Of a stretch of DNA of 64,000 bases, positions 1-64,000 are shown piece by piece. The notes under the pieces were generated by a model, which was not told where the DNA came from, did no database searches, and saw only the letters and a list, made by a program, of their open reading frames with translations. Source of the DNA: Nitrosopumilus sp. b3 (GTDB lineage Archaea; Thermoproteota; Nitrososphaeria; Nitrososphaerales; Nitrosopumilaceae); NCBI RefSeq assembly GCF_014078525.1, contig NZ_MU078696.1, positions 409,345-473,344 on the forward strand, given 5' to 3'. The position numbers were made by a program, and so were the translations under genes. Numbering within the stretch: position 1 is the first letter of the stretch; each line of letters opens with the position of its first letter.

Positions 1-2
1 CA

Positions 3-122
3 GTTGGGGGAGAGATTCCTGATGAGCTAGATGCAAAGAGAAATGTTTTGGGAGAAGATATTTCCATGATAAGATTTGTCTCTGATAATTCGGGATTGGT
101 AATGATTACTCCACTACCATGA
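3..122 (+). CDS. C-terminal end of an unrecognised protein (cut by window edge)
   Basis: An open frame runs in from the left edge and ends at a TGA. It encodes about 39 residues ending in VMITPLP. The composition looks like ordinary soluble protein, with no stop from the first full codon. Without the rest of the gene I cannot name a family. Confidence 0.45.
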   Translation, partial: VGGEIPDELDAKRNVLGEDISMIRFVSDNSGLVMITPLP

Positions 123-183
123 CAATAAAACAGAAAAATTAATTTTTGAAAAAATATTATTTGATAAAAAAATTAGAGGACTG

Positions 184-252
184 CTAATCCTCATCTTCAT
201 AGTCTGATTCATAATCTATGTCATCATTATAGTCATCGTATTGATAACTCAT
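184..252 (-). CDS. Very small acidic protein (22 aa), tentative
   Basis: ATG to TAG frame of 22 codons, almost entirely Asp, Glu, Tyr and Ser, with no basic residue. A TATA-like GTTTAAATT lies about 25 nt upstream on the same strand, the spacing expected for a leaderless archaeal transcript. That promoter is the main support. The peptide is too short for a family call and may be spurious. Confidence 0.35.
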   Translation of the reverse strand: MSYQYDDYNDDIDYESDYEDED

Positions 253-311
253 AGTAAATGTGGGTTGGAATTCTTGAATTTAAACAAGATGAATGACTTA
301 TTCATGTAGTT

Positions 312-321
312 TTTTATAATT
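312..321 (+). promoter_or_regulatory. TATA box of the small membrane protein gene
   Basis: TTTATAATTT sits about 25-30 nt before the ATG at 346. This favours that ATG over the in-frame GTG at 337 as the start. Confidence 0.45.
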
Positions 322-345
322 TGAGATATCCAAATTGTGATTGAT

Positions 346-519
346 ATGTTGGTGGCTAATTCCCAGACCGTTTACCTTACATGTAGTGGTACATCTAAAG
401 GAATAGAAGAGCCAACACTTGATCAGAAACTAAAAACAAACATCCTATTTATCCAAACCATGATAATTCCTCTGATAGTAATTATTACTGCAATAGTATT
501 ATGGGATAAAAGAAAATGA
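346..519 (+). CDS. Small single-pass membrane protein
   Basis: A 57-residue protein from the ATG at 346; an in-frame GTG at 337 would add three residues. The N-terminal half is polar. Residues from about 33 form one hydrophobic helix rich in Ile, followed by a WDKRK tail, so the C-terminus is predicted inside the cell. I recognise no family. The next gene is convergent, 35 nt away. Support comes from the upstream TATA box and the clean membrane segment. Confidence 0.5.
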   Translation: MLVANSQTVYLTCSGTSKGIEEPTLDQKLKTNILFIQTMIIPLIVIITAIVLWDKRK

Positions 520-554
520 AAACTAGGTCTTATTCTTGAGAGATAAAAAGAAAA

Positions 555-1250
555 TTAGATTCTAAACAAATGTCCGACGACCATAATCTGATACATTATG
601 TTAAAACCAATAACAAGACTAAAAATTCCAGCCACATATCTGAAAGTTTTTTGAAGAATTCCAATTTTATTTACAAAAACAAGAGGAATCCCCATAAGGC
701 TTCCAACAAGTACCATTCCAATCATAGAACCTACACCAAATATTGCAATGAATCCCAAAAGCATTCCTACATCATCCCATGTCACGGCCGTCAGAACAAC
801 AAGACTTCCGCTTCCTGCAAGCCCATGAATCAATCCTATGAAGTATGATTTGTGAGTGTGATTATGGTCTGAGTCATCATGTTTGTGCTCATCAAAGTGT
901 AGAGAGCCATCTGTGTGCTGATGAGGATGTTTGTGTCTGAATTTAATTTTTCTGTTGATGATTGTAGTTACTCCTAAAAATACAAGCATAATTCCAACTG
1001 CAAACTCTAATCCTGAGAATATCTGATCTTGTATTGTAATTGCAAGTGCATAGACTAAAAATCCAACTAACACCAGAGTTGTGGTGTGTCCTGCGCCCCA
1101 GAGCGCACCGAGGACAGAGGACTTTGTGAATGATTCTTTGAGTAAATGTCTTGTAGACTTTATTTTGAATTTTGATATCTGCGTGCTGACAGCAGCTATA
1201 TGGTCTGGCTCAAATGCATGTTGCATTCCAACTGCCAATCCAAGCCCCAT
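555..1250 (-). CDS. Nickel/cobalt permease, NicO/UreH-like family
   Basis: A polytopic membrane protein of 231 residues predicted to import Ni2+ or Co2+. The signature HAFEPDH at residues 11-17 corresponds to the HX4DH metal-selectivity motif of the NiCoT/NicO families. Other conserved elements are WGAGH near 51-55 and HGLAGSGSL near 142-150. A cytoplasmic or extracytoplasmic loop at about 105-133 holds many His and Asp residues and probably binds metal. The open frame continues upstream of the ATG without another standard start, so the N-terminus could be slightly longer if a rare start is used. Ammonia oxidisers need nickel for urease and cobalt for cobalamin; I cannot tell which metal is carried. 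The promoter region has repeated motifs (see 1355-1487). Confidence 0.82.
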   Translation of the reverse strand: MGLGLAVGMQHAFEPDHIAAVSTQISKFKIKSTRHLLKESFTKSSVLGALWGAGHTTTLVLVGFLVYALAITIQDQIFSGLEFAVGIMLVFLGVTTIINRKIKFRHKHPHQHTDGSLHFDEHKHDDSDHNHTHKSYFIGLIHGLAGSGSLVVLTAVTWDDVGMLLGFIAIFGVGSMIGMVLVGSLMGIPLVFVNKIGILQKTFRYVAGIFSLVIGFNIMYQIMVVGHLFRI

Positions 1251-1354
1251 TACAAGGGCAGGTGTCAGCGTTCCAATCTCTCGAATAATTTCTTCTACTA
1301 TGAGGTATCGTTATTTCTGAAATGTTCCATCTAATAAAATTTCCAATCAGGAGA

Positions 1355-1376
1355 TTTTATACGAGTTAGTGCAAAA
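1355..1376 (-). promoter_or_regulatory. Promoter of the Ni/Co permease with an abutting repeat
   Basis: On the minus strand a strong TATA box, GTATAAAAT, covers 1363-1355. The word TTTTGCACTAA lies directly upstream at 1376-1366, where TFB would contact the BRE. The same word recurs at 1461-1451. A protein bound here would compete with TFB. Confidence 0.5.
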
Positions 1377-1461
1377 TCTTCCGGCCTTTGTATTTTGGCT
1401 CACTCTTCGTTGGTAAAATGAGGATTCTACTACTTTTCACCTGATCAAACTTAGTGCAAAA
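1366..1461. repeat. Pair of 11-nt direct repeats upstream of the Ni/Co permease
   Basis: TTAGTGCAAAA occurs at 1366-1376 and exactly again at 1451-1461, in the same orientation, within the intergenic region between tRNA-Glu and the permease. Inference: binding sites for a metal regulator. Confidence 0.5.
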
Positions 1462-1462
1462 A

Positions 1463-1487
1463 TTAGGGGCGTGTATATATCCCCTAA
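1463..1487. repeat. Inverted repeat TTAGGGG-N11-CCCCTAA
   Basis: A perfect 7-bp inverted repeat starts 8 nt beyond the 3' end of tRNA-Glu. It can fold as an RNA hairpin in the tRNA 3' trailer or act as a DNA operator for the permease gene downstream. The sequence alone does not decide between the two. Confidence 0.4.
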
Positions 1488-1494
1488 AATCCCG

Positions 1495-1569
1495 TGCTCC
1501 CATCGGGATTTGAACCCGAGTCTTTGGCTTGAGAAGCCAAAATGCTTAACCGGACTACACTATAGGAGC
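1495..1569 (-). tRNA. tRNA-Glu (anticodon CTC)
   Basis: Cloverleaf on the minus strand. Acceptor GCTCCTA pairs with TGGGAGC, followed by discriminator A. The anticodon loop TTCTCAA sits on a TTGGC/GCCAA stem, and the T arm is CGGGTTCAAATCCCG. The anticodon CTC reads GAG. No intron. A TTTAAATTAAG promoter element lies about 25 nt upstream. Charged tRNA-Glu is also the substrate of HemA, which is encoded in this window. Confidence 0.95.
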
Positions 1570-1666
1570 TTGATGGAAATCTAATCCAATCTTAATTTAA
1601 AGGAAATGTTTTGACTTTGAATGAATTTGTAAAACTTTGTGAGTTGGTTCCTTTATAGAAAAAAGA

Positions 1667-2554
1667 ATGGACTCTCAATTTATGGATATTGCCAAATTCA
1701 TCCACGAAAATGATCTGACTAGTTTCCCTGTTGGTGTGGGCGGTTGTAGAGTATCTGGAATTAATAACAATTCATGTGATCATGATGTTTTTGTTTTTGA
1801 TGAGAAATCAGGAAAAAAAATTCTAAAGTTTGAAGATGAATCAGTAATGCTTCATCATGGATCACTATCTGAATCAGAGTCCAAACAACTATTGCAATAC
1901 GATGGAATGAAAATTATTCAAGATGAATCTTGGGAACTTCGTATGTTTTTATCCAAGATTTCTGAAAAACGTATTTTACTTTATCGTGATTTTGCAAAAA
2001 ATTCTTTGATAGAGTCGCTATTTTGTTGTCAAAAAACTAAAGAATCTTTAAAATCCACTGATTCATTTGGTTCTTGCTGGCAAAAGTGTGCTGCATTTTA
2101 TCTATCTGATGCTATTCTATCATTGAATTATCAGCGAATCAGTCCATCTCACATGCTTGAACTTTTACGAAAATTAGAAAAAACTCAAATCAATGAAAAT
2201 ATCTCAACTGTCACTCAAACTGTGGGGATTGAGAGGGCTACTCTCCCCTTACTTGAGAGGATGCTCAAATCAACTATGGGGTTTTCTGATTTAATTGAAA
2301 AAAATAACCATTCTCAAACTATTCAACAAAAATATGATTATTTTGTAACCAACTCCATGCTATCTGACTGTTATTTTTATTTGGGTTGGATTAACAAAGA
2401 AAATTTCACAAAAATTAAGGATAATCTAAATAGAGAACAAGATCTTATTCATATTCTCAAGGTAGCATTTGACGTAGAAGCTGATCTGAACTTAGTTGAG
2501 CAGCAAGCAAATAGTATTGAAAAATCATGCAATTCTATACTGGGCATTCTTTGA
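1667..2554 (+). CDS. Uncharacterised protein, possible nucleotidyltransferase-like N-terminus
   Basis: A soluble protein of 295 residues with no family I can name with certainty. Near the N-terminus, GG at 25-26 is followed eleven residues later by DHD at 38-40 and a run of hydrophobic residues. This spacing resembles the GG/GS...DxD active site of the polymerase-beta nucleotidyltransferase fold. The remainder, from about residue 120, is predicted mostly helical and has several Cys residues (CC near 119, C near 141 and 145). Nucleotidyltransferase domains are often joined to helical HEPN-type domains, but assignment here is inference from one motif. The gene stands alone between tRNA-Glu and the metallothionein-like gene. 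Confidence 0.7.
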   Translation: MDSQFMDIAKFIHENDLTSFPVGVGGCRVSGINNNSCDHDVFVFDEKSGKKILKFEDESVMLHHGSLSESESKQLLQYDGMKIIQDESWELRMFLSKISEKRILLYRDFAKNSLIESLFCCQKTKESLKSTDSFGSCWQKCAAFYLSDAILSLNYQRISPSHMLELLRKLEKTQINENISTVTQTVGIERATLPLLERMLKSTMGFSDLIEKNNHSQTIQQKYDYFVTNSMLSDCYFYLGWINKENFTKIKDNLNREQDLIHILKVAFDVEADLNLVEQQANSIEKSCNSILGIL

Positions 2555-2614
2555 AGGCTGAATTTCTCATCACTTGTACTAACCTTTTAAAACAAGTAAG
2601 ATTACTCACTAGTC

Positions 2615-2758
2615 ATGGTAGATCAAGCATGCGGTTGCGAAGCTGATAGCGGCGACCCAGATTACTCATGCGATTGTGCTATGCAAGGTCATTGTATATG
2701 CAGCGCAGATTGCAAATGTTCAACAGACGTTTGTAAAGAAGCTGTCGGTAGTATGTAA
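2615..2758 (+). CDS. Metallothionein-like Cys-rich small protein (47 aa)
   Basis: A 47-residue ATG-started protein with nine cysteines (6, 8, 19, 21, 27, 29, 33, 35, 40), four of them pairs in CxC motifs (CGC, CDC, CIC, CKC), plus one His at 26. It has almost no large hydrophobic residues. This is the layout of small metal-thiolate cluster proteins; bacterial SmtA-type metallothioneins also have nine Cys in about 56 residues, but I see no SmtA zinc-finger pattern. A TATA box, CTTTTAAAA, ends about 23 nt before the ATG, fitting a leaderless mRNA. The probable role is binding Cu, Zn or another soft metal in the cytoplasm. The convergent next gene also has Cys residues. Confidence 0.72.
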   Translation: MVDQACGCEADSGDPDYSCDCAMQGHCICSADCKCSTDVCKEAVGSM

Positions 2759-2796
2759 TTCGATAGTTTATCACAATTTTATTTTTATTTTTTTAA

Positions 2797-2964
2797 TTAT
2801 TCTTCCTCTTCCTCAAAGCCCCATGATTTTACTAGTTCTTTTTGGAATTTGTCGGCCTGCTTTTCATCTAATCCGAATCCGCAGTTTTTGTGTGTTGGAA
2901 CAACTATCATGCCATCTAGTTTGAATTCTACTTCAAACAAGTGCACTTTGGAGCATTCACACAT
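2797..2964 (-). CDS. Small conserved-looking protein with acidic tail (55 aa from ATG)
   Basis: From the ATG at 2964 this encodes 55 residues starting MCECSKVHL and ending in five Glu. Coding sense continues upstream for 13 more codons to an ATA (at 3003) and a stop soon after, with protein-like content (KYRGKFTVIPE). The true start may therefore be a rare ATA near 3003, giving about 68 residues. Three Cys and two His (CEC, H, H, C) could bind a metal. No family recognised. Confidence 0.55.
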   Translation of the reverse strand: MCECSKVHLFEVEFKLDGMIVVPTHKNCGFGLDEKQADKFQKELVKSWGFEEEEE

Positions 2965-3046
2965 TTCTGGAATTACTGTAAATTTTCCTCTATATTTGCT
3001 TATTTGAATAACCTTTAACTATCCGTTTTGACAATTTTTTTCAGAT

Positions 3047-4504
3047 TTGAAAGGATCATTGCTAATAATTCCAATTTTTACAGCTTTACTTTTAGGATCA
3101 TTGTCTATTCCATCTGCATCTGCTCAATTCCAATCGGGAGGTGTGGATAAAGAAGGATCATGGTATGCCGGAGAAGGTCTCAAACAGGGGGATTTCTTTT
3201 CCTATTCTATGTGCCATGTGGATTACAAGGAATGCGCCCCTTTTGAAATGGATATTTGGATTAAAGGTGACAAGCAAGTCGGAAGTGAGACCAAGTGGTT
3301 GGCAGAAGTTGTCGTGTATGATGGCAGCAAAGTAATTGTTGGTGAATTGGAGCTTGGAAAAATTGCACCTGAACCAACTGGCGGTAGCATCGAACTTGGT
3401 GTATATCGTGGAGCTTTCAAATCTTCTGTAGTGTGGCTTTCTGCATTTGCAACTTCAGATTCTAGTTCTGGCGGTAAAGGTCCTAAAGAATTCAAAGCTG
3501 CATCATGGGGTAAGATTGGTAACATAGGTGGTGAGCAAGTACTTCCAAAGGCTATTGAAACAATCACAGTTCCTGCAGGTACATGGGAGACTGTTCAAAT
3601 GTATTGGAAAACTGGTGGTACTGGCAGTAAAGTATGGATTGTAGATGGATTTCCATTTCCAATAAAAGCTAAAACATACACTCATGTTTCAGAAGGAATC
3701 CCTCCGACTGAATATGAATTCACGTTATTGGATTATAAAGAAAATGTACAACAAAGTCCATTTGAAGGAATACTTTCCACAGCTGATGAATTCCTAGATG
3801 CTGGTTGTGAAGTAGACTTTGAAAAATCAGTTAGTGTAAAGAAACCTACAAAGAATTTTGATTATCAAATTCACATTTTTTATGGTCCTGAAGATCCTGT
3901 AAAGGGATGTGAGATGCAATGGCTCATTAAATTCATTAGCAAATATGATGATACAGAATTTTTAAACCAGGTTCAATTTGATTTCTTAGTAGTTGATAAT
4001 GATCTAAATCCACTACGTTCTTTGGCACAAGAAGAAGGTAAACAATTCTTGTATTCTCCTTCAGGACAATACATCCTTGATATGATTGTTAAAGAAAAAC
4101 CTGGCACTGCAAATTATGTAGTATGGATTTATGGTTTAGCTCCTCAAGGAATTGTGCCATCTGGGGCTTCTGATTACCTGCAAGTTCCTGTTTTAATTTA
4201 TGACTCAAAGGATGCAGGTCCACCTCAAAGCATTCCATCTTGGATTAAGAACAACGCAGGATGGTGGGCTGATGGCTCAATTGATGATAATTCATTTGTT
4301 CAGGGTATTCAATTCTTAATCAAAGAAGGAATCATGAAGATTCCACCAACCTCTCAGGGTTCAGGCGGTGCCTCAAACCAAATCCCTGATTGGATTAAGA
4401 ACAACGCAGGATGGTGGGCTGATGGCTCAATTGATGATAATTCATTTGTTCAGGGTATTCAATTCTTAATCAAAGAAGGAATCATGAAGATTGAAAATCC
4501 TTAG
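3047..4504 (+). CDS. Secreted protein with two WIKNNAGWW repeats
   Basis: A 485-residue exported protein. It starts at a TTG, with a TATA box (CTTTAACTAT) about 27 nt upstream. Residues 1-26 form a signal peptide ending at ASA. The central part is beta-rich and I do not recognise a catalytic domain. The C-terminus carries two copies of a 34-residue unit beginning WIKNNAGWW at residues 399 and 449. This unit occurs in many exported proteins of ammonia-oxidising archaea, usually at an end, and is probably a binding or surface-attachment module. The two copies are identical at the DNA level. Confidence 0.75.
   Translation: MKGSLLIIPIFTALLLGSLSIPSASAQFQSGGVDKEGSWYAGEGLKQGDFFSYSMCHVDYKECAPFEMDIWIKGDKQVGSETKWLAEVVVYDGSKVIVGELELGKIAPEPTGGSIELGVYRGAFKSSVVWLSAFATSDSSSGGKGPKEFKAASWGKIGNIGGEQVLPKAIETITVPAGTWETVQMYWKTGGTGSKVWIVDGFPFPIKAKTYTHVSEGIPPTEYEFTLLDYKENVQQSPFEGILSTADEFLDAGCEVDFEKSVSVKKPTKNFDYQIHIFYGPEDPVKGCEMQWLIKFISKYDDTEFLNQVQFDFLVVDNDLNPLRSLAQEEGKQFLYSPSGQYILDMIVKEKPGTANYVVWIYGLAPQGIVPSGASDYLQVPVLIYDSKDAGPPQSIPSWIKNNAGWWADGSIDDNSFVQGIQFLIKEGIMKIPPTSQGSGGASNQIPDWIKNNAGWWADGSIDDNSFVQGIQFLIKEGIMKIENP
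4241..4492 (+). repeat. Two identical 102-nt copies encoding the WIKNNAGWW unit
   Basis: Positions 4241-4342 and 4391-4492 are identical over 102 nt, separated by 48 nt of different sequence. Identity at every third codon position points to recent duplication or gene conversion. Confidence 0.9.
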
Positions 4505-4610
4505 GATGAGTCAAAAATCTTAGTGTTCTGAACCTGAACCATGGTATGGCCAGTGATTATTCAAGTTCTACATTCAAATTACAATATCTCCTTTCAAAAA
4601 ACGAACTAAG

Positions 4611-4970
4611 ATGGTAGGTCTTTTCAAACATCCAAAACGTCGTCTGAAAAAGTTGCTAAGAGACGGAGAATATGCTGAGGCCATAAAATTTGGAAAGAAT
4701 CTGGAGTCTGAATATTCTGATGATCATGATTTTATGTTCATCATGGGCAGTGTTTATTTTATTGTAGAGGACGCAAAAAAGGCATTGCCGTATTTTGAAA
4801 AAGCATACGAACTGGATAACACTGATGTAGAAAATCTTACTCTGAAAACAAATGTTCATTTGGCATTAGAACAAAAAGATGAGGCTATTGATTGTTGTAG
4901 AAAAATTTTAAAAATACAACCAGATAATTCCGAAGCTGAACTACTTTTAGATGATTTGGAAAATCTATAA
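4611..4970 (+). CDS. TPR-repeat protein
   Basis: A cytoplasmic protein of 119 residues with about three tetratricopeptide-like helical hairpins. A basic N-terminus (KHPKRRLKKLL) precedes a first hairpin at about 18-33. A canonical TPR follows (ALPYFEKAYELDNTD, about 62-76), and the last repeat is AIDCCRKILKIQPDN near 96-110. TPR domains bind other proteins; the partner is unknown. The next gene is convergent and ends 9 nt away. Confidence 0.8.
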   Translation: MVGLFKHPKRRLKKLLRDGEYAEAIKFGKNLESEYSDDHDFMFIMGSVYFIVEDAKKALPYFEKAYELDNTDVENLTLKTNVHLALEQKDEAIDCCRKILKIQPDNSEAELLLDDLENL

Positions 4971-4979
4971 TTTCTGAAA

Positions 4980-5456
4980 TTATTTCTTTTTCATAGGATA
5001 TGCATTTTCTAATAACCAATTACAAAATGCTGTAACGTTTTCATTAAATTCAGTCCATATGTGCACAGAGTGTGGGAGTATGTCTATCTTCCAATCGTCT
5101 GTAAATACTCTAACCCCTTCTTTGTTTTCATACATGTATGCATCTTCTGTCTGAATGTCTCCTAACATCTCCTTTGCTTTTTGTTTAATGATTTCTCTGT
5201 CTATTGGAAATCTCTTCAGATCATAATCTATGATTAAACTCAAATCTCTCTTCCCATACATTTCAAATTCTTCAATTCTTCCCTCTTTTGGGAAATTTAC
5301 AATCAATTTGATATTATATTTTTTACCCACTTCTTTTCCAATCTCTACAATTCTTGCATATCCCATACCTGGATTTTTCTTTAATAGAAATCTGATTTGT
5401 GCCAAGTCTTTCTTTAATTGCTCTTGCAAATCTGTGACAATTTCTGAAAATATCAT
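4980..5456 (-). CDS. Conserved-looking hypothetical protein
   Basis: 158 residues from the ATG at 5456 (MIFSEIV). An upstream in-frame ATG at 5489 would add 11 residues. I prefer 5456 because a TATA-like GATTATAAT lies about 25-30 nt before it. The N-terminal third is a charged helix (LQEQLKKDLAQIRFLLKK). The middle has alternating hydrophobic residues, and the C-terminal part has aromatic residues. No catalytic motif or membrane segment is visible and I recognise no family. Confidence 0.65.
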   Translation of the reverse strand: MIFSEIVTDLQEQLKKDLAQIRFLLKKNPGMGYARIVEIGKEVGKKYNIKLIVNFPKEGRIEEFEMYGKRDLSLIIDYDLKRFPIDREIIKQKAKEMLGDIQTEDAYMYENKEGVRVFTDDWKIDILPHSVHIWTEFNENVTAFCNWLLENAYPMKKK

Positions 5457-5537
5457 GCATCTTCTAGCCAAAATTCCTATTATAATCATTAATTTCTTCC
5501 AAGATTGGTTTTTTTAGAACTAGGGTTGATTCTGAGC

Positions 5538-6182
5538 ATGGCAATGCCTATGGATTTTGATGGTATGCGAACTGATGATGCATCAGAGAGAACAGATAAT
5601 GTTGATGAATATCGAAGAACCTGCATTGATTTCATAGAGGATATCTCTCATGATTATGAGGCATGGGTGGACTATTACAAATTGCCTGAAGATGAAGATA
5701 AACGAAGGCGTGCAGGCATTCGTGCAACAATTACTAGAACAAATGAATGGATTGCAAAGGTTGCCCAATCAATCAAGGCAGTTGATGTGGTAATGAATGA
5801 CGGAATACAAAAGATGGCCGAATCCACTGCGGGAAAACCATTTCAAATTGGTGTCTTTGTAAATCAAAAATCAGGTTACACTGAAACAAGACCTGGTACA
5901 ATTGATGTGAATGTTAAAGCCATTGGAAGAGAAGGAAGAAAAACAAAACTTGGTTTTCATTTTAAAGATGATCGATTTAGAATAGAATCTACATGTGATG
6001 CATACATTGATGAGACTGATTTGCCAACGCAAGAATCTGAATTCTTGGACATTCATCTTACACTACATGCTGAAAGTGCAAAGACTCGTGATGTGATTTC
6101 GTTTACAGTAACTGTTTGTGAAATTGAAAATGATGTTGAAATTGACAGAAGAGGAGTTTCAACAGTTGTTCATCTGGTATGA
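5538..6182 (+). CDS. Uncharacterised soluble protein
   Basis: 214 residues from the ATG at 5538 (MAMPMDFDGM); an upstream TTG at 5505 is in frame but less likely. The N-terminal half is helical and acidic and contains YKLPEDEDKRRRAG. The C-terminal half looks like a beta-sandwich, with regularly spaced strands such as PGTIDVNVKAIGREG and LDIHLTLHAES. No signal peptide. The gene ends 1 nt from the convergent beta-propeller gene. I know of no assigned function. Confidence 0.65.
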   Translation: MAMPMDFDGMRTDDASERTDNVDEYRRTCIDFIEDISHDYEAWVDYYKLPEDEDKRRRAGIRATITRTNEWIAKVAQSIKAVDVVMNDGIQKMAESTAGKPFQIGVFVNQKSGYTETRPGTIDVNVKAIGREGRKTKLGFHFKDDRFRIESTCDAYIDETDLPTQESEFLDIHLTLHAESAKTRDVISFTVTVCEIENDVEIDRRGVSTVVHLV

Positions 6183-6183
6183 T

Positions 6184-8376
6184 TTAACGTAAAATCTCAT
6201 CTTCCATGTATTCGATAAACTTTCCAGTGTTTTCAAGTTTTATTGAATTGATTTTCTCCAAACTATCAAAGTCATTCATCTTTAGATATTGCTCAGATGC
6301 AGTGTACAGCACATCATCGATATAGAAAGTTCTTGCCTCTCCCATTCCATAGTATCTTGAATCTTCCTCTGAATGAGTGATTGTTCCTTTTGTGTTGATT
6401 CCATTAGATGAGTCAATTTCAAATACGTAGAAACCGCTCCACCTGTTGTATTCTGGCGCAAACATCTTGGATGAACTTTCATTGAGACTTTTTGCATCTC
6501 CGTTTACTGGAATTGATAGGACTCCTCTTGTCTTATCAAAGAAGAATGCCTTGTGGTTGAACAGTGCTTCTGAATGAGTGGAGCTATCTCCAATTACAAT
6601 ATCATCTGCTACAATTGGATTCTTTACGTCTTTTACATTGAATAATGCTATTTTGATGCCTAGTTGTTGAACTCTATTATTGTCAAGTTCTTTTGTGTCT
6701 CTGCCAATTCCAATAATGTGTTCTTCATCATATGGATGCAAATAATTTGAAAATCCTGGAATCTTGAGTTCGCCTAGAATCTTCGGAGTGTCAGTTGACA
6801 AATCAATTACAAAGAATGGATCGATTTGCTGGAATGTAACCAGGTATAGTCGGTCTCCAATAAATCTTGATGAGAAAATGCTCTCATCAGGTGCAATATC
6901 TTCCAAACCTCCAACTATGTTTAGATTCTCATCTAAGACATATACTGAATTTGAACGAATGGTGCCTTGATGCTGTATATGGTATTCTGTAGTAGTTGCA
7001 ACTCTGAATCTATCCCCACTCTGATCCATTGAAAACTGATTAAGTAGTCGTCCTGGGACTGAACCTTTTGCAACATATTCTATTTTGTCCTCATTAATTG
7101 ATACTTTGTGAATAATTGTCTTTTGTGTGTCTTGCTGTTTTTTTGTGTCGTACTCAATTAGAGCCTGCTTTATTTTTTCAAATAGTTTTTCTTTGCCGTC
7201 TTTGTTCATTGTGTTGTATGACTTTTGCATCAGTTCTGAAATCTTCATCCATTGTGATGATGAATTCAATGAAGAATCGCTTTTGATTGATTTTATTTCA
7301 TCTTGAATATCTTTTGGTAATAGAGGAACAACTACATCAAAGAATCTATCACGTGATGAGTTTTCATAAAATCCAAATGGCATGTTTTGTTGGTAAGTCA
7401 AGTAAAAGTTATCCTCTGATACATAAAATGTTCCTGAATATCCCATGAGAAATGTCTCAGAATTAATTTTATCTCCAAAGATGTCAATTGCAATAAGTGT
7501 GCTAAAGTTTGAGAATTGCTCTACATTATCAAAGTAAAATGCCTCGGGTGTCATTATTCTAACAGAGTCTTCCATTATTACTGGAAGTCTTGGATACTGG
7601 TAATTGATGTGACTATTTGTTACAAAGTATGCATAGTCTCCAATCATTCTTGCATCTCTAAAGTGCCCATCAATAGAGTAATCCTTTAGGATTGTTGGAT
7701 TTTCTTTATCAGATACATCTACAATTAATGCGTGTGTTACAGGTTCGTATGATCTTTGTGGAACAAAATCATATTGTGGAATTATCTGATCATCGCTTTG
7801 TCCGTTGTAAAATATTACTAGTCTGTCTCCGTTAAGGAACATATTTTGTATGTATTGTGATTCAATATCAAGAGCAATTTTGAGAATTAGTTTTGCAGAT
7901 TCAGCAGGATACGCATCAATTATTGAAAGTGTGTTTCTTGATACAATATAGATATACTTTGAATCATTTTTGAGATAGTCTGGTTCGTCAACATTTGCAA
8001 CTTGGACATTTGTTGTAGAGTACTCTGAGCCGCCAGATTCTGTTTTAACTGCTGGCTCTGCCTGTGGTGCAGATTCTGCTACTGCCATGTCTCCATCCAT
8101 TACAGAAAAGCTTCTCAGCATTCTTTCATCAAAAATTTGACCATTAAAGACAGATGATGCTTCTAGAATTTTCTTTAATTCTTCTTGTGAAGATATTTTT
8201 TTGATATCTTGAGTTCCTTGAAAGTATTCTTCTAAAGTTTTATCAACATAGATTATCTCTGGCTCTGGAGTTTGAGTTACTTGAATATCTTGTTCAAAGT
8301 CAATAGAGTACATAATTCCAGATGTTATGGCTACTGAAACGATTATTGCAATTGGGATTGTTATTTTTGAATTCAT
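6184..8376 (-). CDS. Membrane-anchored or secreted beta-propeller protein
   Basis: A 730-residue protein with one N-terminal hydrophobic helix (residues 5-23, IPIAIIVSVAITSGIMY) acting as anchor or signal. A linker of low complexity (about 95-115) leads to TNVQVANVDEPDYLKND near 123. That segment matches the hallmark start of the archaeal and bacterial Beta_propel family (TNVQ-x-VDE-x-D-x-K). The rest has repeated four-strand blades with phrases such as SIIDAYPAES and VFEIDSSNG, broken by a charged helical insert at about 350-420. The family's ligand is unknown; it sits outside the cell. The adjacent divergent gene encodes a membrane-anchored HTH protein that may regulate it. Confidence 0.82.
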   Translation of the reverse strand: MNSKITIPIAIIVSVAITSGIMYSIDFEQDIQVTQTPEPEIIYVDKTLEEYFQGTQDIKKISSQEELKKILEASSVFNGQIFDERMLRSFSVMDGDMAVAESAPQAEPAVKTESGGSEYSTTNVQVANVDEPDYLKNDSKYIYIVSRNTLSIIDAYPAESAKLILKIALDIESQYIQNMFLNGDRLVIFYNGQSDDQIIPQYDFVPQRSYEPVTHALIVDVSDKENPTILKDYSIDGHFRDARMIGDYAYFVTNSHINYQYPRLPVIMEDSVRIMTPEAFYFDNVEQFSNFSTLIAIDIFGDKINSETFLMGYSGTFYVSEDNFYLTYQQNMPFGFYENSSRDRFFDVVVPLLPKDIQDEIKSIKSDSSLNSSSQWMKISELMQKSYNTMNKDGKEKLFEKIKQALIEYDTKKQQDTQKTIIHKVSINEDKIEYVAKGSVPGRLLNQFSMDQSGDRFRVATTTEYHIQHQGTIRSNSVYVLDENLNIVGGLEDIAPDESIFSSRFIGDRLYLVTFQQIDPFFVIDLSTDTPKILGELKIPGFSNYLHPYDEEHIIGIGRDTKELDNNRVQQLGIKIALFNVKDVKNPIVADDIVIGDSSTHSEALFNHKAFFFDKTRGVLSIPVNGDAKSLNESSSKMFAPEYNRWSGFYVFEIDSSNGINTKGTITHSEEDSRYYGMGEARTFYIDDVLYTASEQYLKMNDFDSLEKINSIKLENTGKFIEYMEDEILR

Positions 8377-8433
8377 TTTTTTCTCCTCACTATTTTCCGT
8401 ATCTCGTTTTCTGAAATCTAGAATTTAGCGATT

Positions 8434-8449
8434 ACTACTATTTTGTAGT
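8434..8449. promoter_or_regulatory. Candidate operator between beta-propeller and HTH genes
   Basis: A perfect 5-bp inverted repeat ACTAC-TATTTT-GTAGT. It lies just downstream of a TATA-like CCTTTTATCC (minus strand, about 8463-8453), near the expected start of the beta-propeller transcript. Confidence 0.35.
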
Positions 8450-8524
8450 TTGGGATAAAAGGTTTAGTGAAATTTGAATTTTACCAAACAACTTACATAT
8501 TCAGGATTTGAAGTATGAACTCAA

Positions 8525-9283
8525 ATGTCCTCTAAAATCCCTGATGATGATTTTACTGAAAAAATCAAAATTCTTGCAACTGATGACAAAAAAATAAAGA
8601 TGTTCGGTGAACTGTTTACTAACGATTCTAGCCGCGAAATCCTTCAATTACTTTTCAATGAGGAGTTGACTGCAACTCAGATTTCTCAAAAGACTGAGAT
8701 TTCACTCCAACTAGTAAAGTATCATCTCAACAAACTTCAAGATTTAGGTGTTGTAAAAATTTCAAAGATTGAAAAAAACTCAAAGTCTCAAGACATGAAA
8801 ATCTACACTGCAACAAAATTCAGTATTGTGATTGTTCCCCCAAGTTTCTCAGAAAAAACCAAAGAAAGCAAGTTACTTGTCCGTTCCTTTAGACATATCT
8901 ACAAAGTTGCAGGACTGGGAATTGCAACTGGGTTCTCTGCAATTTTTTCATTGACTCAACTGGAAGACAAAGTTCCATCAAGTATGATTTCAAGTAGAAT
9001 TGCATCACCTGAGCTTTCCGCAAAAACTTCTGAATCTGTTGGAATGGATGAATCTGCAGAATCTATCGCTGCTGCACCAATGGTGGCAGAATCTGAATCA
9101 CATATACAACTAGAAAGTGTCGAATCTCAGGATTATGTTCAGGAAAATTCGGATATTGTAGAGACTGTGATTGATTCTGATGTTAGCAATTTTGGAACAG
9201 AGTTATTTATTCCATTTGTGATTCTTACAGCAATACTGGGCGGCATCACTGTTTACTATTTGATAAAATATTTTAAAAATTAA
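8525..9283 (+). CDS. Winged-helix regulator with C-terminal membrane anchor
   Basis: 252 residues. An ArsR-type winged-helix domain covers about 25-105, including SREILQLLFNEELTATQIS and the recognition-helix region LQLVKYHLNKLQDLG. A weakly hydrophobic segment at about 130-148 (AGLGIATGFSAIFSL) is followed by a Ser/Glu/Ala-rich linker and a strong C-terminal membrane helix at about 226-248. The DNA-binding domain thus faces the cytoplasm with a possible external loop, as in one-component membrane sensors. It is divergent from the beta-propeller gene, which makes that gene the likely target. The last 4 nt overlap the convergent gene. Confidence 0.8.
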   Translation: MSSKIPDDDFTEKIKILATDDKKIKMFGELFTNDSSREILQLLFNEELTATQISQKTEISLQLVKYHLNKLQDLGVVKISKIEKNSKSQDMKIYTATKFSIVIVPPSFSEKTKESKLLVRSFRHIYKVAGLGIATGFSAIFSLTQLEDKVPSSMISSRIASPELSAKTSESVGMDESAESIAAAPMVAESESHIQLESVESQDYVQENSDIVETVIDSDVSNFGTELFIPFVILTAILGGITVYYLIKYFKN

Positions 9284-9600
9284 TTATCCAGAGTAACCTC
9301 GATTGTAACTCTTTTTTCTTTTGCTCTTTCTTCTCCGGGATACTTTAATTCTGAAATCTTTTGGCTATACTCTTCATCTGTCACTAACTTTGCTTTCCCA
9401 GAAAAAGTCATATCGTTATACTGTATTTTTACTTCTGAATTTGCCAGTGCGTTTTTGAACCAGTCTCCGTCCGGTCGGTGTCTTGAAAAATATATTTTGC
9501 CATTATGATTTACTGCTCTGAGCATTACTGAATGTGGGTTGCCTGTCTTTCTTCCCTTTGTAATTAGGACTGGTCTGAATAATTTCTCCTTTATCTCCAC
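9280..9600 (-). CDS. DDN/FDOR-like flavin- or F420-binding protein
   Basis: A short split-barrel protein of 106 residues. LITKGRKTGNPHSVMLRAV near 13-31 and GKIYFSRHRPDGDWFKNAL near 35-53 match the deazaflavin-dependent nitroreductase (DUF385, FDOR) and PNPOx-like fold, where TGR-x-SG-like turns bind the cofactor phosphate. The size is close to the smallest family members. It probably binds F420 or FMN and reduces an unknown substrate. The 3' end overlaps the convergent HTH gene by 4 nt. Confidence 0.75.
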   Translation of the reverse strand: MEIKEKLFRPVLITKGRKTGNPHSVMLRAVNHNGKIYFSRHRPDGDWFKNALANSEVKIQYNDMTFSGKAKLVTDEEYSQKISELKYPGEERAKEKRVTIEVTLDN

Positions 9601-9687
9601 GCGTAATTTTTTCTGTCAAGTAATTTAACCCCATTGATAGAAATTTCTGATATTTGGTATGATAAGCAAATCTGCAGATATGGTACC

Positions 9688-10140
9688 ATGTCCGTAAAAC
9701 TAGAAGGAATGCCTACAAACATTGCAACTGCTGACTCTTTTACTGGAAAAAAAGTCATTGATAGAGAGGGAATACGATATGGAAAAGTCAAACATATTCA
9801 CATCCATCAAGACACCCTAACTGTATCTGGAGTGACAATTCACCAGGGATTCAACAAGGATTATTTTCTTTCAGAGGATTATATTGACAAATTTTCTGAA
9901 GAAACTCTGCTACTTAGCCGACCTCCAGTGAGAACAGGAGTACCTGTAGTTGATATTGATAGCCATAAAATTGGCAAAGTCAAACGATTACATCGAAATC
10001 CTGACACAAATGAACTGGAATCAATTGAAGTAAGTGATGGTTTGATGCATTCAAAAATTTTATCCAAATCCGAAATTTGGGGAATTGGTGAACGAGTCAT
10101 TCTTAGAATGAGCAAAGAAGAATTCAAAAAACTTGAATGA
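9688..10140 (+). CDS. Protein with two PRC-barrel-like domains
   Basis: 150 residues from the ATG at 9688 (MSVKLEGMP); an in-frame TTG at 9634 would add 18. The first PRC-barrel spans about 15-75 (GKKVIDREGIRYGKVKHI). The second spans about 88-145 (GVPVVDIDSHKIGKVKRL). Both have the family's GxxVxDxxGxxIGKV pattern. PRC-barrels mediate protein or RNA contacts, as in RimM and photosynthetic reaction centre subunits; archaeal stand-alone versions have no firm role. A poly-pyrimidine tract follows the stop. Confidence 0.78.
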   Translation: MSVKLEGMPTNIATADSFTGKKVIDREGIRYGKVKHIHIHQDTLTVSGVTIHQGFNKDYFLSEDYIDKFSEETLLLSRPPVRTGVPVVDIDSHKIGKVKRLHRNPDTNELESIEVSDGLMHSKILSKSEIWGIGERVILRMSKEEFKKLE

Positions 10141-10165
10141 TCTCTTTTTCTCTTCTTTTTTAAAA
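10141..10165 (+). terminator. T-rich terminator of the PRC-barrel gene
   Basis: The stop codon is followed at once by a long T/C tract (TCTCTTTTTCTCTTCTTTTTT). Archaeal RNA polymerase terminates at such U-rich stretches without a hairpin. Confidence 0.45.
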
Positions 10166-10178
10166 ATAACCTTTTTGT

Positions 10179-10277
10179 CTAGTCTGCTTTCTTTGAACAT
10201 ACTTTACAAACAGGAATTCCTTCCTGAACTGTTATCTCTACATTAGATGAGTGACATTTTTGACATAATCCTATCAT
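10179..10277 (-). CDS. Tiny zinc-ribbon protein (32 aa)
   Basis: MIGLCQKCHSSNVEI is followed by PVCKVCSKKAD. Two CxxC knuckles (Cys 5, 8, 24, 27) form a minimal zinc ribbon. A TATA box, AATTTAAAG, lies 23-33 nt upstream on the minus strand, consistent with a leaderless mRNA. Stand-alone zinc ribbons of this size are common in archaea and often undetected. Function unknown. Confidence 0.65.
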   Translation of the reverse strand: MIGLCQKCHSSNVEITVQEGIPVCKVCSKKAD

Positions 10278-10362
10278 GCCACTAGTCCTCCGTTTACTCT
10301 TTAAATTTTTTTTGCGCTCTCAAATACTTAGCAATTTATAATTGTAAAATGCGATCAGAGTA

Positions 10363-11361
10363 TTGTCTGCTATAGAAACAAAATCTCTAACAAAGTCATT
10401 TGGAGATGTTATTGCTGTAAATGATATCTCTTTTTCAGTCGAAAGTGGAGAAATATTTGGATTTCTAGGACCTAATGGTGCTGGAAAAAGTACAACCATG
10501 ATGATTCTTACAACTTTGCTAAAACCAACATCTGGTCAAGCTTTGATATCTGGATTTGATGTGATGACTGATGCAAAAAAAGTTAGAGAAAGCATTGGGT
10601 ATGTTCAACAAGAGACTACTGTTGATGAATATCTAACTGGCAGAGAGAATTTAATTTTGCAGGCAAAACTAAACCATATCCCAAAAAACCAAATCAATAA
10701 AAGAATTGATGATATTTTAGAATTAATTGAATTAAGTGATAAACAACATGACTCTGTTGTCACTTATTCAGGTGGCATGAGAAAGAGGTTAGATATTGCA
10801 GGTGGCCTTTTACACAGACCAAAAGTATTGTTTCTTGATGAGCCTACTGTGGGCTTGGATATACAGACTAGGAGGAAAATTTGGAAATATCTGAAAAAAA
10901 TCCATGATGAGTTTGAGATGACCATCTTTCTAACGACACACTACATGGAAGAGGCAGACCAGCTATGTGATAGAGTTGGAATTATCGATGGTGGAAAAAT
11001 ACAGGTAATTGACACTCCTCAAAATATGAAAAATGCAATGGGCAATGAAGTAATTTCAATAATCATTGGAGATGATGAAAATCATGATTCATTTTTATCA
11101 CAACTTCATGAGATAGAGTTTGTAAACAAAATTAATGTGGATGGCTCCAAACTAACTCTTTTTGCTTCAAATGGAGCAGAGGTAATCCCAAAAATTTTTC
11201 AAATTTCATCAGCCCTTAAAATCAAAATTATTTCAATTGCTTTGACACAACCAACACTTGATGATGTATTCATTTCATACACTGGACATGAAATAAGAGA
11301 TGATGATTCAAAGTTTAATCGAAAACGAGAGCATGCAAAGATGAAGAGGTTACGTGCATGA
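10363..11361 (+). CDS. ABC transporter ATP-binding protein (DrrA/NatA type)
   Basis: 332 residues from a TTG start. Walker A is GPNGAGKST (about 38-46) and the signature is YSGGMRKR (about 136-143). Walker B is VLFLDEPTVGLD (about 156-167), and the switch His is in TTHYMEEAD. The C-terminal 100 residues are the DUF4162-like extension typical of drug, antibiotic or Na+ exporters. It couples ATP hydrolysis to export through the permease whose start codon overlaps its stop by 4 nt. Substrate unknown. Confidence 0.9.
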   Translation: MSAIETKSLTKSFGDVIAVNDISFSVESGEIFGFLGPNGAGKSTTMMILTTLLKPTSGQALISGFDVMTDAKKVRESIGYVQQETTVDEYLTGRENLILQAKLNHIPKNQINKRIDDILELIELSDKQHDSVVTYSGGMRKRLDIAGGLLHRPKVLFLDEPTVGLDIQTRRKIWKYLKKIHDEFEMTIFLTTHYMEEADQLCDRVGIIDGGKIQVIDTPQNMKNAMGNEVISIIIGDDENHDSFLSQLHEIEFVNKINVDGSKLTLFASNGAEVIPKIFQISSALKIKIISIALTQPTLDDVFISYTGHEIRDDDSKFNRKREHAKMKRLRA

Positions 11362-12143
11362 ATACTCTGATGTATGATACATATACAATTTTTTGGAGAG
11401 AGCTAAAGAGATACAAAAAATCCCGAAGTGGCGTTTTAATTCGTTTAATTCAACCTGCGATTTGGATTATTGTTATAGGAAATACTTTTTCAGGAACTCA
11501 ACCACTTATTCAATCAGTTGGGTTTGAAGGGGAATACATAGAGTTTATGGCACCTGGTGTCGTAATTCTAACTGCAATTTTTACGAGTATTTTTGGTGGC
11601 GTCAATACTTTGTGGGATAGACGTTATGGCTTTATGAATAAGGCATTGACTTCTCCAATTTCTCGTTCTGCTGTGGCACTTGGAAAAATGTCTGCAATCT
11701 CTTTAATTGCTGCCCTGCAAGCTAGTTTGATTTTGGGAATTGCTTTAGCAATAGGTGTTAACTTTCCAAATCCAATAATGATTGCGCCAATCATGGCAAT
11801 TGTAATTTTGTTTTCGTTGGGGTTTTCTGGAATATCTGTAATTGTAGCAGCTACTGCAAAGTCCCAAGAAACTTTTTGGGGTGTCATAAATTTTCTAGGG
11901 ATGCCTCTGTTCATGTTGAGTCCTGCATTGTTCCCATTGGAACTACTCCCTGATTGGCTTGCAGTAATTGCAAAACTCAACCCTGTGACCTACACGGTAT
12001 TGCTTGTAAGGGAATTGATGACTGGTGTTTCAGAAGGTGGAATCTCAATTGTATTGAGCCTGGGGGTAATCTCTGTATTTGTTCTAGTTATGGTGGGACT
12101 TGCAAGTTATGTCTTTACGCGTGAAGTGAACAAACCGTTTTGA
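11358..12143 (+). CDS. ABC-2 type transporter permease
   Basis: 261 residues with six predicted membrane helices and the ABC-2 permease pattern: an N-terminal amphipathic segment (FWRELKRYKKSRSG), and the late motif FLGMPLFMLSPALFPLE before LNPVTYTVLLVREL. It starts at ATGA, overlapping the ATPase gene, so the two are translated together. They form a two-gene exporter likely for a drug-like, lipid or surface-polymer substrate; nothing in the sequence fixes which. Confidence 0.88.
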   Translation: MNTLMYDTYTIFWRELKRYKKSRSGVLIRLIQPAIWIIVIGNTFSGTQPLIQSVGFEGEYIEFMAPGVVILTAIFTSIFGGVNTLWDRRYGFMNKALTSPISRSAVALGKMSAISLIAALQASLILGIALAIGVNFPNPIMIAPIMAIVILFSLGFSGISVIVAATAKSQETFWGVINFLGMPLFMLSPALFPLELLPDWLAVIAKLNPVTYTVLLVRELMTGVSEGGISIVLSLGVISVFVLVMVGLASYVFTREVNKPF

Positions 12144-12214
12144 CACAAAGTTGACAAAAAATGAAATATTTGTTAACTCTGTTGATCTTTGCCAAATTTT
12201 AGAAAAAGTATCTG

Positions 12215-13810
12215 TTGTCAAAATTTATCCTGCTTGTAATGGTTTTTACCATCTTTTTAGTGTCTAGTGCTTTGATTCCTACTTCATATGCACTGGGTGA
12301 TTATGATTTAATCTCAGAGTGGGGACAGTTTGGTATTGCAAAAGATGGACATTTTTCATATCCTGAATTTATTGCAGTAGATGAAGAAGGAAATTCATAT
12401 GTAAGTGATTTAGGAAATAAACGAATTCAAAAATTTTCCAGTGATGGGCAATATCTTACTCACTGGGGACAAAGTGGAACTTTGCCTGGTGAATTTCATT
12501 ATCCTGCTGGAATAGCAGTAAGTGGTAATTTTGTTTATGTTGCAGACCATGATTTACATAAAGTTCAAAAATTTTATTTGAATGGAACATTTGTTGAACA
12601 ATGGGGGAGTAAAGGAATTCACGATGGACAATTCAAATATCCAAATGGAATAGCAGTTGATTCAGAAAATAACGTCTATGTTGTAGATACAGGAAATCAA
12701 AGAATTCAAAAATTTACATCTGATGGGGAATTTATTTTATCTTTTGGCTCAAGTGGAATGGGAACAGGCCAATTCCTTACGGCAATTGGAATAGACGTTG
12801 ATGATGAAGGATATGTGTATGTTACTGATAAGGGAAATCGTAAAATTGAAAAATTTGATTCTTTTGGAAATTGGATAATAACACTTGCTTTTACTGGATA
12901 TGATTTCACCTTTTCTCCTGGAGGCATTGAGATTTCCCCTGATGGAAAAATCTATGTTGTAAATTCTGAAAGTGGCAAAGTCTTGTCTGTTGATCAAGAT
13001 GATAATCTGTATCTAAATATTTTTCAGAAAAACGGACCTTTTTCACAAACCTTTAGAACTCCAACTGATATTGCTTTAGGAATTAATGGTGAATTACTAG
13101 TTGTAGACTCTAGTGCACACAAAATTTATTCACTTGAGACGCCAGCTTACACTGAACCTGAAATAATTGAAGTTATTGAAATTCCTGTAGTAGTACCTGA
13201 AATAATTGAATCATTTTCCCGTGATAAAATAAATCCAACAATAATGCCTCCAAGTGATATGATTTTAGAGGCAACTGGTTTGACTACTTTTGTAAATATT
13301 GGTGAGGCAATAGCTGCTGATAGTGAAAGTGGAATTAAATCAATTTTGAATAATGCTCCTGAAGAATTCTCTTTAGGTGTAAACAAAGTTACTTGGATTG
13401 CATTTGACAATGCTGGAAATACTGCTGAAGCATACCAAACCATCACAATCAATGCATGCGGACATGTTTATTCTGATTATAATATGATCGTAGGTACAAA
13501 TACTGATGATTTTATTCAGGGAACTCCTAATGATGATCTGATTTTTGGATTAGATGGGGCTGATATCATTAGTGGTAATGATGGAAATGACTGTATTTTT
13601 GGTGGAGATGGTGATGATATTATCTATGGAAATAATGGAACTGATACATTATCCGGTGGACCTGGAAATGATGTCCTAAAAGGAGATTCAGGATTTGACA
13701 TTCTATATTCCAATTCAGGTTCTGATGTTCTGGATGGTGGTGATGATTCTGATGGATGCTATTCACCAGCAGACTCTAAAACAGATCTTATTCTAAATTG
13801 TGAATCCTGA
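12215..13810 (+). CDS. Secreted NHL-repeat protein with RTX-like C-terminus
   Basis: 531 residues from a TTG start, with a signal peptide of about 27 residues ending at SYA. About five or six NHL repeats follow (roughly 30-300), each with the phrase AVD-x-EGN-x-YV-D-x-GN-x-RIQKF, forming a beta-propeller. A HYR-like beta-sandwich (about 340-425, with LGVNKVTWIAFDNAGN) precedes tandem glycine- and Asp-rich nonapeptides such as GGDGDDIIYG (about 440-520). Those match calcium-binding RTX repeats. The C-terminus has paired Cys (C-x-C spacing around CYSP and NCES). The protein probably works outside the cell in adhesion or binding, stabilised by Ca2+. Confidence 0.85.
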   Translation: MSKFILLVMVFTIFLVSSALIPTSYALGDYDLISEWGQFGIAKDGHFSYPEFIAVDEEGNSYVSDLGNKRIQKFSSDGQYLTHWGQSGTLPGEFHYPAGIAVSGNFVYVADHDLHKVQKFYLNGTFVEQWGSKGIHDGQFKYPNGIAVDSENNVYVVDTGNQRIQKFTSDGEFILSFGSSGMGTGQFLTAIGIDVDDEGYVYVTDKGNRKIEKFDSFGNWIITLAFTGYDFTFSPGGIEISPDGKIYVVNSESGKVLSVDQDDNLYLNIFQKNGPFSQTFRTPTDIALGINGELLVVDSSAHKIYSLETPAYTEPEIIEVIEIPVVVPEIIESFSRDKINPTIMPPSDMILEATGLTTFVNIGEAIAADSESGIKSILNNAPEEFSLGVNKVTWIAFDNAGNTAEAYQTITINACGHVYSDYNMIVGTNTDDFIQGTPNDDLIFGLDGADIISGNDGNDCIFGGDGDDIIYGNNGTDTLSGGPGNDVLKGDSGFDILYSNSGSDVLDGGDDSDGCYSPADSKTDLILNCES

Positions 13811-13953
13811 TTTTAAACTTCTGTTCTAATTATTTATAATCGAAACAACGTCTTCTTTTCCTCTATATAGAAACTATAAACTATCTATGACTATGTTTTC
13901 CAAGTATAAAATGATCATTGAGGTTATAATACAAATTTCACATTCAACCATTA

Positions 13954-15582
13954 ATGACTTACAAAAACGCAAAGAACATTGCAATTTTTAGCATTGTTGC
14001 TTTATTCACCGTAACTGCGTTTGGATTTTCAAATTCATATGCAGAAGAAGGAAACTACAAAATGGTAGGTGGTGTAATGCCAGAACTTACATTTAATTTC
14101 CGAGAAGGAACTGAAACACTCCAATTCCCTGTTTTCACAATGGGAGAAAATTTTGTTGATGATTCAGGAGTTTCATTTTCAGTAGAAGGAACTGTAACCC
14201 ACTCTCCTTTACTGCATAAAGCAATGGATGAAGCATATATCTATCGATACTCAAATGCAGCATTTGATCATCAATTCAAATACTTTGATGTAGATGCTAA
14301 TTTTGTAAAAGAAGGGGAATCTATAATCTTACTTGATTACAACAATTGTAGAATTGATAACTATCAAGTTGAAACACTTGATTCTAATGACTATGAGAGT
14401 TATCACAAAGAAGTTGGATTTGCAATAGTAGACAAAATTGACTTTGTATGTAGTGGATTGAAATCAAACAATGATTCTACACACACAAATCCTAGAACAC
14501 TGATAGATCATGGTGATTCAGGATTTAAATTCGCTAACGGAATGAAAACATTTGTAACATTCTCATTTAACGAAGGAAAGGAAAAAATTCAATTTCCTGT
14601 ATTTAATCTAGTTTCAGGATATGCTGAATCTGGACGAAATGTTAAAGCAGAATTCTCAGTAGAGGGTGTTTTGGATTACTATCCTATCTTGCAGAAGAAA
14701 ATTGATAATGCTAGAAAAGTATCTGGACTCACATCACAATCTAATGATGATTTTAATGCATTAGTTGAATTTTCTAATGGTGAAAAAACATACAGAGGAT
14801 TTGATTTCTCAAGTTGTCATGTTGAGGATGCAAAAATCACCACTTTGACAGACAAAGAAGAAGGATTTACTGGAAAAAGTGGATTTGTCACTGTACATCA
14901 ACTTGGTTTTGAATGTTCAGGAATAAAATCATTGAATATGCATTATGATAAACTTCGAGGTGATACACCATCTTGGAAATCTATTGACATTGTACATGAA
15001 TATCAAGAACCACTTCAAAATACTGACAAGGGTTTGAGTGCTTTTGCTACATTCACGTTTGATGATGGTGTTGAAACTGTAGAGTTCTCCATGTTCAAAC
15101 AAAGTGAAGTACTTTCTGCAACAGAGGATGTATTTCTTCAAGATAAAGATAATCCAGCCCCTTCTGAATTTACAAGAAAAGCATCATACCCAACTTTAGA
15201 GTTGAGAGGAATTGTTGGTGATTATCCATTACTATACAACCATGTTGATGATGCATTATCAATTCAAGGAGTGATTGGAACTAATAATCGTAACCTTGTT
15301 GATATTGATGTAAAGATTGTATCTGGCAATGAAGAAATTCGTGGCTTTAACTATTCTAACTGTAGATCAACTGATTATGTAGTTTCTACAGAACCCAACA
15401 AAGAAGAAAGTTATGTCAAAAACAAGTTTGCACTAGAAAATATTTTTGACTTTGAATGCCAAGGATATCATCCAAACAATCCTATGTATGATGCAATGTT
15501 TGTTGTTGAAAAAGCAAAAACCACCAGCAGCAGTGATTTAAGAAAAACTGATGACTGGGCCAAAGGATTCTACGTGGAATAA
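13954..15582 (+). CDS. Secreted protein with a triplicated domain
   Basis: 542 residues with a signal peptide (1-30, ending SYA). Three related units lie at about 44-172, 198-322 and 360-502. Each starts with a strand pair (TFNFREGTETLQFPVF, TFSFNEGKEKIQFPVF, TFTFDDGVETVEFSMF). Each then has an EG-V-x-x-x-P-LL segment, a Cys in a Y/FxxC context (NNC, SSC, SNC) and a closing F-x-C-x-G. The two Cys per unit likely form a disulphide. No membrane anchor is seen. The domain is unknown to me. Its position next to the phosphate genes and its strong TATA region suggest a well-expressed cell-surface protein. Confidence 0.75.
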   Translation: MTYKNAKNIAIFSIVALFTVTAFGFSNSYAEEGNYKMVGGVMPELTFNFREGTETLQFPVFTMGENFVDDSGVSFSVEGTVTHSPLLHKAMDEAYIYRYSNAAFDHQFKYFDVDANFVKEGESIILLDYNNCRIDNYQVETLDSNDYESYHKEVGFAIVDKIDFVCSGLKSNNDSTHTNPRTLIDHGDSGFKFANGMKTFVTFSFNEGKEKIQFPVFNLVSGYAESGRNVKAEFSVEGVLDYYPILQKKIDNARKVSGLTSQSNDDFNALVEFSNGEKTYRGFDFSSCHVEDAKITTLTDKEEGFTGKSGFVTVHQLGFECSGIKSLNMHYDKLRGDTPSWKSIDIVHEYQEPLQNTDKGLSAFATFTFDDGVETVEFSMFKQSEVLSATEDVFLQDKDNPAPSEFTRKASYPTLELRGIVGDYPLLYNHVDDALSIQGVIGTNNRNLVDIDVKIVSGNEEIRGFNYSNCRSTDYVVSTEPNKEESYVKNKFALENIFDFECQGYHPNNPMYDAMFVVEKAKTTSSSDLRKTDDWAKGFYVE

Positions 15583-15583
15583 T

Positions 15584-15607
15584 TTTTTTCTTTTTTTATT
15601 TTTAATT
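15584..15607 (+). terminator. Poly-T terminator after the triplicated-domain gene
   Basis: A run dominated by T follows directly after the stop codon, interrupted by single C or A bases, as expected for archaeal intrinsic termination. Confidence 0.55.
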
Positions 15608-15623
15608 AAATGATGTGGATCAA

Positions 15624-15673
15624 ATACAGATCTGTATATTGTTGACTAAACTATATAGAGCAATAGACTCTAT
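15624..15673 (+). promoter_or_regulatory. Palindromes and TATA box upstream of the phosphate operon
   Basis: A perfect 14-bp palindrome, ATACAGATCTGTAT, covers 15624-15637. A second inverted repeat, ATAGAG-N7-CTCTAT, covers 15655-15673 and overlaps the TATA-like CTATATAG (15651-15658). Both lie 40-90 nt before the DUF47 gene. The arrangement suggests regulation by a dimeric DNA-binding protein. Confidence 0.45.
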
Positions 15674-15712
15674 GTTGGCTAACCTTAATTCACAAATTAT
15701 ATTCGATGAATC

Positions 15713-16342
15713 ATGGGACAATGGTTATCGTGGATAAAATCCAATGAAAAAGAACTATTAACAATTCTAGATAATTTAGCAAAAAAGGCAGTTGAGACAT
15801 CTGAAGCCGTAGTTGTCTTACTATCTGATCTAAAAAATATTGAGCAGCATCAAAAAATTCACAGACTTGAAACTGAGGCTGATCAATTAACTCGTGATAT
15901 TTTCGCAGAATTAAACAAGACTTTCATCACTCCACTTGATCGTGAGGATATGCAGAGAATAGCCTCAAAAATCGATGATGTCATTGATTTCATGGATGGC
16001 ATTGCAGCAAGACTTTACAGCTATCAAATTACTGAAACTCCTCCATATTGTCTAAAAATGGCTGATGATCTTGTAAAGGCTACAAAAGAAGTTCAGTACA
16101 TGATTTCAAAATTACAGAAAATAAAAAATCCCAAAGACATGATCGAGCATTGCAGAAACACCAGTGATATTGAACACGCAGTTGATGACTTGTATAGAGA
16201 TGCAATAAAAGAACTGTTTGAATCTAGTGATGCAATTAAAATCATCAAACTCAAAGATATCTATGAAACAATGGAGACAGCGTCAGATAGATGTGTAGAT
16301 GTTGCCGATGTTATCGAAGATATTGTTTTAAAATATACTTGA
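15713..16342 (+). CDS. DUF47 / PhoU-like phosphate transport accessory protein
   Basis: 209 residues, all-helical. The family's metal-binding acidic motifs are visible: EQHQKIHRLETEADQLTRD near 44-62, and IDDVIDFMDGIAARLYSY near 84-101. The C-terminal helix ends in ETASDRCVDVADVIEDIV. DUF47 proteins accompany PiT permeases and are thought to control them, in parallel with PhoU. The PiT gene follows after 9 nt, so the two are co-transcribed. Confidence 0.88.
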   Translation: MGQWLSWIKSNEKELLTILDNLAKKAVETSEAVVVLLSDLKNIEQHQKIHRLETEADQLTRDIFAELNKTFITPLDREDMQRIASKIDDVIDFMDGIAARLYSYQITETPPYCLKMADDLVKATKEVQYMISKLQKIKNPKDMIEHCRNTSDIEHAVDDLYRDAIKELFESSDAIKIIKLKDIYETMETASDRCVDVADVIEDIVLKYT

Positions 16343-16351
16343 GATGATTAA

Positions 16352-17338
16352 ATGTTAGAGATAGCAATAGGTGCAATAATTGTAGCCCTAATCTTTGATT
16401 TTGTAAATGGATTCAATGATTCAGCAAATTCTGTTGCCACTGTTATTGGAACCCGTGTGTTAAAACCCATTCAAGCAGTAGGGTTATCTGCTTTAATGAA
16501 TTTCGTTGGACCATTTGTTTTTGGTGTAGCAGTAGCCACAACCATTGCAAAAGGAATAGTCAGTCCTGATGATATTACTGTCTATATGATAGTAGGTGGA
16601 CTATCTGGTGCAATTACATGGAGTACTCTATGTACATATTTTGGGTTGCCAATTTCAAACAGCCATTCTTTAATTGGTGGTATAATGGGTGCAGGCATTG
16701 CAGGATTGGGATTTGAAAAATTAGTTTTAGGCGGACTAACCAAAGTGTTTGCAGGAATTGTTATTGCACCAATAGGTGGAATAATTTTTGGTGCTCTTCT
16801 AACAACTGCGATAATTACAGTTTTTGCAAGTAAAAAACCAGGACCTGTAAACAAAACTTTTGGTAGATTGCAAATTATATCTTCAGCTTGGTTTGCCTTA
16901 ACTCATGGTGCCAATGATGGACAAAAAACTATGGGAATTATTGTATTGATTTTATTTTCAGCAGGAATGATTCCAAATCTTGAAATGCCCTTATGGGTAA
17001 TTTTTGCTGCGGCAACTGCTATGGGATTAGGTACTTTCTTTGGTGGGTACAAAGTAATCAAAACATTAGGAGTAAAAATTACAAAACTCAAACCATACCA
17101 AGGATTTGCAGCAGAAACTGGTGGAGGCCTAATGTTGGCAATATTTGCAGTATTTGGAATTCCTGCTAGTACTACTCATGCAATTACAGGAACTATAATG
17201 GGTTCAGGTGCTGCCCGTAGAAAACGTGCTGTACGATGGAAGGTAAGTAGACAAATTGTATTTTCTTGGGTAATCACCATTCCTGGAGCTGCCTTGTTTG
17301 GAATCGGATTTACCTCCCTTATTGATCTATTTGTGTGA
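16352..17338 (+). CDS. pit: PiT-family inorganic phosphate transporter
   Basis: 328 residues, about ten membrane helices. Both halves of the inverted duplication are readable, each with its signature: DFVNGFNDSANSVAT at about 11-25 and ALTHGANDGQKTMG at about 182-195. GLPISNSHSLIGG and GIPASTTHAITGT form the matching pore repeats. It imports phosphate, probably with H+ or Na+. It lies directly after its DUF47 partner. Confidence 0.93.
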   Translation: MLEIAIGAIIVALIFDFVNGFNDSANSVATVIGTRVLKPIQAVGLSALMNFVGPFVFGVAVATTIAKGIVSPDDITVYMIVGGLSGAITWSTLCTYFGLPISNSHSLIGGIMGAGIAGLGFEKLVLGGLTKVFAGIVIAPIGGIIFGALLTTAIITVFASKKPGPVNKTFGRLQIISSAWFALTHGANDGQKTMGIIVLILFSAGMIPNLEMPLWVIFAAATAMGLGTFFGGYKVIKTLGVKITKLKPYQGFAAETGGGLMLAIFAVFGIPASTTHAITGTIMGSGAARRKRAVRWKVSRQIVFSWVITIPGAALFGIGFTSLIDLFV

Positions 17339-17389
17339 CTTTAACATACCTTGATTTTTATTTCCGCCAAATTTTTTTGATATAATATA

Positions 17390-18475
17390 ATGGATATTTT
17401 ACAACTAATTCAAGCTAATCTTCTTACTCCAATCATTTTATTTTTCTTATTTGGAATTATTGCAGCAAGAATAAAATCTGATTTGAAAATGCCTGAGGCA
17501 ATTTCAGAATTTTTACCAATCTATCTTCTAGCTGCAATTGGACTTCATGGTGGAATAGAGATGAGAAATACAGGGTTTGAAAATATGTTGATTCCAATGT
17601 TGGTTGCAATTGGTCTTTCTTTGCTGTTTACATTAAATCATTATCAAATTTTACGAAGACTTGGGAAGTTCAATCTTTTTGATTCTTATGCTTTAGCATC
17701 TACTTATGGTGCAGTTGGTGCAGTTCATTTCTCTGTTGGTTTATCTTTTTTAAAAAATCAAGGAGTTACTTCGGAAGGATATATTGCAGCAATTCTTGCA
17801 GTGCTAGAACCACTTGCGTTTATTTTAGCAATATTTATGACAAATATGGCAGTATCAAAACAAATCCACAAGAAAAAACAGTCTTTTTCAGATGATGACT
17901 CTACGGATATTGACATTGGATTAAACCAAACAAAAACAAAACTCTCTAAAGTATTACACGAGTCTATTACTGGAAAAGCAATTGTAATTTTACTTGGTAG
18001 TATTGTAATTGGCTACATAATTGGCGAGGATGGTTTTCAATCAATCAAGATTGTATTTGATGATATGTTTACTGGAGCAATTGTAATTTTTATGATTGAA
18101 ATGGGAATAATTGCTGGCCAACGACTTGATGATATTAAAAAAGTAGGCATTTTTCTTACATCCTTTGCAATTATCATGCCCTTATTCAATGGAATAGTTG
18201 GAGTTCTAGTCTCAACTGCACTGGGATTAAGCATAGGAGGTGCAGTCATGTTTGGATTGCTTATGGCTAGTGCTTCATTTATTGCAGCACCTGCAGTTTT
18301 GCGTCATGCAATTCCCGAAGCAAAACCCAGTCTGTACATTACATCTGCCTTGGGCATAACATTCCCATTCAATATTATTGTCACATTGCCTATCTTGTTT
18401 ACAATATCCACACTTGTTCATACAGGAGAAGGAACGATAGACTTATTCAATTTCATTGCTGAGGGATTCTTGTGA
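17390..18475 (+). CDS. sbtA: SbtA-like sodium-dependent bicarbonate permease
   Basis: 361 residues with about ten membrane helices in two inverted five-helix halves joined by a polar loop (about 160-185, KQIHKKKQSFSDDDSTD). The N-terminal half has LPIYLLAAIGLHGGIEM and STYGAVGAVHFSVGL; the C-terminal half has MIEMGIIAGQRLDD and FIAAPAVLRHAIPEA. These are hallmarks of the SbtA (DUF897) family, which imports bicarbonate with Na+ in cyanobacteria. Ammonia-oxidising archaea fix bicarbonate by the hydroxypropionate/hydroxybutyrate cycle, so this fits. The stop overlaps the start of the PII-like gene by 4 nt. Confidence 0.85.
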   Translation: MDILQLIQANLLTPIILFFLFGIIAARIKSDLKMPEAISEFLPIYLLAAIGLHGGIEMRNTGFENMLIPMLVAIGLSLLFTLNHYQILRRLGKFNLFDSYALASTYGAVGAVHFSVGLSFLKNQGVTSEGYIAAILAVLEPLAFILAIFMTNMAVSKQIHKKKQSFSDDDSTDIDIGLNQTKTKLSKVLHESITGKAIVILLGSIVIGYIIGEDGFQSIKIVFDDMFTGAIVIFMIEMGIIAGQRLDDIKKVGIFLTSFAIIMPLFNGIVGVLVSTALGLSIGGAVMFGLLMASASFIAAPAVLRHAIPEAKPSLYITSALGITFPFNIIVTLPILFTISTLVHTGEGTIDLFNFIAEGFL

Positions 18476-18774
18476 AACTGTACAATGTTAAATTATTAAC
18501 AATCACTTGTGAGATCCTTGCTCAAAAAAATATCCTTGAAATTTTAGGCAAACATGACATCACTGGATATACAACCTATGAGGTAGATGGAAATGGTTCA
18601 CGTGGAATCCGTGGACAAGGATTAAAAACTGAAAAAAATGTTAAAGTTGAAGTAATTATGCGTGAAGAAAAACTACAAGACGTTGTAGAAGAAATTTCAA
18701 GAACTCTGTTTGCAAACTTTGCAATTGTTCTCTATGTTAGTGATGTTGGCGTAGTACGAACTGAAAAATTTTGA
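18472..18774 (+). CDS. sbtB: SbtB-like PII signalling protein
   Basis: 100 residues from a GTG that overlaps the sbtA stop. The ferredoxin-like PII fold is visible, with a T-loop region GYTTYEVDGNGSRGIRGQG near 32-50 and a closing strand FAIVLYVSDVGVVR. It is closer to SbtB than to GlnB, and lacks the Cys-rich C-terminal loop of some cyanobacterial SbtB proteins. In cyanobacteria SbtB binds adenine nucleotides and blocks SbtA. Translational coupling to sbtA supports the same role here. Confidence 0.82.
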   Translation: MKLYNVKLLTITCEILAQKNILEILGKHDITGYTTYEVDGNGSRGIRGQGLKTEKNVKVEVIMREEKLQDVVEEISRTLFANFAIVLYVSDVGVVRTEKF

Positions 18775-18801
18775 TAATTTTTAATTAATAATAATCCATA
18801 T

Positions 18802-19179
18802 TCATTTCTTTGACCATTTTCTCATCCATTCAAGTAAATTAGAAATTGATTCAATCAATTCTTGTCCTTTGTTTGTTAATTTGTATTCAACACGTGGAGG
18901 TACTTCTGCATACATTTGTCGTTCTAGTATTCCTTCAGAAACAAGTTCTGATAATCTAGTTGATAATGTTTTACTGCTAATTCCTTTGAGAGATTCTTTG
19001 AATTGTTTGTGTCTTACAGGTTCTGTTGTACAGCACAATGGAAACAAAATTTCAAGCGTTGCTCTTTTAGTAATTAATTTTCTAATGATTGAAGTCTCTT
19101 TCAATAGTTTTGATGCATCATACCCAGTAAACTCACATTTATTTTCAATAATATGTAGTTTTTTCCCTTTAGTTTCCAT
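18802..19179 (-). CDS. HxlR-family winged-helix regulator (probable arsenic regulator)
   Basis: 125 residues with the HxlR/MarR-like winged helix: KQFKESLKGISSKTLSTRLS (about 58-77) holds the recognition helix and PPRVEYKLTNKGQEL (about 94-108) the wing. Many HxlR proteins sense through Cys; here Cys 15, 49 and 50 could bind As(III), with 49-50 adjacent. The gene is divergent from arsM and 63 nt away, and a palindrome lies between them. ArsR is the usual ars regulator, so an HxlR protein here would be a replacement. The arsenic role is inferred from context. Confidence 0.82.
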   Translation of the reverse strand: METKGKKLHIIENKCEFTGYDASKLLKETSIIRKLITKRATLEILFPLCCTTEPVRHKQFKESLKGISSKTLSTRLSELVSEGILERQMYAEVPPRVEYKLTNKGQELIESISNLLEWMRKWSKK

Positions 19180-19213
19180 AATTACACTAACTACAATGCT
19201 TTTCTCTTTACAA

Positions 19214-19236
19214 CTTTAATAGTTTACCTTGTAAAC
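19214..19236 (+). promoter_or_regulatory. arsM promoter with palindromic operator
   Basis: A TATA-like CTTTAAT lies about 25 nt before the arsM ATG. It is followed directly by GTTTAC-CTT-GTAAAC (19222-19236), a perfect 6-bp inverted repeat between TATA box and start codon. A protein bound there would block transcription. The HxlR regulator next door is the natural candidate. Confidence 0.55.
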
Positions 19237-19242
19237 CGTAAC

Positions 19243-20001
19243 ATGGAAAGTTCGATTAAAGACGATATTAAGAAAAGATATTCAAAGATTGTAGTATCTG
19301 GAAATACTGACTGCTGTTGCATGCCTGGTGAGTGTGATAGTGGAGATTCTCCGATAGATGTAACAAAAATGATTGGTTATGATCAAAAAGATCTTGAATC
19401 AATTCCCCAAGAAGCAATTTTGGGTGTTGGGTGTGGATCTCCAATTAACCATGCAAATCTACAAGAAGGTGAAACTGTAGTAGATTTAGGTTCAGGAGCT
19501 GGAATTGATATTTTTTTGGCAGCAAGAAAAGTGTTGAATTCTGGAAAAGCAATTGGTATTGACATGACTGATAAAATGTTGGAAAAAGCCAGAGAAAATG
19601 CATTAAAAGGAAATTTTTCTAATGTTGAATTTAAGAAGGGTGATATTGAAGAGAACATTCCATTAAATCCTAATTCTGTTGATGCTGTGATTAGTAACTG
19701 CGTCATTAATCTCACTACAAATAAAACAAATGCATTCAAAGAAGTTTTTAGAATTTTAAGAAAAAATGGCCGAATGGTTATCTCTGATTTAATCACTGAT
19801 ATCGAATTACCTTCAGGAGAAATTAATTCCGATCAATGGTGTGAGTGTATTGATGGGGCTCTTACAAAAGAAAATTATGTTTCATGCATTCAACAAGCTG
19901 GATTTAAAAAAATCGAAATATTGGAAGAAAGATCATATATAGATGGAGAAAAATTTAACAACAGGAAAATCTCTAGTCTTGTAATTAAGGCAATAAAATA
20001 A
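19243..20001 (+). CDS. arsM: Arsenite S-adenosylmethionine methyltransferase
   Basis: 252 residues. The SAM-binding motif is VVDLGSGAGIDIF (79-91). The three cysteines needed for As(III) methylation in ArsM enzymes are at 64 (GVGCGSP), 153 (SNCVINL) and 202 (WCECIDGA). A further N-terminal CCC at 24-26 and C31 form the extra As-binding cluster seen in bacterial ArsM. It methylates arsenite to mono-, di- and trimethyl forms in the cytoplasm. It is the first gene of an operon with arsC and an aquaglyceroporin. Confidence 0.93.
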   Translation: MESSIKDDIKKRYSKIVVSGNTDCCCMPGECDSGDSPIDVTKMIGYDQKDLESIPQEAILGVGCGSPINHANLQEGETVVDLGSGAGIDIFLAARKVLNSGKAIGIDMTDKMLEKARENALKGNFSNVEFKKGDIEENIPLNPNSVDAVISNCVINLTTNKTNAFKEVFRILRKNGRMVISDLITDIELPSGEINSDQWCECIDGALTKENYVSCIQQAGFKKIEILEERSYIDGEKFNNRKISSLVIKAIK

Positions 20002-20016
20002 TTTATTTTTTGAGAT

Positions 20017-20412
20017 ATGGAAAAAATTCTTTTTGTTTGTGTTGAAAATGCAGGAAGGAGTCAAATGGCTGAAGGATTTCTACGAAAATATGCCGCTAAC
20101 TTTGATGTAATGAGTGCAGGCACTCAACCCAAATCTGAACTTAATCCTAATGTAGTAAAGGTAATGGCTGAAATTGGGATTGATATAACAAATCAAAAAC
20201 CTAAAGAACTTACCCCTGAAATGATTTCTGAATCTGTTACCGTAAATATGGGTTGTATGAAAAGTGATTCTTGTCCGGCACTATTTGTAAAAGATGTGAT
20301 TGATTGGAATATATCAGATCCTAAAGGAAAAGATCTTGATCAAATTAGAGAGATTCGTGATCAAATAAAAAATGAAGTAATGAATCTAATAAAAAATTTA
20401 GAGAACAAATAA
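20017..20412 (+). CDS. arsC: Arsenate reductase, thioredoxin-coupled (LMW-PTP fold)
   Basis: 131 residues. The phosphatase-like loop CVENAGRS (Cys8 to Arg14, CX5R) starts at residue 8, and the redox pair Cys80 and Cys86 lies in GCMKSDSCPALF. This three-Cys layout matches the Staphylococcus pI258-type ArsC (Cys10, 82, 89), which reduces arsenate to arsenite with thioredoxin. WNISDPKGKDL is the conserved late Asp-Pro loop. The stop overlaps the next ATG by 1 nt. Confidence 0.92.
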   Translation: MEKILFVCVENAGRSQMAEGFLRKYAANFDVMSAGTQPKSELNPNVVKVMAEIGIDITNQKPKELTPEMISESVTVNMGCMKSDSCPALFVKDVIDWNISDPKGKDLDQIREIRDQIKNEVMNLIKNLENK

Positions 20413-21089
20413 TGTCTTATTCTAATCTACAAATCTTTACGGTTGAATTAATTGGTACTTTTATTCTTGTAATTTTTGCTACAGGTTCTATTGTATATGA
20501 TGTTCAAATTGGAGGGCCATATGGTATTTGGTTTGCGGCAGTCACGCCTTTTATTGCGTTAATCATTGGAGTTTATTCGTTTGGAAAAATATCCCTTGCA
20601 CATTTCAATCCTGCAGTAACCATCGGTTATTATATCACTGGCCACATTTCTAAAATTCAAATCATTTGGTATTTTGCAGCTGAACTAATTGGAGCGATAC
20701 TTGGTTCTTTATTTGTGATGATGTTTATTGGAGAAGAAGCAAATCTTGGAGCAAATGCGCCAAATTTTGACTATTCGATATTTTTAATTTTCCCAGTAGA
20801 AGTTTTAGCATCAGCATTGCTTATGGCAGTTATTTTTACAGTAGTGTACACAAAAGGACTCAAAGGATTCAGTGGAATTGCAATTGGTGGTATTGTGGGA
20901 TTAGATATTCTCTTTTTGGCATTTATTTCTGGCGCATCAATGAATCCTGCAAGAGCCTTGGCACCTGCCTTATTGTCTGGTGTGATGGATAATCTTTGGC
21001 TTTATTGGAGTGCACCATTTGTCGGAACAACTATTGTTGCATTTTTGTTTAGGAAAAAATTTAAGAATCAAAGAAAACAGGAATTATAG
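20412..21089 (+). CDS. aqpS: Aquaporin / aquaglyceroporin (MIP family), arsenic-cluster channel
   Basis: 225 residues, six membrane helices and the two half-helix NPA boxes: HFNPAVT (N66-A68) and MNPARALAP (N178-A180), with the conserved Arg181. MIP channels in ars operons, such as AqpS of Sinorhizobium, let arsenite leave the cell after ArsC reduction. The gene overlaps arsC by 1 nt. No ArsB or Acr3 pump is in the cluster, which supports that role; a plain water or glycerol channel remains possible. The symbol is by analogy. Confidence 0.85.
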   Translation: MSYSNLQIFTVELIGTFILVIFATGSIVYDVQIGGPYGIWFAAVTPFIALIIGVYSFGKISLAHFNPAVTIGYYITGHISKIQIIWYFAAELIGAILGSLFVMMFIGEEANLGANAPNFDYSIFLIFPVEVLASALLMAVIFTVVYTKGLKGFSGIAIGGIVGLDILFLAFISGASMNPARALAPALLSGVMDNLWLYWSAPFVGTTIVAFLFRKKFKNQRKQEL

Positions 21090-21172
21090 ACATCTATCAA
21101 CTACATAGATTACAGGTTGTTATCAAATCTAAAGACTGTCATCTTTTGTCTTTGTCTTGTGTAAAATTAATC

Positions 21173-21592
21173 ATGATATCATCAAATGTTGAACAAAATT
21201 TAGGAATTACACGCCTATGTGAGGACATTTTGGCTTCAAATGAGAGAATTTTTTTTGTGTCATCTTTGAACAAAAATGGAAGAGCAATCGAATACAAATT
21301 TCGCAATGACAGAATCGTTAAAAAAATGTCAAAAACTGAAATAGAAATGTTTTACATGCAAAGAACATTACAGACATCTCTATCCAAAGAATTTGATGAT
21401 TTGGTTGGCCCTCTAAATTTCATTATAGTTCAAAGGGAAACCTTCTTGGAATTAATTTTTCCATACTCTAAAGGATTGATGCTGATAGTATGTGATTTAG
21501 ATGTGATCCCAAATTATCTAGCAAAAAAAATATTGTTTATGTTGCGTGATTTTGATTGGGCACCAAAAAAGACTCAAGTGTATTATGCCTGA
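21173..21592 (+). CDS. Small protein, thaumarchaeal family of unknown function
   Basis: 139 residues from the ATG at 21173 (MISSNVEQNLG). An in-frame TTG upstream at 21146 would add nine residues. The alternation of strands and helices, and the sentence-like order 'self-recognition helix, RIFFVSSLNKNGRAIEYK, then FIIVQRETFLELIFPYS', recalls roadblock/LC7-type folds, which is inference only. No catalytic residues are evident. The 3' end overlaps a zinc-ribbon gene by 8 nt. Confidence 0.6.
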   Translation: MISSNVEQNLGITRLCEDILASNERIFFVSSLNKNGRAIEYKFRNDRIVKKMSKTEIEMFYMQRTLQTSLSKEFDDLVGPLNFIIVQRETFLELIFPYSKGLMLIVCDLDVIPNYLAKKILFMLRDFDWAPKKTQVYYA

Positions 21593-21752
21593 TGAATGTT
21601 GCAGAAAGTGTGGCTATTTTTTAAAAAATTTTTCCAAATGCAAAAATTGTAATACTTTATTTCAGTATGTTTGTTATCGTTGTAATCAAAAAACTTTACC
21701 ACGATACCATAATTGTAATAAAGAATATAGTCATAATTCGGTAATTATGTAA
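21585..21752 (+). CDS. Small zinc-ribbon protein (55 aa)
   Basis: The ATG at 21585 gives MPDECCRKCGYF. Cys pairs at CRKC, CKNC and CYRC (three CxxC-type knuckles), plus a late His-x-Cys (YHNCN), can bind one or two zinc ions. The start lies inside the end of the previous gene, so the two are probably co-translated. Role unknown; zinc ribbons of this kind usually bind nucleic acid or protein. Confidence 0.6.
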   Translation: MPDECCRKCGYFLKNFSKCKNCNTLFQYVCYRCNQKTLPRYHNCNKEYSHNSVIM

Positions 21753-21824
21753 ATTGTATTTAATTACATCTTTATCATAAATCATTTAGAGTATTCTTTT
21801 AGATCAAAAATTAATAGTTGTTAC

Positions 21825-21947
21825 ATGCAAAAAATCAAATGTCTAAAATGTGGAAATCATGAAACAGAAATTTTAAGACGTGGAAAATTTGCCCAAGATG
21901 TTTTATTTTGTCCTTACTGTGATGACATTTGCAATAAACTTACATGA
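21825..21947 (+). CDS. Tiny zinc-ribbon protein (40 aa)
   Basis: MQKIKCLKCGN...FCPYCDDIC. Two CxxC knuckles at Cys 6/9 and 29/32, with an extra Cys at 36. Basic in the middle (LRRGKFAQ). The gene lies alone after the zinc-ribbon gene upstream. Coding sense is supported by the Cys spacing rather than by length. Confidence 0.6.
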   Translation: MQKIKCLKCGNHETEILRRGKFAQDVLFCPYCDDICNKLT

Positions 21948-22038
21948 ACTACAAATTTCTATATAGATTACAAATTTTTAGATTACTATGGAAAATAATC
22001 ACAATTATGTTTTATGAAATTATCTCTAACTGTGTTTA

Positions 22039-22203
22039 ATGTGTGCTACTACCTTCCTTGAGCAAGACAATTCCTCATTTTCAAAAATTTTATTGTCAAA
22101 AGAAGTAGCAGACATCATTAAACAGGTTGTACGAGAGTCCACAAAGTCGATTCATCTTGATGGCAATGATGGGAAGAACAATACAGGAGAATATGATGTT
22201 TGA
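22039..22203 (+). CDS. Possible small protein (54 aa), weakly supported
   Basis: An open frame of 54 codons (MCATTFLEQDNSS to GEYDV). The middle, ILLSKEVADIIKQVVRE, would form an amphipathic helix. It has no Cys knuckle, membrane segment or clear family. It could be a real small gene or the remnant of a longer one. The 137 nt after it, up to hemL, hold no gene that I can support. Confidence 0.35.
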   Translation: MCATTFLEQDNSSFSKILLSKEVADIIKQVVRESTKSIHLDGNDGKNNTGEYDV

Positions 22204-22300
22204 AAATCAAAAATATCTATGCAGTCCTAACTGTTGGTGCAAACAAGAACCATCAGATCGCCCCTATGTGGGATAATTTGTGCCTAAATACCATTTAATT

Positions 22301-22321
22301 TTATTATTTTACGAATAATAA
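22301..22321. promoter_or_regulatory. Inverted repeat upstream of hemL
   Basis: TTATTATT-TTACG-AATAATAA is a perfect 8-bp inverted repeat ending 20 nt before the hemL start, in the TATA region. It is a plausible operator for the hem operon. AT-rich palindromes occur by chance in this genome, so confidence is limited. Confidence 0.4.
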
Positions 22322-22340
22322 TGACCTAGTTTAGCCAATT

Positions 22341-23618
22341 GTGATGACTAATTCGAAATTATTCTCAGATGCAAAAAAAGTCATTCCTTCAGGAGTTAAT
22401 AGCCCTGTTAGGTATTTTGAACCATACCCATTCTTTACAAAAAAATCTAATGGTGCATATCTTTGGGATTCAGAAAACAAAAAGATTATTGATTTTTGTA
22501 ATGGTTACGGTGCATTACTTTTGGGACACAGAAGAAAAGAAATTATTTCTGCTGTCTCAAATCAGCTTTCAAAGGGGACTCTGTACTGTACTCCAACAGA
22601 ATCAGAAATTGAATTATCAAAATTAATCATTGGAAACTTTCCATCTATTGACAAAGTAAGATTAGTAAATACAGGAGGTGAGGCAACAATGACTGCAATT
22701 AGATTAGCTCGTGGTTTTACAAAAAAGAAAAAAATAATTAAATTTGAAGGATGCTATCATGGTGCCCATGATTCTGTATTGGTAAAAGCTGGTTCTGGCT
22801 CTGCCCATAATGGAATTTCTGTTTCAGATGGTGGATTGGATGAAGTTTCAAAAAACACTCTAGTTGTACAATATAACAACATTGAAGATCTTCAAAAGAC
22901 TATACAAAAACATAAAGATATTGCAGGTGTAATTGTAGAGCCCATTTTAGCCAACATGGGATTGATTTTGCCTGAAAAGAATTTTCTTTCTGATTTAAGA
23001 AAAATTACCAAAGAAAATAACATTCCTTTAATTTTTGATGAGGTTGTTACTGGGTTTAGAGTTGCACCTGGTGGGGCCCAAGAACATTTTGGAATCAAAC
23101 CTGACATAACTACAATGGCAAAAGCCTTGAGCAATGGTTTTACAATTGCTGCAGTGGGCGGAAGAAAAGAAATCATGGATTTGTTGTCTCCTGGAGGAAA
23201 GGTTTACCAAGCAAGTACCTTTGCAGGAAATCCTATTTCTGTTAGTGCTGCAATTGCTTCAATTAAGACCATAAACAAAATAAAAAACAAACTCTATTCA
23301 AAACTAGAAAGATTCAATCTGTTATTTTCTACTGCACTTGATGATATGGCAACTGACATGAATATTCCTCATCAAATCAACTTTACGGCCTCAATGTTTC
23401 AGATTTTCTTTACAAATAAACCTGTGACAAATTATGAAACCTCCAAAAAAGCAGACTCTAAGAAATTTCAGAAAATGTTTAGAACTTTACTGAAAAAAGG
23501 AATATTCATTGCACCCTCACAATTTGAAGTTGTTTTTCTCTCTGATGCCCATACAGAAAATGTTCTGAACAAAACACTTGATGCATATGATGCAGCACTA
23601 AAATCGGTGAAAAAATGA
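22341..23618 (+). CDS. hemL: Glutamate-1-semialdehyde 2,1-aminomutase
   Basis: 425 residues, full length for this class-III aminotransferase. PLP contacts are visible: NTGGEATMTAIRLARG, DEVVTGFR and the Schiff-base Lys in MAKALSNG (about residue 261), then STFAGNP. It converts glutamate-1-semialdehyde made by HemA into 5-aminolevulinate. It is first in the operon hemL-hemC-cobA-hemD, with 4-nt overlaps downstream. Two adjacent ATG codons (22341, 22344) could both serve as start. Confidence 0.95.
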   Translation: MMTNSKLFSDAKKVIPSGVNSPVRYFEPYPFFTKKSNGAYLWDSENKKIIDFCNGYGALLLGHRRKEIISAVSNQLSKGTLYCTPTESEIELSKLIIGNFPSIDKVRLVNTGGEATMTAIRLARGFTKKKKIIKFEGCYHGAHDSVLVKAGSGSAHNGISVSDGGLDEVSKNTLVVQYNNIEDLQKTIQKHKDIAGVIVEPILANMGLILPEKNFLSDLRKITKENNIPLIFDEVVTGFRVAPGGAQEHFGIKPDITTMAKALSNGFTIAAVGGRKEIMDLLSPGGKVYQASTFAGNPISVSAAIASIKTINKIKNKLYSKLERFNLLFSTALDDMATDMNIPHQINFTASMFQIFFTNKPVTNYETSKKADSKKFQKMFRTLLKKGIFIAPSQFEVVFLSDAHTENVLNKTLDAYDAALKSVKK

Positions 23619-24550
23619 AATACATTGTAGGTGCAAGAGGTAGTCAACTATCCATTGCTCAGACAAACTGGGTAATATCAGAACTAAAAAAAGTAAATCC
23701 TGATTGCGAGTATGAAATTAAATCCATCACTACTAAAGGCGATACTGATTCTAGACCATTATTTACAATTAATCAGAAAGGAATTTTTGAAAAAGAAGTT
23801 GATAGAGCAGTATCTCAAAAAGAGGTTGACTTTGCAGTACATAGTTTAAAGGACGTTCCCTCAGAATTAGATGAGAGTTTAATCATCGCATCAATTCCAA
23901 AACGTGAAGCAGTAAATGATGTCTTTATCTCATCTGATGACTCTTCCTTGGAAAATATTAAGAAAGGCGCTGTAATTGGAACAAGTTCACTTAGACGTGC
24001 AGTTCAAGTATCTAGAATTAGGCCTGATGTTACAGTCAAACCAATTAGAGGAAATATTGAAACCCGAATTAAAAAAGCATCTGGAGAAGATTTTGATGCA
24101 ATAGTTCTTGCACAAGCTGGAATCTCAAGATTGGGGGTTGATGTGAAATTTTCGCCACTATCCATTGAGACATTTTCCCCATCACCTGGACAAGGAGCAA
24201 TTGCAATTGTGTCTAGAGCCGATGATGAAAATACAATTTCCATGCTAAAAAAAATTGAGGATGCAGACTCTAGATTAGAGATAGAAGCAGAACGAGCATT
24301 ATCTGATTATGTGGATTCTGGATGCAGATTTCCACTAGGTGCATATGCAAAATCAAATGGCTCTGAAATGACATTAACAGTATTTGCATTCTCTGTTGAT
24401 GGGAAGCAATCACTTCATGTAAGTAAGACAGGTAGCAAAAATGATCCTAAATTTCTCGGCAAAAGTGCTGGGGAAGAATTGCGCAAAAAGGGTGTAAATG
24501 ATCTTGCATTAAATTGGAGAGAAAAAGTGGAGGAATGGAATAAATCATGA
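23615..24550 (+). CDS. hemC: Porphobilinogen deaminase (hydroxymethylbilane synthase)
   Basis: 311 residues. GARGSQLSIAQTNW opens domain 1. KDVPSELD and SSLRRAVQ carry the substrate-binding Arg residues. Cys237 in DSGCRFPLGAYA holds the dipyrromethane cofactor. It joins four porphobilinogens to hydroxymethylbilane. It overlaps hemL and cobA by 4 nt each. Confidence 0.95.
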   Translation: MKYIVGARGSQLSIAQTNWVISELKKVNPDCEYEIKSITTKGDTDSRPLFTINQKGIFEKEVDRAVSQKEVDFAVHSLKDVPSELDESLIIASIPKREAVNDVFISSDDSSLENIKKGAVIGTSSLRRAVQVSRIRPDVTVKPIRGNIETRIKKASGEDFDAIVLAQAGISRLGVDVKFSPLSIETFSPSPGQGAIAIVSRADDENTISMLKKIEDADSRLEIEAERALSDYVDSGCRFPLGAYAKSNGSEMTLTVFAFSVDGKQSLHVSKTGSKNDPKFLGKSAGEELRKKGVNDLALNWREKVEEWNKS

Positions 24551-25287
24551 CTGGAAAAGTGTATCTTGTTGGAGCAGGACCTGGAGATCATAAATTAATT
24601 ACGCTACGTGCAGTTGAATTACTCCAAAAAGCAGATGTTGTTTTGTATGATAGATTGGTAAGCAAAAAAATAATTTCAATGATTCCAAAATCTGCTGAAA
24701 AAATTTACGTTGGCAGAGCCGTGGGTGATGACACAACTCATCAAATTACCACTAATGAATTGATGGTAAAATATGCAAAAATAAAAAAAAATGTTGTTAG
24801 ACTAAAGGGCGGTGATCCTATAATCTTTGGACGCGGTGGTGAAGAAGCAGAATTTCTAAAAGAAAATAAAATAAAATATGAAATTGTTCCAGGAATTACT
24901 TCTGGAATTGGTTCGGCAACTTATGCCGGAATTCCTCTGACTCATAGAAAACATGCATCATCGGTAGTTTTTGTTACGGGCCATGAAGATCCAGAGAAGA
25001 AACAAGAGATTGTAAAATGGAAAAGACTAGCAAAGTCTGTTGATACTATAGTAATAATGATGGGGCTTTCAAGAATTGATATTATTTGTAAACAACTAAT
25101 TGCTGGAGGCATGGATAATAAAACTCCTGTAGCTGTAATTCAAAATGGAACTACTCCTAGTCAAAAAATGATCAAAGGGACAGTAACAAACATTGCAAAA
25201 AAAATTAAAGAAAATAAAATTACCCCTCCAACAAATATTATTATTGGAAATGTTGTAAATCTCTCAGATTCAATTGGGTGGAAATAA
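24547..25287 (+). CDS. cobA: Uroporphyrinogen-III C-methyltransferase (SUMT)
   Basis: 246 residues. VYLVGAGPGDHKLITLRA at 4-21, LKGGDPIIFGRGGEE near 94-108 and SGIGSATYAGIPLTHR near 120-135 are the SUMT signatures. It methylates uroporphyrinogen III twice to give precorrin-2, the start of siroheme, of the alternative heme route and of cobalamin. It is the size of a stand-alone enzyme, without the CysG N-terminal domain, which is encoded separately at 40076-40729. Confidence 0.95.
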   Translation: MTGKVYLVGAGPGDHKLITLRAVELLQKADVVLYDRLVSKKIISMIPKSAEKIYVGRAVGDDTTHQITTNELMVKYAKIKKNVVRLKGGDPIIFGRGGEEAEFLKENKIKYEIVPGITSGIGSATYAGIPLTHRKHASSVVFVTGHEDPEKKQEIVKWKRLAKSVDTIVIMMGLSRIDIICKQLIAGGMDNKTPVAVIQNGTTPSQKMIKGTVTNIAKKIKENKITPPTNIIIGNVVNLSDSIGWK

Positions 25288-26084
25288 TGCTTGATGGAAA
25301 AACTATAGCAATCACTCGTTCAAAAGATGACGCCGATGAATTCATTTCACTTGCTGAAGAAAATCATGCAAAACCACTCCCGTTACCTACAATTGAACTT
25401 GTAAGTAAGGGAGAAAAAATTGTTGATGAGTTTTTAGAATCTGTTGAGAAATACAATCCAGATTACTCTGTTTTTATGAGTTCAAAGGCAGTAAAACTTC
25501 TTTTTGATACTGCAAAAAATATTGGTAAATTAGATAAACTGCAATTGGCTGTTGCAAATACTATGGTCATGTCTGTTGGTCCAAAAACAACAATAGCTCT
25601 TGAAAATGAAGGAATCAAAGTAAATTTTCAACCTACTACCTTTTCATCTGTTGGTGTGGGGGAGGAATTCACACAAATTAATGCAGTTGGAAAAAAAGTG
25701 ATTGTACCTCGCAGTGGTGCATCTACACCATTTCTTAAAGAACTTTTAAACAAAATTGGAATTGATGTACTTGAAATTCATCTTTATGATGTTTGTGCAT
25801 TTAGAGATACTACTCAATGGAATGAGTTTAGGGAACTATTCTCTCAGAACAAAGTCGACGGCATTGTATTTACCAGTGCATCATCTGTTCGTGGATTCTT
25901 TGAGATAATGTCAAAAGATTATGATGATGATAAATTACTTGAAAACCTTGGAAAATTATCTGTGGTATCTATTGGTCCATTCACTTCAGATGAATTAAAA
26001 AAATTCAATGTTAAAAATATTGTATCCCAAGTTCATACAGTTGCAGGAGCATTTGATGCAATGAAAAATACTCTAACTGTATAA
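25287..26084 (+). CDS. hemD: Uroporphyrinogen-III synthase
   Basis: 265 residues from the ATG whose A is the last base of the cobA stop; an ATG at 25278 lies inside cobA. HemD is poorly conserved, but the landmarks are readable: an N-terminal TRSKDDADEF, the linker strand, VIVPRSGASTPFLKELL, and DGIVFTSASSVRGFFE with a SIGPFTSDEL end. It closes and inverts ring D of hydroxymethylbilane. Confidence 0.88.
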   Translation: MLDGKTIAITRSKDDADEFISLAEENHAKPLPLPTIELVSKGEKIVDEFLESVEKYNPDYSVFMSSKAVKLLFDTAKNIGKLDKLQLAVANTMVMSVGPKTTIALENEGIKVNFQPTTFSSVGVGEEFTQINAVGKKVIVPRSGASTPFLKELLNKIGIDVLEIHLYDVCAFRDTTQWNEFRELFSQNKVDGIVFTSASSVRGFFEIMSKDYDDDKLLENLGKLSVVSIGPFTSDELKKFNVKNIVSQVHTVAGAFDAMKNTLTV

Positions 26085-26134
26085 TCTTTCGTGCTTAATT
26101 ATTTTCAATACTTGATTGTGAACTATGCACTTGG

Positions 26135-26185
26135 ATTTAGCTGAAGCTATTTAGCTGTGCCTATTTTTCCTCATGTATTTATAAT
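26135..26185 (+). promoter_or_regulatory. suf operon promoter with doubled ATTTAGCTG motif
   Basis: ATTTAGCTGA at 26135-26144 and ATTTAGCTGT at 26149-26158 lie 14 nt apart. The TATA box TTTATAATA (26178-26186 region) is 20 nt further on. The same ATTTAGCTGA is at the sufC promoter (45123-45132), in the opposite orientation relative to the gene. The TATA-to-ATG distance supports a leaderless start at 26206. Confidence 0.5.
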
Positions 26186-26205
26186 ATAACGGGGTTATGA
26201 TGGGC

Positions 26206-27606
26206 ATGGCAACAGAAAACCTCGATATGGATTATTCCAAATATGATTTTAAAGACTCTACAGAACTTTATGTCCACCTTAGCAAGAAAGGCCTGTCTAA
26301 GGAAACTGTAATCAGCATCAGTAAAATGAAAAACGAACCCGATTGGATGCTTGAATTTAGATTACGATCTTTTGAAATTTTTATGAAAAAACCAATGCCA
26401 ACTTGGGGTGGAGATCTTAGTGTTATTGATTTCCAAAATATTTACTATTATGCAAAAGCATCAGACAAAGTAGAAAAGAACTGGGAAGACGTTCCAGACA
26501 ATGTCAAAAAAACATTTGATAAACTTGGAATTCCAGAAGCTGAAAAGAAATTCTTAGCTGGTGTGGGTGCACAATATGAATCTGAAGTTGTATATCACTC
26601 TCTAAGAGAAGACTTGGCAAAACAAGGAGTTTTGTTCTTAGATACCGATGCTGCTCTTCATGAGCATCCAGAGATTTTCAAGAAATACTTTGGTAAAATT
26701 ATCCCTCCAGAGGATAACAAATTTGCCGCACTAAACAGTGCAGTTTGGAGTGGTGGTTCATTTATCTACATTCCACCAGGTGTCAAAGTCGACATGCCAT
26801 TACAAGCATACTTTAGAATTAATGCTGAAAACATTGGTCAGTTTGAAAGAACATTGATCATTGCTGATGAAGGTTCAGAAGTTCATTACATTGAAGGATG
26901 TACTGCTCCCGTTTATTCTTCAGAATCACTTCACTCTGCAGTTGTAGAACTAGTTGCACACAAAGATGCTAAACTAAGATACACAACAATCCAGAATTGG
27001 AGTAGTGATGTGTATAACTTGGTTACAAAACGTGCTTATGCATATGAAGGTGCAACAGTAGAATGGATTGATGGAAACATTGGAAGTAAACTAACAATGA
27101 AGTATCCGGGAATCTATCTTATGGGTGAGAGAGCATATGGTGAAACTCTATCTATTGCATTTGCAGGAAAAGGACAACATCAAGATACTGGAGCTAAAAT
27201 GGTTCATCTTGCACCAAATACTACCTCTAAAATTACATCAAAGTCAGTAAGTAGATTAGATGGACGTTCAACTTACAGAGGCTTACTCAATGTGGCAAAA
27301 GGTGCTACAAATGTTAAAGCAACTGTAAGATGTGACGCATTACTCTTAGATGACACATCCAAGACTGATACATATCCATACATGGAAATTAATCAGGAAG
27401 ATGCAACAATTACACACGAAGCAACAGTTGGAAAAATTGGTGATGAACAAATTTTCTATTTGATGAGTAGAGGATTTACTGAAGAGGAAGCACTCTCATT
27501 AATTGTCAATGGCTTCATGGAGCCATTTACAAAAGAACTTCCAATGGAGTATGCAGTAGAACTCAACAGACTCATCAAACTAGAAATGGATGACTCTGTG
27601 GGATAA
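26206..27606 (+). CDS. sufB: Fe-S cluster assembly protein SufB
   Basis: 466 residues from the ATG at 26206; ATGs at 26197 and 26200 are alternatives. It shows the SufB/D beta-helix core, with [39 protein letters not shown] and the late Cys in [10 protein letters not shown]. The C-terminal helical region ends [17 protein letters not shown]. It forms the scaffold SufBC2D on which clusters are built. SufD follows after 24 nt; SufC is encoded 18 kb away. Confidence 0.95.
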
Positions 27607-27630
27607 ACTCCCAATTCACTTTGATTAAAA

Positions 27631-29031
27631 ATGTCTCAAGAAGCCCTATCAAAAATCAACACAAGCCATATTGATGAGATCTCCTCATTAAGAAATGAAC
27701 CTGAATGGCTCAAAGACTATAGAAAAAATTCTCTAACCATCTATGATAGCCTTCCACTTGAAATGTCTCCACTATACAACAAATACACTGATGCCAAAAA
27801 AATGGATCCAGAAAAAGTATTACTTTCAACATCTACAACTGAAACCATTCCAAGTTTTCTAAACAAGAGATTAACTGAGCTAGAAAATGAAACATGTATC
27901 ATTCAGATTGGAACAAATGTTCATAAAATCAATATCTCCGATGATCTAAAATCCAAAGGTCTTGTAGTTTCATCAATCTCTGATGCAATTCAAAATAATT
28001 CTGAATTGGTAAAAAAGGCACTAGAAGCCTCAAACTCTAAAGACGATAAATTTACCGCATTAAACAACGCAGCATTTAACTCAGGAGTTTTCATCCATAT
28101 TCCACGCAACCTTATCTTGGAGAAACCAATTCACTTTTTGGCATGTCTTTCTGAAGATGGAAATTCGACTATTGCTAGAAATATTATCTTTGCAGATGAA
28201 AGTAGTAAAGCTACAATTGTACAAGAAATCTATTCTCCTAAAACAGAAAAACAACCTGCATATCTCGAATTACTAAACGCAAATGTTGCAGCCAATGCAC
28301 AGCTAGATGTTACAACTTTACAGTTAATGGATCAACATACAGTAAACTTTTCAACAAGGCGTACTGATTTGGCACAAGATGCCAAAGTAAATTGGTATTC
28401 TGGCTTGTTTGGCTCTGTTCTATCTAGATACAAAATTGATTATTTCCTTAATGGGAGTGGTGCATCTGCAAATGACTCTGAGGTAATATTTGGAAATGAT
28501 GAACAATCATTTGATATTCAAACTAATGTCAATCATGAAAGTCCATCAACTGAAGCAAGAGTAGTTGAAAAATCAATTCTTAGAAACAAATCAAAATCTC
28601 TCTTCAAGGGAATGATACGCATTAAAGAGCATGCTGCAAAGTCAAATTCCTTTTTGTCTGGCCGTTCTATTCTTTTAGATAAGGATGCAAAATCTGATGC
28701 AATTCCTGGACTAGAGATATTTACAAATGATGTAAAGGCTACTCACTCTGCCTCTGTTGCACAAATTGACGAAGAGCAAATATTTTATCTTAAAACTAGA
28801 TGTCTGACTCATGAAGAGGCAGAACGAACCATTGTTGAAGGATTCTTGGAACCACTTTCCAGGAAAATGTCCTTCCAAGTAAGAGCATGGATTGCATATC
28901 TTATTGAATCTAAATGGGAAAACCGTGAACTAACAATTAACACTGATGCAGAATTAACTAAATTTGTTGAAGTAGAAGAGACACGTTATAACGAAGACGC
29001 AGAGATTGAGCAACATTACAAGTATCGGTGA
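27631..29031 (+). CDS. sufD: Fe-S cluster assembly protein SufD
   Basis: 466 residues, a SufB paralogue with the same beta-helix core: NNAAFNSGVFIHIPRNLIL, then TTLQLMDQHTVNFSTRR, and FLSGRSILLDKDAKSDAIPG. The C-terminal AERTIVEGFLEPLSRKM is conserved. It is the structural partner of SufB and contacts SufC. Its stop overlaps the next start (GTGA). Confidence 0.92.
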   Translation: MSQEALSKINTSHIDEISSLRNEPEWLKDYRKNSLTIYDSLPLEMSPLYNKYTDAKKMDPEKVLLSTSTTETIPSFLNKRLTELENETCIIQIGTNVHKINISDDLKSKGLVVSSISDAIQNNSELVKKALEASNSKDDKFTALNNAAFNSGVFIHIPRNLILEKPIHFLACLSEDGNSTIARNIIFADESSKATIVQEIYSPKTEKQPAYLELLNANVAANAQLDVTTLQLMDQHTVNFSTRRTDLAQDAKVNWYSGLFGSVLSRYKIDYFLNGSGASANDSEVIFGNDEQSFDIQTNVNHESPSTEARVVEKSILRNKSKSLFKGMIRIKEHAAKSNSFLSGRSILLDKDAKSDAIPGLEIFTNDVKATHSASVAQIDEEQIFYLKTRCLTHEEAERTIVEGFLEPLSRKMSFQVRAWIAYLIESKWENRELTINTDAELTKFVEVEETRYNEDAEIEQHYKYR

Positions 29032-29345
29032 ATATTTTGTCAGAATGGATTAAAGCTTGCAATTTAGAGCAGGTAAAAGAAGGACAACTTTTTGGATTTA
29101 CTCATAATGATAAAAAACTTTTACTTGCAAATCTCAAAGGAAAAATTCATGCAACTGATTTAATCTGCACTCATGCAGATGCAGACCTTTCCACTGGAAT
29201 TCTAAGCGAAGAAGGAGTGCGATGCCCACTACATCTTTCTGTTTTTAATTTAGATGATGGTAAACCTCAAAATCTTCCTGCAGAAACTCCTCTCAAAGTA
29301 TACAATGTTAAAATAGATGACAACGAAATTTACGTGGAGCTTTAA
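29028..29345 (+). CDS. Rieske-type [2Fe-2S] ferredoxin in the suf operon
   Basis: 105 residues. The two Rieske boxes are CTHAD (Cys47, His49) and CPLHL (Cys66, His69), 16 residues apart. This spacing fits the short nitrite-reductase-small-subunit or BphF-type Rieske proteins. A GTG at 29028 overlaps the sufD stop; a TTG at 29037 is the alternative start. It probably carries electrons to the suf machinery or to a downstream reductase, and is itself a cluster acceptor. Confidence 0.87.
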   Translation: MNILSEWIKACNLEQVKEGQLFGFTHNDKKLLLANLKGKIHATDLICTHADADLSTGILSEEGVRCPLHLSVFNLDDGKPQNLPAETPLKVYNVKIDDNEIYVEL

Positions 29346-29348
29346 GAA

Positions 29349-30593
29349 ATGCAAAGTACCGAATCATTATTTGAAAATATAAGAAAAGATTTTCCAATTC
29401 TCCAAAGAACTGTTCGAGATAACAAACAACTTGTGTATCTTGATAATGCATCAACTACCCAAAAACCAAACCAGGTAATTGACTCTATCACTGATTATTA
29501 TCAAAACCATAATGCAAATATCCATAGAGCCGTGTATGCCCTAGCAGAAGAAGCAACTGAGGCTTATGAGGCAACTAGGGATAAAATTGCAAAATTCATT
29601 AACATTAAAAATCGTCAAGAAATTATCTTTGTTAGAGGAACCACTGAAGCAATTAATCTAGTTGCATATGCATGGGGTAGGCCTCACATTAACGAAGGTG
29701 ATATTGTAGTTACTACTGAATATGAACACCATAGTAACATTGTACCTTGGCAATTAGTTACGCAAGAAAAACATGCAAAACTAGAATACATCGGAATGGA
29801 TGATAATGGTGAACTAATTTTAGATGATCTTGACAAATATCTTGCAACAGGTAAAGTCAAACTTGTGACCTTTAGTTTAATGTCAAATGTTCTTGGAACA
29901 ATTACTAATGCTGAAAAAATAATTGAAAAATGTAAAGCAGCAGGAGTTCTTACACTAGTTGACGGTGCTCAGGCAGTACCTCACATGAAAGTTGACATTG
30001 AAAAACTAGGATGTGACTTTTTTGCATTTTCAGGACACAAGATGTTGGGTCCAACAGGCATTGGTGTTTTATGGGTTAAAAAATCTGTTTTAGAAACTAT
30101 GATTCCATTTCATGGTGGTGGTGATATGATTAGAGAAGTTCACAAGTATGAAACAACCTGGAATGACTTGCCATACAAATTTGAAGCTGGTACTCCAAAT
30201 ATTGCAGATGTTGTTGGATTGGGTGCTGCAATTGATTATCTTACAAAAATTGGAATGGACACTATACGAGAGCACGAAATTGAACTGACAAAGTACGCTA
30301 TTGAAAAATTATCTGAAGTCAAAGGACTCCATATCTATGGTACAAAGGATATGTCAAAACGTGGTGGTGTGATCTCATTTAATTTTGCAGATGTACATCC
30401 TCATGATGTTGCTCAAATAATTGATGAAGAAGGAATTGCAGTGCGTTCTGGACATCATTGTGCTCAAGTATTGATGGAGCGACTAAATGTTGCTGCAACA
30501 TCAAGGGCTAGTTTTTACATTTACAATACTAAAGAAGACATTGATATTCTGGTAAATTCATTAAACATTGTGGCAAAGGTGTTCAAATTATGA
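29349..30593 (+). CDS. sufS: Cysteine desulfurase SufS
   Basis: 414 residues, class-II desulfurase. FAFSGHKMLGPTGIGVLW holds the PLP Lys (K231). The catalytic Cys371 is in VRSGHHCAQ. HRAVYALAEEAT and TPNIADVVG are family marks. It takes sulfur from cysteine for Fe-S cluster building. It overlaps the scaffold gene by 4 nt. Confidence 0.95.
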   Translation: MQSTESLFENIRKDFPILQRTVRDNKQLVYLDNASTTQKPNQVIDSITDYYQNHNANIHRAVYALAEEATEAYEATRDKIAKFINIKNRQEIIFVRGTTEAINLVAYAWGRPHINEGDIVVTTEYEHHSNIVPWQLVTQEKHAKLEYIGMDDNGELILDDLDKYLATGKVKLVTFSLMSNVLGTITNAEKIIEKCKAAGVLTLVDGAQAVPHMKVDIEKLGCDFFAFSGHKMLGPTGIGVLWVKKSVLETMIPFHGGGDMIREVHKYETTWNDLPYKFEAGTPNIADVVGLGAAIDYLTKIGMDTIREHEIELTKYAIEKLSEVKGLHIYGTKDMSKRGGVISFNFADVHPHDVAQIIDEEGIAVRSGHHCAQVLMERLNVAATSRASFYIYNTKEDIDILVNSLNIVAKVFKL

Positions 30594-31033
30594 GTGGTAA
30601 TGCAGATATTTATCATGAAATGATTGTGGATTATTCTAGAAATCCAATAAATTATGGAGAGATTGAAAACCATGATGTTACATTTCATGATTCTAATCCA
30701 CTTTGTGGTGATAGTATAGACATTGACATGAAAATTGATGATAACAAAGTAACAGATATCAAATTTCATGGAAAAGGATGTGCAATTTGTATGGCTTGCT
30801 CTTCTGTTCTAACTGAAATTACCAAAGGTAAGACTCTTGATGAAGCAAGAGCAATTGAAAAGAATGATGTCTTAAGTGAATTGGGTCTTGAGCATCTTCA
30901 GGCTGTACGAATAAAATGTGCACTACTTTCTCTCAAAGTACTGAAATCTGCTCTTTACACCTACATTGGAAAGAATATGGAAGATACTCCTGATGTAGAT
31001 AAACTAAAAGAAGAGGCAGCAAATCTGTATTAG
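30590..31033 (+). CDS. sufU: IscU/SufU-like scaffold or sulfur carrier
   Basis: 147 residues. Ligand residues are Cys39 and Asp41 (NPLCGDS), Cys64 (GKGCAIC) and Cys110 (RIKCALLSL). The gap from Cys64 to Cys110 is short, like IscU, and lacks the roughly 20-residue insertion of Firmicute SufU. The tail and position in the operon still match SufU. It is expected to receive sulfur from SufS. Confidence 0.9.
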   Translation: MSGNADIYHEMIVDYSRNPINYGEIENHDVTFHDSNPLCGDSIDIDMKIDDNKVTDIKFHGKGCAICMACSSVLTEITKGKTLDEARAIEKNDVLSELGLEHLQAVRIKCALLSLKVLKSALYTYIGKNMEDTPDVDKLKEEAANLY

Positions 31034-31034
31034 T

Positions 31035-31382
31035 ATGAGTGATTTTACTCCTACAATACCAATATCATTGCAAATACGAAAAATAATTTTTGAAAAATAC
31101 AATGATCCTGATGGCAAATTTACTAACGATGAAATTTTTGAAATTATAAAAAAAAATGGTGATCTTGATCCTTCTTGGATTATAGATGATACTGAATCTT
31201 TTTTTAACGAAATCTGTGATTCTGGTCTTGTCAGAAACATTGCACAGAACTTTACAACGATATGGATGAAATTATTTGATCCAATTGAGAAACTTCATTG
31301 CAATTCTTGTAATCATGATATCTATCTTGGCCCATCAGAAGAAAGAATATGTCCAAACACTTCTTGTAAATCTTCTATTTAG
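31035..31382 (+). CDS. Small protein with winged-helix-like N-terminus and zinc ribbon
   Basis: 115 residues. The first 80 look helical, with a winged-helix rhythm (GKFTNDEIFEIIKKNGDLD). A C-terminal zinc ribbon is formed by CNSC (about residue 94) and CPNTSC (about 108). It starts one base after the sufU stop, so it is in the suf operon and may be a regulator or accessory. The end overlaps pgk, on the other strand, by 8 nt. Confidence 0.7.
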   Translation: MSDFTPTIPISLQIRKIIFEKYNDPDGKFTNDEIFEIIKKNGDLDPSWIIDDTESFFNEICDSGLVRNIAQNFTTIWMKLFDPIEKLHCNSCNHDIYLGPSEERICPNTSCKSSI

Positions 31383-32637
31383 ATCTGTATTTTTTAGCCG
31401 CATCTTCCAACGCTTTAATCATTGGTAGTTTTTCTCCTGTGAGGTAAAGCACTAGTGCTCCACCTGCAGTACTAACATGATTAATTTTTTCTGCTAGCCC
31501 GAGTCTTTTAAGAACAGATGTCAAGTGACCGCCACTCACAATTGTGGTTGCCATGGAGTTAGCAACTGAATCAAGTAATGCTTTTGTTCCAAAACTGAAA
31601 TTTTCTTTTTCAAAATATCCTGCCGGTCCGCTAATAAAGACAGTACCAGCACCTGCAATTAATTTTGAATAATATTCGATTGTTTTGGGGCCCAAATCAT
31701 AAATTTTATCAGTTTTTGCAATTTCTCTTACATCCATCTCTACTCTTGCTCCATCTTTGTCAATTGCAATATCAACAGGTGTTGCAAATACATCTGGATA
31801 TTCTCCAATCAAAGCATGAGCTTTTGCTACTACCTCGTCCTCTCTTTTAATTCCGAGAGGTGATTTGATTCTGGCTTGTGCACGCATGAACACATTGGCA
31901 ATCAAACCTGTCAATAACACATGATCTGCACGCCCATTTTGAATTAATAGCCTAATTGCTTCTAGTCTATCTGGAACTTTGGAGCCACCTAGGACAATAA
32001 CATGTGGGGCCTTGGCTACAGTCATTATTTCGTCGAGGTTTCTAACTTCCCTCTCTACAATTCTTCCTGCACAAGCAGGTATTACCTGTGGGAATCCAAC
32101 AATTGATGGGTGTGATCTGTGTGCACTAGGAAATGAATCTAAAACACACAGATCAAAGAATTTTGATAATCGTGAAACCATTATTGTATTTGCAGCGTTT
32201 TCTGGTGTGAACTCATAATTTTCTTCTGCACATAACCTTAGATTGTCTAAAAGTAAAATGTCTCCATCTTCTAAATTTTTAATTGCGTCTTGAGCTGCTT
32301 CGCCAATAGTATCTTCAACATATTTAATTTCCCTATTCATTAATTTCTCAAGAACTTTTGCGTGTTTGTCCATTCCGGTATAATCATTATTGCCAACCCT
32401 TCCTTGATGTGATGCCACAACTACTTTGGATTCTTTTAGTGCTTGTAAAGTCCCAATTGCCTCTTCAATTCTTTTGGTACCTGAAATTTCCATGGTGTCT
32501 GGATCTATTGGACAATTCATATCAACTCTTACAAAAACAGTCATTCCTTTTAGATCAAAATCATCTAGTGTGAGTACCTTCACGCCCTTTCTATTATCCA
32601 CTTGGTTAAATTCTTTGAGCCGATCATTTATTTTCAC
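31375..32637 (-). CDS. pgk: Phosphoglycerate kinase
   Basis: 420 residues. VFVRVDMNCP is the substrate-binding VRVD(L/F)N box, followed by SHQGR and APHVIVLGGSKV. The ATP-binding end is GGGHLTSVL-like (SGGHLTSVLKRLG), ending TAGGALVLYLTGEKLP. It converts 1,3-bisphosphoglycerate and 3-phosphoglycerate, used here mainly for gluconeogenesis. It is monocistronic, divergent from the PAP2 gene. Confidence 0.93.
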   Translation of the reverse strand: MKINDRLKEFNQVDNRKGVKVLTLDDFDLKGMTVFVRVDMNCPIDPDTMEISGTKRIEEAIGTLQALKESKVVVASHQGRVGNNDYTGMDKHAKVLEKLMNREIKYVEDTIGEAAQDAIKNLEDGDILLLDNLRLCAEENYEFTPENAANTIMVSRLSKFFDLCVLDSFPSAHRSHPSIVGFPQVIPACAGRIVEREVRNLDEIMTVAKAPHVIVLGGSKVPDRLEAIRLLIQNGRADHVLLTGLIANVFMRAQARIKSPLGIKREDEVVAKAHALIGEYPDVFATPVDIAIDKDGARVEMDVREIAKTDKIYDLGPKTIEYYSKLIAGAGTVFISGPAGYFEKENFSFGTKALLDSVANSMATTIVSGGHLTSVLKRLGLAEKINHVSTAGGALVLYLTGEKLPMIKALEDAAKKYRSK

Positions 32638-32722
32638 TAATGATATTTACAAACCGTGATTGATACTTTCAAAACTTATCTACTGACAAAAATTAAAAAC
32701 TACCAGCTTGAGGTTTAATTAA

Positions 32723-33391
32723 TTGAAAAACTGGATTTTTGATATTAGGTCCCGCTCCTTTGTTTTACTGACTGGATTATTTCTTGTTCTAACTTCCTTG
32801 GTTTATTCTGGAGTCACTGAAACTTTTGATCAAAGCATTGTTTTATTTTTCTCACAAAATATTGGGAATCCTACAATTGACATCTTTATGCAATATGTAA
32901 CAGAAAGCGGCGATGTTTTCAATATGCTAATATTTGGAATTATTGTTTTAATCATCCCGAAAACTAGACGAGTAGGAATTACTCTTATGATTTTAATTGT
33001 AATCGCAACACTCCTTACGGGTTATATCAAATGTGGGGTGGATAGAGATAGGCCTGATTTTGAGTATGAGGGGGTTGATTTTCCTGTAACAATCAGCCGT
33101 GATACTTTTGCATTATTCTGTGAGGGTGGATTTGATGCATCATACCCATCAGGCCATGCTGCAAGATCAATGATTTTTGCAATAATTTTGGGATATGCTC
33201 TCTCAGAGAGATTCCCCCGTGGAGCATATCTGATGTTCTTATATCCTACAATGATATCTCTGAGCAGAATTTATGTTCTACAACATTATCCAATGGATGT
33301 CATTGGTGGTACTGTAATTGGAATAATGCTTGCAGGAGTAATGGCAAAACGCACAAAACTTTACAAACTTTTTGAGAAATCAAAAACCTAA
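32723..33391 (+). CDS. PAP2-family membrane phosphatase
   Basis: 222 residues from a TTG start, six membrane helices. The three phosphatase motifs are KCGVDRDRPD (about 97-106), SYPSGHAARS (about 139-148, with catalytic His) and SRIYVLQHYPMDVIGG (about 182-197). It hydrolyses a lipid phosphate, probably an isoprenoid or polyprenyl diphosphate. It overlaps the convergent gene by 12 nt. Confidence 0.88.
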   Translation: MKNWIFDIRSRSFVLLTGLFLVLTSLVYSGVTETFDQSIVLFFSQNIGNPTIDIFMQYVTESGDVFNMLIFGIIVLIIPKTRRVGITLMILIVIATLLTGYIKCGVDRDRPDFEYEGVDFPVTISRDTFALFCEGGFDASYPSGHAARSMIFAIILGYALSERFPRGAYLMFLYPTMISLSRIYVLQHYPMDVIGGTVIGIMLAGVMAKRTKLYKLFEKSKT

Positions 33392-33691
33392 ATCAGTTAA
33401 TGCAGAATTACTTATCAAAACTATTGCATAATGTTCATCATCATGATGATATGTCCAATACCTGACATCTCTAATTTCATTTTTTTGTCTGAGACCGTGA
33501 GTAACTCCCGTTGTTACAGAGTATCCTATCCTTTTAGCTAATTTAGTTTCTTTTGGCATAAGGACTCTGAATCCTTCTCTTCTTTCTCTGAATCCTAGAT
33601 TTATCATATCCTCAACTGCATCTAAAGCATCTTTTTCATTTTTTAGATCATATGTCTTTGATACTGGCAAATCTTTTGGATGAAAATCCAT
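33380..33691 (-). CDS. Conserved-looking hypothetical protein (103 aa)
   Basis: A small soluble protein with an alpha/beta pattern: ALDAVEDMINLGFRERREGFRV, then KLAKRIGYSVTTGVTHGLRQ, ending in a strand EHYAIVLISNSAL. His residues in YWTYHHDDEHY are conspicuous. No family recognised. Confidence 0.6.
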   Translation of the reverse strand: MDFHPKDLPVSKTYDLKNEKDALDAVEDMINLGFRERREGFRVLMPKETKLAKRIGYSVTTGVTHGLRQKNEIRDVRYWTYHHDDEHYAIVLISNSALTDLGF

Positions 33692-33815
33692 ACACTTCTT
33701 AAAACCTATTGACTAATATTTTTTAAAAAATGATTTTTGCGATCAAAGTTAGTTAATTTTCTTAACAGGTAAGTCAAATCCTGATTATATTAACAACTTA
33801 ACCGATTCTTTTTCT

Positions 33816-34736
33816 TTGATTGTATCATTGGCATCATTAGAAAAATTAGTTCTTCAATTAAGAAAAAAGAAACAGGAAGCATCAAAACTTAGACAAAAAG
33901 CTGAACAAGAATTCAAACAAGTTCGTTCTGCTGAAAAACGATCTTCGTCTGGTTTAACAACAATTGATAAAAAAATTGAATCAGAACGAGAGGATGTATC
34001 TGACGTATCAACTGTACTCACACAAAAAAACTCACAACTAGAGAGTATTGAAAGATTAGTAGCCGTTGCTCAGGAAAAACTAATCCGTGAAAAAGAGGCC
34101 ATAGAACAAGCCCAGCAAGAAATAGAATTTGCTGAAAATCCAGAAGAAAAAGAGAATGCTGAGGGTAGATTACGCTCATTAAAGACACATGTGGAAGAAT
34201 TAGAGTCCGAAATAAAAAACAGGCAAAAAACTGCCAAAAAGATTTCAGACGACGTTTCAAATTATTCTGATGTTAAATCAAAAATAGATTCAAAAATTAA
34301 AAAACAAACAAAATCAAAACCAACATTACGTGAAACAATTACTCAAAGTCGAAAGGCTGCTCAAAAACTAGAAAAAGAATTAGAAAAAAGAATAAAAACT
34401 GAAGAATCTGCTAAAAATTCATTAGAAAAAGCTTCTTCAAAACTACGGGTACTTTTAGCAAATAAACGTAAATCTTCCAAAAAGAAACCATCTAGAAAAA
34501 TTGCAGCAAAGAAAAAGGTAGCAAAAAGAAAACCAGCTAGAAAAACTGCAGCAAAGAAAAAGGTAGCAAAAAGAAAACCAGCTAGAAAAACTGCAGCAAA
34601 GAAAAAGGTAGCAAAAAGAAAACCAGCTAGAAAAACTGCAGCAAAGAAAAAGGTAGCAAAAAGAAAACCAGCTAGAAAAACTGCAGCAAAGAAAAAGGTA
34701 GCAAAAAGAAAACCAGTAAAGAAATCTAAGCGATAA
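33816..34736 (+). CDS. Coiled-coil protein with histone-H1-like Lys/Ala tail
   Basis: 306 residues from a TTG (33816; another at 33828). Residues 1-220 are a charged coiled coil with heptads such as LEKLVLQLRKKKQEAS. From about 222 the tail is highly basic, with five near-perfect 15-residue units of AAKKKVAKRKPARKT. Tails of this composition occur in histone H1 and bacterial H1-like proteins and bind DNA or RNA by charge. The fusion of a long coiled coil with an H1-like tail suggests a nucleoid or RNA-bridging protein; no enzymatic motif is seen. Confidence 0.75.
   Translation: MIVSLASLEKLVLQLRKKKQEASKLRQKAEQEFKQVRSAEKRSSSGLTTIDKKIESEREDVSDVSTVLTQKNSQLESIERLVAVAQEKLIREKEAIEQAQQEIEFAENPEEKENAEGRLRSLKTHVEELESEIKNRQKTAKKISDDVSNYSDVKSKIDSKIKKQTKSKPTLRETITQSRKAAQKLEKELEKRIKTEESAKNSLEKASSKLRVLLANKRKSSKKKPSRKIAAKKKVAKRKPARKTAAKKKVAKRKPARKTAAKKKVAKRKPARKTAAKKKVAKRKPARKTAAKKKVAKRKPVKKSKR
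34503..34716 (+). repeat. Tandem 45-nt repeat, five units
   Basis: Units begin at 34503, 34548, 34593, 34638 and 34683; the last is partial. The units are essentially identical in nucleotides and keep the reading frame, so copy number can change without frameshift. Confidence 0.9.
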
Positions 34737-34782
34737 ATCTCATTATATTGTTTCTAGAAATAAAACATGTTGGCTCCATAAG

Positions 34783-35388
34783 ATGATTGTGAAGAAACGT
34801 GGTCCAATAATTTCCATCATTGGACTGGGACTAATTGTTATCTCGCTTTCAGTTGCCTCTTCTATTGTTCCAAACAATATTTCCGAAATAAACAATTTTT
34901 CTAATTCCTTATTTGAAGAAATGTTTGATGAAATAACTGATGAAATTCAAATCATGCCTGGTGATTCAACTTATTTTTCCTATAGTATATTTTCATCAGA
35001 TGTTCCATTATTATGGGGAATTAGAATAACTGATTATCACCCCAGTGATAAATTATCAATAAAAGTTTCAAATATTTTTGGAGATGATTATGGCGATTTT
35101 ATTCAAAATGATCCTATTCTTTTTGAGATGCTAAACATCGCTCAATCTGACACATTAAATTTAGAAATTAAAAATATTGGAACAAGAAATGTTCATGTCA
35201 CAGCAATGTTTTCTGAAGATCCAGATAATTTTGATCCTCTATCAAATTCAGACACTTCTATGAATACTGTACTAATTCTAGCCTTCTCTGGATTTTTATT
35301 AATTCTTGGAATAATTATTTCGGTAATCGGAACAACAGTAATACTAGTAGATTTGAAAAATAATCAAGGCAATAAAAGAAGTTATTGA
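34783..35388 (+). CDS. Membrane protein with external domain and two membrane helices
   Basis: 201 residues. Helix one is at about 8-28 (ISIIGLGLIVISLSVASSIV). An external beta-rich domain of about 125 residues (YFSYSIFSSDVPLLWGIRI) follows, then helix two at about 162-188 and a short basic tail. No enzymatic motif. It is likely a surface sensor or assembly factor. The end overlaps the convergent gene by 7 nt. Confidence 0.65.
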   Translation: MIVKKRGPIISIIGLGLIVISLSVASSIVPNNISEINNFSNSLFEEMFDEITDEIQIMPGDSTYFSYSIFSSDVPLLWGIRITDYHPSDKLSIKVSNIFGDDYGDFIQNDPILFEMLNIAQSDTLNLEIKNIGTRNVHVTAMFSEDPDNFDPLSNSDTSMNTVLILAFSGFLLILGIIISVIGTTVILVDLKNNQGNKRSY

Positions 35389-35696
35389 GGATTTATTTCC
35401 ATTTGACCAAACTTACCTTTGGTAAGTGATACCTCGCCTTTGAACTCATTTGTGTATCCATTAGTGATCACAACGGTGTCTCCAACATTAACTGCTTTAA
35501 TGTCGTCACCCCATAACGTGAGTTTCATTTGGTCATCTTCAGTTTCACCGTTAGCTATAACTGCATCGCAGACATCAACTGTTCCTCCACTTTTTAGATT
35601 TACAGTCCTTGGGTCTCCTTTACTTTTAACTTCGGCGTTTACATTAACTCCACTGCGCATTTTCTTTGCTTGTGAAATTGGTATGAACTCTGTCAT
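35382..35696 (-). CDS. OB-fold single-stranded nucleic acid-binding protein
   Basis: 104 residues with the RPA/SSB-like OB-fold: VNVNAEVKSKGDPRTVNL, then DAVIANGETEDDQMKLTLWG, and VGDTVVITNGYTNEFKGEVS. It is short, with no C-terminal acidic tip. Thaumarchaea use small OB proteins of this kind in replication or repair. Confidence 0.75.
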   Translation of the reverse strand: MTEFIPISQAKKMRSGVNVNAEVKSKGDPRTVNLKSGGTVDVCDAVIANGETEDDQMKLTLWGDDIKAVNVGDTVVITNGYTNEFKGEVSLTKGKFGQMEINPQ

Positions 35697-35815
35697 CTAT
35701 TTTTGAATCAAATTAGCACGATTATAAGCTTTCTCAAAAATAATGAAATTTCAGATCAATTTTCTCTTTTGTCCTAATAGTAATTGAGAAATATTGGTCT
35801 ATACACAAACTCATT

Positions 35816-35916
35816 GCAGAGGTATCGAAGCCCGGTCAACCGAGAGGGACTCAAGATCTTCATAATAGGAAATCCCTTCTCTCAGGAGTTCGTGGGTTCA
35901 AATCCCACCCTCTGCA
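35816..35916 (+). tRNA. tRNA-Leu (anticodon CAA) with a 16-nt intron
   Basis: Acceptor GCAGAGG pairs with CCTCTGC plus discriminator A. The anticodon CAA is at 35852-35854. Exons join as AGGGA-CTCAAG|A-TCCCT when 35856-35871 are removed; the intron lies after position 37, the canonical archaeal site. A long variable arm (CTC-TCAG-GAG) confirms class II. T arm GTGGGTTCAAATCCCAC. Confidence 0.92.
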
Positions 35917-35949
35917 TTTTATTATGATTGAATAATTGATATTGAAAAA

Positions 35950-36072
35950 TTAAGCAACAATTGCTTTTACTTTGGTTGTGGTATGTGTTGATATTTTTTT
36001 ATGCATTTCTGCCAGTTCTTCGTCCTTGAAAGATAGATTGCATCTAAAACATTTCCAAACTAACTCGGACAT
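35950..36072 (-). CDS. Tiny C2H2-type zinc-finger protein (40 aa)
   Basis: MSELVWKCFRCNLSF...AEMHKKISTH. Cys8 and Cys11 with His24 and His30 make a C2H2-like finger. A TATA box, CTTTATAAG (36096-36104), lies about 25-30 nt upstream. A real small gene by motif; function unknown. Confidence 0.6.
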   Translation of the reverse strand: MSELVWKCFRCNLSFKDEELAEMHKKISTHTTTKVKAIVA

Positions 36073-36259
36073 ATTTGGTTTAGGCACAAATTGCTTATAA
36101 AGATATTGCATGATTGATCCAATTTGTTACAAAACATTATCATTGTTTCAAAAATCTTGTAATTCTTTTAATTTTTTAGATCAGAATGATATTTTCTTCT
36201 GACTGAATGGTGATCCAAGGGTTTAGAAACAAAAAATGAGAAAGATTTCTTGAAAGAAG

Positions 36260-36877
36260 TTGGATATTTTTGAATTTTTTAGTGAATTTTCATATCTAGG
36301 AATTTTTCTTGTTTTGATTGGTGTTAATACTGCTCCAATATTGATGCCGCCTAGTTGGATAGTTTTGACATCCTTCTACCTTCTTGATCCAAGTTTGAAT
36401 ATTGTAATTCTTGCAATGGTTGGTGCAACAGGAGCTACACTTGGGAGATTCTTTCTTAAAAAAATTAGTGGATTATTTAGAAAATTTGTTGGAGAAGAAC
36501 AGAAATCAAATCTTGATATTATTGGTGACTATCTAAATAGGAAAAAATATGGATACATTATTGCATCTTTTCTGTTTGGAGCCACGCCACTTCCAAGCAA
36601 TATGCTGTTTATTGCATATGGATTAATGCGTGCAAAGAGTCTAAGTATCTATCTGGGATTTTGGTTTGGTAGAACCCTTTCATATATTGTCATGATTTAT
36701 TTTGGTGATGCTGTTTTAAGACCCTTTTTTGAAATATTTGAAGATCGTCTCACAGGAATTTTATTGATTGATGGTGTAGGAATTGGTGCTATCATAGTTT
36801 TTGCATCTATAAATTGGACTGTCTTAATAACTCAGAAAAAATTAAAATTTGTCAAACCAAAAATTTGGAGAATCTAA
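36260..36877 (+). CDS. Membrane protein, VTT/DedA-like
   Basis: 205 residues from a TTG start, about five membrane helices. GATGATLGRFFLKKISG near 52-68 and FLFGATPLPSNMLFIAYGLM near 102-121 match the SNARE-associated (VTT) fold: G-x-x-x-G, then PLPSN. DedA-like proteins scramble or flip lipids. The next gene starts 1 nt after the stop. Confidence 0.65.
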   Translation: MDIFEFFSEFSYLGIFLVLIGVNTAPILMPPSWIVLTSFYLLDPSLNIVILAMVGATGATLGRFFLKKISGLFRKFVGEEQKSNLDIIGDYLNRKKYGYIIASFLFGATPLPSNMLFIAYGLMRAKSLSIYLGFWFGRTLSYIVMIYFGDAVLRPFFEIFEDRLTGILLIDGVGIGAIIVFASINWTVLITQKKLKFVKPKIWRI

Positions 36878-37498
36878 ATGAAAGTTCTTAATTCACTTGA
36901 AGACGAAGTCAAAAAAATAATCAAAAATGATCCTGCTCATGATTTTGAGCATATTATGCGAGTTTATAAAAATGCCAAAAAAATATGTAAAAAAGAAAGA
37001 GCAAATGAGAAACTAGTTTTGAGTGCTGCTTTATTACATGATTTAGTATCTTATCCAAAATCTGACAAACGCTCAAAACTATCTTCAATTGAAAGTGCAA
37101 AAAAGTCACAAAGTATTTTAAAAAAATATAATTTTTCCCATGAAGAAATTATGATTATTTCTGATGCCATTCGAGATCATAGTTTTTCACAAAAAAAAAT
37201 TCCTAATACTATAGAAGGAAAAATTCTCCAAGATGCTGATAGGTTAGATGCATTAGGTGCCATTGGAATTGCTAGAGTTTTTGCTACAAGTGGTTCACTA
37301 AAACGACCATTTTATGACATAGATGATCCTTTCTGCAAAAAAAGAAATCCAGATGATAATATATGGGCAGTTGATCATTTCTACAAAAAATTACTTACTC
37401 TAGAATCTCTGATGAATACAAAATCTGGAAAAGCAGAGGCAAAGAAGAGAACTGAAATTTTGAAGGAATTTTTAAAACAACTTAAAGATGAGATTTAG
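36878..37498 (+). CDS. HD-domain metal-dependent phosphohydrolase
   Basis: 206 residues. Metal ligands of the HD superfamily: HDFEHIMRVYK (about 22-32), LLHDLVSYPKS (about 55-65, HD pair) and LQDADRLDALGAIG (about 113-126). This is the YedJ/PF01966 pattern. The substrate is probably a nucleotide or phosphorylated intermediate. Ends 4 nt into the convergent gene. Confidence 0.85.
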   Translation: MKVLNSLEDEVKKIIKNDPAHDFEHIMRVYKNAKKICKKERANEKLVLSAALLHDLVSYPKSDKRSKLSSIESAKKSQSILKKYNFSHEEIMIISDAIRDHSFSQKKIPNTIEGKILQDADRLDALGAIGIARVFATSGSLKRPFYDIDDPFCKKRNPDDNIWAVDHFYKKLLTLESLMNTKSGKAEAKKRTEILKEFLKQLKDEI

Positions 37499-37806
37499 CC
37501 ATAATCCACATATCTATCATATCTAGTTTCAACCTCTTTGTTTTCCCCTGTTTTTATCTTATCATATTCTTCATTTTTTCTATATTCGATGTATTTCATA
37601 ATTTCTGAAAATTCTTCATCTTTAGGGTAAGAATCGAAAACTGGTTCTATTTTTTTTAAAAATTCTAATGTTTTATCTCTATATTCTTCTCTTGTTGGCT
37701 TTTTAATCCCCTTCATTCTGAACCATATGACTGCCCAACTAGAGCCTACAACATGTGGCAATAAATCAAATGCTCTTTGAATTTCAAATCGTTCGTCGTT
37801 TCTCAT
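37495..37806 (-). CDS. Conserved-looking hypothetical protein (103 aa)
   Basis: A helical protein beginning MRNDERFEIQRAFDLLPHVVG, with WFRMKGIKKPTREEYRDK in the middle. No motif is recognised. The ATG overlaps the hemB stop by 4 nt, so it is the last gene of the hemA-hemB operon. Confidence 0.6.
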   Translation of the reverse strand: MRNDERFEIQRAFDLLPHVVGSSWAVIWFRMKGIKKPTREEYRDKTLEFLKKIEPVFDSYPKDEEFSEIMKYIEYRKNEEYDKIKTGENKEVETRYDRYVDYG

Positions 37807-38783
37807 GATTCTTGAAGAAATCTTGAAGCAGATTTTGCAAAATATGTTACTATCATGTCTGCACCAGCTCTTTTGATTGAGTATAGGATTTCCTCTGTAA
37901 TGTCCTTTTCATTAACATATCCTAATTGTGATGCTGCTTTTACTAATGCATATTCTCCAGATACACTGTATGCAGAAACTGGAATGTTGTATTTTCTTCG
38001 GGTCTCAGCAATTAAATCCAAATAAGATAATGCAGGTTTTATCATTACGATATCTACTCCTTCATTGATGTCTGTTTCTACTTCCATCATGGCTTCTCTT
38101 GCGTTTGTGTATGGAACTTGGTATGTTTTTCTATCGCCAAATTTTGGAGCACATTCTGCAGCATCTCTAAATGGTGAATAAAAATTTGAACGATGTTTAG
38201 CTGAATGTGACATTATTGACACATCTGTAAATCCTTCATCATCAAGTGCTTTTCTTATTGCGGCAACTTGACCATCCATCATTGCAGATGGTGATACTGT
38301 ATCCACTCCTACCTTTGCTTGACTAACCGCAATTTTTGATAGAGTATCCAAACTAGTGTCATTATCAATTTTATCTCCTTGAATTATTCCACAATGACCT
38401 GTTGATGTAAACTGACATAGACATACATCTGCCATGATTACAACTTTATCTCCAAAATTTTCTCTAATCTTAGATATAGCTTTTTGAACTATCCCATTAT
38501 CATCAAATGCAGAAGTCCCAGACTCGTCTTTTTGAGTTGGAATTCCAAAAAGCATGATTGCAGGAATTCCTAAATCGCTAATTATTTCTACCTCCTCATT
38601 TACCTCTTCTAAAGGCAGCCTTTCAATTTCTGTCATTGATTCTACTTTAACTCTGGTCTTAAGGTCTTCTTGAACAAATACTGGACAAATGAAATCTTTA
38701 GGTGACAGTGTAGTCTGCTGAATCAATTCTCTCATTTTTTCAGATGTTCTTAGCCTACGTAATCGTCTTGCTGGAAATGACAT
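37803..38783 (-). CDS. hemB: Delta-aminolevulinic acid dehydratase (porphobilinogen synthase)
   Basis: 326 residues. The Schiff-base Lys regions are SHSAKHRSNFYSPFRDA and MIKPALSYLDLI; SPSAMMDGQV is conserved. The Cys-containing segment MADVCLCQFTSTGHCG (CxCx7C) indicates a zinc-dependent type. It condenses two 5-aminolevulinate to porphobilinogen. Part of hemA-hemB, 42 nt downstream of hemA. Confidence 0.95.
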   Translation of the reverse strand: MSFPARRLRRLRTSEKMRELIQQTTLSPKDFICPVFVQEDLKTRVKVESMTEIERLPLEEVNEEVEIISDLGIPAIMLFGIPTQKDESGTSAFDDNGIVQKAISKIRENFGDKVVIMADVCLCQFTSTGHCGIIQGDKIDNDTSLDTLSKIAVSQAKVGVDTVSPSAMMDGQVAAIRKALDDEGFTDVSIMSHSAKHRSNFYSPFRDAAECAPKFGDRKTYQVPYTNAREAMMEVETDINEGVDIVMIKPALSYLDLIAETRRKYNIPVSAYSVSGEYALVKAASQLGYVNEKDITEEILYSIKRAGADMIVTYFAKSASRFLQES

Positions 38784-38825
38784 AATGAAATTCTTTATGG
38801 GTAAAATATAATCCTAGTCTGCCTG

Positions 38826-40085
38826 TTATTGTTTTTTATAGTCAAATAGCTTACTTGCCAATTCTAAAACGTCTGGTTTTCCTTGCTCAGATGCCCTCCT
38901 GATATTGTTCATTGGGGTTGATACGATACTTTCAACAACTGCTTTTGTCAACTCTTCAATAATCTTAATTTTTTTCTCATCTTTTTCATCAAGCATTTGT
39001 AGCGCTTTCTGTAATTCTTTTTCTCTTAGATTCTCTATGTTTTTGAATACATCTTTCACTAGTGGCTCTGCATCTAATCTTTTCATTGAGGCTTCTAATA
39101 CACAAACTTCCTCACTAATTATATTTTCAACTGTTTTTACTTTGTTTAATCGTGCATTCATATTTTTCTCAACCATTTCTGCAATTTGATCTAGATTCAT
39201 TAGCTTGATACCTCCAATCGTTGCAACTTTTTCATCAACTGTCCTTGGATTTGATAAATCTAAAATCATCATTCCGCCTTTTTTCTCTTTCATTGCATTA
39301 GAAATCCTTTCATTTGTTACAAGAAAATATGGTGCTGTTGTTGCCACAAACATTACGTCATATTTTCCAAAACCCGGTAGAACCTGTTCGAATTTAATTG
39401 GGTTTCCTCCCATTGTTTCACAAAATGATTCTGATCTTCCGAGTGTTCTACTGGTAACATCAAAAGCATATCCTCTTCTTTGTAATGACTTTGCAACAAG
39501 TGTAGATACTTCACCTGTACCAATTAGCAAAATTTTCTTTTCTTTTAATTCATCTATATTCTCTTCTGCAAGCTTTACTGCCATAGATCCTACTGATATT
39601 CCCCCAGCTCCGATACCGCTGGTGTTTCTAATTCTTGTACCTATTCGAATTGCTTTATCAAATAATTTATTGAGATGTTGCCCTGATGCTTTAACTTCTC
39701 TGGCAGAAGTGATAGAGTTTTTTATTTGACCTAGAATCTGTTCTTCACCTAATACCATTGAATCTAATCCTGATGTTAGTTTTAACAAATGATGAAGAGC
39801 CTCTTTGTTTTCTACACATTCGATATTTTCATCAAACGCTTCTTCTTCAAGTCCAGTAATTGTTGCCCATGTTTTCTTGATTTTATCTATATCATATGTT
39901 TTTGATTTCCCAAATAATTCGATTCTATTACATGTTTGAATTATTACACACTCATCTAATCCTGAATGCTTTTTGAACTGCTCATATGCACTTTCCATAT
40001 TTTTTATTGTAAATTGTTCAAGAATGTGAATTGGTGAGTTACGAAAAGTAACACGTGCATTGATGATATTTTGCTTCATTTCCAA
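38826..40085 (-). CDS. hemA: Glutamyl-tRNA reductase
   Basis: 419 residues. The catalytic Cys52 is in IIQTCNRIELFG. ESALYEQ-like N-domain, LGEEQILGQIK near 115-125, and the NADPH-binding KKILLIGTGEVSTLVAKSL near 184-202 follow; the C-terminal helix dimerises. It reduces glutamyl-tRNA-Glu to glutamate-1-semialdehyde. The start overlaps the end of the upstream met8-like gene by 10 nt. Confidence 0.94.
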   Translation of the reverse strand: MEMKQNIINARVTFRNSPIHILEQFTIKNMESAYEQFKKHSGLDECVIIQTCNRIELFGKSKTYDIDKIKKTWATITGLEEEAFDENIECVENKEALHHLLKLTSGLDSMVLGEEQILGQIKNSITSAREVKASGQHLNKLFDKAIRIGTRIRNTSGIGAGGISVGSMAVKLAEENIDELKEKKILLIGTGEVSTLVAKSLQRRGYAFDVTSRTLGRSESFCETMGGNPIKFEQVLPGFGKYDVMFVATTAPYFLVTNERISNAMKEKKGGMMILDLSNPRTVDEKVATIGGIKLMNLDQIAEMVEKNMNARLNKVKTVENIISEEVCVLEASMKRLDAEPLVKDVFKNIENLREKELQKALQMLDEKDEKKIKIIEELTKAVVESIVSTPMNNIRRASEQGKPDVLELASKLFDYKKQ

Positions 40086-40729
40086 TTCCTCAATATTGTA
40101 ATTGCTCGCTTTTCAGCATCTTTTATCTGTCCGTCTTTTATTAACTGATCAATCTCATTATCATTGATGATTTTACGCAGGCACTCTCTTCTTTGAGTGT
40201 GTGAGGGGATAGTTTCCTTTGCAAATTTCCTTGCGATCTTTTGAATTCTAATCTGCGCAATGTCTTCTTTTGTAATTAATTCCTTGAGTGGCTTTTCTGT
40301 TTTGGCTTTAATTCTCTTTGACATTGCAGGGCTTTGACCTCCTGTAAATATTGCAATCTGGACCATGTTATCAAAATCAATTATTGCTGGATTGGAAAAA
40401 TCACTCTCTTCGGGATTATCTGAACTATATACAATAATCTTTTTTCTTTTTGCAGCATTGATAATTTTCTGATTTATTTTTTTGTCGTTTGTTGTTGTGA
40501 TAATCATATGTGGTTTAAATTCTGAAATAAATTTTGTATTTTGAATTTTTTGTTTTTTGAATTTGATTTTTTTGGCTTTTACTAATTTGTTTACTTTGAT
40601 ACTTGCCGAATCACTGATTACTAGTATATCACAATTTTGCTTTAATAGGGAATTGATTCTTTTTTCTGCCTCATTTCCTCCCCCGATGACGATTACCATC
40701 TTATTTTGAAGATTAAGATCAACTATCAT
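40076..40729 (-). CDS. Precorrin-2 dehydrogenase / sirohydrochlorin ferrochelatase-like (Met8/CysG-N)
   Basis: 217 residues. The NAD-binding VIVIGGGNEAEKRINSLL at 13-30 and IITTTNDKKINQKIINAA match the CysG N-terminal/Met8 family. IAIFTGGQSPAMSKRIK is the equivalent of the conserved SPxLA-R region. It oxidises precorrin-2 to sirohydrochlorin and may insert iron. It is first of met8-hemA-hemB. Confidence 0.87.
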   Translation of the reverse strand: MIVDLNLQNKMVIVIGGGNEAEKRINSLLKQNCDILVISDSASIKVNKLVKAKKIKFKKQKIQNTKFISEFKPHMIITTTNDKKINQKIINAAKRKKIIVYSSDNPEESDFSNPAIIDFDNMVQIAIFTGGQSPAMSKRIKAKTEKPLKELITKEDIAQIRIQKIARKFAKETIPSHTQRRECLRKIINDNEIDQLIKDGQIKDAEKRAITILRNWK

Positions 40730-40799
40730 CGATCAAAAGGACTGGAGTTTCTATTTATGTATTAAAAATCATGGAGTAAATTTCTAGCTACATTTTTAA

Positions 40800-41849
40800 T
40801 TGAATGGTCAAAATATTGACTTGATGACTTCGATGGATGAATCTGATAAAGAACTCTTAAATGAAATTCAATGGACTTTTCCACTTGTTACAAGACCTTT
40901 TGATGCTATTGCTGAAAAATTTAACACTACCCCAGAACTCATCAAAGAACGTCTCAATCAGTTAAAAGAGATTGGTGTTCTAAGGCAACTAAGTGCAATT
41001 TTTGATACTAGGAAACTTGGATATACTAGTTCATTGGTTGCAATGGAAATTGAAGACGATAAACTAGAATATGTTGCTAGTCAAATTAATCGTCATCCTG
41101 GTGTTAGCCATAACTATGAGCGAGATCATCAATTTAATCTCTGGTTCACGTTAGCTGTTCCTCCAGGTGCTGATTTAAAAGATGAGCTTGAAAAATTCAA
41201 TGTACTTTCTGGTATTAAAAAAGTTAGAATGCTTCCAACTTTACAATTATTCAAGATTGGAGTAAAACTTGACATGGTAGATGACAAAAAACATGAAGTT
41301 GCACCAACAGAAGAGAAAAAAGAAATCAAAAATATTAAATTTGTTCCCACTGAAGACGACAAAAATTTTATCCGTGAATTACAAAAAGATATGGAAATAA
41401 TTGATGAACCTTTTGTAAAAGCTGCTAAGAATCTCGGAATTACTGAAAACGAGTTATTTGAAAAAATGAAATACTATGAAGAAATTGGTGTGATGAGAAG
41501 ATTTGCAGCAATATTAAGACATAGGCAAGTTGGATTTACTGCAAATGGAATGATTGTTTGGAAAGTACCAGAAGATAGAATTTCAAAAGTTGGAGAAACT
41601 CTGGGATCATTTCCTCAGGTGAGTCATTGTTATGAACGACCTACATATGCTGACTGGCCATACAATGTATTTTCAATGATTCACTGTAAAACCCATGATG
41701 AGGCCAATGAAATGGCAAAAACAATTCAGGACCAAATACATGTTGATGATTATAAAATTCTCTTTAGTTCTCGTGAATTCAAAAAAACACGAGTTGAGTA
41801 TTTTGTAGAGAACTCTTTTAGTTTGGAAGAGAAAGTTCCTGCTTCCTAA
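40800..41849 (+). CDS. Siroheme decarboxylase, AhbA-AhbB type fusion
   Basis: 349 residues from the TTG at 40800; an in-frame ATG at 40824 (MTSMDESDK) is the alternative. Two consecutive AsnC/Lrp-like units: residues about 13-160 (RQLSAIFDTRKLGYTS, then VSHNYERDHQFNLWF) and 182-340 (RRFAAILRHRQVGFTAN, then VSHCYERPTYADWPYN). These mark siroheme decarboxylases AhbA and AhbB, usually separate subunits. They remove two carboxyls to give 12,18-didecarboxysiroheme. It is divergent from the met8-hemA-hemB operon, 70 nt away. Confidence 0.87.
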   Translation: MNGQNIDLMTSMDESDKELLNEIQWTFPLVTRPFDAIAEKFNTTPELIKERLNQLKEIGVLRQLSAIFDTRKLGYTSSLVAMEIEDDKLEYVASQINRHPGVSHNYERDHQFNLWFTLAVPPGADLKDELEKFNVLSGIKKVRMLPTLQLFKIGVKLDMVDDKKHEVAPTEEKKEIKNIKFVPTEDDKNFIRELQKDMEIIDEPFVKAAKNLGITENELFEKMKYYEEIGVMRRFAAILRHRQVGFTANGMIVWKVPEDRISKVGETLGSFPQVSHCYERPTYADWPYNVFSMIHCKTHDEANEMAKTIQDQIHVDDYKILFSSREFKKTRVEYFVENSFSLEEKVPAS

Positions 41850-42184
41850 AACTCATTTTCGTCATGTCCGACAACATGAACGGTGCAAAAATATTGGTCA
41901 TTCATATTACAATAGAAATCTGAATTCTTCCCACATGATATACATGGTGGTTTTTCATCCAATTCTGAGAGCTTTGTATGGTATATTTTACTTCTACTAG
42001 AGATGGCTGAATCCTTGTAAATTCTAGTCAGATTTGTATAATATTCTAGTTCTCCCGGATTTAATGGCTCTTCATTTTTGATTTTTTTTATAATTATTTT
42101 CCATTTTTTGTAATTGCCAATTTTGGCAAGTTTCATTCTCTCTATGACTTCTAAAGTTTTTTCTGAATCTATGGGAATGTCCAT
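41846..42184 (-). CDS. Protein with C-terminal zinc-binding module (112 aa)
   Basis: The first 75 residues are helical and charged. The end is PPCISCGKNSDFYCNMNDQY, then FCTVHVVGHDENEF. Cys pairs and late His residues resemble a treble-clef or B-box-like zinc site. The 3' end overlaps the AhbA/B gene by 4 nt. Function unknown. Confidence 0.65.
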   Translation of the reverse strand: MDIPIDSEKTLEVIERMKLAKIGNYKKWKIIIKKIKNEEPLNPGELEYYTNLTRIYKDSAISSRSKIYHTKLSELDEKPPCISCGKNSDFYCNMNDQYFCTVHVVGHDENEF

Positions 42185-42191
42185 TTGATGC

Positions 42192-43190
42192 TTAATTTGC
42201 CTGAGGTGTTGCCTTTAATTCGTAAGATGGCCATGTGTTATACAATTCTTCAATCTCTTTCATGTCTGATGCTGAAATATATTCTCCTTTAGTCATATCA
42301 ACATAATTTACAATCTCTTCTTCACTTACTACTGTGGGGAAAACTGATGCAAATCCTTTCTTTGTCATGATAAATTTCATTGCCAATTCTGTAATTGTTA
42401 ATCCATTCCTTTCTGCAATAGGCCTTAGTTGTTCGACTTTTTCCAATGATGCTTTAATCCATTCTCCTTTTCTTACTGATCTATGATCTTTTTCATCAAT
42501 TTTGGTCTCTGCATTTACTTTTCCTGTTAAAATTCCTGATGCTTCTGGAACTCTTACTAGAACCCCTACATTTCTCTCCTCTGCTTTTCTCATCAATTCA
42601 TTTCCGGGTGTTTGTTCTAAAATGTTGTAAACTGTTTGAACTGCACTGACATTTGGCCTCTCCATTGCCTCTAGACCTTCCTGCGTCCATCCAATTGCAG
42701 GGCCTAAAGCAACTTGATATGTCTTAATTGATTCATCTTCGATGAAATTATCTAATACATTAAAAATTGAATCATCTCTGATATGTTTTAGTTTTGGATT
42801 GTGTAAACCATACATGTCTAAATGATCTGTTTGTAATCTTTCCAAACTATCTCTTAATGCCTTTCTAGTGAAATCCTCGTCAAATCTTTGTGGTAGTTCG
42901 CTGTGTCCAATTTGTTCAACTTCTGAAAAATCATACCCGTATTTTGTAGAAATTACAATTTCGTCTCTCATATCTTTGAAGACTTCGCCGATTAGTCTTT
43001 CACTTTTTCCTTTACCATACATGTCACCTGTTTCAAAAAAGTTAATTCCTAAATCATATGCCTTTTTGAGCATTCTTTTTGCTTCGCCTTCTTCGATTTT
43101 TTTACCCCACCAATCAAGTGCAATAGACCATGCACCAAATCCAAGTTCTGATACTTTGATGTCTGTTTTACCTAGTTTATTATATCTCAA
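42192..43190 (-). CDS. Aldo/keto reductase
   Basis: 332 residues with the TIM-barrel AKR landmarks: KVSELGFGAWSIALDWWGKK, FFETGDMYGKGKSERLIGE (catalytic Asp and Tyr), VISTKYGYD (Lys) and DMYGLHNP (His). NADPH is the expected cofactor. A TATA box (ATATATAATATC, about 43229-43218) is upstream. Substrate unknown. Confidence 0.88.
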   Translation of the reverse strand: MRYNKLGKTDIKVSELGFGAWSIALDWWGKKIEEGEAKRMLKKAYDLGINFFETGDMYGKGKSERLIGEVFKDMRDEIVISTKYGYDFSEVEQIGHSELPQRFDEDFTRKALRDSLERLQTDHLDMYGLHNPKLKHIRDDSIFNVLDNFIEDESIKTYQVALGPAIGWTQEGLEAMERPNVSAVQTVYNILEQTPGNELMRKAEERNVGVLVRVPEASGILTGKVNAETKIDEKDHRSVRKGEWIKASLEKVEQLRPIAERNGLTITELAMKFIMTKKGFASVFPTVVSEEEIVNYVDMTKGEYISASDMKEIEELYNTWPSYELKATPQAN

Positions 43191-43345
43191 TTTTTATCTC
43201 CTCGAGTTTTGATTTTGATATTATATATTTCAAAACTATTTTTTCGTGTCTAATTTCATCATTTATGTTTATCCGAGATTTGCATGCGTGATATTTTGAT
43301 TTTTGAGATGTTATTGACTTGTATTCTAACTCTATTTTTGAATAA

Positions 43346-44020
43346 TTATCCTAAACTGGAAATCAATGGAACAAGATCTTTTTTAACACACACGATCATT
43401 GGAATGTCGTTTTTAACATATGTTGAAACTTGAGTTTCTCTTAAATCCATAATTAGATCCTGAAAATCTCTGATATTGTCTACTTCAAAGGCTAGCATAA
43501 AGTCCTCATCATGTATTCCAAAAGAATATGTTGTGTTTAGTACCACTTGAGGATATTTTTTGCTTACCTCTATATGCTCATCCATTATCTCTTGACGTTT
43601 TTCTTTTGGGAGTAGATACCATTCTCTAGTTTTTGTAAATGGATAAACAATGACGTGTTTTTTTGGATTATTTCCTGTTACAAATCCATGGGCTTTTTGT
43701 TCTTGAACATAAATTGATGGTCTCGTACATGACAAATATGTCATAGAAGGAAGGATGTATTTTCCAAAAACTGTTTTGTAAATTTTCTCAATCACTATTT
43801 GTATTTCCTCTACTGATTTTGCTGCAAACCAAAACAAAAAGTCTGCATCATCTCTTAATCCCAAATTTGAATATGATCTAAACATTATTCCTGAATTATT
43901 AATTACATTTTCAACTTCTTTTGCAGATTCTTCTTTTGCCAAATCTGCCATCCATCTCCATTTAGGGTCTACTTTGAAAAATGAGAAATTAAAATAATAT
44001 TGATCATTATCTTCTGACAT
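43346..44020 (-). CDS. Chlorite-dismutase-family heme protein, ChdC/HemQ-like
   Basis: 224 residues. VYPFTKTREWYLLPKEKRQE near 125-144 carries the Tyr-Pro-Phe-x-Lys and W-Y-x-L-P features of coproheme decarboxylases (ChdC/HemQ). A possible heme-ligand His lies in the later TTYSFGIHDEDF segment. True chlorite dismutases have other features. With the siroheme-route genes nearby, it may act on coproheme. Confidence 0.75.
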   Translation of the reverse strand: MSEDNDQYYFNFSFFKVDPKWRWMADLAKEESAKEVENVINNSGIMFRSYSNLGLRDDADFLFWFAAKSVEEIQIVIEKIYKTVFGKYILPSMTYLSCTRPSIYVQEQKAHGFVTGNNPKKHVIVYPFTKTREWYLLPKEKRQEIMDEHIEVSKKYPQVVLNTTYSFGIHDEDFMLAFEVDNIRDFQDLIMDLRETQVSTYVKNDIPMIVCVKKDLVPLISSLG

Positions 44021-44065
44021 GATTTCTACAATTTTGAGACCCTATTTAAACAAAAACTAGATTCT

Positions 44066-44278
44066 CTATTCTAGAATCTCTATAATTTTATCTCGTGATT
44101 TATGACCTGATTTTATTTGAACTAATGAGTTTGATATGCCAAACTGTTTTGCAATTTTTTTGATTATCTCCTTGTTTGCTTCGCCTTTGAGTGGTTTTGT
44201 TTTAATTCCAATGTTAATTTGTTTGTCATTTATTTCTAAAAATTCTTTAGAGAACTCTACGTGTACTTTGTAAATCAA
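44066..44278 (-). CDS. DUF167 (YggU-like) protein
   Basis: 70 residues. KPLKGEANKEIIKKIAKQFG near 28-47 and SGHKSRDKIIEI near 57-68 are the DUF167 signature. Small alpha/beta protein of unknown molecular role. Confidence 0.85.
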   Translation of the reverse strand: MIYKVHVEFSKEFLEINDKQINIGIKTKPLKGEANKEIIKKIAKQFGISNSLVQIKSGHKSRDKIIEILE

Positions 44279-44306
44279 TGTCTATAGAAAATATTTCTAG
44301 TTAAAT

Positions 44307-45083
44307 CTAATTAGTTTGCGGTTCTTCTAAAACCCAATCATAACCTTCTGCTTCTAATTTATCTGCAAGAGATGCGTCACCTGTTTTCAAAACTTGGCCT
44401 CTTGCAAATACATGGACAAAATCAAGTTTGTCTAAGAATTTTAAAATTCTTGCATAGTGAGTAATTACAATCACTGTTGCATCTTTGCCTGAAACTTTAC
44501 TAATTGCCTGTGCAACTGCCTGAACTGCATCAATATCTAATCCTGAATCTGGTTCATCTAAAATTGAAATCTTTGGTTTTAGTACTGCCATTTGCAATAC
44601 TTCTGCACGCTTTTTCTCCCCCCCTGAGAATCCTTCATTTAGATATCTTGATAGGAATTCTTCTTTTAATCCAACTTTTTCTAAATTCTCTTTAAGGTAT
44701 TTTTGAAATTCTCTAACTGTGATGAACACTTCCCTGTCGTCTCCCTCAAGTGCTTTACTCAATGAATTGTAAGCTGTTCTGAGAAAATGAGAAAATCCTA
44801 CACCTGAAACTTCGGTTGGATATTGGAATCCCAAGAATAATCCTTTTTTGGCTCTTTCATCTGCTGATAATTCTAAAATGCTCTCACCATCTAACAAAAT
44901 ATCCCCCTTTGTTACTTCGTATTTTGGATGTGCAAGTAATGTGTAAGCTAGTGTACTTTTTCCAGAACCGTTTGGTCCCATAATGGCATGTACTTCTCCA
45001 GGCCCTGTCTTTAGATTGACTCCTTTGAGAATCTCTTTTCCTTCTCTTGAAACGTGGAGATCTTTAATTTCTAAAACTGCCAT
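44307..45083 (-). CDS. sufC: Fe-S assembly ATPase SufC
   Basis: 258 residues from the ATG at 45083 (MAVLEIKDLHVS); an ATG at 45092 is possible. I prefer 45083 because the TATA box lies 26 nt upstream. Walker A GPNGSGKST, signature FSGGEKKRAEVLQ, Walker B ISILDEPDSGLDIDA, and the SufC-type ITHYARIL. It is the ATPase of SufBC2D, here separated from the other suf genes. Confidence 0.94.
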   Translation of the reverse strand: MAVLEIKDLHVSREGKEILKGVNLKTGPGEVHAIMGPNGSGKSTLAYTLLAHPKYEVTKGDILLDGESILELSADERAKKGLFLGFQYPTEVSGVGFSHFLRTAYNSLSKALEGDDREVFITVREFQKYLKENLEKVGLKEEFLSRYLNEGFSGGEKKRAEVLQMAVLKPKISILDEPDSGLDIDAVQAVAQAISKVSGKDATVIVITHYARILKFLDKLDFVHVFARGQVLKTGDASLADKLEAEGYDWVLEEPQTN

Positions 45084-45103
45084 TATACGCATTCCTTTGT
45101 TTC

Positions 45104-45132
45104 TCTATATAATACCGACGAAATTTAGCTGA
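45104..45132 (-). promoter_or_regulatory. sufC promoter sharing a motif with the suf operon
   Basis: Minus-strand TATA TATTATATAG (about 45113-45104). Immediately upstream is TCAGCTAAAT (45132-45123), the reverse complement of the ATTTAGCTGA seen twice before sufB. Confidence 0.5.
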
Positions 45133-45163
45133 TCCTAATGTGATTTTTAATAAAATGAAAAGA

Positions 45164-45173
45164 GGGGGGGGGG
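45164..45173. repeat. Homopolymer run of ten G
   Basis: Ten consecutive G in a genome near 33% GC, one base beyond the tfb stop codon (C10 in the tfb mRNA). Followed in the mRNA by a U-rich stretch that may be a terminator. Confidence 0.9.
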
Positions 45174-45174
45174 T

Positions 45175-46131
45175 TTAATATTTGGCCAGAGATGGTCTTA
45201 AAGTAATTTTGAGTTTGTAGCATGTTAGAATTTCTTTACATCTATTTCTGATAGTAACTTCTGTTACTCCTGCAATACTTGAAACGTCTCTTTGTAGAAC
45301 GTTTTGCCCAAGTAATACAGATGCCACGTACAGATATGCTGCAGCAATTCCATTTGGAGCTTTTCCATCTGCAATACTGCTATCTTTAGTTTTTTCTGCA
45401 ATTTCCAAGGCTAGTCTTTCAACTCTGACCTCAGTTTGTGTCATGTTGGCTATCTTTGAGATGTATTTGTCCATGGTTACAACTGGGGATGCTAAGTGTC
45501 CCATTTCCATTACCATGGTTCTGTAGTATCTTGCTGCAAGTTTTGTTTTTGACTTTACATCTTTTGCCGGACAAATTCCGCGACAAATTTCTTCCAATGA
45601 TCTAACTACGTCACATTGTTTGCATGCCATGTAAATTGTAGCTGCAGTTATGCTAACTACTGATTTTCCCTTCACATCAACATGTCCATCCAAGTTTCTG
45701 TATATCATAGAAGCAGTTTCCAAAACATTTTTTGAAAGACTAAGACTATCGCATGTTTCTCCCATTTTTGTTAAAACATTTGCAAGTCGTCTCTCTTTTG
45801 GTGAGGAAACTCTTACTCTTTGTTGCCACTTTCTGAGATTGTGCATTTGGTTTACAACATCGCGGTTGATTGTTTTTCCGCTAAAGTCTTTTGCACTGAT
45901 TGAAATCTCAGTAGTTATCCCCAAATCATGCTGGGAATAAGTTGTTTGTCCTGTAGCTCTTGCTAATTTCATTTTGTCTTCGAAATTTGAGCTAATAGTT
46001 TCTGGACCATAATCTGCTATCTGATCATCGACTACTACGCCGCAACCAGAACAGATGATTTCACCATTCTGCATGTCATCTACTAATGTAGATTTACATT
46101 CAGGACAGTTTTGTTTTTCTAGTATGTTCAT
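45175..46131 (-). CDS. tfb: Transcription initiation factor TFB
   Basis: 318 residues. N-terminal zinc ribbon with Cys 9, 12, 27 and 30. The B-finger linker region precedes two cyclin folds, with NLDGHVDVKGKSVVSI and APNGIAAAYLYVASVLLGQ as core helices. The C-terminal helix-turn-helix AGVTEVTIRNRCKEI contacts the BRE. It recruits RNA polymerase. The start shares a base with the gar1 stop. Confidence 0.96.
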   Translation of the reverse strand: MNILEKQNCPECKSTLVDDMQNGEIICSGCGVVVDDQIADYGPETISSNFEDKMKLARATGQTTYSQHDLGITTEISISAKDFSGKTINRDVVNQMHNLRKWQQRVRVSSPKERRLANVLTKMGETCDSLSLSKNVLETASMIYRNLDGHVDVKGKSVVSITAATIYMACKQCDVVRSLEEICRGICPAKDVKSKTKLAARYYRTMVMEMGHLASPVVTMDKYISKIANMTQTEVRVERLALEIAEKTKDSSIADGKAPNGIAAAYLYVASVLLGQNVLQRDVSSIAGVTEVTIRNRCKEILTCYKLKITLRPSLAKY

Positions 46132-46397
46132 TATTTTCTTCTCCTAAATTTTTTTGGTTTATTGACAGGAGATTGCTCTGTTGCGTAAACGCTTTTGCCA
46201 ATGTATTTTTTGATACTGTTTGTTAATGGCGTTGCTGATGCAAATGGTCTACTTACCGGACCAATCATTTCGTTTACTTTTGCAACTCTAGTTCCCTTCT
46301 CGTCACAGAGTATCTGTCCTTCAACTAATTCTTTAGATAGTTGGATGATTACCCTGCCACTACCGGCTAGGTGCATTATTTCGCCTACCTCCTGCAA
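46131..46397 (-). CDS. gar1: H/ACA ribonucleoprotein subunit Gar1
   Basis: 88 residues. Gar1 barrel with GEIMHLAGSGRVIIQ, then VNEMIGPVSRPFASATP, followed by a short basic tail (KPKKFRRRK). Binds Cbf5 in the pseudouridine-guiding complex. Adjacent to tfb, as in many archaea. Confidence 0.88.
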   Translation of the reverse strand: MQEVGEIMHLAGSGRVIIQLSKELVEGQILCDEKGTRVAKVNEMIGPVSRPFASATPLTNSIKKYIGKSVYATEQSPVNKPKKFRRRK

Positions 46398-46471
46398 TTA
46401 AAAATACTAATCATGATATTCTTATCATAGACTTCTGTCAACTTTACTTTAGCTAAGAGCTAGATTTGGTT

Positions 46472-46771
46472 TTATTTTGAGTGCTTACTTCTTTTTGATA
46501 CGAGTTTTTCTGAAATCTTGTTAAGAATTTTTGTCTTTGAAGATTCTTTTGGTAATACGACATACCCTGACCTGACAAATGGTCTTTTTGGAAATCTAAC
46601 TTTGTCATCAGACTCTGTGATTTTAAATCCCGCAGCAGTAGTTGCATCCATTAATTCTTTTAGCGAAGGATCAAAAACACATTTCTCTAATCCTAAACGT
46701 CTACCTTTTGATTTTTTTAAATTCTTATTAAAATAATCCAACCAGATTACGATGTGTTCGTAATCTTTCAT
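46472..46771 (-). CDS. srp19: Signal recognition particle 19 kDa protein
   Basis: 99 residues. IVIWLDYFNKNLKKSKGRRL at the N-terminus and VRFPKRPFVRSGYVVLP near 58-74 are SRP19 marks. It binds 7S RNA and helps SRP54 (54476) dock. One base separates it from rps8e. Confidence 0.88.
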   Translation of the reverse strand: MKDYEHIVIWLDYFNKNLKKSKGRRLGLEKCVFDPSLKELMDATTAAGFKITESDDKVRFPKRPFVRSGYVVLPKESSKTKILNKISEKLVSKRSKHSK

Positions 46772-46772
46772 T

Positions 46773-47156
46773 TTATTCCTTTAGTAAAATTGCGTTAACT
46801 ATTCCGTTTTGTCCTGGTTTTGAAACAACTTTACATTTACCTTCTTGTGTTTCAAGAATTGCACCTTTTGTAATGATGCCTCTTCTTTTGTAATCATTGT
46901 TTGTTGCGTTATCTAATACTTTGAGAATTTTTGTTTTCTTTACTTTTGCATCTCCTGTTGCTAGATTGACAAAATCAATTGACTTCAATGCTGTTTTACT
47001 ATTATTTCCTCGAACCCTTCTTGTAATGGTAATTTGAGCTCCTGTATTTGGTTCATTAGGATACCTATCAGTTTCATATTTTCTTCTAATTCTTAGTGGG
47101 TGTCTTCTACCTCCAGTAATTTTACTTGTAGCTAAGTTCTCTACGGATTTTCTCAC
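46773..47156 (-). CDS. rps8e: 30S ribosomal protein S8e
   Basis: 127 residues. KITGGRRHPLRIRRKYETDR and TRRVRGNNSKTALKS are S8e signatures, as is the closing GQNGIVNAILL. Upstream of srp19, 1 nt apart. Confidence 0.94.
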   Translation of the reverse strand: MRKSVENLATSKITGGRRHPLRIRRKYETDRYPNEPNTGAQITITRRVRGNNSKTALKSIDFVNLATGDAKVKKTKILKVLDNATNNDYKRRGIITKGAILETQEGKCKVVSKPGQNGIVNAILLKE

Positions 47157-47219
47157 AAAAACTTGTCTGAATTACTCTAATTTATACAAAACGCAAAAAA
47201 TTAGCCATAATTACTTTTT

Positions 47220-47798
47220 TTAATTTACTTCTGTAACTATTTGTGGTGTGATGTTCGTTTTACTCATACTAGCTGTTTTTCTGACTTTGGAAAATAACCT
47301 CTGTTTAAGATCTTCCACATCTCCTTGAATTCCAAAGTATTTTTGGAATTTATCTGTTGTACTGTAAATTTTCAATCTTCCAACATTTTGATGGCTGATG
47401 TAATCTAACTGTCGAAGTTCTTTTAGATGTGAATATACACCAGACCCTCTTGTCTCTACAAGTTGTTTTGATGATATTGGTTGCATATATGCAATGTATG
47501 ATAATGTCTTAAGTGTGGCATTTGGAAGAACCGGTTTTGATGCGTATCTTTTGACAGTTGAACTGTATTCTGGTTTAAGTTGCATGACATAAGATCCATC
47601 TGGTAGAATAACAATTTCCAATGCTTTGAAGGCAGTTTTTGTTTTTTTCATAATATTTTGAAGCAACTCTAGCGTTTTAGTCCTTGATTCCGTGCCTGAA
47701 GCTCTGATTATATCTTCTAATCTAAGTGGTCTACCTGCTGAGTACAAAGCCGCCTCAATTCTTGCAGTTGCTTCATCCATATTCTCAATTCTTGCCAA
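47220..47798 (-). CDS. scpB: Segregation and condensation protein ScpB
   Basis: 192 residues with two winged helices. ARIEAALYSAGRPLRLEDI opens the first; ETRGSGVYSHLKELRQLDYI is in the second. Works with ScpA and SMC in chromosome organisation. 52 nt downstream of scpA. Confidence 0.87.
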   Translation of the reverse strand: MARIENMDEATARIEAALYSAGRPLRLEDIIRASGTESRTKTLELLQNIMKKTKTAFKALEIVILPDGSYVMQLKPEYSSTVKRYASKPVLPNATLKTLSYIAYMQPISSKQLVETRGSGVYSHLKELRQLDYISHQNVGRLKIYSTTDKFQKYFGIQGDVEDLKQRLFSKVRKTASMSKTNITPQIVTEVN

Positions 47799-47850
47799 TA
47801 TCTACATCTCTTCTAAAATCTAGTTAAAGAAATCTTTTCTCCATTTTTGA

Positions 47851-48552
47851 TCAATTTGTTAATTCTTCTTTTATCAAAATAATTTTGATATCGTCTTCTA
47901 TTTGCTCAAGATCCACTTTTTGGTCCCTTGCTAAAAATAGCACTGCAAAGAAGCACCTAATTGAATCAACTTGATCCAGCTCTGAAATAATATCTTGTAG
48001 TATTCCAAACCCTGTTGATGAAATTTTTTTCATAACTAGATCTTCATATTTTCCTATTATGCTTTCTAGTGAAATAAAATATTCTTGAAAATCTGGTGCT
48101 ACAATTGGCTCAATATCTACTTGTCTGTTTCTTCTGGATTGTGGGTTTGCTATAGTTCCAATTAAATTTTGAAGTAATCCCAATAAATCATCTAATGAAA
48201 CTGGGTATGTGGATTCGTGTCTGTATGGAATATCTATTAATTCGATATCTACATCTGTCCTTTGATGCATAGGTTTTTTCTCCATTGCAGCTTTTTGTAA
48301 TGCAAAAATACTTTCAACTTTCATTCTGTAAATTAATGATGATGATAACGCAGCCATTCCAGCTACTTTAAGATCCTTCTTGCCTGTTTTCTCCAGAATT
48401 TTTATTAATAAATTTAAAATTTGTATTAGATCAATCTCCCACACATCTTTTTTGGCAACAGATGATGGGCTAAACAGTATGTTTACTGGCTCCTGAGAAA
48501 TGCTATTGGGAGTTTGGACCTCGCTCACGTGGTAATTTTCTAACCTATTCAA
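47851..48552 (-). CDS. scpA: Segregation and condensation protein ScpA
   Basis: 233 residues. VWEIDLIQILNLLIKILEK near 37-55 (the SMC-neck-binding helices) and the C-terminal winged helix IRCFFAVLFLARDQKVDLEQ are ScpA features. ScpB follows, so the complex is encoded together. Confidence 0.86.
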   Translation of the reverse strand: MNRLENYHVSEVQTPNSISQEPVNILFSPSSVAKKDVWEIDLIQILNLLIKILEKTGKKDLKVAGMAALSSSLIYRMKVESIFALQKAAMEKKPMHQRTDVDIELIDIPYRHESTYPVSLDDLLGLLQNLIGTIANPQSRRNRQVDIEPIVAPDFQEYFISLESIIGKYEDLVMKKISSTGFGILQDIISELDQVDSIRCFFAVLFLARDQKVDLEQIEDDIKIILIKEELTN

Positions 48553-48623
48553 TAATATCTAAGGGCTCTATTTTTTTCTCACTTCCAGTCAACTCTTATA
48601 TTGTTCAGAAAAAAAATCACTTT

Positions 48624-49700
48624 GTGAAATCTGCTCGAATAATAGGCCCAAATGAACCCCTTGCAGTATCTGAATCTGAGACTCCCCAACCTCAAGGAAG
48701 TCAGGTTCTACTCAAAGTAAAATCTGTAGGTGTTTGTCATAGTGATTTACACTTGTGGGAAGGTGGATATGATCTAGGGGATGGTAATTTCATGAAAGTC
48801 ACTGATAGAGGGGTTAAATATCCTGTAACTCCAGGCCATGAAATTGTTGGTACTGTTGAAGAAATTGGCGATGATGTATCTAACATATCTAAAGGTGAAG
48901 ACGTTCTAGTTTTTCCGTGGATTGGATGTGGCGAATGTCCTGCATGTAAGGTAGGAAACGAAAATCTATGTGATACCCCAAAATCAATGGGTGTTTTTCA
49001 AGATGGTGGTTATTCTGATTATGCATTAATTCCAAATTACAAATATTTAGCTAAACTTGATGGTGTTAATCCTGATTCTGCAACTTCTCTTGCATGTTCT
49101 GGTCTTACTGCGTATAATGCTGTGAAAAAAGCAAATGAAAATTCACCTGAATTTTTACTAATTATTGGGGCAGGTGGATTAGGTCTGATGGCAATTCAAA
49201 TCGCAAAGGCAATCACTAAAGCTAAAATTATTTGCATCGATAATGATGACAAAAAATTTGATACTGCAAAAAAAATGGGCGCAGACTTTGTTGTAAATAC
49301 AAGTGTATCTGGTTCTTTGTCAAGCGGTGCTGGAAGCCCCGTTGATAAAATTATTTCTATATGTAATGGAAAAGGGGCTGACAGTATTATTGATTTTGTA
49401 AATGCACCCCAAACTGTAAGAACTGCTTTGGGTGTTGTTCGTAAAAGAGGAAACATTGTTTTGGTTGGATTATTTGGAGGATCTCTTGAAATATCTCTTG
49501 TAACAATTCCTTTAAAATCAATTGTAATTCAAGGTGCATACACTGGAAATTATACTGACATGGTGGAACTACTTGATCTTGCAAGAAAAGGAATCATTAA
49601 TCCTATGATTTCAAAAAGATACACCCTTGATGAGGCAAATGCAGCATTAGGGGATCTAAAGGCAAGAAAAATAGTTGGTCGTGCTGTAATTAATCCGTAG
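48624..49700 (+). CDS. Zinc-dependent alcohol dehydrogenase family protein
   Basis: 358 residues from a GTG. Catalytic zinc ligands Cys38 (GVCHSDL) and His72 (PGHEIVG) and structural zinc Cys102, 105, 108 and 116 are all present. The Rossmann motif is LIIGAGGLGLMAIQ. NAD(P)-dependent oxidation or reduction. Related thaumarchaeal enzymes include semialdehyde reductases of the hydroxypropionate/hydroxybutyrate cycle; I cannot assign this one. Confidence 0.87.
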   Translation: MKSARIIGPNEPLAVSESETPQPQGSQVLLKVKSVGVCHSDLHLWEGGYDLGDGNFMKVTDRGVKYPVTPGHEIVGTVEEIGDDVSNISKGEDVLVFPWIGCGECPACKVGNENLCDTPKSMGVFQDGGYSDYALIPNYKYLAKLDGVNPDSATSLACSGLTAYNAVKKANENSPEFLLIIGAGGLGLMAIQIAKAITKAKIICIDNDDKKFDTAKKMGADFVVNTSVSGSLSSGAGSPVDKIISICNGKGADSIIDFVNAPQTVRTALGVVRKRGNIVLVGLFGGSLEISLVTIPLKSIVIQGAYTGNYTDMVELLDLARKGIINPMISKRYTLDEANAALGDLKARKIVGRAVINP

Positions 49701-49751
49701 GTTGAGAAATTCCTACAAAATCTTATAAAATAAAAAAAACGGATACTGATA

Positions 49752-50501
49752 TTGGCAATTAAAATAAATTGTGAAATAGCACTAACTCATCTAAAAAATA
49801 AACAATTCATTACTGCCTACAATCTATTTCTTGATCAAGCTGAATCTCTAAAAAAATCTGAACATCTAAAATCTGCTTTATTGTATATGTTGGCATCTGA
49901 ATGTAAGAAAAGACAAGGAAAAGATTTTGAAAATGAAATAAAAGAAGCAGGTAATTTGTTTGTAAAATATTCTAAATTGGAAAATTCTGAAAATGTGAAA
50001 GGTGCATTATTGTGTGCTTCAAAATGTTATTTGCTATTGGGTGAATTTGACAAAGCAAAAGATGTTTATCAAAAAGCAAAAATGATCATTCCTACAAACA
50101 TTCAGGTTACAAGACCTATTGTAATTATTGATGATAGCAAATCCATAGCAATGAAATTACAAAGTTATATTGAAAAACTAGGTTACTCTGAAATTCATAT
50201 TTTTGAAAATGGAAAAGATGCGGTGAAGGGGTGCAAAAAACTCTTTTCAGCAAATAAATTTCCTATAGTTCTACTTGATATGGGGTTGCCCGATCTTGAA
50301 GGAGATGTTGTAGCAACAAAATTACTAAAAGATAATTTACAATTACAAATTATAGTAATAACAGCTGATGAAAAAAATACCTCACGTGTAAATAAAACAA
50401 TTAGTTCTGGCGTGTCTGCCTTTATTCAAAAACCATTTACTCTTGATGAACTCAAAAAATCTATTGAAATTGCAGAATCTGAATATAGTTTGTTACAATA
50501 G
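49752..50501 (+). CDS. Response regulator with N-terminal TPR-like domain
   Basis: 249 residues from a TTG. Residues 1-115 are helical hairpins (SNAP/TPR-like: LLCASKCYLLLGEFDKAKDV). Residues 118-249 are a receiver domain: IVIIDDSKS (acidic pair), VLLDMGLPDLEGD (phosphoacceptor Asp), ITADEKN and FIQKPF (Lys). The helical part is N-terminal, opposite to usual output domains. Confidence 0.8.
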   Translation: MAIKINCEIALTHLKNKQFITAYNLFLDQAESLKKSEHLKSALLYMLASECKKRQGKDFENEIKEAGNLFVKYSKLENSENVKGALLCASKCYLLLGEFDKAKDVYQKAKMIIPTNIQVTRPIVIIDDSKSIAMKLQSYIEKLGYSEIHIFENGKDAVKGCKKLFSANKFPIVLLDMGLPDLEGDVVATKLLKDNLQLQIIVITADEKNTSRVNKTISSGVSAFIQKPFTLDELKKSIEIAESEYSLLQ

Positions 50502-50993
50502 CAATAATGACATATTTAGAATATTTACATCTTTGATGTCTACTTCATTGATTCTATAATCTATCAATTCTTCAGAAAATTTTTCTACAATTTTTTGTGG
50601 CGTGTTTACTTTTTCAGAATTTAATTGAATGATTACTAGCATATTCCATTCGCCATGCATGTTTGCAACAAGAAGATAATTGTCTAACTTTGTAATGAAA
50701 TCTTTGATAGAATCTTGAACTGCCTCAAGAGATTTTGAAGGTTTTAACTTCATCAATATTGTTTGATATTGATTTATTCCAGATACATCGGTAAGAACTG
50801 CTTTATATCCTTTAATTATTCCGCTTTTTTCTAGCCTTTCTATTCTCTTTCTGATTGTCCTGTCTGAAACATCATGTCCCGATTTTTTTAATTCTGATGC
50901 TATTTCTTTTGAAGGTGTTCTCGCATTTTCGTTGAGAATTTCTATAATTTTTTGATCAACTTTATCCAAATTCGACCATGTATCTTCACTCAT
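50493..50993 (-). CDS. Lrp/AsnC-family transcription regulator
   Basis: 166 residues from the ATG at 50993; one at 51002 also fits. The helix-turn-helix spans TPSKEIASELKKSGHDVSDR to RTIRKRIERLEKSG. The RAM (ligand-binding) domain follows, ending VDIKDVNIL. The C-terminus overlaps the response regulator on the other strand by 9 nt. Confidence 0.88.
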   Translation of the reverse strand: MSEDTWSNLDKVDQKIIEILNENARTPSKEIASELKKSGHDVSDRTIRKRIERLEKSGIIKGYKAVLTDVSGINQYQTILMKLKPSKSLEAVQDSIKDFITKLDNYLLVANMHGEWNMLVIIQLNSEKVNTPQKIVEKFSEELIDYRINEVDIKDVNILNMSLLLL

Positions 50994-51066
50994 ATTGACC
51001 AAAAGTTCTAATGCCTTTTGAATATTTGCTTGAATCTATTTTACACAACATGTTTTTGGGATTTAC

Positions 51067-51630
51067 TTACTCTTCTCGTATCCAACCTGATTTTAAAATC
51101 GATTGGTCTTTATCTTCCCCTACCCCTGTTGCAAATCTCCAAATAACCGGCAAATTCGTATTCATGCTTTCTTTGATTTTCAAAAGTGACTCCATTTCTG
51201 AATCAAGATTTTTATCTGCGTTTCCATATTCTTTACAAAACTTACATTTCCCATCAAGTGTAATTGGGTTTGATTCTATCAGTGGATATGCTCTACATGC
51301 CATAGGTCTGTCCTCATAAATTTTACAGGGAAATCCTCCATGTGGTGATTTGTTACCGCTAGTCGTATCAAGGAAAGGACATGTGTTTCCATTTTTTTCA
51401 ATTCCCATCATTTGATAAGCTAGAACTTTTGTTGGGTTTGAATTTTTTATAGTTGAAACTCCGATTCTTGGAAGAATTTTGACTTGTGTTTTATTTAATT
51501 TTGAAATATTTTCAATCTTTTCTTTTTCCTCTGGTAAAATTAGAACCCCGATTTTTCCAAATTTCTTACTTGGATAATATTCTCTCTCTACACAACATTG
51601 TGAGCATTCCTCAATACATTTGAATTCCAC
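51067..51630 (-). CDS. YkgJ-type cysteine cluster protein
   Basis: 187 residues. CIEECSQCCVERE near 4-16, then FPCKIYEDRPMACRAYPLIE and CKFCKEYG give the CxxxCxxCC, C...RPxxCRxYP pattern. This family binds zinc or an Fe-S cluster; role unknown. A C-terminal basic tail (LKSGWIREE). Confidence 0.84.
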   Translation of the reverse strand: MEFKCIEECSQCCVEREYYPSKKFGKIGVLILPEEKEKIENISKLNKTQVKILPRIGVSTIKNSNPTKVLAYQMMGIEKNGNTCPFLDTTSGNKSPHGGFPCKIYEDRPMACRAYPLIESNPITLDGKCKFCKEYGNADKNLDSEMESLLKIKESMNTNLPVIWRFATGVGEDKDQSILKSGWIREE

Positions 51631-51729
51631 ATTTTTTTTAAATTGTATTGGATAAAATCTCTTGCGTAAGGTCGATTATTACTAATCAAAAACCCCACCA
51701 GTTATATGCTCAAATTGTTAAAATAGGTC

Positions 51730-52041
51730 ATGGGAAAGCGCCAAGTAAAAAATGAAAGTGCACTAAAAGAAATTCGTCTTCCTGAAGAGGGTGAACTATT
51801 TGGTCGTGTATTGAAAATGATGGGCGGTGAAAATGTTATGGTGAAATGTGCAGACAACGTGACTCGGAGAGGAAGAATCAGAGGAAAACTAAAGAGGAGA
51901 GTTTGGATTAGAGATAATGATATAGTAATTATTGCCCCTTGGGATTTCAAAGAGGCTGATCGTGGTGATATCATTTGGAGATTTACCCTTCCACAAGTTG
52001 AATGGTTAAAAGATAACAATCACATTCCAAAAGATTTCTAG
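51730..52041 (+). CDS. eif1a: Translation initiation factor aIF-1A
   Basis: 103 residues. LPEEGELFGRVLKMMGGENV and RGRIRGKLKRRVWIRDNDI are the S1-like OB-fold of aIF1A. A TATA (GTTATATGC) lies about 25 nt before the ATG, consistent with a leaderless mRNA. Confidence 0.94.
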   Translation: MGKRQVKNESALKEIRLPEEGELFGRVLKMMGGENVMVKCADNVTRRGRIRGKLKRRVWIRDNDIVIIAPWDFKEADRGDIIWRFTLPQVEWLKDNNHIPKDF

Positions 52042-52101
52042 TTTTGTTACATAGTTTTACTCTGCTTAGTTAATATAGTGAATACATTACTTGAGTATCA
52101 A

Positions 52102-52293
52102 ATGGAACAAGGCACCGTAAAGTGGTTTAACCGTACTAAGGGCTTTGGTTTTATCGAAAGAGAAGGTGGAGACGATCTGTTTGTTCACAAATCAGATGTT
52201 GACGGATTCATCAACGAAGGCGATAAAGTCGAGTTTGAAGTAGGCGAAGGTCAAAAAGGACCTGCAGCACAAAAAGTCAAAAAATCAGCATAG
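52102..52293 (+). CDS. Cold-shock domain protein
   Basis: 63 residues from the ATG at 52102 ([10 protein letters not shown]). An in-frame GTG at 52078 is unlikely because the TATA TTAATATAG lies at 52070-52078. RNA-binding motifs are KGFGFIE (RNP1) and DLFVHKSD (RNP2). An RNA chaperone common to bacteria and thaumarchaea, probably acquired by transfer long ago. Confidence 0.92.
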
Positions 52294-52387
52294 GCAATAA
52301 ATTTTTTAATTTAAGATTTCATCTTTGTTTTCTTAAACCAGTCTATCTTTTTATTATTTTTAATTTCATTCTTAGAAAAATTTGTGG

Positions 52388-52511
52388 TCCCAAGCGAAGG
52401 AATTGAACCTTCGACAACCCGGTTTCTGTATGCCTGATATGCTGTTATTCGGTCAGCCATCTAAAGCCAACAACTACAGCCGGAAGCTCTACCAGGCTGA
52501 GCTAGCTTGGG
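52388..52511 (-). tRNA. tRNA-Tyr (anticodon GTA) with a 50-nt intron
   Basis: Acceptor CCCAAGC pairs with GCTTGGG plus discriminator A. Anticodon GTA is at 52477-52475. The intron, 52424-52473, lies between G37 and A38; the spliced arm is CCGG-CTGTAGA-CCGG. In the precursor the TGTA of the anticodon pairs with TACA near the intron 3' end, as in a bulge-helix-bulge. Confidence 0.93.
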
Positions 52512-52620
52512 ACAAGAAAAACGAGGATCTCTGGTATTAAAAAACTATCGTAGATGATTTTTCTCTTTGATCGTTGTATGCATTATAAGCATAAATAGCG
52601 AGAAAAATTCCTGTATACCT

Positions 52621-53232
52621 ATGTCTGAACTAGAGGTTTCTTATTCTGGTTATGTATGTGCTCCATATTTGCATACTCATGAATCTATAGAACTAAAGGA
52701 ATCTTGGTTCAACTCAAAAAATATTGAAAAGTTATTTTTTGTAACAGGTACGTTTTCCACTGAAAGTAAACCGTATTTCTCTGATTTTACCAATCATTAT
52801 CTTTTAGCAAAATTCAAAGACAGTGCAAAAATATCAAAGGATTTAGTAAAACACAATCAGGATAAAACTTCTTTTGTATTCAACATCCATGATGACTTAT
52901 TTCGAAGGGAAGTAAATGGTGAAACAAATTTTGTGACTGTATATTATTTGGAATATGGTGAGGATGGTGAAGATTTCCAAGAAATTGCAAATCTTTTACT
53001 AAAAAGAGAAAAAATTGAAAAGGCAGGATTTGGAAATATGAATACATTTTGTGTCCGCCCCTCAAAATTCACCTTTCCATATTCTGAACATGTTGTAGTC
53101 ATTGAAGTTGCAAGTGAAAAAAGCCATCAAAGTGTAAAGAAATATTGTGAACAAACAAGACGAGATGTTAACAGAAAAGGAATGACAATGACTAATTTGA
53201 TGAGTCTGTCTATCCTTGATCAATTAAAGTAG
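52621..53232 (+). CDS. Uncharacterised protein (203 aa)
   Basis: From the ATG at 52621 (MSELEVSYSGYV); an earlier in-frame start at 52567 is unlikely because of a TATA (CATTATAAG) between them. Alternating strands and helices, with a phrase EVNGETNFVTVYYLEYGEDG. Soluble, no membrane or metal motif. No family recognised. Confidence 0.65.
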   Translation: MSELEVSYSGYVCAPYLHTHESIELKESWFNSKNIEKLFFVTGTFSTESKPYFSDFTNHYLLAKFKDSAKISKDLVKHNQDKTSFVFNIHDDLFRREVNGETNFVTVYYLEYGEDGEDFQEIANLLLKREKIEKAGFGNMNTFCVRPSKFTFPYSEHVVVIEVASEKSHQSVKKYCEQTRRDVNRKGMTMTNLMSLSILDQLK

Positions 53233-53265
53233 AAAAGTTAAATATTCGACCAAAAACTGTTTTTC

Positions 53266-53676
53266 ATGAGTAAACCTTCTGATCTTGGTTCTTTGAAAAT
53301 AGGATCTTACATTCTATTACCACACACTGATCAACCAAGCGGTGAACCATGTAGAATTGTAGAATATGATACATCAAAGCCTGGAAAACACGGTGCTGCA
53401 AAAGCCCGAATTGTAGGTGAAGGAATTTTTGATGGTCAAAAAAGACCTCTTGTAGGCCCGGTCAGTATGCAAATTCATGTTCCAATGATTAACAAAAAAG
53501 TTGGTCAAATTATCTCAATTAATGGTGATACAGTTCAAGTAATGGATTCTGAAACATTTGAGACTATTGATGTTGGATTAATTGATGATGAGGTTAAAGG
53601 CAAATTGGAAAATGGGCAAAATGTTGAATACTGGGTCGTTATGGATAAAACTAAAATCATGCGCATCAAATCCTAA
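53266..53676 (+). CDS. eif5a: Translation factor aIF-5A
   Basis: 136 residues. The hypusine/deoxyhypusine Lys is K41 in PGKHGAAKARI. It promotes peptide-bond formation at difficult sequences. The C/D sRNA starts 4 nt after its stop codon and may be processed from the same transcript. Confidence 0.94.
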   Translation: MSKPSDLGSLKIGSYILLPHTDQPSGEPCRIVEYDTSKPGKHGAAKARIVGEGIFDGQKRPLVGPVSMQIHVPMINKKVGQIISINGDTVQVMDSETFETIDVGLIDDEVKGKLENGQNVEYWVVMDKTKIMRIKS

Positions 53677-53679
53677 ATC

Positions 53680-53744
53680 GGATGCTGATGATGAGCGGAA
53701 AAGCCGTCTGAATGTTGATGAGGATTATGAGTAATGAAGCATCC
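53680..53744 (+). ncRNA. C/D box guide RNA, likely guiding Cm34 of elongator tRNA-Met
   Basis: Order and spacing match archaeal C/D sRNAs. A terminal stem GGATGCT/AGCATCC (7 bp, perfect) brackets box C ATGATGA (53688-53694). Then come a 13-nt guide, D' CTGA (53708-53711), 3 nt, C' TTGATGA (53715-53721), a 12-nt guide and D-like ATGA (53734-53737). The second guide GGATTATGAGTA is complementary to TACTCATAATCC, an elongator tRNA-Met anticodon loop. The fifth base from the D box pairs with C34. Box D deviates from CTGA at the first base only. C/D-guided Cm34 of this tRNA is known from other archaea. Confidence 0.8.
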
Positions 53745-53792
53745 TTTTTCAACAAATCTCATAAGTTTGTTGAATGAAATATTTTTTAGATA

Positions 53793-54473
53793 ATGAAATT
53801 AGCTTCTCTTTTTTCAGGTGGTAAAGATAGTACATATGCAATTCACCTCGCTCAAAAACAGGGACACGAAATAACATGCCTGTTGAGTATTTTTACAAAA
53901 TCTGATGAAAGCCATTTACTACATCATCCAAACCTTCAATGGACAAAGTTACAATCCAAAACCATGAACATTCCACAGTTGACCATACATTCTGATTCGG
54001 ATGATACTGATGATGAATTAATTTTGTTAGAAAAAATACTGCAAAAATCAATTGATCAATATCAAATTGAAGGCTTAGTTCATGGTGGAATAAAAAGTAA
54101 TTTTCAAAAAGAAAAATTTGAAACTCTATGTACTAAATTTAATTTAATTTTGATATCCCCTTTGTGGGATTCAGAACCGGAAACATACATGAATGAATTG
54201 ATTGACTCAAATTACAATTTTATCATTACATCTGTTTCTTCTGGTGGCTTAGATGATAGTTGGCTTGGCAAATCAATTTCAAAATCAGATATTATTTTCT
54301 TGAAGCAATTATCTGAAAAATTTGGATTCAACTTAAATTTTGAAGGTGGTGAAGCAGAAACATTTGTTATTAACTGCCCATTGTTTTCAAAACCGATCAT
54401 TATTAAAGAATCTAGAAAAGAATGGGATGGTTATAGAGGAAGGTTTGAAATAGTGGATGCAGGGTTGAATTAA
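53793..54473 (+). CDS. dph6: Diphthine-ammonia ligase
   Basis: 226 residues. PP-loop SGGKDSTYA (8-16) of the adenine nucleotide alpha hydrolases, then LVHGGIKSNFQKEKFE and NFEGGEAETFVINCP near the end, as in Dph6 (MJ0570) proteins. It makes diphthamide on elongation factor 2. 2 nt before SRP54. Confidence 0.87.
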   Translation: MKLASLFSGGKDSTYAIHLAQKQGHEITCLLSIFTKSDESHLLHHPNLQWTKLQSKTMNIPQLTIHSDSDDTDDELILLEKILQKSIDQYQIEGLVHGGIKSNFQKEKFETLCTKFNLILISPLWDSEPETYMNELIDSNYNFIITSVSSGGLDDSWLGKSISKSDIIFLKQLSEKFGFNLNFEGGEAETFVINCPLFSKPIIIKESRKEWDGYRGRFEIVDAGLN

Positions 54474-54475
54474 CA

Positions 54476-55804
54476 ATGCTTGATGGACTAAAGAATAGTT
54501 TAGGTGATGCAATCAAAAAAATTGTAAAATCTTCCGGTATTGATGAGGAACTAATCAAAGAACTCTCCAAAGATGTTCAAAGAGCACTATTACAATCAGA
54601 TGTTAATGTGAGGCTAGTTTTAGAAATTACTAAACACCTTGAAGAAAGGGCATTAAATGAGACTCCTCCTCCTGGTCTTTCCAGAAAAGATCACATTGTC
54701 AAGATTCTCTATGATGAATTATCAAAATTACTAGGAAATGAATCTGAATTTGAGTTTAAACCTGGCAAACAAAATAAAATTATTTTACTTGGTATTCAAG
54801 GAAGTGGTAAAACTACTGTTGCAGCAAAACTTGCCAAGTTTTTGACCAGACAAGGGTACAAAGTTGGTGTAGTTGGGGCTGATACATACCGACCTGGTGC
54901 ATTAGTTCAACTCAGAACAATGTGTGAAAAATCTGGGGTTGAAGTTTATGGTGAAGAAAATAACAAAGATTCTCCAAATATAGTGAAAAATGGATTAAAA
55001 CATTATGAGGGTGAACCCTTAGACGTTATTCTAATTGATACTGCAGGCCGTCACAAAGAAGAGCAAGATTTGCTTGATGAGATGGATAGAATCAACAAAG
55101 TTGCAGATCCTGATTTGGCATTCCTTGTAATTGATGGAACAATTGGTCAACAATGTTTTAATCAGGCAGAGGCATTTCACAAAACTATTCCTGTTGGTGG
55201 TGTAATTATTACAAAATTGGATAGCTCAGCTAAAGGTGGAGGTGCACTTGCCGCATCAGCTGCAACTGGTGCACAAATCATGTACATTGGTACCGGTGAG
55301 AGAATTGATGATTTAGAAAAATTCTCTCCAACCCGATTTGTTGGAAGACTACTTGGAATGGGTGACATTCAAGCTGTTTTGGATTTAGCTAAACGATTAG
55401 AGGCTGAGGGTGATGATGTAAGAATGAAAAGAATCTCTAGTGGAAAAATGAACATGGAGGATTTTCTTTCTCAGTTAGAAGAAGTTAGCAAAATGGGTTC
55501 ATTACAAGGAATTCTTGATAGCATGCCTGGACTCTCTGGAATGGTAAAAGGTGATCAAGTTGATCAAATGGAAGGTAGAGTTTCAAAATGGAGATACATA
55601 ATTCAAAGTATGACTAAGGCTGAAAAAGCAGACCCTGAAGGACTACTTAATTCCTCTAGAATCAAAAGAATTGCTCGTGGATCTGGATGGCCAGAGGGTG
55701 AAGTAAAAGAACTAATAAAAAATTATAAAAATTCTAAAAGTATGATGAAGGCATCTAAAGGACGCCAAATGCAGGGTACTCTTAGAAAAATGGGATTAGG
55801 ATAA
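54476..55804 (+). CDS. srp54: Signal recognition particle protein SRP54
   Basis: 442 residues. N domain, G domain with LLGIQGSGKTTVAAKLA (G1), DTYRPGALVQL, DTAGRHKEEQDL (G3), TKLDSSAKGGG (G4) and M domain with methionine-rich GKMNMEDFLSQ. Targets exported proteins to the membrane with 7S RNA and SRP19. Confidence 0.96.
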   Translation: MLDGLKNSLGDAIKKIVKSSGIDEELIKELSKDVQRALLQSDVNVRLVLEITKHLEERALNETPPPGLSRKDHIVKILYDELSKLLGNESEFEFKPGKQNKIILLGIQGSGKTTVAAKLAKFLTRQGYKVGVVGADTYRPGALVQLRTMCEKSGVEVYGEENNKDSPNIVKNGLKHYEGEPLDVILIDTAGRHKEEQDLLDEMDRINKVADPDLAFLVIDGTIGQQCFNQAEAFHKTIPVGGVIITKLDSSAKGGGALAASAATGAQIMYIGTGERIDDLEKFSPTRFVGRLLGMGDIQAVLDLAKRLEAEGDDVRMKRISSGKMNMEDFLSQLEEVSKMGSLQGILDSMPGLSGMVKGDQVDQMEGRVSKWRYIIQSMTKAEKADPEGLLNSSRIKRIARGSGWPEGEVKELIKNYKNSKSMMKASKGRQMQGTLRKMGLG

Positions 55805-55826
55805 TATTTTAAATAAATTTTCTAGT

Positions 55827-56966
55827 ATGTCTGAATATCAAAAAATAATCCCTATTGCAAATCAAATCTTAAAAAAATATCCTTTATGTGATAATTGTTT
55901 AGGTAGGTTATTCTCCAAAACATTGCGTTTATCCTCTAACAAACTTTTAGGTAAAAAACTAAATCAAAACTCTACAAAAAAATGCCATATATGTAAAAAT
56001 CTATTTGAAAACTTAAATTATTTCTTAAAATTAATGCTTGATACCTCATCAAACTATTCTTTTGATACATTCAGTGTTGGAGTCATGATAAAACCATCTA
56101 TTGTGGATAGGGATGATCTAATTCGCTCCCAGTACAAATTAAAAGGCATTGACAGTATAAAGACTGATGTTGCAAGAGAACTTGCAAAATCCTTTTCTAG
56201 AAAAACAAAAAAAAATATTGATACTCAAAATCCTGATGTAACATTTACAGTAAATCTAAAAGATGATTCCATAAACCTCTACTCAAAATCAATTACTTTT
56301 TCTGGAAGATATGTCAAAACTATGCGAGGCATTCCTCAGAAACAGAAATCATGTGAAAATTGCTCTGGAAAAGGATGTAGAATGTGTGATTTTCATGGAA
56401 TTTCTGAATTTGAAAGTATTGAGGGTCAAATCTCAAAATTTCTTTTTGAAAAAATTGGTGGGACTACTGCTAAATTCACTTGGATTGGTGGTGAGGACAA
56501 ATCTAGTTTAGTTTTGGGTACCGGTAGGCCCTTTTTTGTAAAACTTCAAAACCCTCTAAAACGAACCCTGAAATTAACTTCTTTTAAGACTGATTCTCTG
56601 AAAATCTCAAATCTGAAACTAGTTCATGAATCGCCAAAAAACCCTCTAAAATTCAATTCTTTAATCCAACTAAAAATTTCTACATACTCAGATGTTGATT
56701 CAAAAAGCCTAAAAAAATTAAAAATTCTTGAAAAACAACCCGTGGTAGTTTATGACAAATCTGGAAAACGTTCAGAGAAAAAAATATTTTTTATAAAATA
56801 TAAAAAAAATTCTAAAAATACCTTTACTCTAACTTTGAAAACTCAGGGAGGCCTCCCAGTTAGGAGATTTATAGACGGTGATGATGTGACTCCTGGAATT
56901 TCTCAAATTCTTGATAATACATGCAAATGTAATGAATTTGATTTTAGTGATATTGAAGTAAAATGA
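55827..56966 (+). CDS. pus10: tRNA pseudouridine synthase Pus10
   Basis: 379 residues. N-terminal zinc-binding CDNCLGRLF and CHICKNLF, a THUMP-like region, a second Cys set CENCSGKGCRMC (about 173-184), and the catalytic core GGEDKSSLVLGTGRPF. It makes Psi54 and Psi55 in the tRNA T loop. The usual GREDxD sequence reads GGEDKSS here; the catalytic Asp is kept. Confidence 0.88.
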   Translation: MSEYQKIIPIANQILKKYPLCDNCLGRLFSKTLRLSSNKLLGKKLNQNSTKKCHICKNLFENLNYFLKLMLDTSSNYSFDTFSVGVMIKPSIVDRDDLIRSQYKLKGIDSIKTDVARELAKSFSRKTKKNIDTQNPDVTFTVNLKDDSINLYSKSITFSGRYVKTMRGIPQKQKSCENCSGKGCRMCDFHGISEFESIEGQISKFLFEKIGGTTAKFTWIGGEDKSSLVLGTGRPFFVKLQNPLKRTLKLTSFKTDSLKISNLKLVHESPKNPLKFNSLIQLKISTYSDVDSKSLKKLKILEKQPVVVYDKSGKRSEKKIFFIKYKKNSKNTFTLTLKTQGGLPVRRFIDGDDVTPGISQILDNTCKCNEFDFSDIEVK

Positions 56967-57000
56967 TAACAATTAACTACCTCTGAATATCGTAAAAAAT

Positions 57001-57099
57001 ATGCCACTTAGAAAAAAAGGTAAACATCAAAGACATGCTGATCAAAGGGCTGAAACCCGTAAAAGAAAGAAAGCAAAATCTGGAAAGCCAAGATCCTAA
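57001..57099 (+). CDS. Very small basic protein (32 aa)
   Basis: MPLRKKGKHQRHADQRAETR and then KRKKAKSGKPRS. Fourteen Lys/Arg residues and three His in 32 residues suggest RNA binding. It lies between pus10 and the next gene with no overlap. Possibly a ribosome-associated or RNA-binding peptide; not identified. Confidence 0.55.
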   Translation: MPLRKKGKHQRHADQRAETRKRKKAKSGKPRS

Positions 57100-57140
57100 A
57101 AAATTAACCCTTTTACATTCAAACTTGTCAAGGAGTAATA

Positions 57141-57848
57141 TTGGACCCGCTAATACGTTTCAAAGATGCACATGTCAAAGGAATAATTCCTGATAAAATC
57201 TATGATCTTGTTGTAGAACGATTCCCAATTGTTGTTGCAGGAATTAATAGAATTGAAAAAGCATCTGGAATAAAATATCCTGTTGCATATGTTGAGCCTT
57301 CACTTGTATTATCCTCCCCCAATCTCAATTCTTATGAATTTGGAATACTATTTGCAAGAACTATCCCCGTAGTGTTTGACGATAAATTTCAGGTTGTAAT
57401 TCAGATTTCTGCACCTCTGGTTGCTTATGGGCTTAAAGGTACCATTCATGCAATTTTAGCACATGAATTTTTACATTTTCTTGAATTAATGAGAAAAATC
57501 TCAAAGATGGAATTATTATCTGATGAAATATCTGGAAATTTATTTGAAAATGTCTATACTGATGAAACCAGATTGTTTGAACCAAGAGTTGTCTTCAAAG
57601 ATCGTACTTTGCTAAACCATATCACAAAAAAATTCCCATCTGGATTTCGTGATTACAAACTTGAAGATAAAGTGATGAAATTTTGGGCTGACAAAAATCT
57701 TCCTAAATCAAATATCTCTCTGGATTCAAATAATGTGAAGTTGTCTGCTGAATCTCTTTCTAAAATACAACTTGTTCCAGAATTTGTTTCAAAAATTGAA
57801 CAGCTGGAAGAAAAAAGTTCTAAAATTCGACAAAAAAGACTGTACTGA
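57141..57848 (+). CDS. Uncharacterised protein with HExxH zincin motif
   Basis: 235 residues from a TTG start. ILAHEFLHFLEL around residues 106-117 is an HExxH metalloprotease motif within a helix; a later Glu or His ligand could be in DETRLFEPR (about 139-147). No signal peptide or membrane segment. It may be a cytoplasmic metallopeptidase or an inactive relative. Confidence 0.7.
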   Translation: MDPLIRFKDAHVKGIIPDKIYDLVVERFPIVVAGINRIEKASGIKYPVAYVEPSLVLSSPNLNSYEFGILFARTIPVVFDDKFQVVIQISAPLVAYGLKGTIHAILAHEFLHFLELMRKISKMELLSDEISGNLFENVYTDETRLFEPRVVFKDRTLLNHITKKFPSGFRDYKLEDKVMKFWADKNLPKSNISLDSNNVKLSAESLSKIQLVPEFVSKIEQLEEKSSKIRQKRLY

Positions 57849-57875
57849 ATTAAAAGTTATTTTAAACTATTTTTT

Positions 57876-58061
57876 TTATTGGTTGAATTCTGTTAGTCCG
57901 CACTTTCCACAAGTATGCCTGTCTTTGTGCTCTGACATGAAAACACCTTTTCCACATCTAGAACAAATTTTTTTAATTCTAGTAACTTTGTCTCCGTCTG
58001 CTTTGAAATATTTGTAAACATTTGGGCTAGAACCTTTCTTGCCTTTTTGTTCTACAGGCAT
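57876..58061 (-). CDS. rps27ae: 30S ribosomal protein S27ae
   Basis: 61 residues. Zinc-finger with CSRCGKGVFM (about 35-44) and CGKCGLTEF at the end. The start overlaps the S24e stop by 1 nt. Confidence 0.93.
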   Translation of the reverse strand: MPVEQKGKKGSSPNVYKYFKADGDKVTRIKKICSRCGKGVFMSEHKDRHTCGKCGLTEFNQ

Positions 58062-58468
58062 TATTCAGATTTCTCCTCTGCTTTTACTTCTTCAGGTGCG
58101 GCATCCTCTGCTTTTACTTCTGCTGGTGCTTCTTCAGATGCATCCTCTGCTGGTGCTTCTGCTGCTTGAGCTTCTGCCAATTTTGTTTTTGTTTTTTCAA
58201 TTCTGGAGAAAATCGTTGGATTGACATGTTTTTTAGCTAAACCTTCGTCTTCGTAAACATAGAAAGTACCTGTTACATGTGATTGACCTACATGAGTTTT
58301 GAGTCTCATTGGAATTACAACTTTGCCATCTAGCTTGAATTCTTTAGTGACCATATCTGCTGCCTCTAAACTTTTTAGTTTTCCACCTAATCCAGCAAAA
58401 TTACATGTAAGCTCTCTTCTAGATAGGAATGTGTTATCTACGTCTGTGATTGTCTCGATGATGGACAT
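58061..58468 (-). CDS. rps24e: 30S ribosomal protein S24e with acidic extension
   Basis: 135 residues. The S24e fold (NTFLSRRELTCNFAGLGGKL, then GTFYVYEDEGLAKK) ends near residue 95. It is followed by about 40 residues rich in Ala, Glu, Pro and Lys. The tail is not part of the family and is unusually acidic for a ribosomal protein. Confidence 0.92.
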   Translation of the reverse strand: MSIIETITDVDNTFLSRRELTCNFAGLGGKLKSLEAADMVTKEFKLDGKVVIPMRLKTHVGQSHVTGTFYVYEDEGLAKKHVNPTIFSRIEKTKTKLAEAQAAEAPAEDASEEAPAEVKAEDAAPEEVKAEEKSE

Positions 58469-58539
58469 GTATCAAAAATCCTTTAGATATTTCATATAAA
58501 CCTTGATTGAAATTCCAGAAGAAATTTAAGAAATTCCCT

Positions 58540-59115
58540 ATGACTCATATCGTGGAACGTTATCTTCTTCATTTCAAAAATGAGAAATATTTACCTCAAA
58601 ATTGCAGAGAACTTGCTTACAAAGCTAGAGATCTTGTGTCAGATATGAAAAATGTCTCAATAAGATTGGCTAGAGTTGCTACAAAATTTATAGAATTTGA
58701 TGTTGCTGCTGAGAAAGAAGATCTGGATGTGGTTGTCGGTAAACTATCTCCAATTGGGGATCTTGATAATGTAAGACATGTTTTTGAGGAGCATATTGAA
58801 AAAGAGAAAGGTATTCAGGATGGGATCTTTTTCTTTAATAATGAAAGATTCTGGGAGTGCCATGAAGCATTTGAGGGAGTTTGGAATCAATGCTATGGGA
58901 GAGAGAAGGAGCTTGTACAAGGAATTATTTTAGTCGCAGTAGCTTTTGCTCACCAACAAGAAAATGAAGAAAACATTGGCATTGGAATGTTAAGCAGAGC
59001 ATTAGAAAAATTAGGTTCTTCTCCTTCAATGTATCATTCTATTGATGTTGATAGAATAAGAAAGAAATCAATTGAAATGCAGCAAGCAAAAAAATTAACT
59101 AGGTTTGAGATTTAA
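58540..59115 (+). CDS. DUF309-domain protein
   Basis: 191 residues from the ATG at 58540 (MTHIVERYLL); an upstream TTG at 58507 is possible. FNNERFWECHEAFEGVW near 104-120 is the DUF309 motif (FNxGxFWECHExLE). Helical, function unknown. It overlaps the convergent apgM by 17 nt. Confidence 0.82.
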   Translation: MTHIVERYLLHFKNEKYLPQNCRELAYKARDLVSDMKNVSIRLARVATKFIEFDVAAEKEDLDVVVGKLSPIGDLDNVRHVFEEHIEKEKGIQDGIFFFNNERFWECHEAFEGVWNQCYGREKELVQGIILVAVAFAHQQENEENIGIGMLSRALEKLGSSPSMYHSIDVDRIRKKSIEMQQAKKLTRFEI

Positions 59116-60385
59116 TTAATTCAAGTGCTTTGGGAACTACCTCTGCACCTTGAAGAAGACCTATACTTCCTTTCTTTGCTTGTTCTTCAGTCATTCTAGT
59201 AGTTCCATCATTTTTAATAAAATCTGCTGAAACTAAAACTGGTACAGGATCATCACTATGACCTTTGTTGATGCATGGTGTGGAATGATCTGCAGATATT
59301 ACAATTGCAACTTTACTTGAATCAATATTTTCAACAAGTGTTTTGAAAAACCTTTGATCAATTTCTTCAATATTTTTCATTTTTCCGATTGCGTCTCCGT
59401 CATGACCGAATTCATCTGGTCCTTTGAGATGAACATAAATTGAGTTTTGAGTTTCCATTGCTTTTGCTGCTACTCTAGCTTTTTCTTCATAATCAGTTAA
59501 TCCTCCAGCTTCATATGCTTTCATTTTTAGAACATCTGATATTCCAAGCTCTACTGGCATATCTACAATACATGAAAACTGCATGGAATATTTTTCATTA
59601 ATTGGAATAACATCTGGGTATTTGTTTCCAGCATCTCTGAGTAAAATACAACTAAGTTGTTTCTTTGATTGCTCTTTTCTTTTTTTATTAATTTGACTCT
59701 CTTTCATAATTTTGATTGATTGCTCTGAAAACTCATTAACTATATTTGCAGTAAATTTTGAACTTTCATCATCTTCTAAGGGTAAACACTTTTCAATTTT
59801 TAGAAAATCCCCTACTGCTTTTGCTACTCCCATGCCTCCAATGTTGCTATATGCAGGGTCTGTATTGGTGATTTTTGAAGAAAGTTTTTTGTTGTTTGCT
59901 CTTATTCTAACTGTAACTCTGTGACCAATTGTTGGTGCTACTACCACAGATGTATCTGGACTTGATAGTTTGATTTTCTCTTCAATCTCTTTTGCAACTC
60001 CTTCTGCATCCTCTTTTTCAATATTTCTTCCAGCCCTCCTGTCGATAATTACTTCATCATCATTTAGTGTAGAATAGTTTCCTCTTAATGCTAAATCTCC
60101 ATCTTTAAAGTCGATACCAATACCTATTGCTTCAATCACTCCTCTTCCCACATATTCTGCATGATTGAATTTGTATCCTAGCATATTGAAAACAGCAATG
60201 TCTGATTCTGGAGCAATTCCTTTTCCAACCGAAATGACTTCTCCAATACATCCGTTACTTGCAATTTTATCCAAAGTTGGGGTATTTGCTGCCTCCAATG
60301 GTGTTTTACCTTGTAAATCTGGATGTGGAAGATCTCCAACTCCGTCTAATAGAACGTAAATCATATGAATATCTGAATTATCCAT
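59099..60385 (-). CDS. apgM: 2,3-bisphosphoglycerate-independent phosphoglycerate mutase (archaeal)
   Basis: 428 residues. VLLDGVGDLPHPDLQGKTPLE near 12-32 and ISADHSTPCINKGHSDDPVP near 353-372 match the alkaline-phosphatase-like archaeal ApgM, with SDIAVFNMLGY holding the phosphoserine. Interconverts 2- and 3-phosphoglycerate. An internal ATG at 60364 is an alternative start. Confidence 0.93.
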   Translation of the reverse strand: MDNSDIHMIYVLLDGVGDLPHPDLQGKTPLEAANTPTLDKIASNGCIGEVISVGKGIAPESDIAVFNMLGYKFNHAEYVGRGVIEAIGIGIDFKDGDLALRGNYSTLNDDEVIIDRRAGRNIEKEDAEGVAKEIEEKIKLSSPDTSVVVAPTIGHRVTVRIRANNKKLSSKITNTDPAYSNIGGMGVAKAVGDFLKIEKCLPLEDDESSKFTANIVNEFSEQSIKIMKESQINKKRKEQSKKQLSCILLRDAGNKYPDVIPINEKYSMQFSCIVDMPVELGISDVLKMKAYEAGGLTDYEEKARVAAKAMETQNSIYVHLKGPDEFGHDGDAIGKMKNIEEIDQRFFKTLVENIDSSKVAIVISADHSTPCINKGHSDDPVPVLVSADFIKNDGTTRMTEEQAKKGSIGLLQGAEVVPKALELIKSQT

Positions 60386-60614
60386 AATATTCTCTGTTTT
60401 AGCAACTTAGATGCTCTCCTTTAAAGCTTGCAACAAAATAAGCGATCAAAAATTTAGAATCAATTAATTTCTTAAATTTGATTTTTTAATAATTTAAAAA
60501 TCCTCAAAATATGATTTTTAATTTTTATTGAAATCAATTTCAAAATGTGTTTTTAATTTACAGATATCCTCTCTTAGTAAACGTTTTAACAGACATTCTC
60601 TTTCAGTTACAATT

Positions 60615-61631
60615 ATGGGGGATATGCGCAAAGATTATGTTTCTGAGCGTTTTATGATTGTAACAAAAAAAGAAGATAAAATTATTGATCCAAAAAAATC
60701 CCCATTTGCTCCTGGAAATGAATCTATGACAAATCCTTCTGTACTATCACTTGTAGCAAAAGACGGAATGCTACAACGTCTTCAAGATAATGAGGATGAA
60801 TATGTTGAGGGTTGGGCAATTAGAGTATTTGAAAGTAAAAACCCTATTGTTTCAATTGATACTGAAAACTCTTACAGTGATAGGCCGTTTTATAGTGAAC
60901 CTGCATATGGATATCATTACATTGTTGTTGCATCCCCAAAAGAAAAAGACACATTTGCAACAATTGATCCTGAACAGTGGTCAAATGTTCTAGTTGTTGT
61001 TCAAGATAGATTACGATGGCTATATACTCAAAAAGGTGTTACATATGTTTCAATTTTTGGTGATCATGGTGATTTAGCAGGAAGTACTAACCCTCATCCT
61101 CACCTAAACCTTCTTACATTTTCCACCATTCCACCAGTAATTGAGAGTGAAGCTGAGGCATCCCATAAAATTCTAAATGAAAAAGGAGTATGTCCAATGT
61201 GTCAGACCGTAAATGAAGAAATTGGTGGTCCAAGACAAGTTCTTCAAACTGAAGGCTTTATCGCATTTTGTCCTTGGTCTCCTTCTTATCCCTATGAATT
61301 TTGGATTTCTCCAAAAAAACACACTACTAGCTTTTCGAAAATTACTCAAAAAGAAATTAATGATTTATCTTTAATTTTGAGAGCGACTTTGGGCGGTCTA
61401 GCAAAAACTGTCAAAAATGTATCGTATAATCTCGTTTTCCATTTGTCCCCTGAAAAGAAAAACAGCCGACAAATTCATTGGCACATTGAAGTTTATCCTA
61501 TAACAAAATCCTGGTCTGGTTTAGAACGTGGCTATGGTATTTTCTTAAATGATGTTTCTCCAGAACAAGCTGCTGAAAAACTTGGAGCATCTTGTAGGAA
61601 AGAATTAGCCAACTTGGTTGGTATTGTTTGA
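60615..61631 (+). CDS. galT: Galactose-1-phosphate uridylyltransferase-like protein (HIT superfamily)
   Basis: 338 residues from the ATG at 60615 (MGDMRKDYVSERF); an earlier ATG at 60528 is in AT-rich, non-coding-like DNA. NPHPHLNLLTF and the catalytic-type HWHIEVYP (about 296-303) are GalT motifs, with CPMCQ as the zinc pair. Transfers a nucleotide between sugar phosphates. Confidence 0.82.
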   Translation: MGDMRKDYVSERFMIVTKKEDKIIDPKKSPFAPGNESMTNPSVLSLVAKDGMLQRLQDNEDEYVEGWAIRVFESKNPIVSIDTENSYSDRPFYSEPAYGYHYIVVASPKEKDTFATIDPEQWSNVLVVVQDRLRWLYTQKGVTYVSIFGDHGDLAGSTNPHPHLNLLTFSTIPPVIESEAEASHKILNEKGVCPMCQTVNEEIGGPRQVLQTEGFIAFCPWSPSYPYEFWISPKKHTTSFSKITQKEINDLSLILRATLGGLAKTVKNVSYNLVFHLSPEKKNSRQIHWHIEVYPITKSWSGLERGYGIFLNDVSPEQAAEKLGASCRKELANLVGIV

Positions 61632-61672
61632 TTTTTTGAATGGTTTATTTATCAACTAAATAGTGTTAGACT

Positions 61673-62125
61673 ATGTTTAAAATTAAAATGCGAGTTGAAA
61701 ATTGGCTTGCATTAACCAGTCTTGTTTTTTTTGTACTGTTTGTTGGTCAAATAATTTCTCTGGAATACTTACTGATTGATGATCAACATCCTGATCTTTT
61801 TACTCAGAACTTTATTGATTCTAAACTGTTCATGTTTTATTCAATCGGTGCTGGTCCTGCTGGAATTTTAGCTGCTGTTCCTTTTATAATGACAAAAACT
61901 TATGGTTCCAAACCCACTGGCATGATCATTGTTGCAGGCGGTGCAATTTTGTTGGTAGGGATGTTGGCCTCTTATTTCATATTGGATTCAATAAATGATG
62001 ATTATGTTACTGATTATCTTCAGTTAACTCCTATATTGTTTATTATTCTCTCCATCCCTGCAATTGTTGTTGGTGCTTATTTGATGAAAGAAAAAAAGAA
62101 ACGTCCAAAGAAAGAATTCTTCTAA
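61673..62125 (+). CDS. Four-helix membrane protein
   Basis: 150 residues. Hydrophobic helices at about 11-31, 52-72, 83-104 and 116-138, then a basic tail (KEKKKRPKKEFF). No motif. Overlaps the GNAT gene by 4 nt. Confidence 0.65.
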   Translation: MFKIKMRVENWLALTSLVFFVLFVGQIISLEYLLIDDQHPDLFTQNFIDSKLFMFYSIGAGPAGILAAVPFIMTKTYGSKPTGMIIVAGGAILLVGMLASYFILDSINDDYVTDYLQLTPILFIILSIPAIVVGAYLMKEKKKRPKKEFF

Positions 62126-62559
62126 ATATTATCTAGTCTTAATTCATTTGCAACTTTCTTGAAACCAAGTTTTTCATAAAATGGTTTTACATCATCATTA
62201 CAGTCTAGGATTGTCTTGTAACAGCCTCGTTTTTTCGAAATTTCAATAAGATATTTCATTATCTTCTCTCCTATTTTTTGACCCTGATGTTCTTTGCTAA
62301 CTACTACATCTTCAATATGCCCAACCAAACCTCCATCATGAATGAATTTTTGCTCTATTAGCAGAGTTATTGAACCTACAATCTTTCCATCTATTTCTGC
62401 AACTGCTATGATGTGATCAGGATTGGAATTTATTTTTTCAAAAATACCATCAGCTTTTGATTTTTCAATATTACTTGCAAGTTTTAATGAATCCAATGAA
62501 TTTAAAAATCCATTCCAGAGGTCTTCTTTTCTTAATTCTCTGATGATTGGTTCACTCAT
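62122..62559 (-). CDS. GNAT acetyltransferase, GNA1-like
   Basis: 145 residues. KFIHDGGLVGHIEDVVVSKE near 71-90 is close to eukaryotic glucosamine-6-phosphate N-acetyltransferase, as is GQKIGEKIMKYLIEI and CYKTILDCNDDVKPFYEKLG. It may make GlcNAc-phosphate. It is 8 nt downstream of a sugar nucleotidyltransferase. Confidence 0.75.
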   Translation of the reverse strand: MSEPIIRELRKEDLWNGFLNSLDSLKLASNIEKSKADGIFEKINSNPDHIIAVAEIDGKIVGSITLLIEQKFIHDGGLVGHIEDVVVSKEHQGQKIGEKIMKYLIEISKKRGCYKTILDCNDDVKPFYEKLGFKKVANELRLDNI

Positions 62560-62567
62560 TTTTAATT

Positions 62568-63278
62568 TCAGATCTTACCTAATTTTTGGATGTATTCTTG
62601 ATATGCTTTTTTGTAGGATGCCTTATTCCCAATATCTGTAAATCCATTCTTTGTAAGAAAACTACTGACTAGTTTTTTCCTACTCATGGCTTTTTTAATA
62701 ACATCGTCCATTCCGAAAGGTTTGTTTTTTGGAATGTATTTTAAAATTTCAGGTTCCATAACATAGCATCCCATGTTTACATTTGCTTTTATCTCTGGTT
62801 TTTCATTCCAACTTGATACCCTTCCATTCTTTAATGTCTCGATTACCCCATATGGCAAATTAGTTTTGTACTCATTTAGACTCATGGTAACAAATGCCTT
62901 CTTTTGATTGTGCTGTTTTATCATATTTCTCAGACTAAAATTAAAAATTGAATCTCCGTATATGCAAACAAAAGTATCATCGATGAATTCCTCAGCAGTT
63001 TTTAGCTGTCCTGCAGTTGCAAGCGGTTTATCTGAAACTGCATACTCTATATTCACTCCCAATCTTTTTCCATCTTCAAAATAATCTTCAATTGTTTTTC
63101 TTAGATAACTAACACACAGTACAATTGATTTCACTCCGTTTTTTCTTGTCCATTCAATTAGATGCTCTAAAATTGGTTTCTCCCCCAGTGGCAACATAGG
63201 TTTTGGAAGAAATGTGGTGTATGGCTGTAGCCTTGTGCCTAAACCTCCGGCAAGAATTACTGCTTTCACAAACTCCAT
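62568..63278 (-). CDS. Sugar-1-phosphate nucleotidyltransferase
   Basis: 236 residues. AVILAGGLGTRLQPYTTFLP at 6-25 (GxGTRLxP pyrophosphorylase loop) and PKPMLPLGEKPILEH. Then CIYGDSIFNFSL near 110-120 and NMGCYVMEPEIL. Probably makes an NDP-hexosamine with the GNA1-like enzyme for surface glycans or cofactors. Confidence 0.88.
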   Translation of the reverse strand: MEFVKAVILAGGLGTRLQPYTTFLPKPMLPLGEKPILEHLIEWTRKNGVKSIVLCVSYLRKTIEDYFEDGKRLGVNIEYAVSDKPLATAGQLKTAEEFIDDTFVCIYGDSIFNFSLRNMIKQHNQKKAFVTMSLNEYKTNLPYGVIETLKNGRVSSWNEKPEIKANVNMGCYVMEPEILKYIPKNKPFGMDDVIKKAMSRKKLVSSFLTKNGFTDIGNKASYKKAYQEYIQKLGKI

Positions 63279-63322
63279 TTGAGAATTGAGTATTTATGTT
63301 CAAGGATGAGTTTTAACCAGAC

Positions 63323-64000
63323 TCAAATAATCTTTGTAATTTTTTTTAAAATCATATCTGGTGTTTCACCAAATACTATGATCATTGGCTCTTTCCCGAA
63401 ATCTCCTTTGTGATAAATTACATCTGGTACTCTTGTTGTATTTTTGACAGCTTGTTTAATTCCCCACTCAATTGTAGACCCTTTAATCTTCACATTTTTT
63501 GGCTCTTCTCTTCTATCATAACTTGAAACTATTAGTTCTGATTTTTTAATTTTTGAAATTGTACTATCTTGATATTTTATGTTTATTGCAGAACAGATCT
63601 TTGGATATTTTTTATTCATTATTAGTAATGCAGTTGCAACATGCTTTGATCCTCCATAGGATAACTCCCCTGCCACTGTAGCTGAATTTCCTGATTTTAC
63701 TATTCTTCCAGAAATTCCTAGGATATCTTTTATTGATTTTGGTTTTTGCTTGGAGTATACATAATTTATTTGACATTCAGGAATACTTTTGTAAATATTT
63801 TTGATTTGAATAAATTTCTCTATGGCTTTTGATAAATCCCTATGAATGGGATCTTGAATTTCAGTGATTGCTATGCCTCCACCTACTTTTCTTGCATTTT
63901 TAATTGAGTTCTGAGTAAATTGTTGGGCAAATCTTAATGATTCTTCTATTTTTTTATTTTTTGCTAGAGCAAAAATTATGGCCGCTGAATAATTACAACC
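63323..64000 (-). CDS. thiDN: ThiDN: end of HMP kinase plus thiamine-phosphate synthase (partial)
   Basis: The 5' end is beyond the window. The frame is open from the right edge, 225 codons, without a stop. The first part (GCNYSAAIIFALAKNKKIEE) is the C-terminal end of ThiD, the hydroxymethylpyrimidine phosphate kinase. The rest, from about LGISGRIVKSGN, with YGGSKHVATALL, SSYDRREEPKNVK and FGKEPMIIVFGE, is a ThiN thiamine-phosphate synthase domain. A GTG at 63676 is inside the frame and is not a likely start. Confidence 0.88.
   Translation of the reverse strand, partial: GCNYSAAIIFALAKNKKIEESLRFAQQFTQNSIKNARKVGGGIAITEIQDPIHRDLSKAIEKFIQIKNIYKSIPECQINYVYSKQKPKSIKDILGISGRIVKSGNSATVAGELSYGGSKHVATALLIMNKKYPKICSAINIKYQDSTISKIKKSELIVSSYDRREEPKNVKIKGSTIEWGIKQAVKNTTRVPDVIYHKGDFGKEPMIIVFGETPDMILKKITKII

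Follow-up and report, generated by a model that had tools for sequence, protein, structure and literature searches.

A putative pumpless arsenic operon of Nitrosopumilus with a NIP/AqpN-like channel and a proposed HxlR-type arsenical switch

How does an ammonia-oxidizing archaeon (AOA) dispose of arsenic when its arsenic genes come with a membrane channel in place of a pump, and with an HxlR-family protein in place of ArsR? The question is raised by the locus at positions 18802-21089 of the window, the whole stretch of 64,000 nucleotides of Nitrosopumilus sp. b3 DNA that was analysed. A preliminary description had reported there an arsM-arsC-MIP operon divergent from an HxlR protein with three cysteines, the MIP standing in for the pump and HxlR for the usual regulator. 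Open reading frames and family profiles confirm the arrangement, and the gene content bears out both substitutions. We favour the reading, with a probability of about 0.6, that this is an AqpS-type, reduce-and-leak arsenic operon without a pump, governed by an HxlR arsenical switch, in which a block of genes took the place of arsR-arsC. Nitrosopumilaceae count among the commonest microbes of the sea, a habitat where arsenate mimics scarce phosphate; if the reading is right, a family-wide drain through a channel would account for how the family manages with neither ArsB nor Acr3.

The source genome comprises 1.79 Mb in 9 contigs and is 99.98% complete. The family assignments of HxlR, ArsM, the MIP channel and the PiT transporter are firm (Table 1). 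arsM and arsC are separated by 15 nt, arsC and the MIP gene overlap by 1 nt, and the divergent promoter region between hxlR and arsM measures 63 nt. The nearest MIP homologs found in a homology search are 91-92% identical and come from Nitrosopumilus genomes. HxlR and the arsM-arsC-MIP order are kept together across species, so that a chance arrangement can be set aside. PiT ends 1.46 kb from hxlR, as the preliminary description had it (about 1.5 kb upstream), and adjoins the locus in the window and in most relatives; two genomes (G109, G014) have a pst-type operon, its pst genes read by eye. Positions 17390-18774 hold an SbtA-type bicarbonate transporter gene (PF05982, 354 bits) and, overlapping it, a PII-like gene; the two are a candidate SbtA-SbtB carbon-uptake pair, conserved next to the ars genes in most Nitrosopumilaceae. 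On the other side lies an ORF of 148 aa (21146-21592) with no Pfam or NCBIfam match, which a minority of relatives also keep downstream of the MIP gene. Between the ars operon and hemL stand two very short ORFs (21546-21752 and about 21826-21945) whose CxxC pairs resemble those of zinc ribbons.

Table 1. Features of the arsenic locus and of the phosphate transport genes upstream, in positions of the window
Feature	Position	Strand	Product length	Evidence
PhoU-like DUF47 partner of PiT	15713..16342	+		PF01865, 90.3 bits
PiT phosphate transporter, plausible arsenate entry	16352..17338	+		PF01384 (PHO4), 297 bits
hxlR	18802..19179	-	125 aa	ORF list; PF01638, 75.2 bits (gathering score 20.8)
TATA-like box ACTTTAATAG of the arsM-arsC-MIP promoter (proposed)	19213..19222	+		ACTTWAATRG in 27/27 orthologous intergenic regions, fixed spacing
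Palindrome GTTTACcttGTAAAC, proposed HxlR operator	19222..19236	.		Between TATA-like box and arsM start
arsM	19243..20001	+	252 aa	NF008823, 273.9 bits (cut-off 263)
arsC	20017..20412	+	131 aa	PF01451 (LMWPc), 73.8 bits
MIP channel gene	20412..21089	+	225 aa	PF00230, 132.7 bits

ArsM passes the curated arsenite methyltransferase model, and its C64, C153 and C202 align with the three cysteines of the solved arsenic methyltransferase 4kw7. The same trio matches the arsenic-binding cysteines of CmArsM, which we take to be C72, C174 and C224. Judging by this score and these residues, the arsM product is an As(III) S-adenosylmethionine methyltransferase. ArsC has a low-molecular-weight phosphatase fold. 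LMWPc is its sole Pfam name and it falls below the NCBIfam arsC equivalog cut-offs (84.9 vs 157.6 and 82.8 vs 174.3 bits), as would suit a low-molecular-weight protein phosphatase in a cluster unrelated to arsenate. Such an identity is highly improbable: the NCBIfam arsC models score about 60 bits above the phosphatase models, the best solved matches are the arsenate reductases 3t38 and 3rh0, and the neighbours are ArsM and either ArsR or HxlR. Its C8-X5-R14 active site is moreover joined by distal C80 and C86, the second and third cysteines in the pattern of thioredoxin-coupled ArsC. We class the protein as ArsC-like, with a probable reductase role assigned from motif and context.

The locus has counterparts across the family. 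In relatives, a 99-aa ArsR-family protein is encoded between the PII gene and arsC and transcribed away from arsC; a relative of this protein is found in 13 of 15 genomes of the genus, the present one counted, which lacks it. Distinct loci with readable flanks and a recognised regulator number 94, of which 75 have ArsR, 19 HxlR and none both; many of them are close kin, and the counts are not independent. All 75 ArsR loci have arsR divergent from arsC-MIP, with arsM in none (0/75). The HxlR loci have hxlR divergent from arsM-arsC-MIP in 17 cases and directly divergent from arsC-MIP in two (G067, G079). Eight more arsC-MIP loci have no divergent regulator and mostly carry directly upstream a different PiT, about 60% identical to that of the window. 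This third type, seen in L051 (6478-8663), L067 (6584-8663), L073, L076, L077 and L078, is mostly from Nitrosarchaeum and may place phosphate uptake and arsenic reduction in one transcription unit. A MIP match is found in 85 of 85 good family genomes at E 1e-15, a threshold that also admits the paralog. Since the arsC-MIP pair and the lack of a pump extend over the family, they are not special to this strain. The pumpless arsC-MIP pairing put forward in the preliminary description is thus present here, yet it is the rule in Nitrosopumilaceae and not a peculiarity of this cluster. Likewise its missing ArsR holds for this genome, which has no ortholog, whereas most relatives have ArsR at this very site, exchanged here for hxlR-arsM.

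The preliminary description had also called for a genome-wide look for pumps. A whole-genome profile search gave no match to SBF/Acr3 (PF01758), Acr3 (TIGR00832), ArsB (PF02040) or ArsP (PF03773), and a whole-genome search for the ArsR of the family's ars locus was likewise negative. The genome has 10 HTH_5 matches; the N-terminal arsenic-type cysteine motif is absent from the 8 of these 10 proteins that were read. An assembly gap as the cause of these absences was considered and rejected, given the completeness of the genome and the clean replacement seen in a sister genome. Among 121 family genomes, Acr3 occurs in one (G095), and 27, all outside this genus, encode a protein matched at the level of the ArsB superfamily; the near-absence of pumps is therefore a trait of the group. 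That Nitrosopumilus-related AOA have no arsenic pump is already known from a 2014 genome paper, which placed one in Nitrososphaera species only (PMC4084955). The genome-wide search covered the Acr3/SBF, ArsB and ArsP families, which leaves room for an exporter of another kind (MFS ArsJ-like, MATE ArsK-like, P-type ATPase or ABC) with the channel as an auxiliary. We find this unlikely, the MIP being the sole transporter of the operon in a group of genomes earlier reported to be pumpless.

The channel carries two NPA motifs, at N66 and N178. Its selectivity filter was read by fixed offset from the NPA asparagines and not from a MAFFT alignment, in which the H2 column is shifted relative to AqpZ by a two-residue gap. 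The offset rule reproduces the published G88/S207/G216/R222 of HvNIP2;1 and also gives F43/H174/T183/R189 for E. coli AqpZ, on what we take to be its sequence and numbering. The window channel reads P46-I166-A175-R181, invariant in 54 distinct sequences; more distant members have P/H, I/V, A/G and R at the same offsets. Replacement of the water-type His at H5 together with a small residue at LE1 is the pattern of metalloid-permeable NIPs. The P-I-A-R filter resembles in this respect that of metalloid-conducting plant NIPs, with a non-His H5 and Ala at LE1, and the best solved relative of the channel is plant NIP2-1 (Lsi1, 7cjs), ahead of AqpM and AqpZ. The score against the NCBIfam AqpZ equivalog remains below cut-off (88.2 vs 256 bits). 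The earlier name aquaglyceroporin was loose, the channel not being GlpF-like. Plant NIP-II proteins (A-I-G/A-R; OsLsi1/NIP2-1) differ at H2, where the window channel has Pro and channels of other genera His; none of the plant NIPs in the comparison has this Pro. The AqpN/NIP likeness rests on the best PDB match and on a 2024 survey that placed AQPN in Nitrososphaerota (PMC11316224). On these features we propose that the channel is a NIP/AqpN-like passive exit for arsenite.

MIPs are often poly-specific (PMC10716587), and AOA aquaporins have been interpreted as osmoadaptation genes (PMC4084955). The channel could accordingly conduct mainly another small neutral solute, such as water, boric acid, H2O2, ammonia or glycerol, and lie beside arsC by accident. 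Several features make this quite unlikely. arsC and MIP stay adjacent in most loci, whichever of the two unrelated regulators is present, and in the third locus type the pair immediately follows a phosphate transporter. A second MIP of the genome (C4:493241-493900) has a different filter, H-H-A-R, and could serve housekeeping flow. Finally, the G095 cassette consists of hxlR divergent from arsM-arsC-acr3, the acr3 frame being split: a pump can thus fill the slot of the channel gene, an argument for export as the role of that slot.

How HxlR came to this locus can be traced by comparison with the sister genome G086, which is 92-93% identical in DNA to the window on both flanks. The match ends at about 18773, resumes at about 20021 within arsC at roughly 70-80%, and climbs back above 90% within the MIP gene, at about 20500. 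G086 has nothing that corresponds to the hxlR-arsM stretch and keeps arsR-arsC. In a short and poorly resolved tree, the closest neighbours of the window ArsC are two other ArsCs linked to HxlR; in the MIP tree, the window MIP is nearest to the ArsR-linked MIP of G086. These groupings indicate that hxlR-arsM-arsC was swapped in as a cassette and the resident channel kept. Alignment and trees together show that, in this lineage, the cassette replaced an ancestral arsR-arsC beside the resident channel gene. The MIP tree requires 8 changes of regulator type, and 5 changes of HxlR label are forced by well-supported branches, so that exchanges of the regulator have recurred.

Some loci depart from these simple plans. 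G059 (L143, 3858-5846) has arsR divergent from arsC-MIP at one site and hxlR divergent from arsM-arsC, with a distant ArsR (39%), at another. In L124, L125 and L155 (G091, G108), arsM lies between two different arsC genes, in the order hxlR divergent from arsC-arsM-arsC-MIP. Apparently broken arsM and hxlR copies in L156 (G073) and G085:C86 suggest decay of the cassette in some lineages.

A conserved promoter element accompanies the HxlR-type loci. In all 27 HxlR-type promoter regions the TATA-like box is followed, at fixed spacing, by the palindrome GTTTACnnnGTAAAC, exact in 19, with one mismatch in 7 and with two mismatches in 1, standing 41-42 nt from the hxlR start. The same TATA-like box and palindrome precede arsC where arsM is absent (L105, L147). 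Within one mismatch, GTTTACnnnGTAAAC is found in 0 of 63 ArsR-type promoter regions; these loci have a different conserved promoter sequence, ATCAATyTAAATTTATATAAACTAATATTTAT. The palindrome occurs once in the 1.79-Mb genome and a reversed control pattern twice; single copies are thus expected by chance, and the weight lies on the conservation of the palindrome. A site between TATA-like box and start is the typical position of an archaeal repressor. We propose GTTTACnnnGTAAAC as the HxlR operator.

HxlR has exactly three cysteines, C15, C49 and C50, all retained in the alignment of 27 of 27 distinct orthologs. Where the blocks are readable, distant orthologs from another family of the same order retain both C-F-GYD and LCC; most of these orthologs adjoin arsM. 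The predicted structure is of mediocre confidence (pLDDT 72), and residues 1-20, including C15, fall below 50. The idea that the cysteines correspond to the redox pair of HypR was rejected: HypR Cys49, by the numbering we assume, aligns with L64 and not with C49/C50. Conserved cysteines would also fit a sensor of redox state or electrophiles (quinone, aldehyde, reactive chlorine), HxlR-family sensors such as YodB and HypR acting by thiol/electrophile chemistry. The ars genes would then respond to oxidative or thiol stress. The nearest named NCBIfam models are indeed the redox factors RrpA and RrpB, with scores far under their cut-offs (55.6/185 and 44.4/175 bits), and PMC7835342 describes formaldehyde sensing by HxlR. 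A redox or electrophile sensor is nevertheless doubtful here: HxlR takes the site of ArsR, 17 of 19 HxlR loci are linked to arsM, and the alignment does not match the vicinal C49-C50 pair to HypR Cys49. The palindrome, moreover, is present only at this locus of the genome, which gives no sign of a wider stress regulon.

The replacement of ArsR by a three-cysteine HxlR together with arsM suggests an arsenic sensor of a kind not described so far. We propose HxlR as a putative thiol-based arsenical sensor and repressor. We give an even chance that it is the first known member of a class not described before: three-thiol repressors outside the ArsR family that respond to As(III) or methylarsenite, are coupled to arsM and have repeatedly displaced ArsR at the pumpless arsC-channel locus of AOA. 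A literature search found no paper joining HxlR with arsenite, and none on Thaumarchaeota with arsenite methyltransferase and aquaporin. If HxlR does sense arsenic or methylarsenite, it would represent a regulator class without match in that search. The swap of ArsR for HxlR, which has its own conserved promoter palindrome, offers a natural experiment, one operon being placed in sister genomes under regulators of two unrelated families.

The phosphate transporters beside the locus, ArsC, the channel and ArsM make the following the simplest reading, as for AqpS-ArsC of Sinorhizobium meliloti (PMC6205960). Arsenate would enter via the phosphate transporters and be reduced by ArsC to arsenite, and the NIP/AqpN-like channel would let the As(OH)3 made inside flow out downhill. 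Part of the arsenite would be methylated by ArsM, and the channel may also release methylarsenite, whose passage through aquaglyceroporins is reported (PMC1440775). HxlR would bind GTTTACnnnGTAAAC, past the TATA-like box and ahead of the arsM start, and would come off the DNA once trivalent arsenic, as As(III) or MAs(III), is captured by C15, C49 and C50. We infer the entry route, the substrate and direction of the channel and the sensing of arsenic by HxlR from these elements. The preliminary interpretation as a whole is partly supported. Were the scheme true, archaea would also offer a parallel to the proposal that plant metalloid channels arose from bacterial ars operons.

The regulators compare as follows with known ones. 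The ArsR of the Nitrosopumilaceae ars locus occupies the same site, is also divergent, small and Cys-rich and lies upstream of arsC-MIP, whereas HxlR belongs to an unrelated HTH family and has another conserved promoter sequence. With HxlR, YodB and HypR the window protein shares the winged-helix family PF01638 and the character of a small Cys-bearing DNA-binding protein. It differs from them by a longer N-terminal arm with C15, by C49-C50 at a position unused by HypR, and by its link to ars genes.

The closest known system is aqpS-arsC of S. meliloti, in which a MIP stands beside arsC instead of ArsB and the arsenite made by ArsC leaves downhill (reviewed in PMC6205960). The likeness proposed in the preliminary description is upheld in that arsC and MIP share one operon and the searched pump families are absent. 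The window operon has the arsC and MIP without ArsB or Acr3 of an AqpS-type system, and not its ArsR regulator. It further differs in being archaeal, with HxlR in that role and arsM in the operon, in the adjacent phosphate transporters and in its family-wide conservation. Its channel is NIP/AqpN-like by best solved match. Bacterial ars operons also encode channels, with 18 MIPs among 717 transporters in 685 operons (PMC4435449). There they are a small minority, whereas in Nitrosopumilaceae the channel is the rule and the pump the rare exception.
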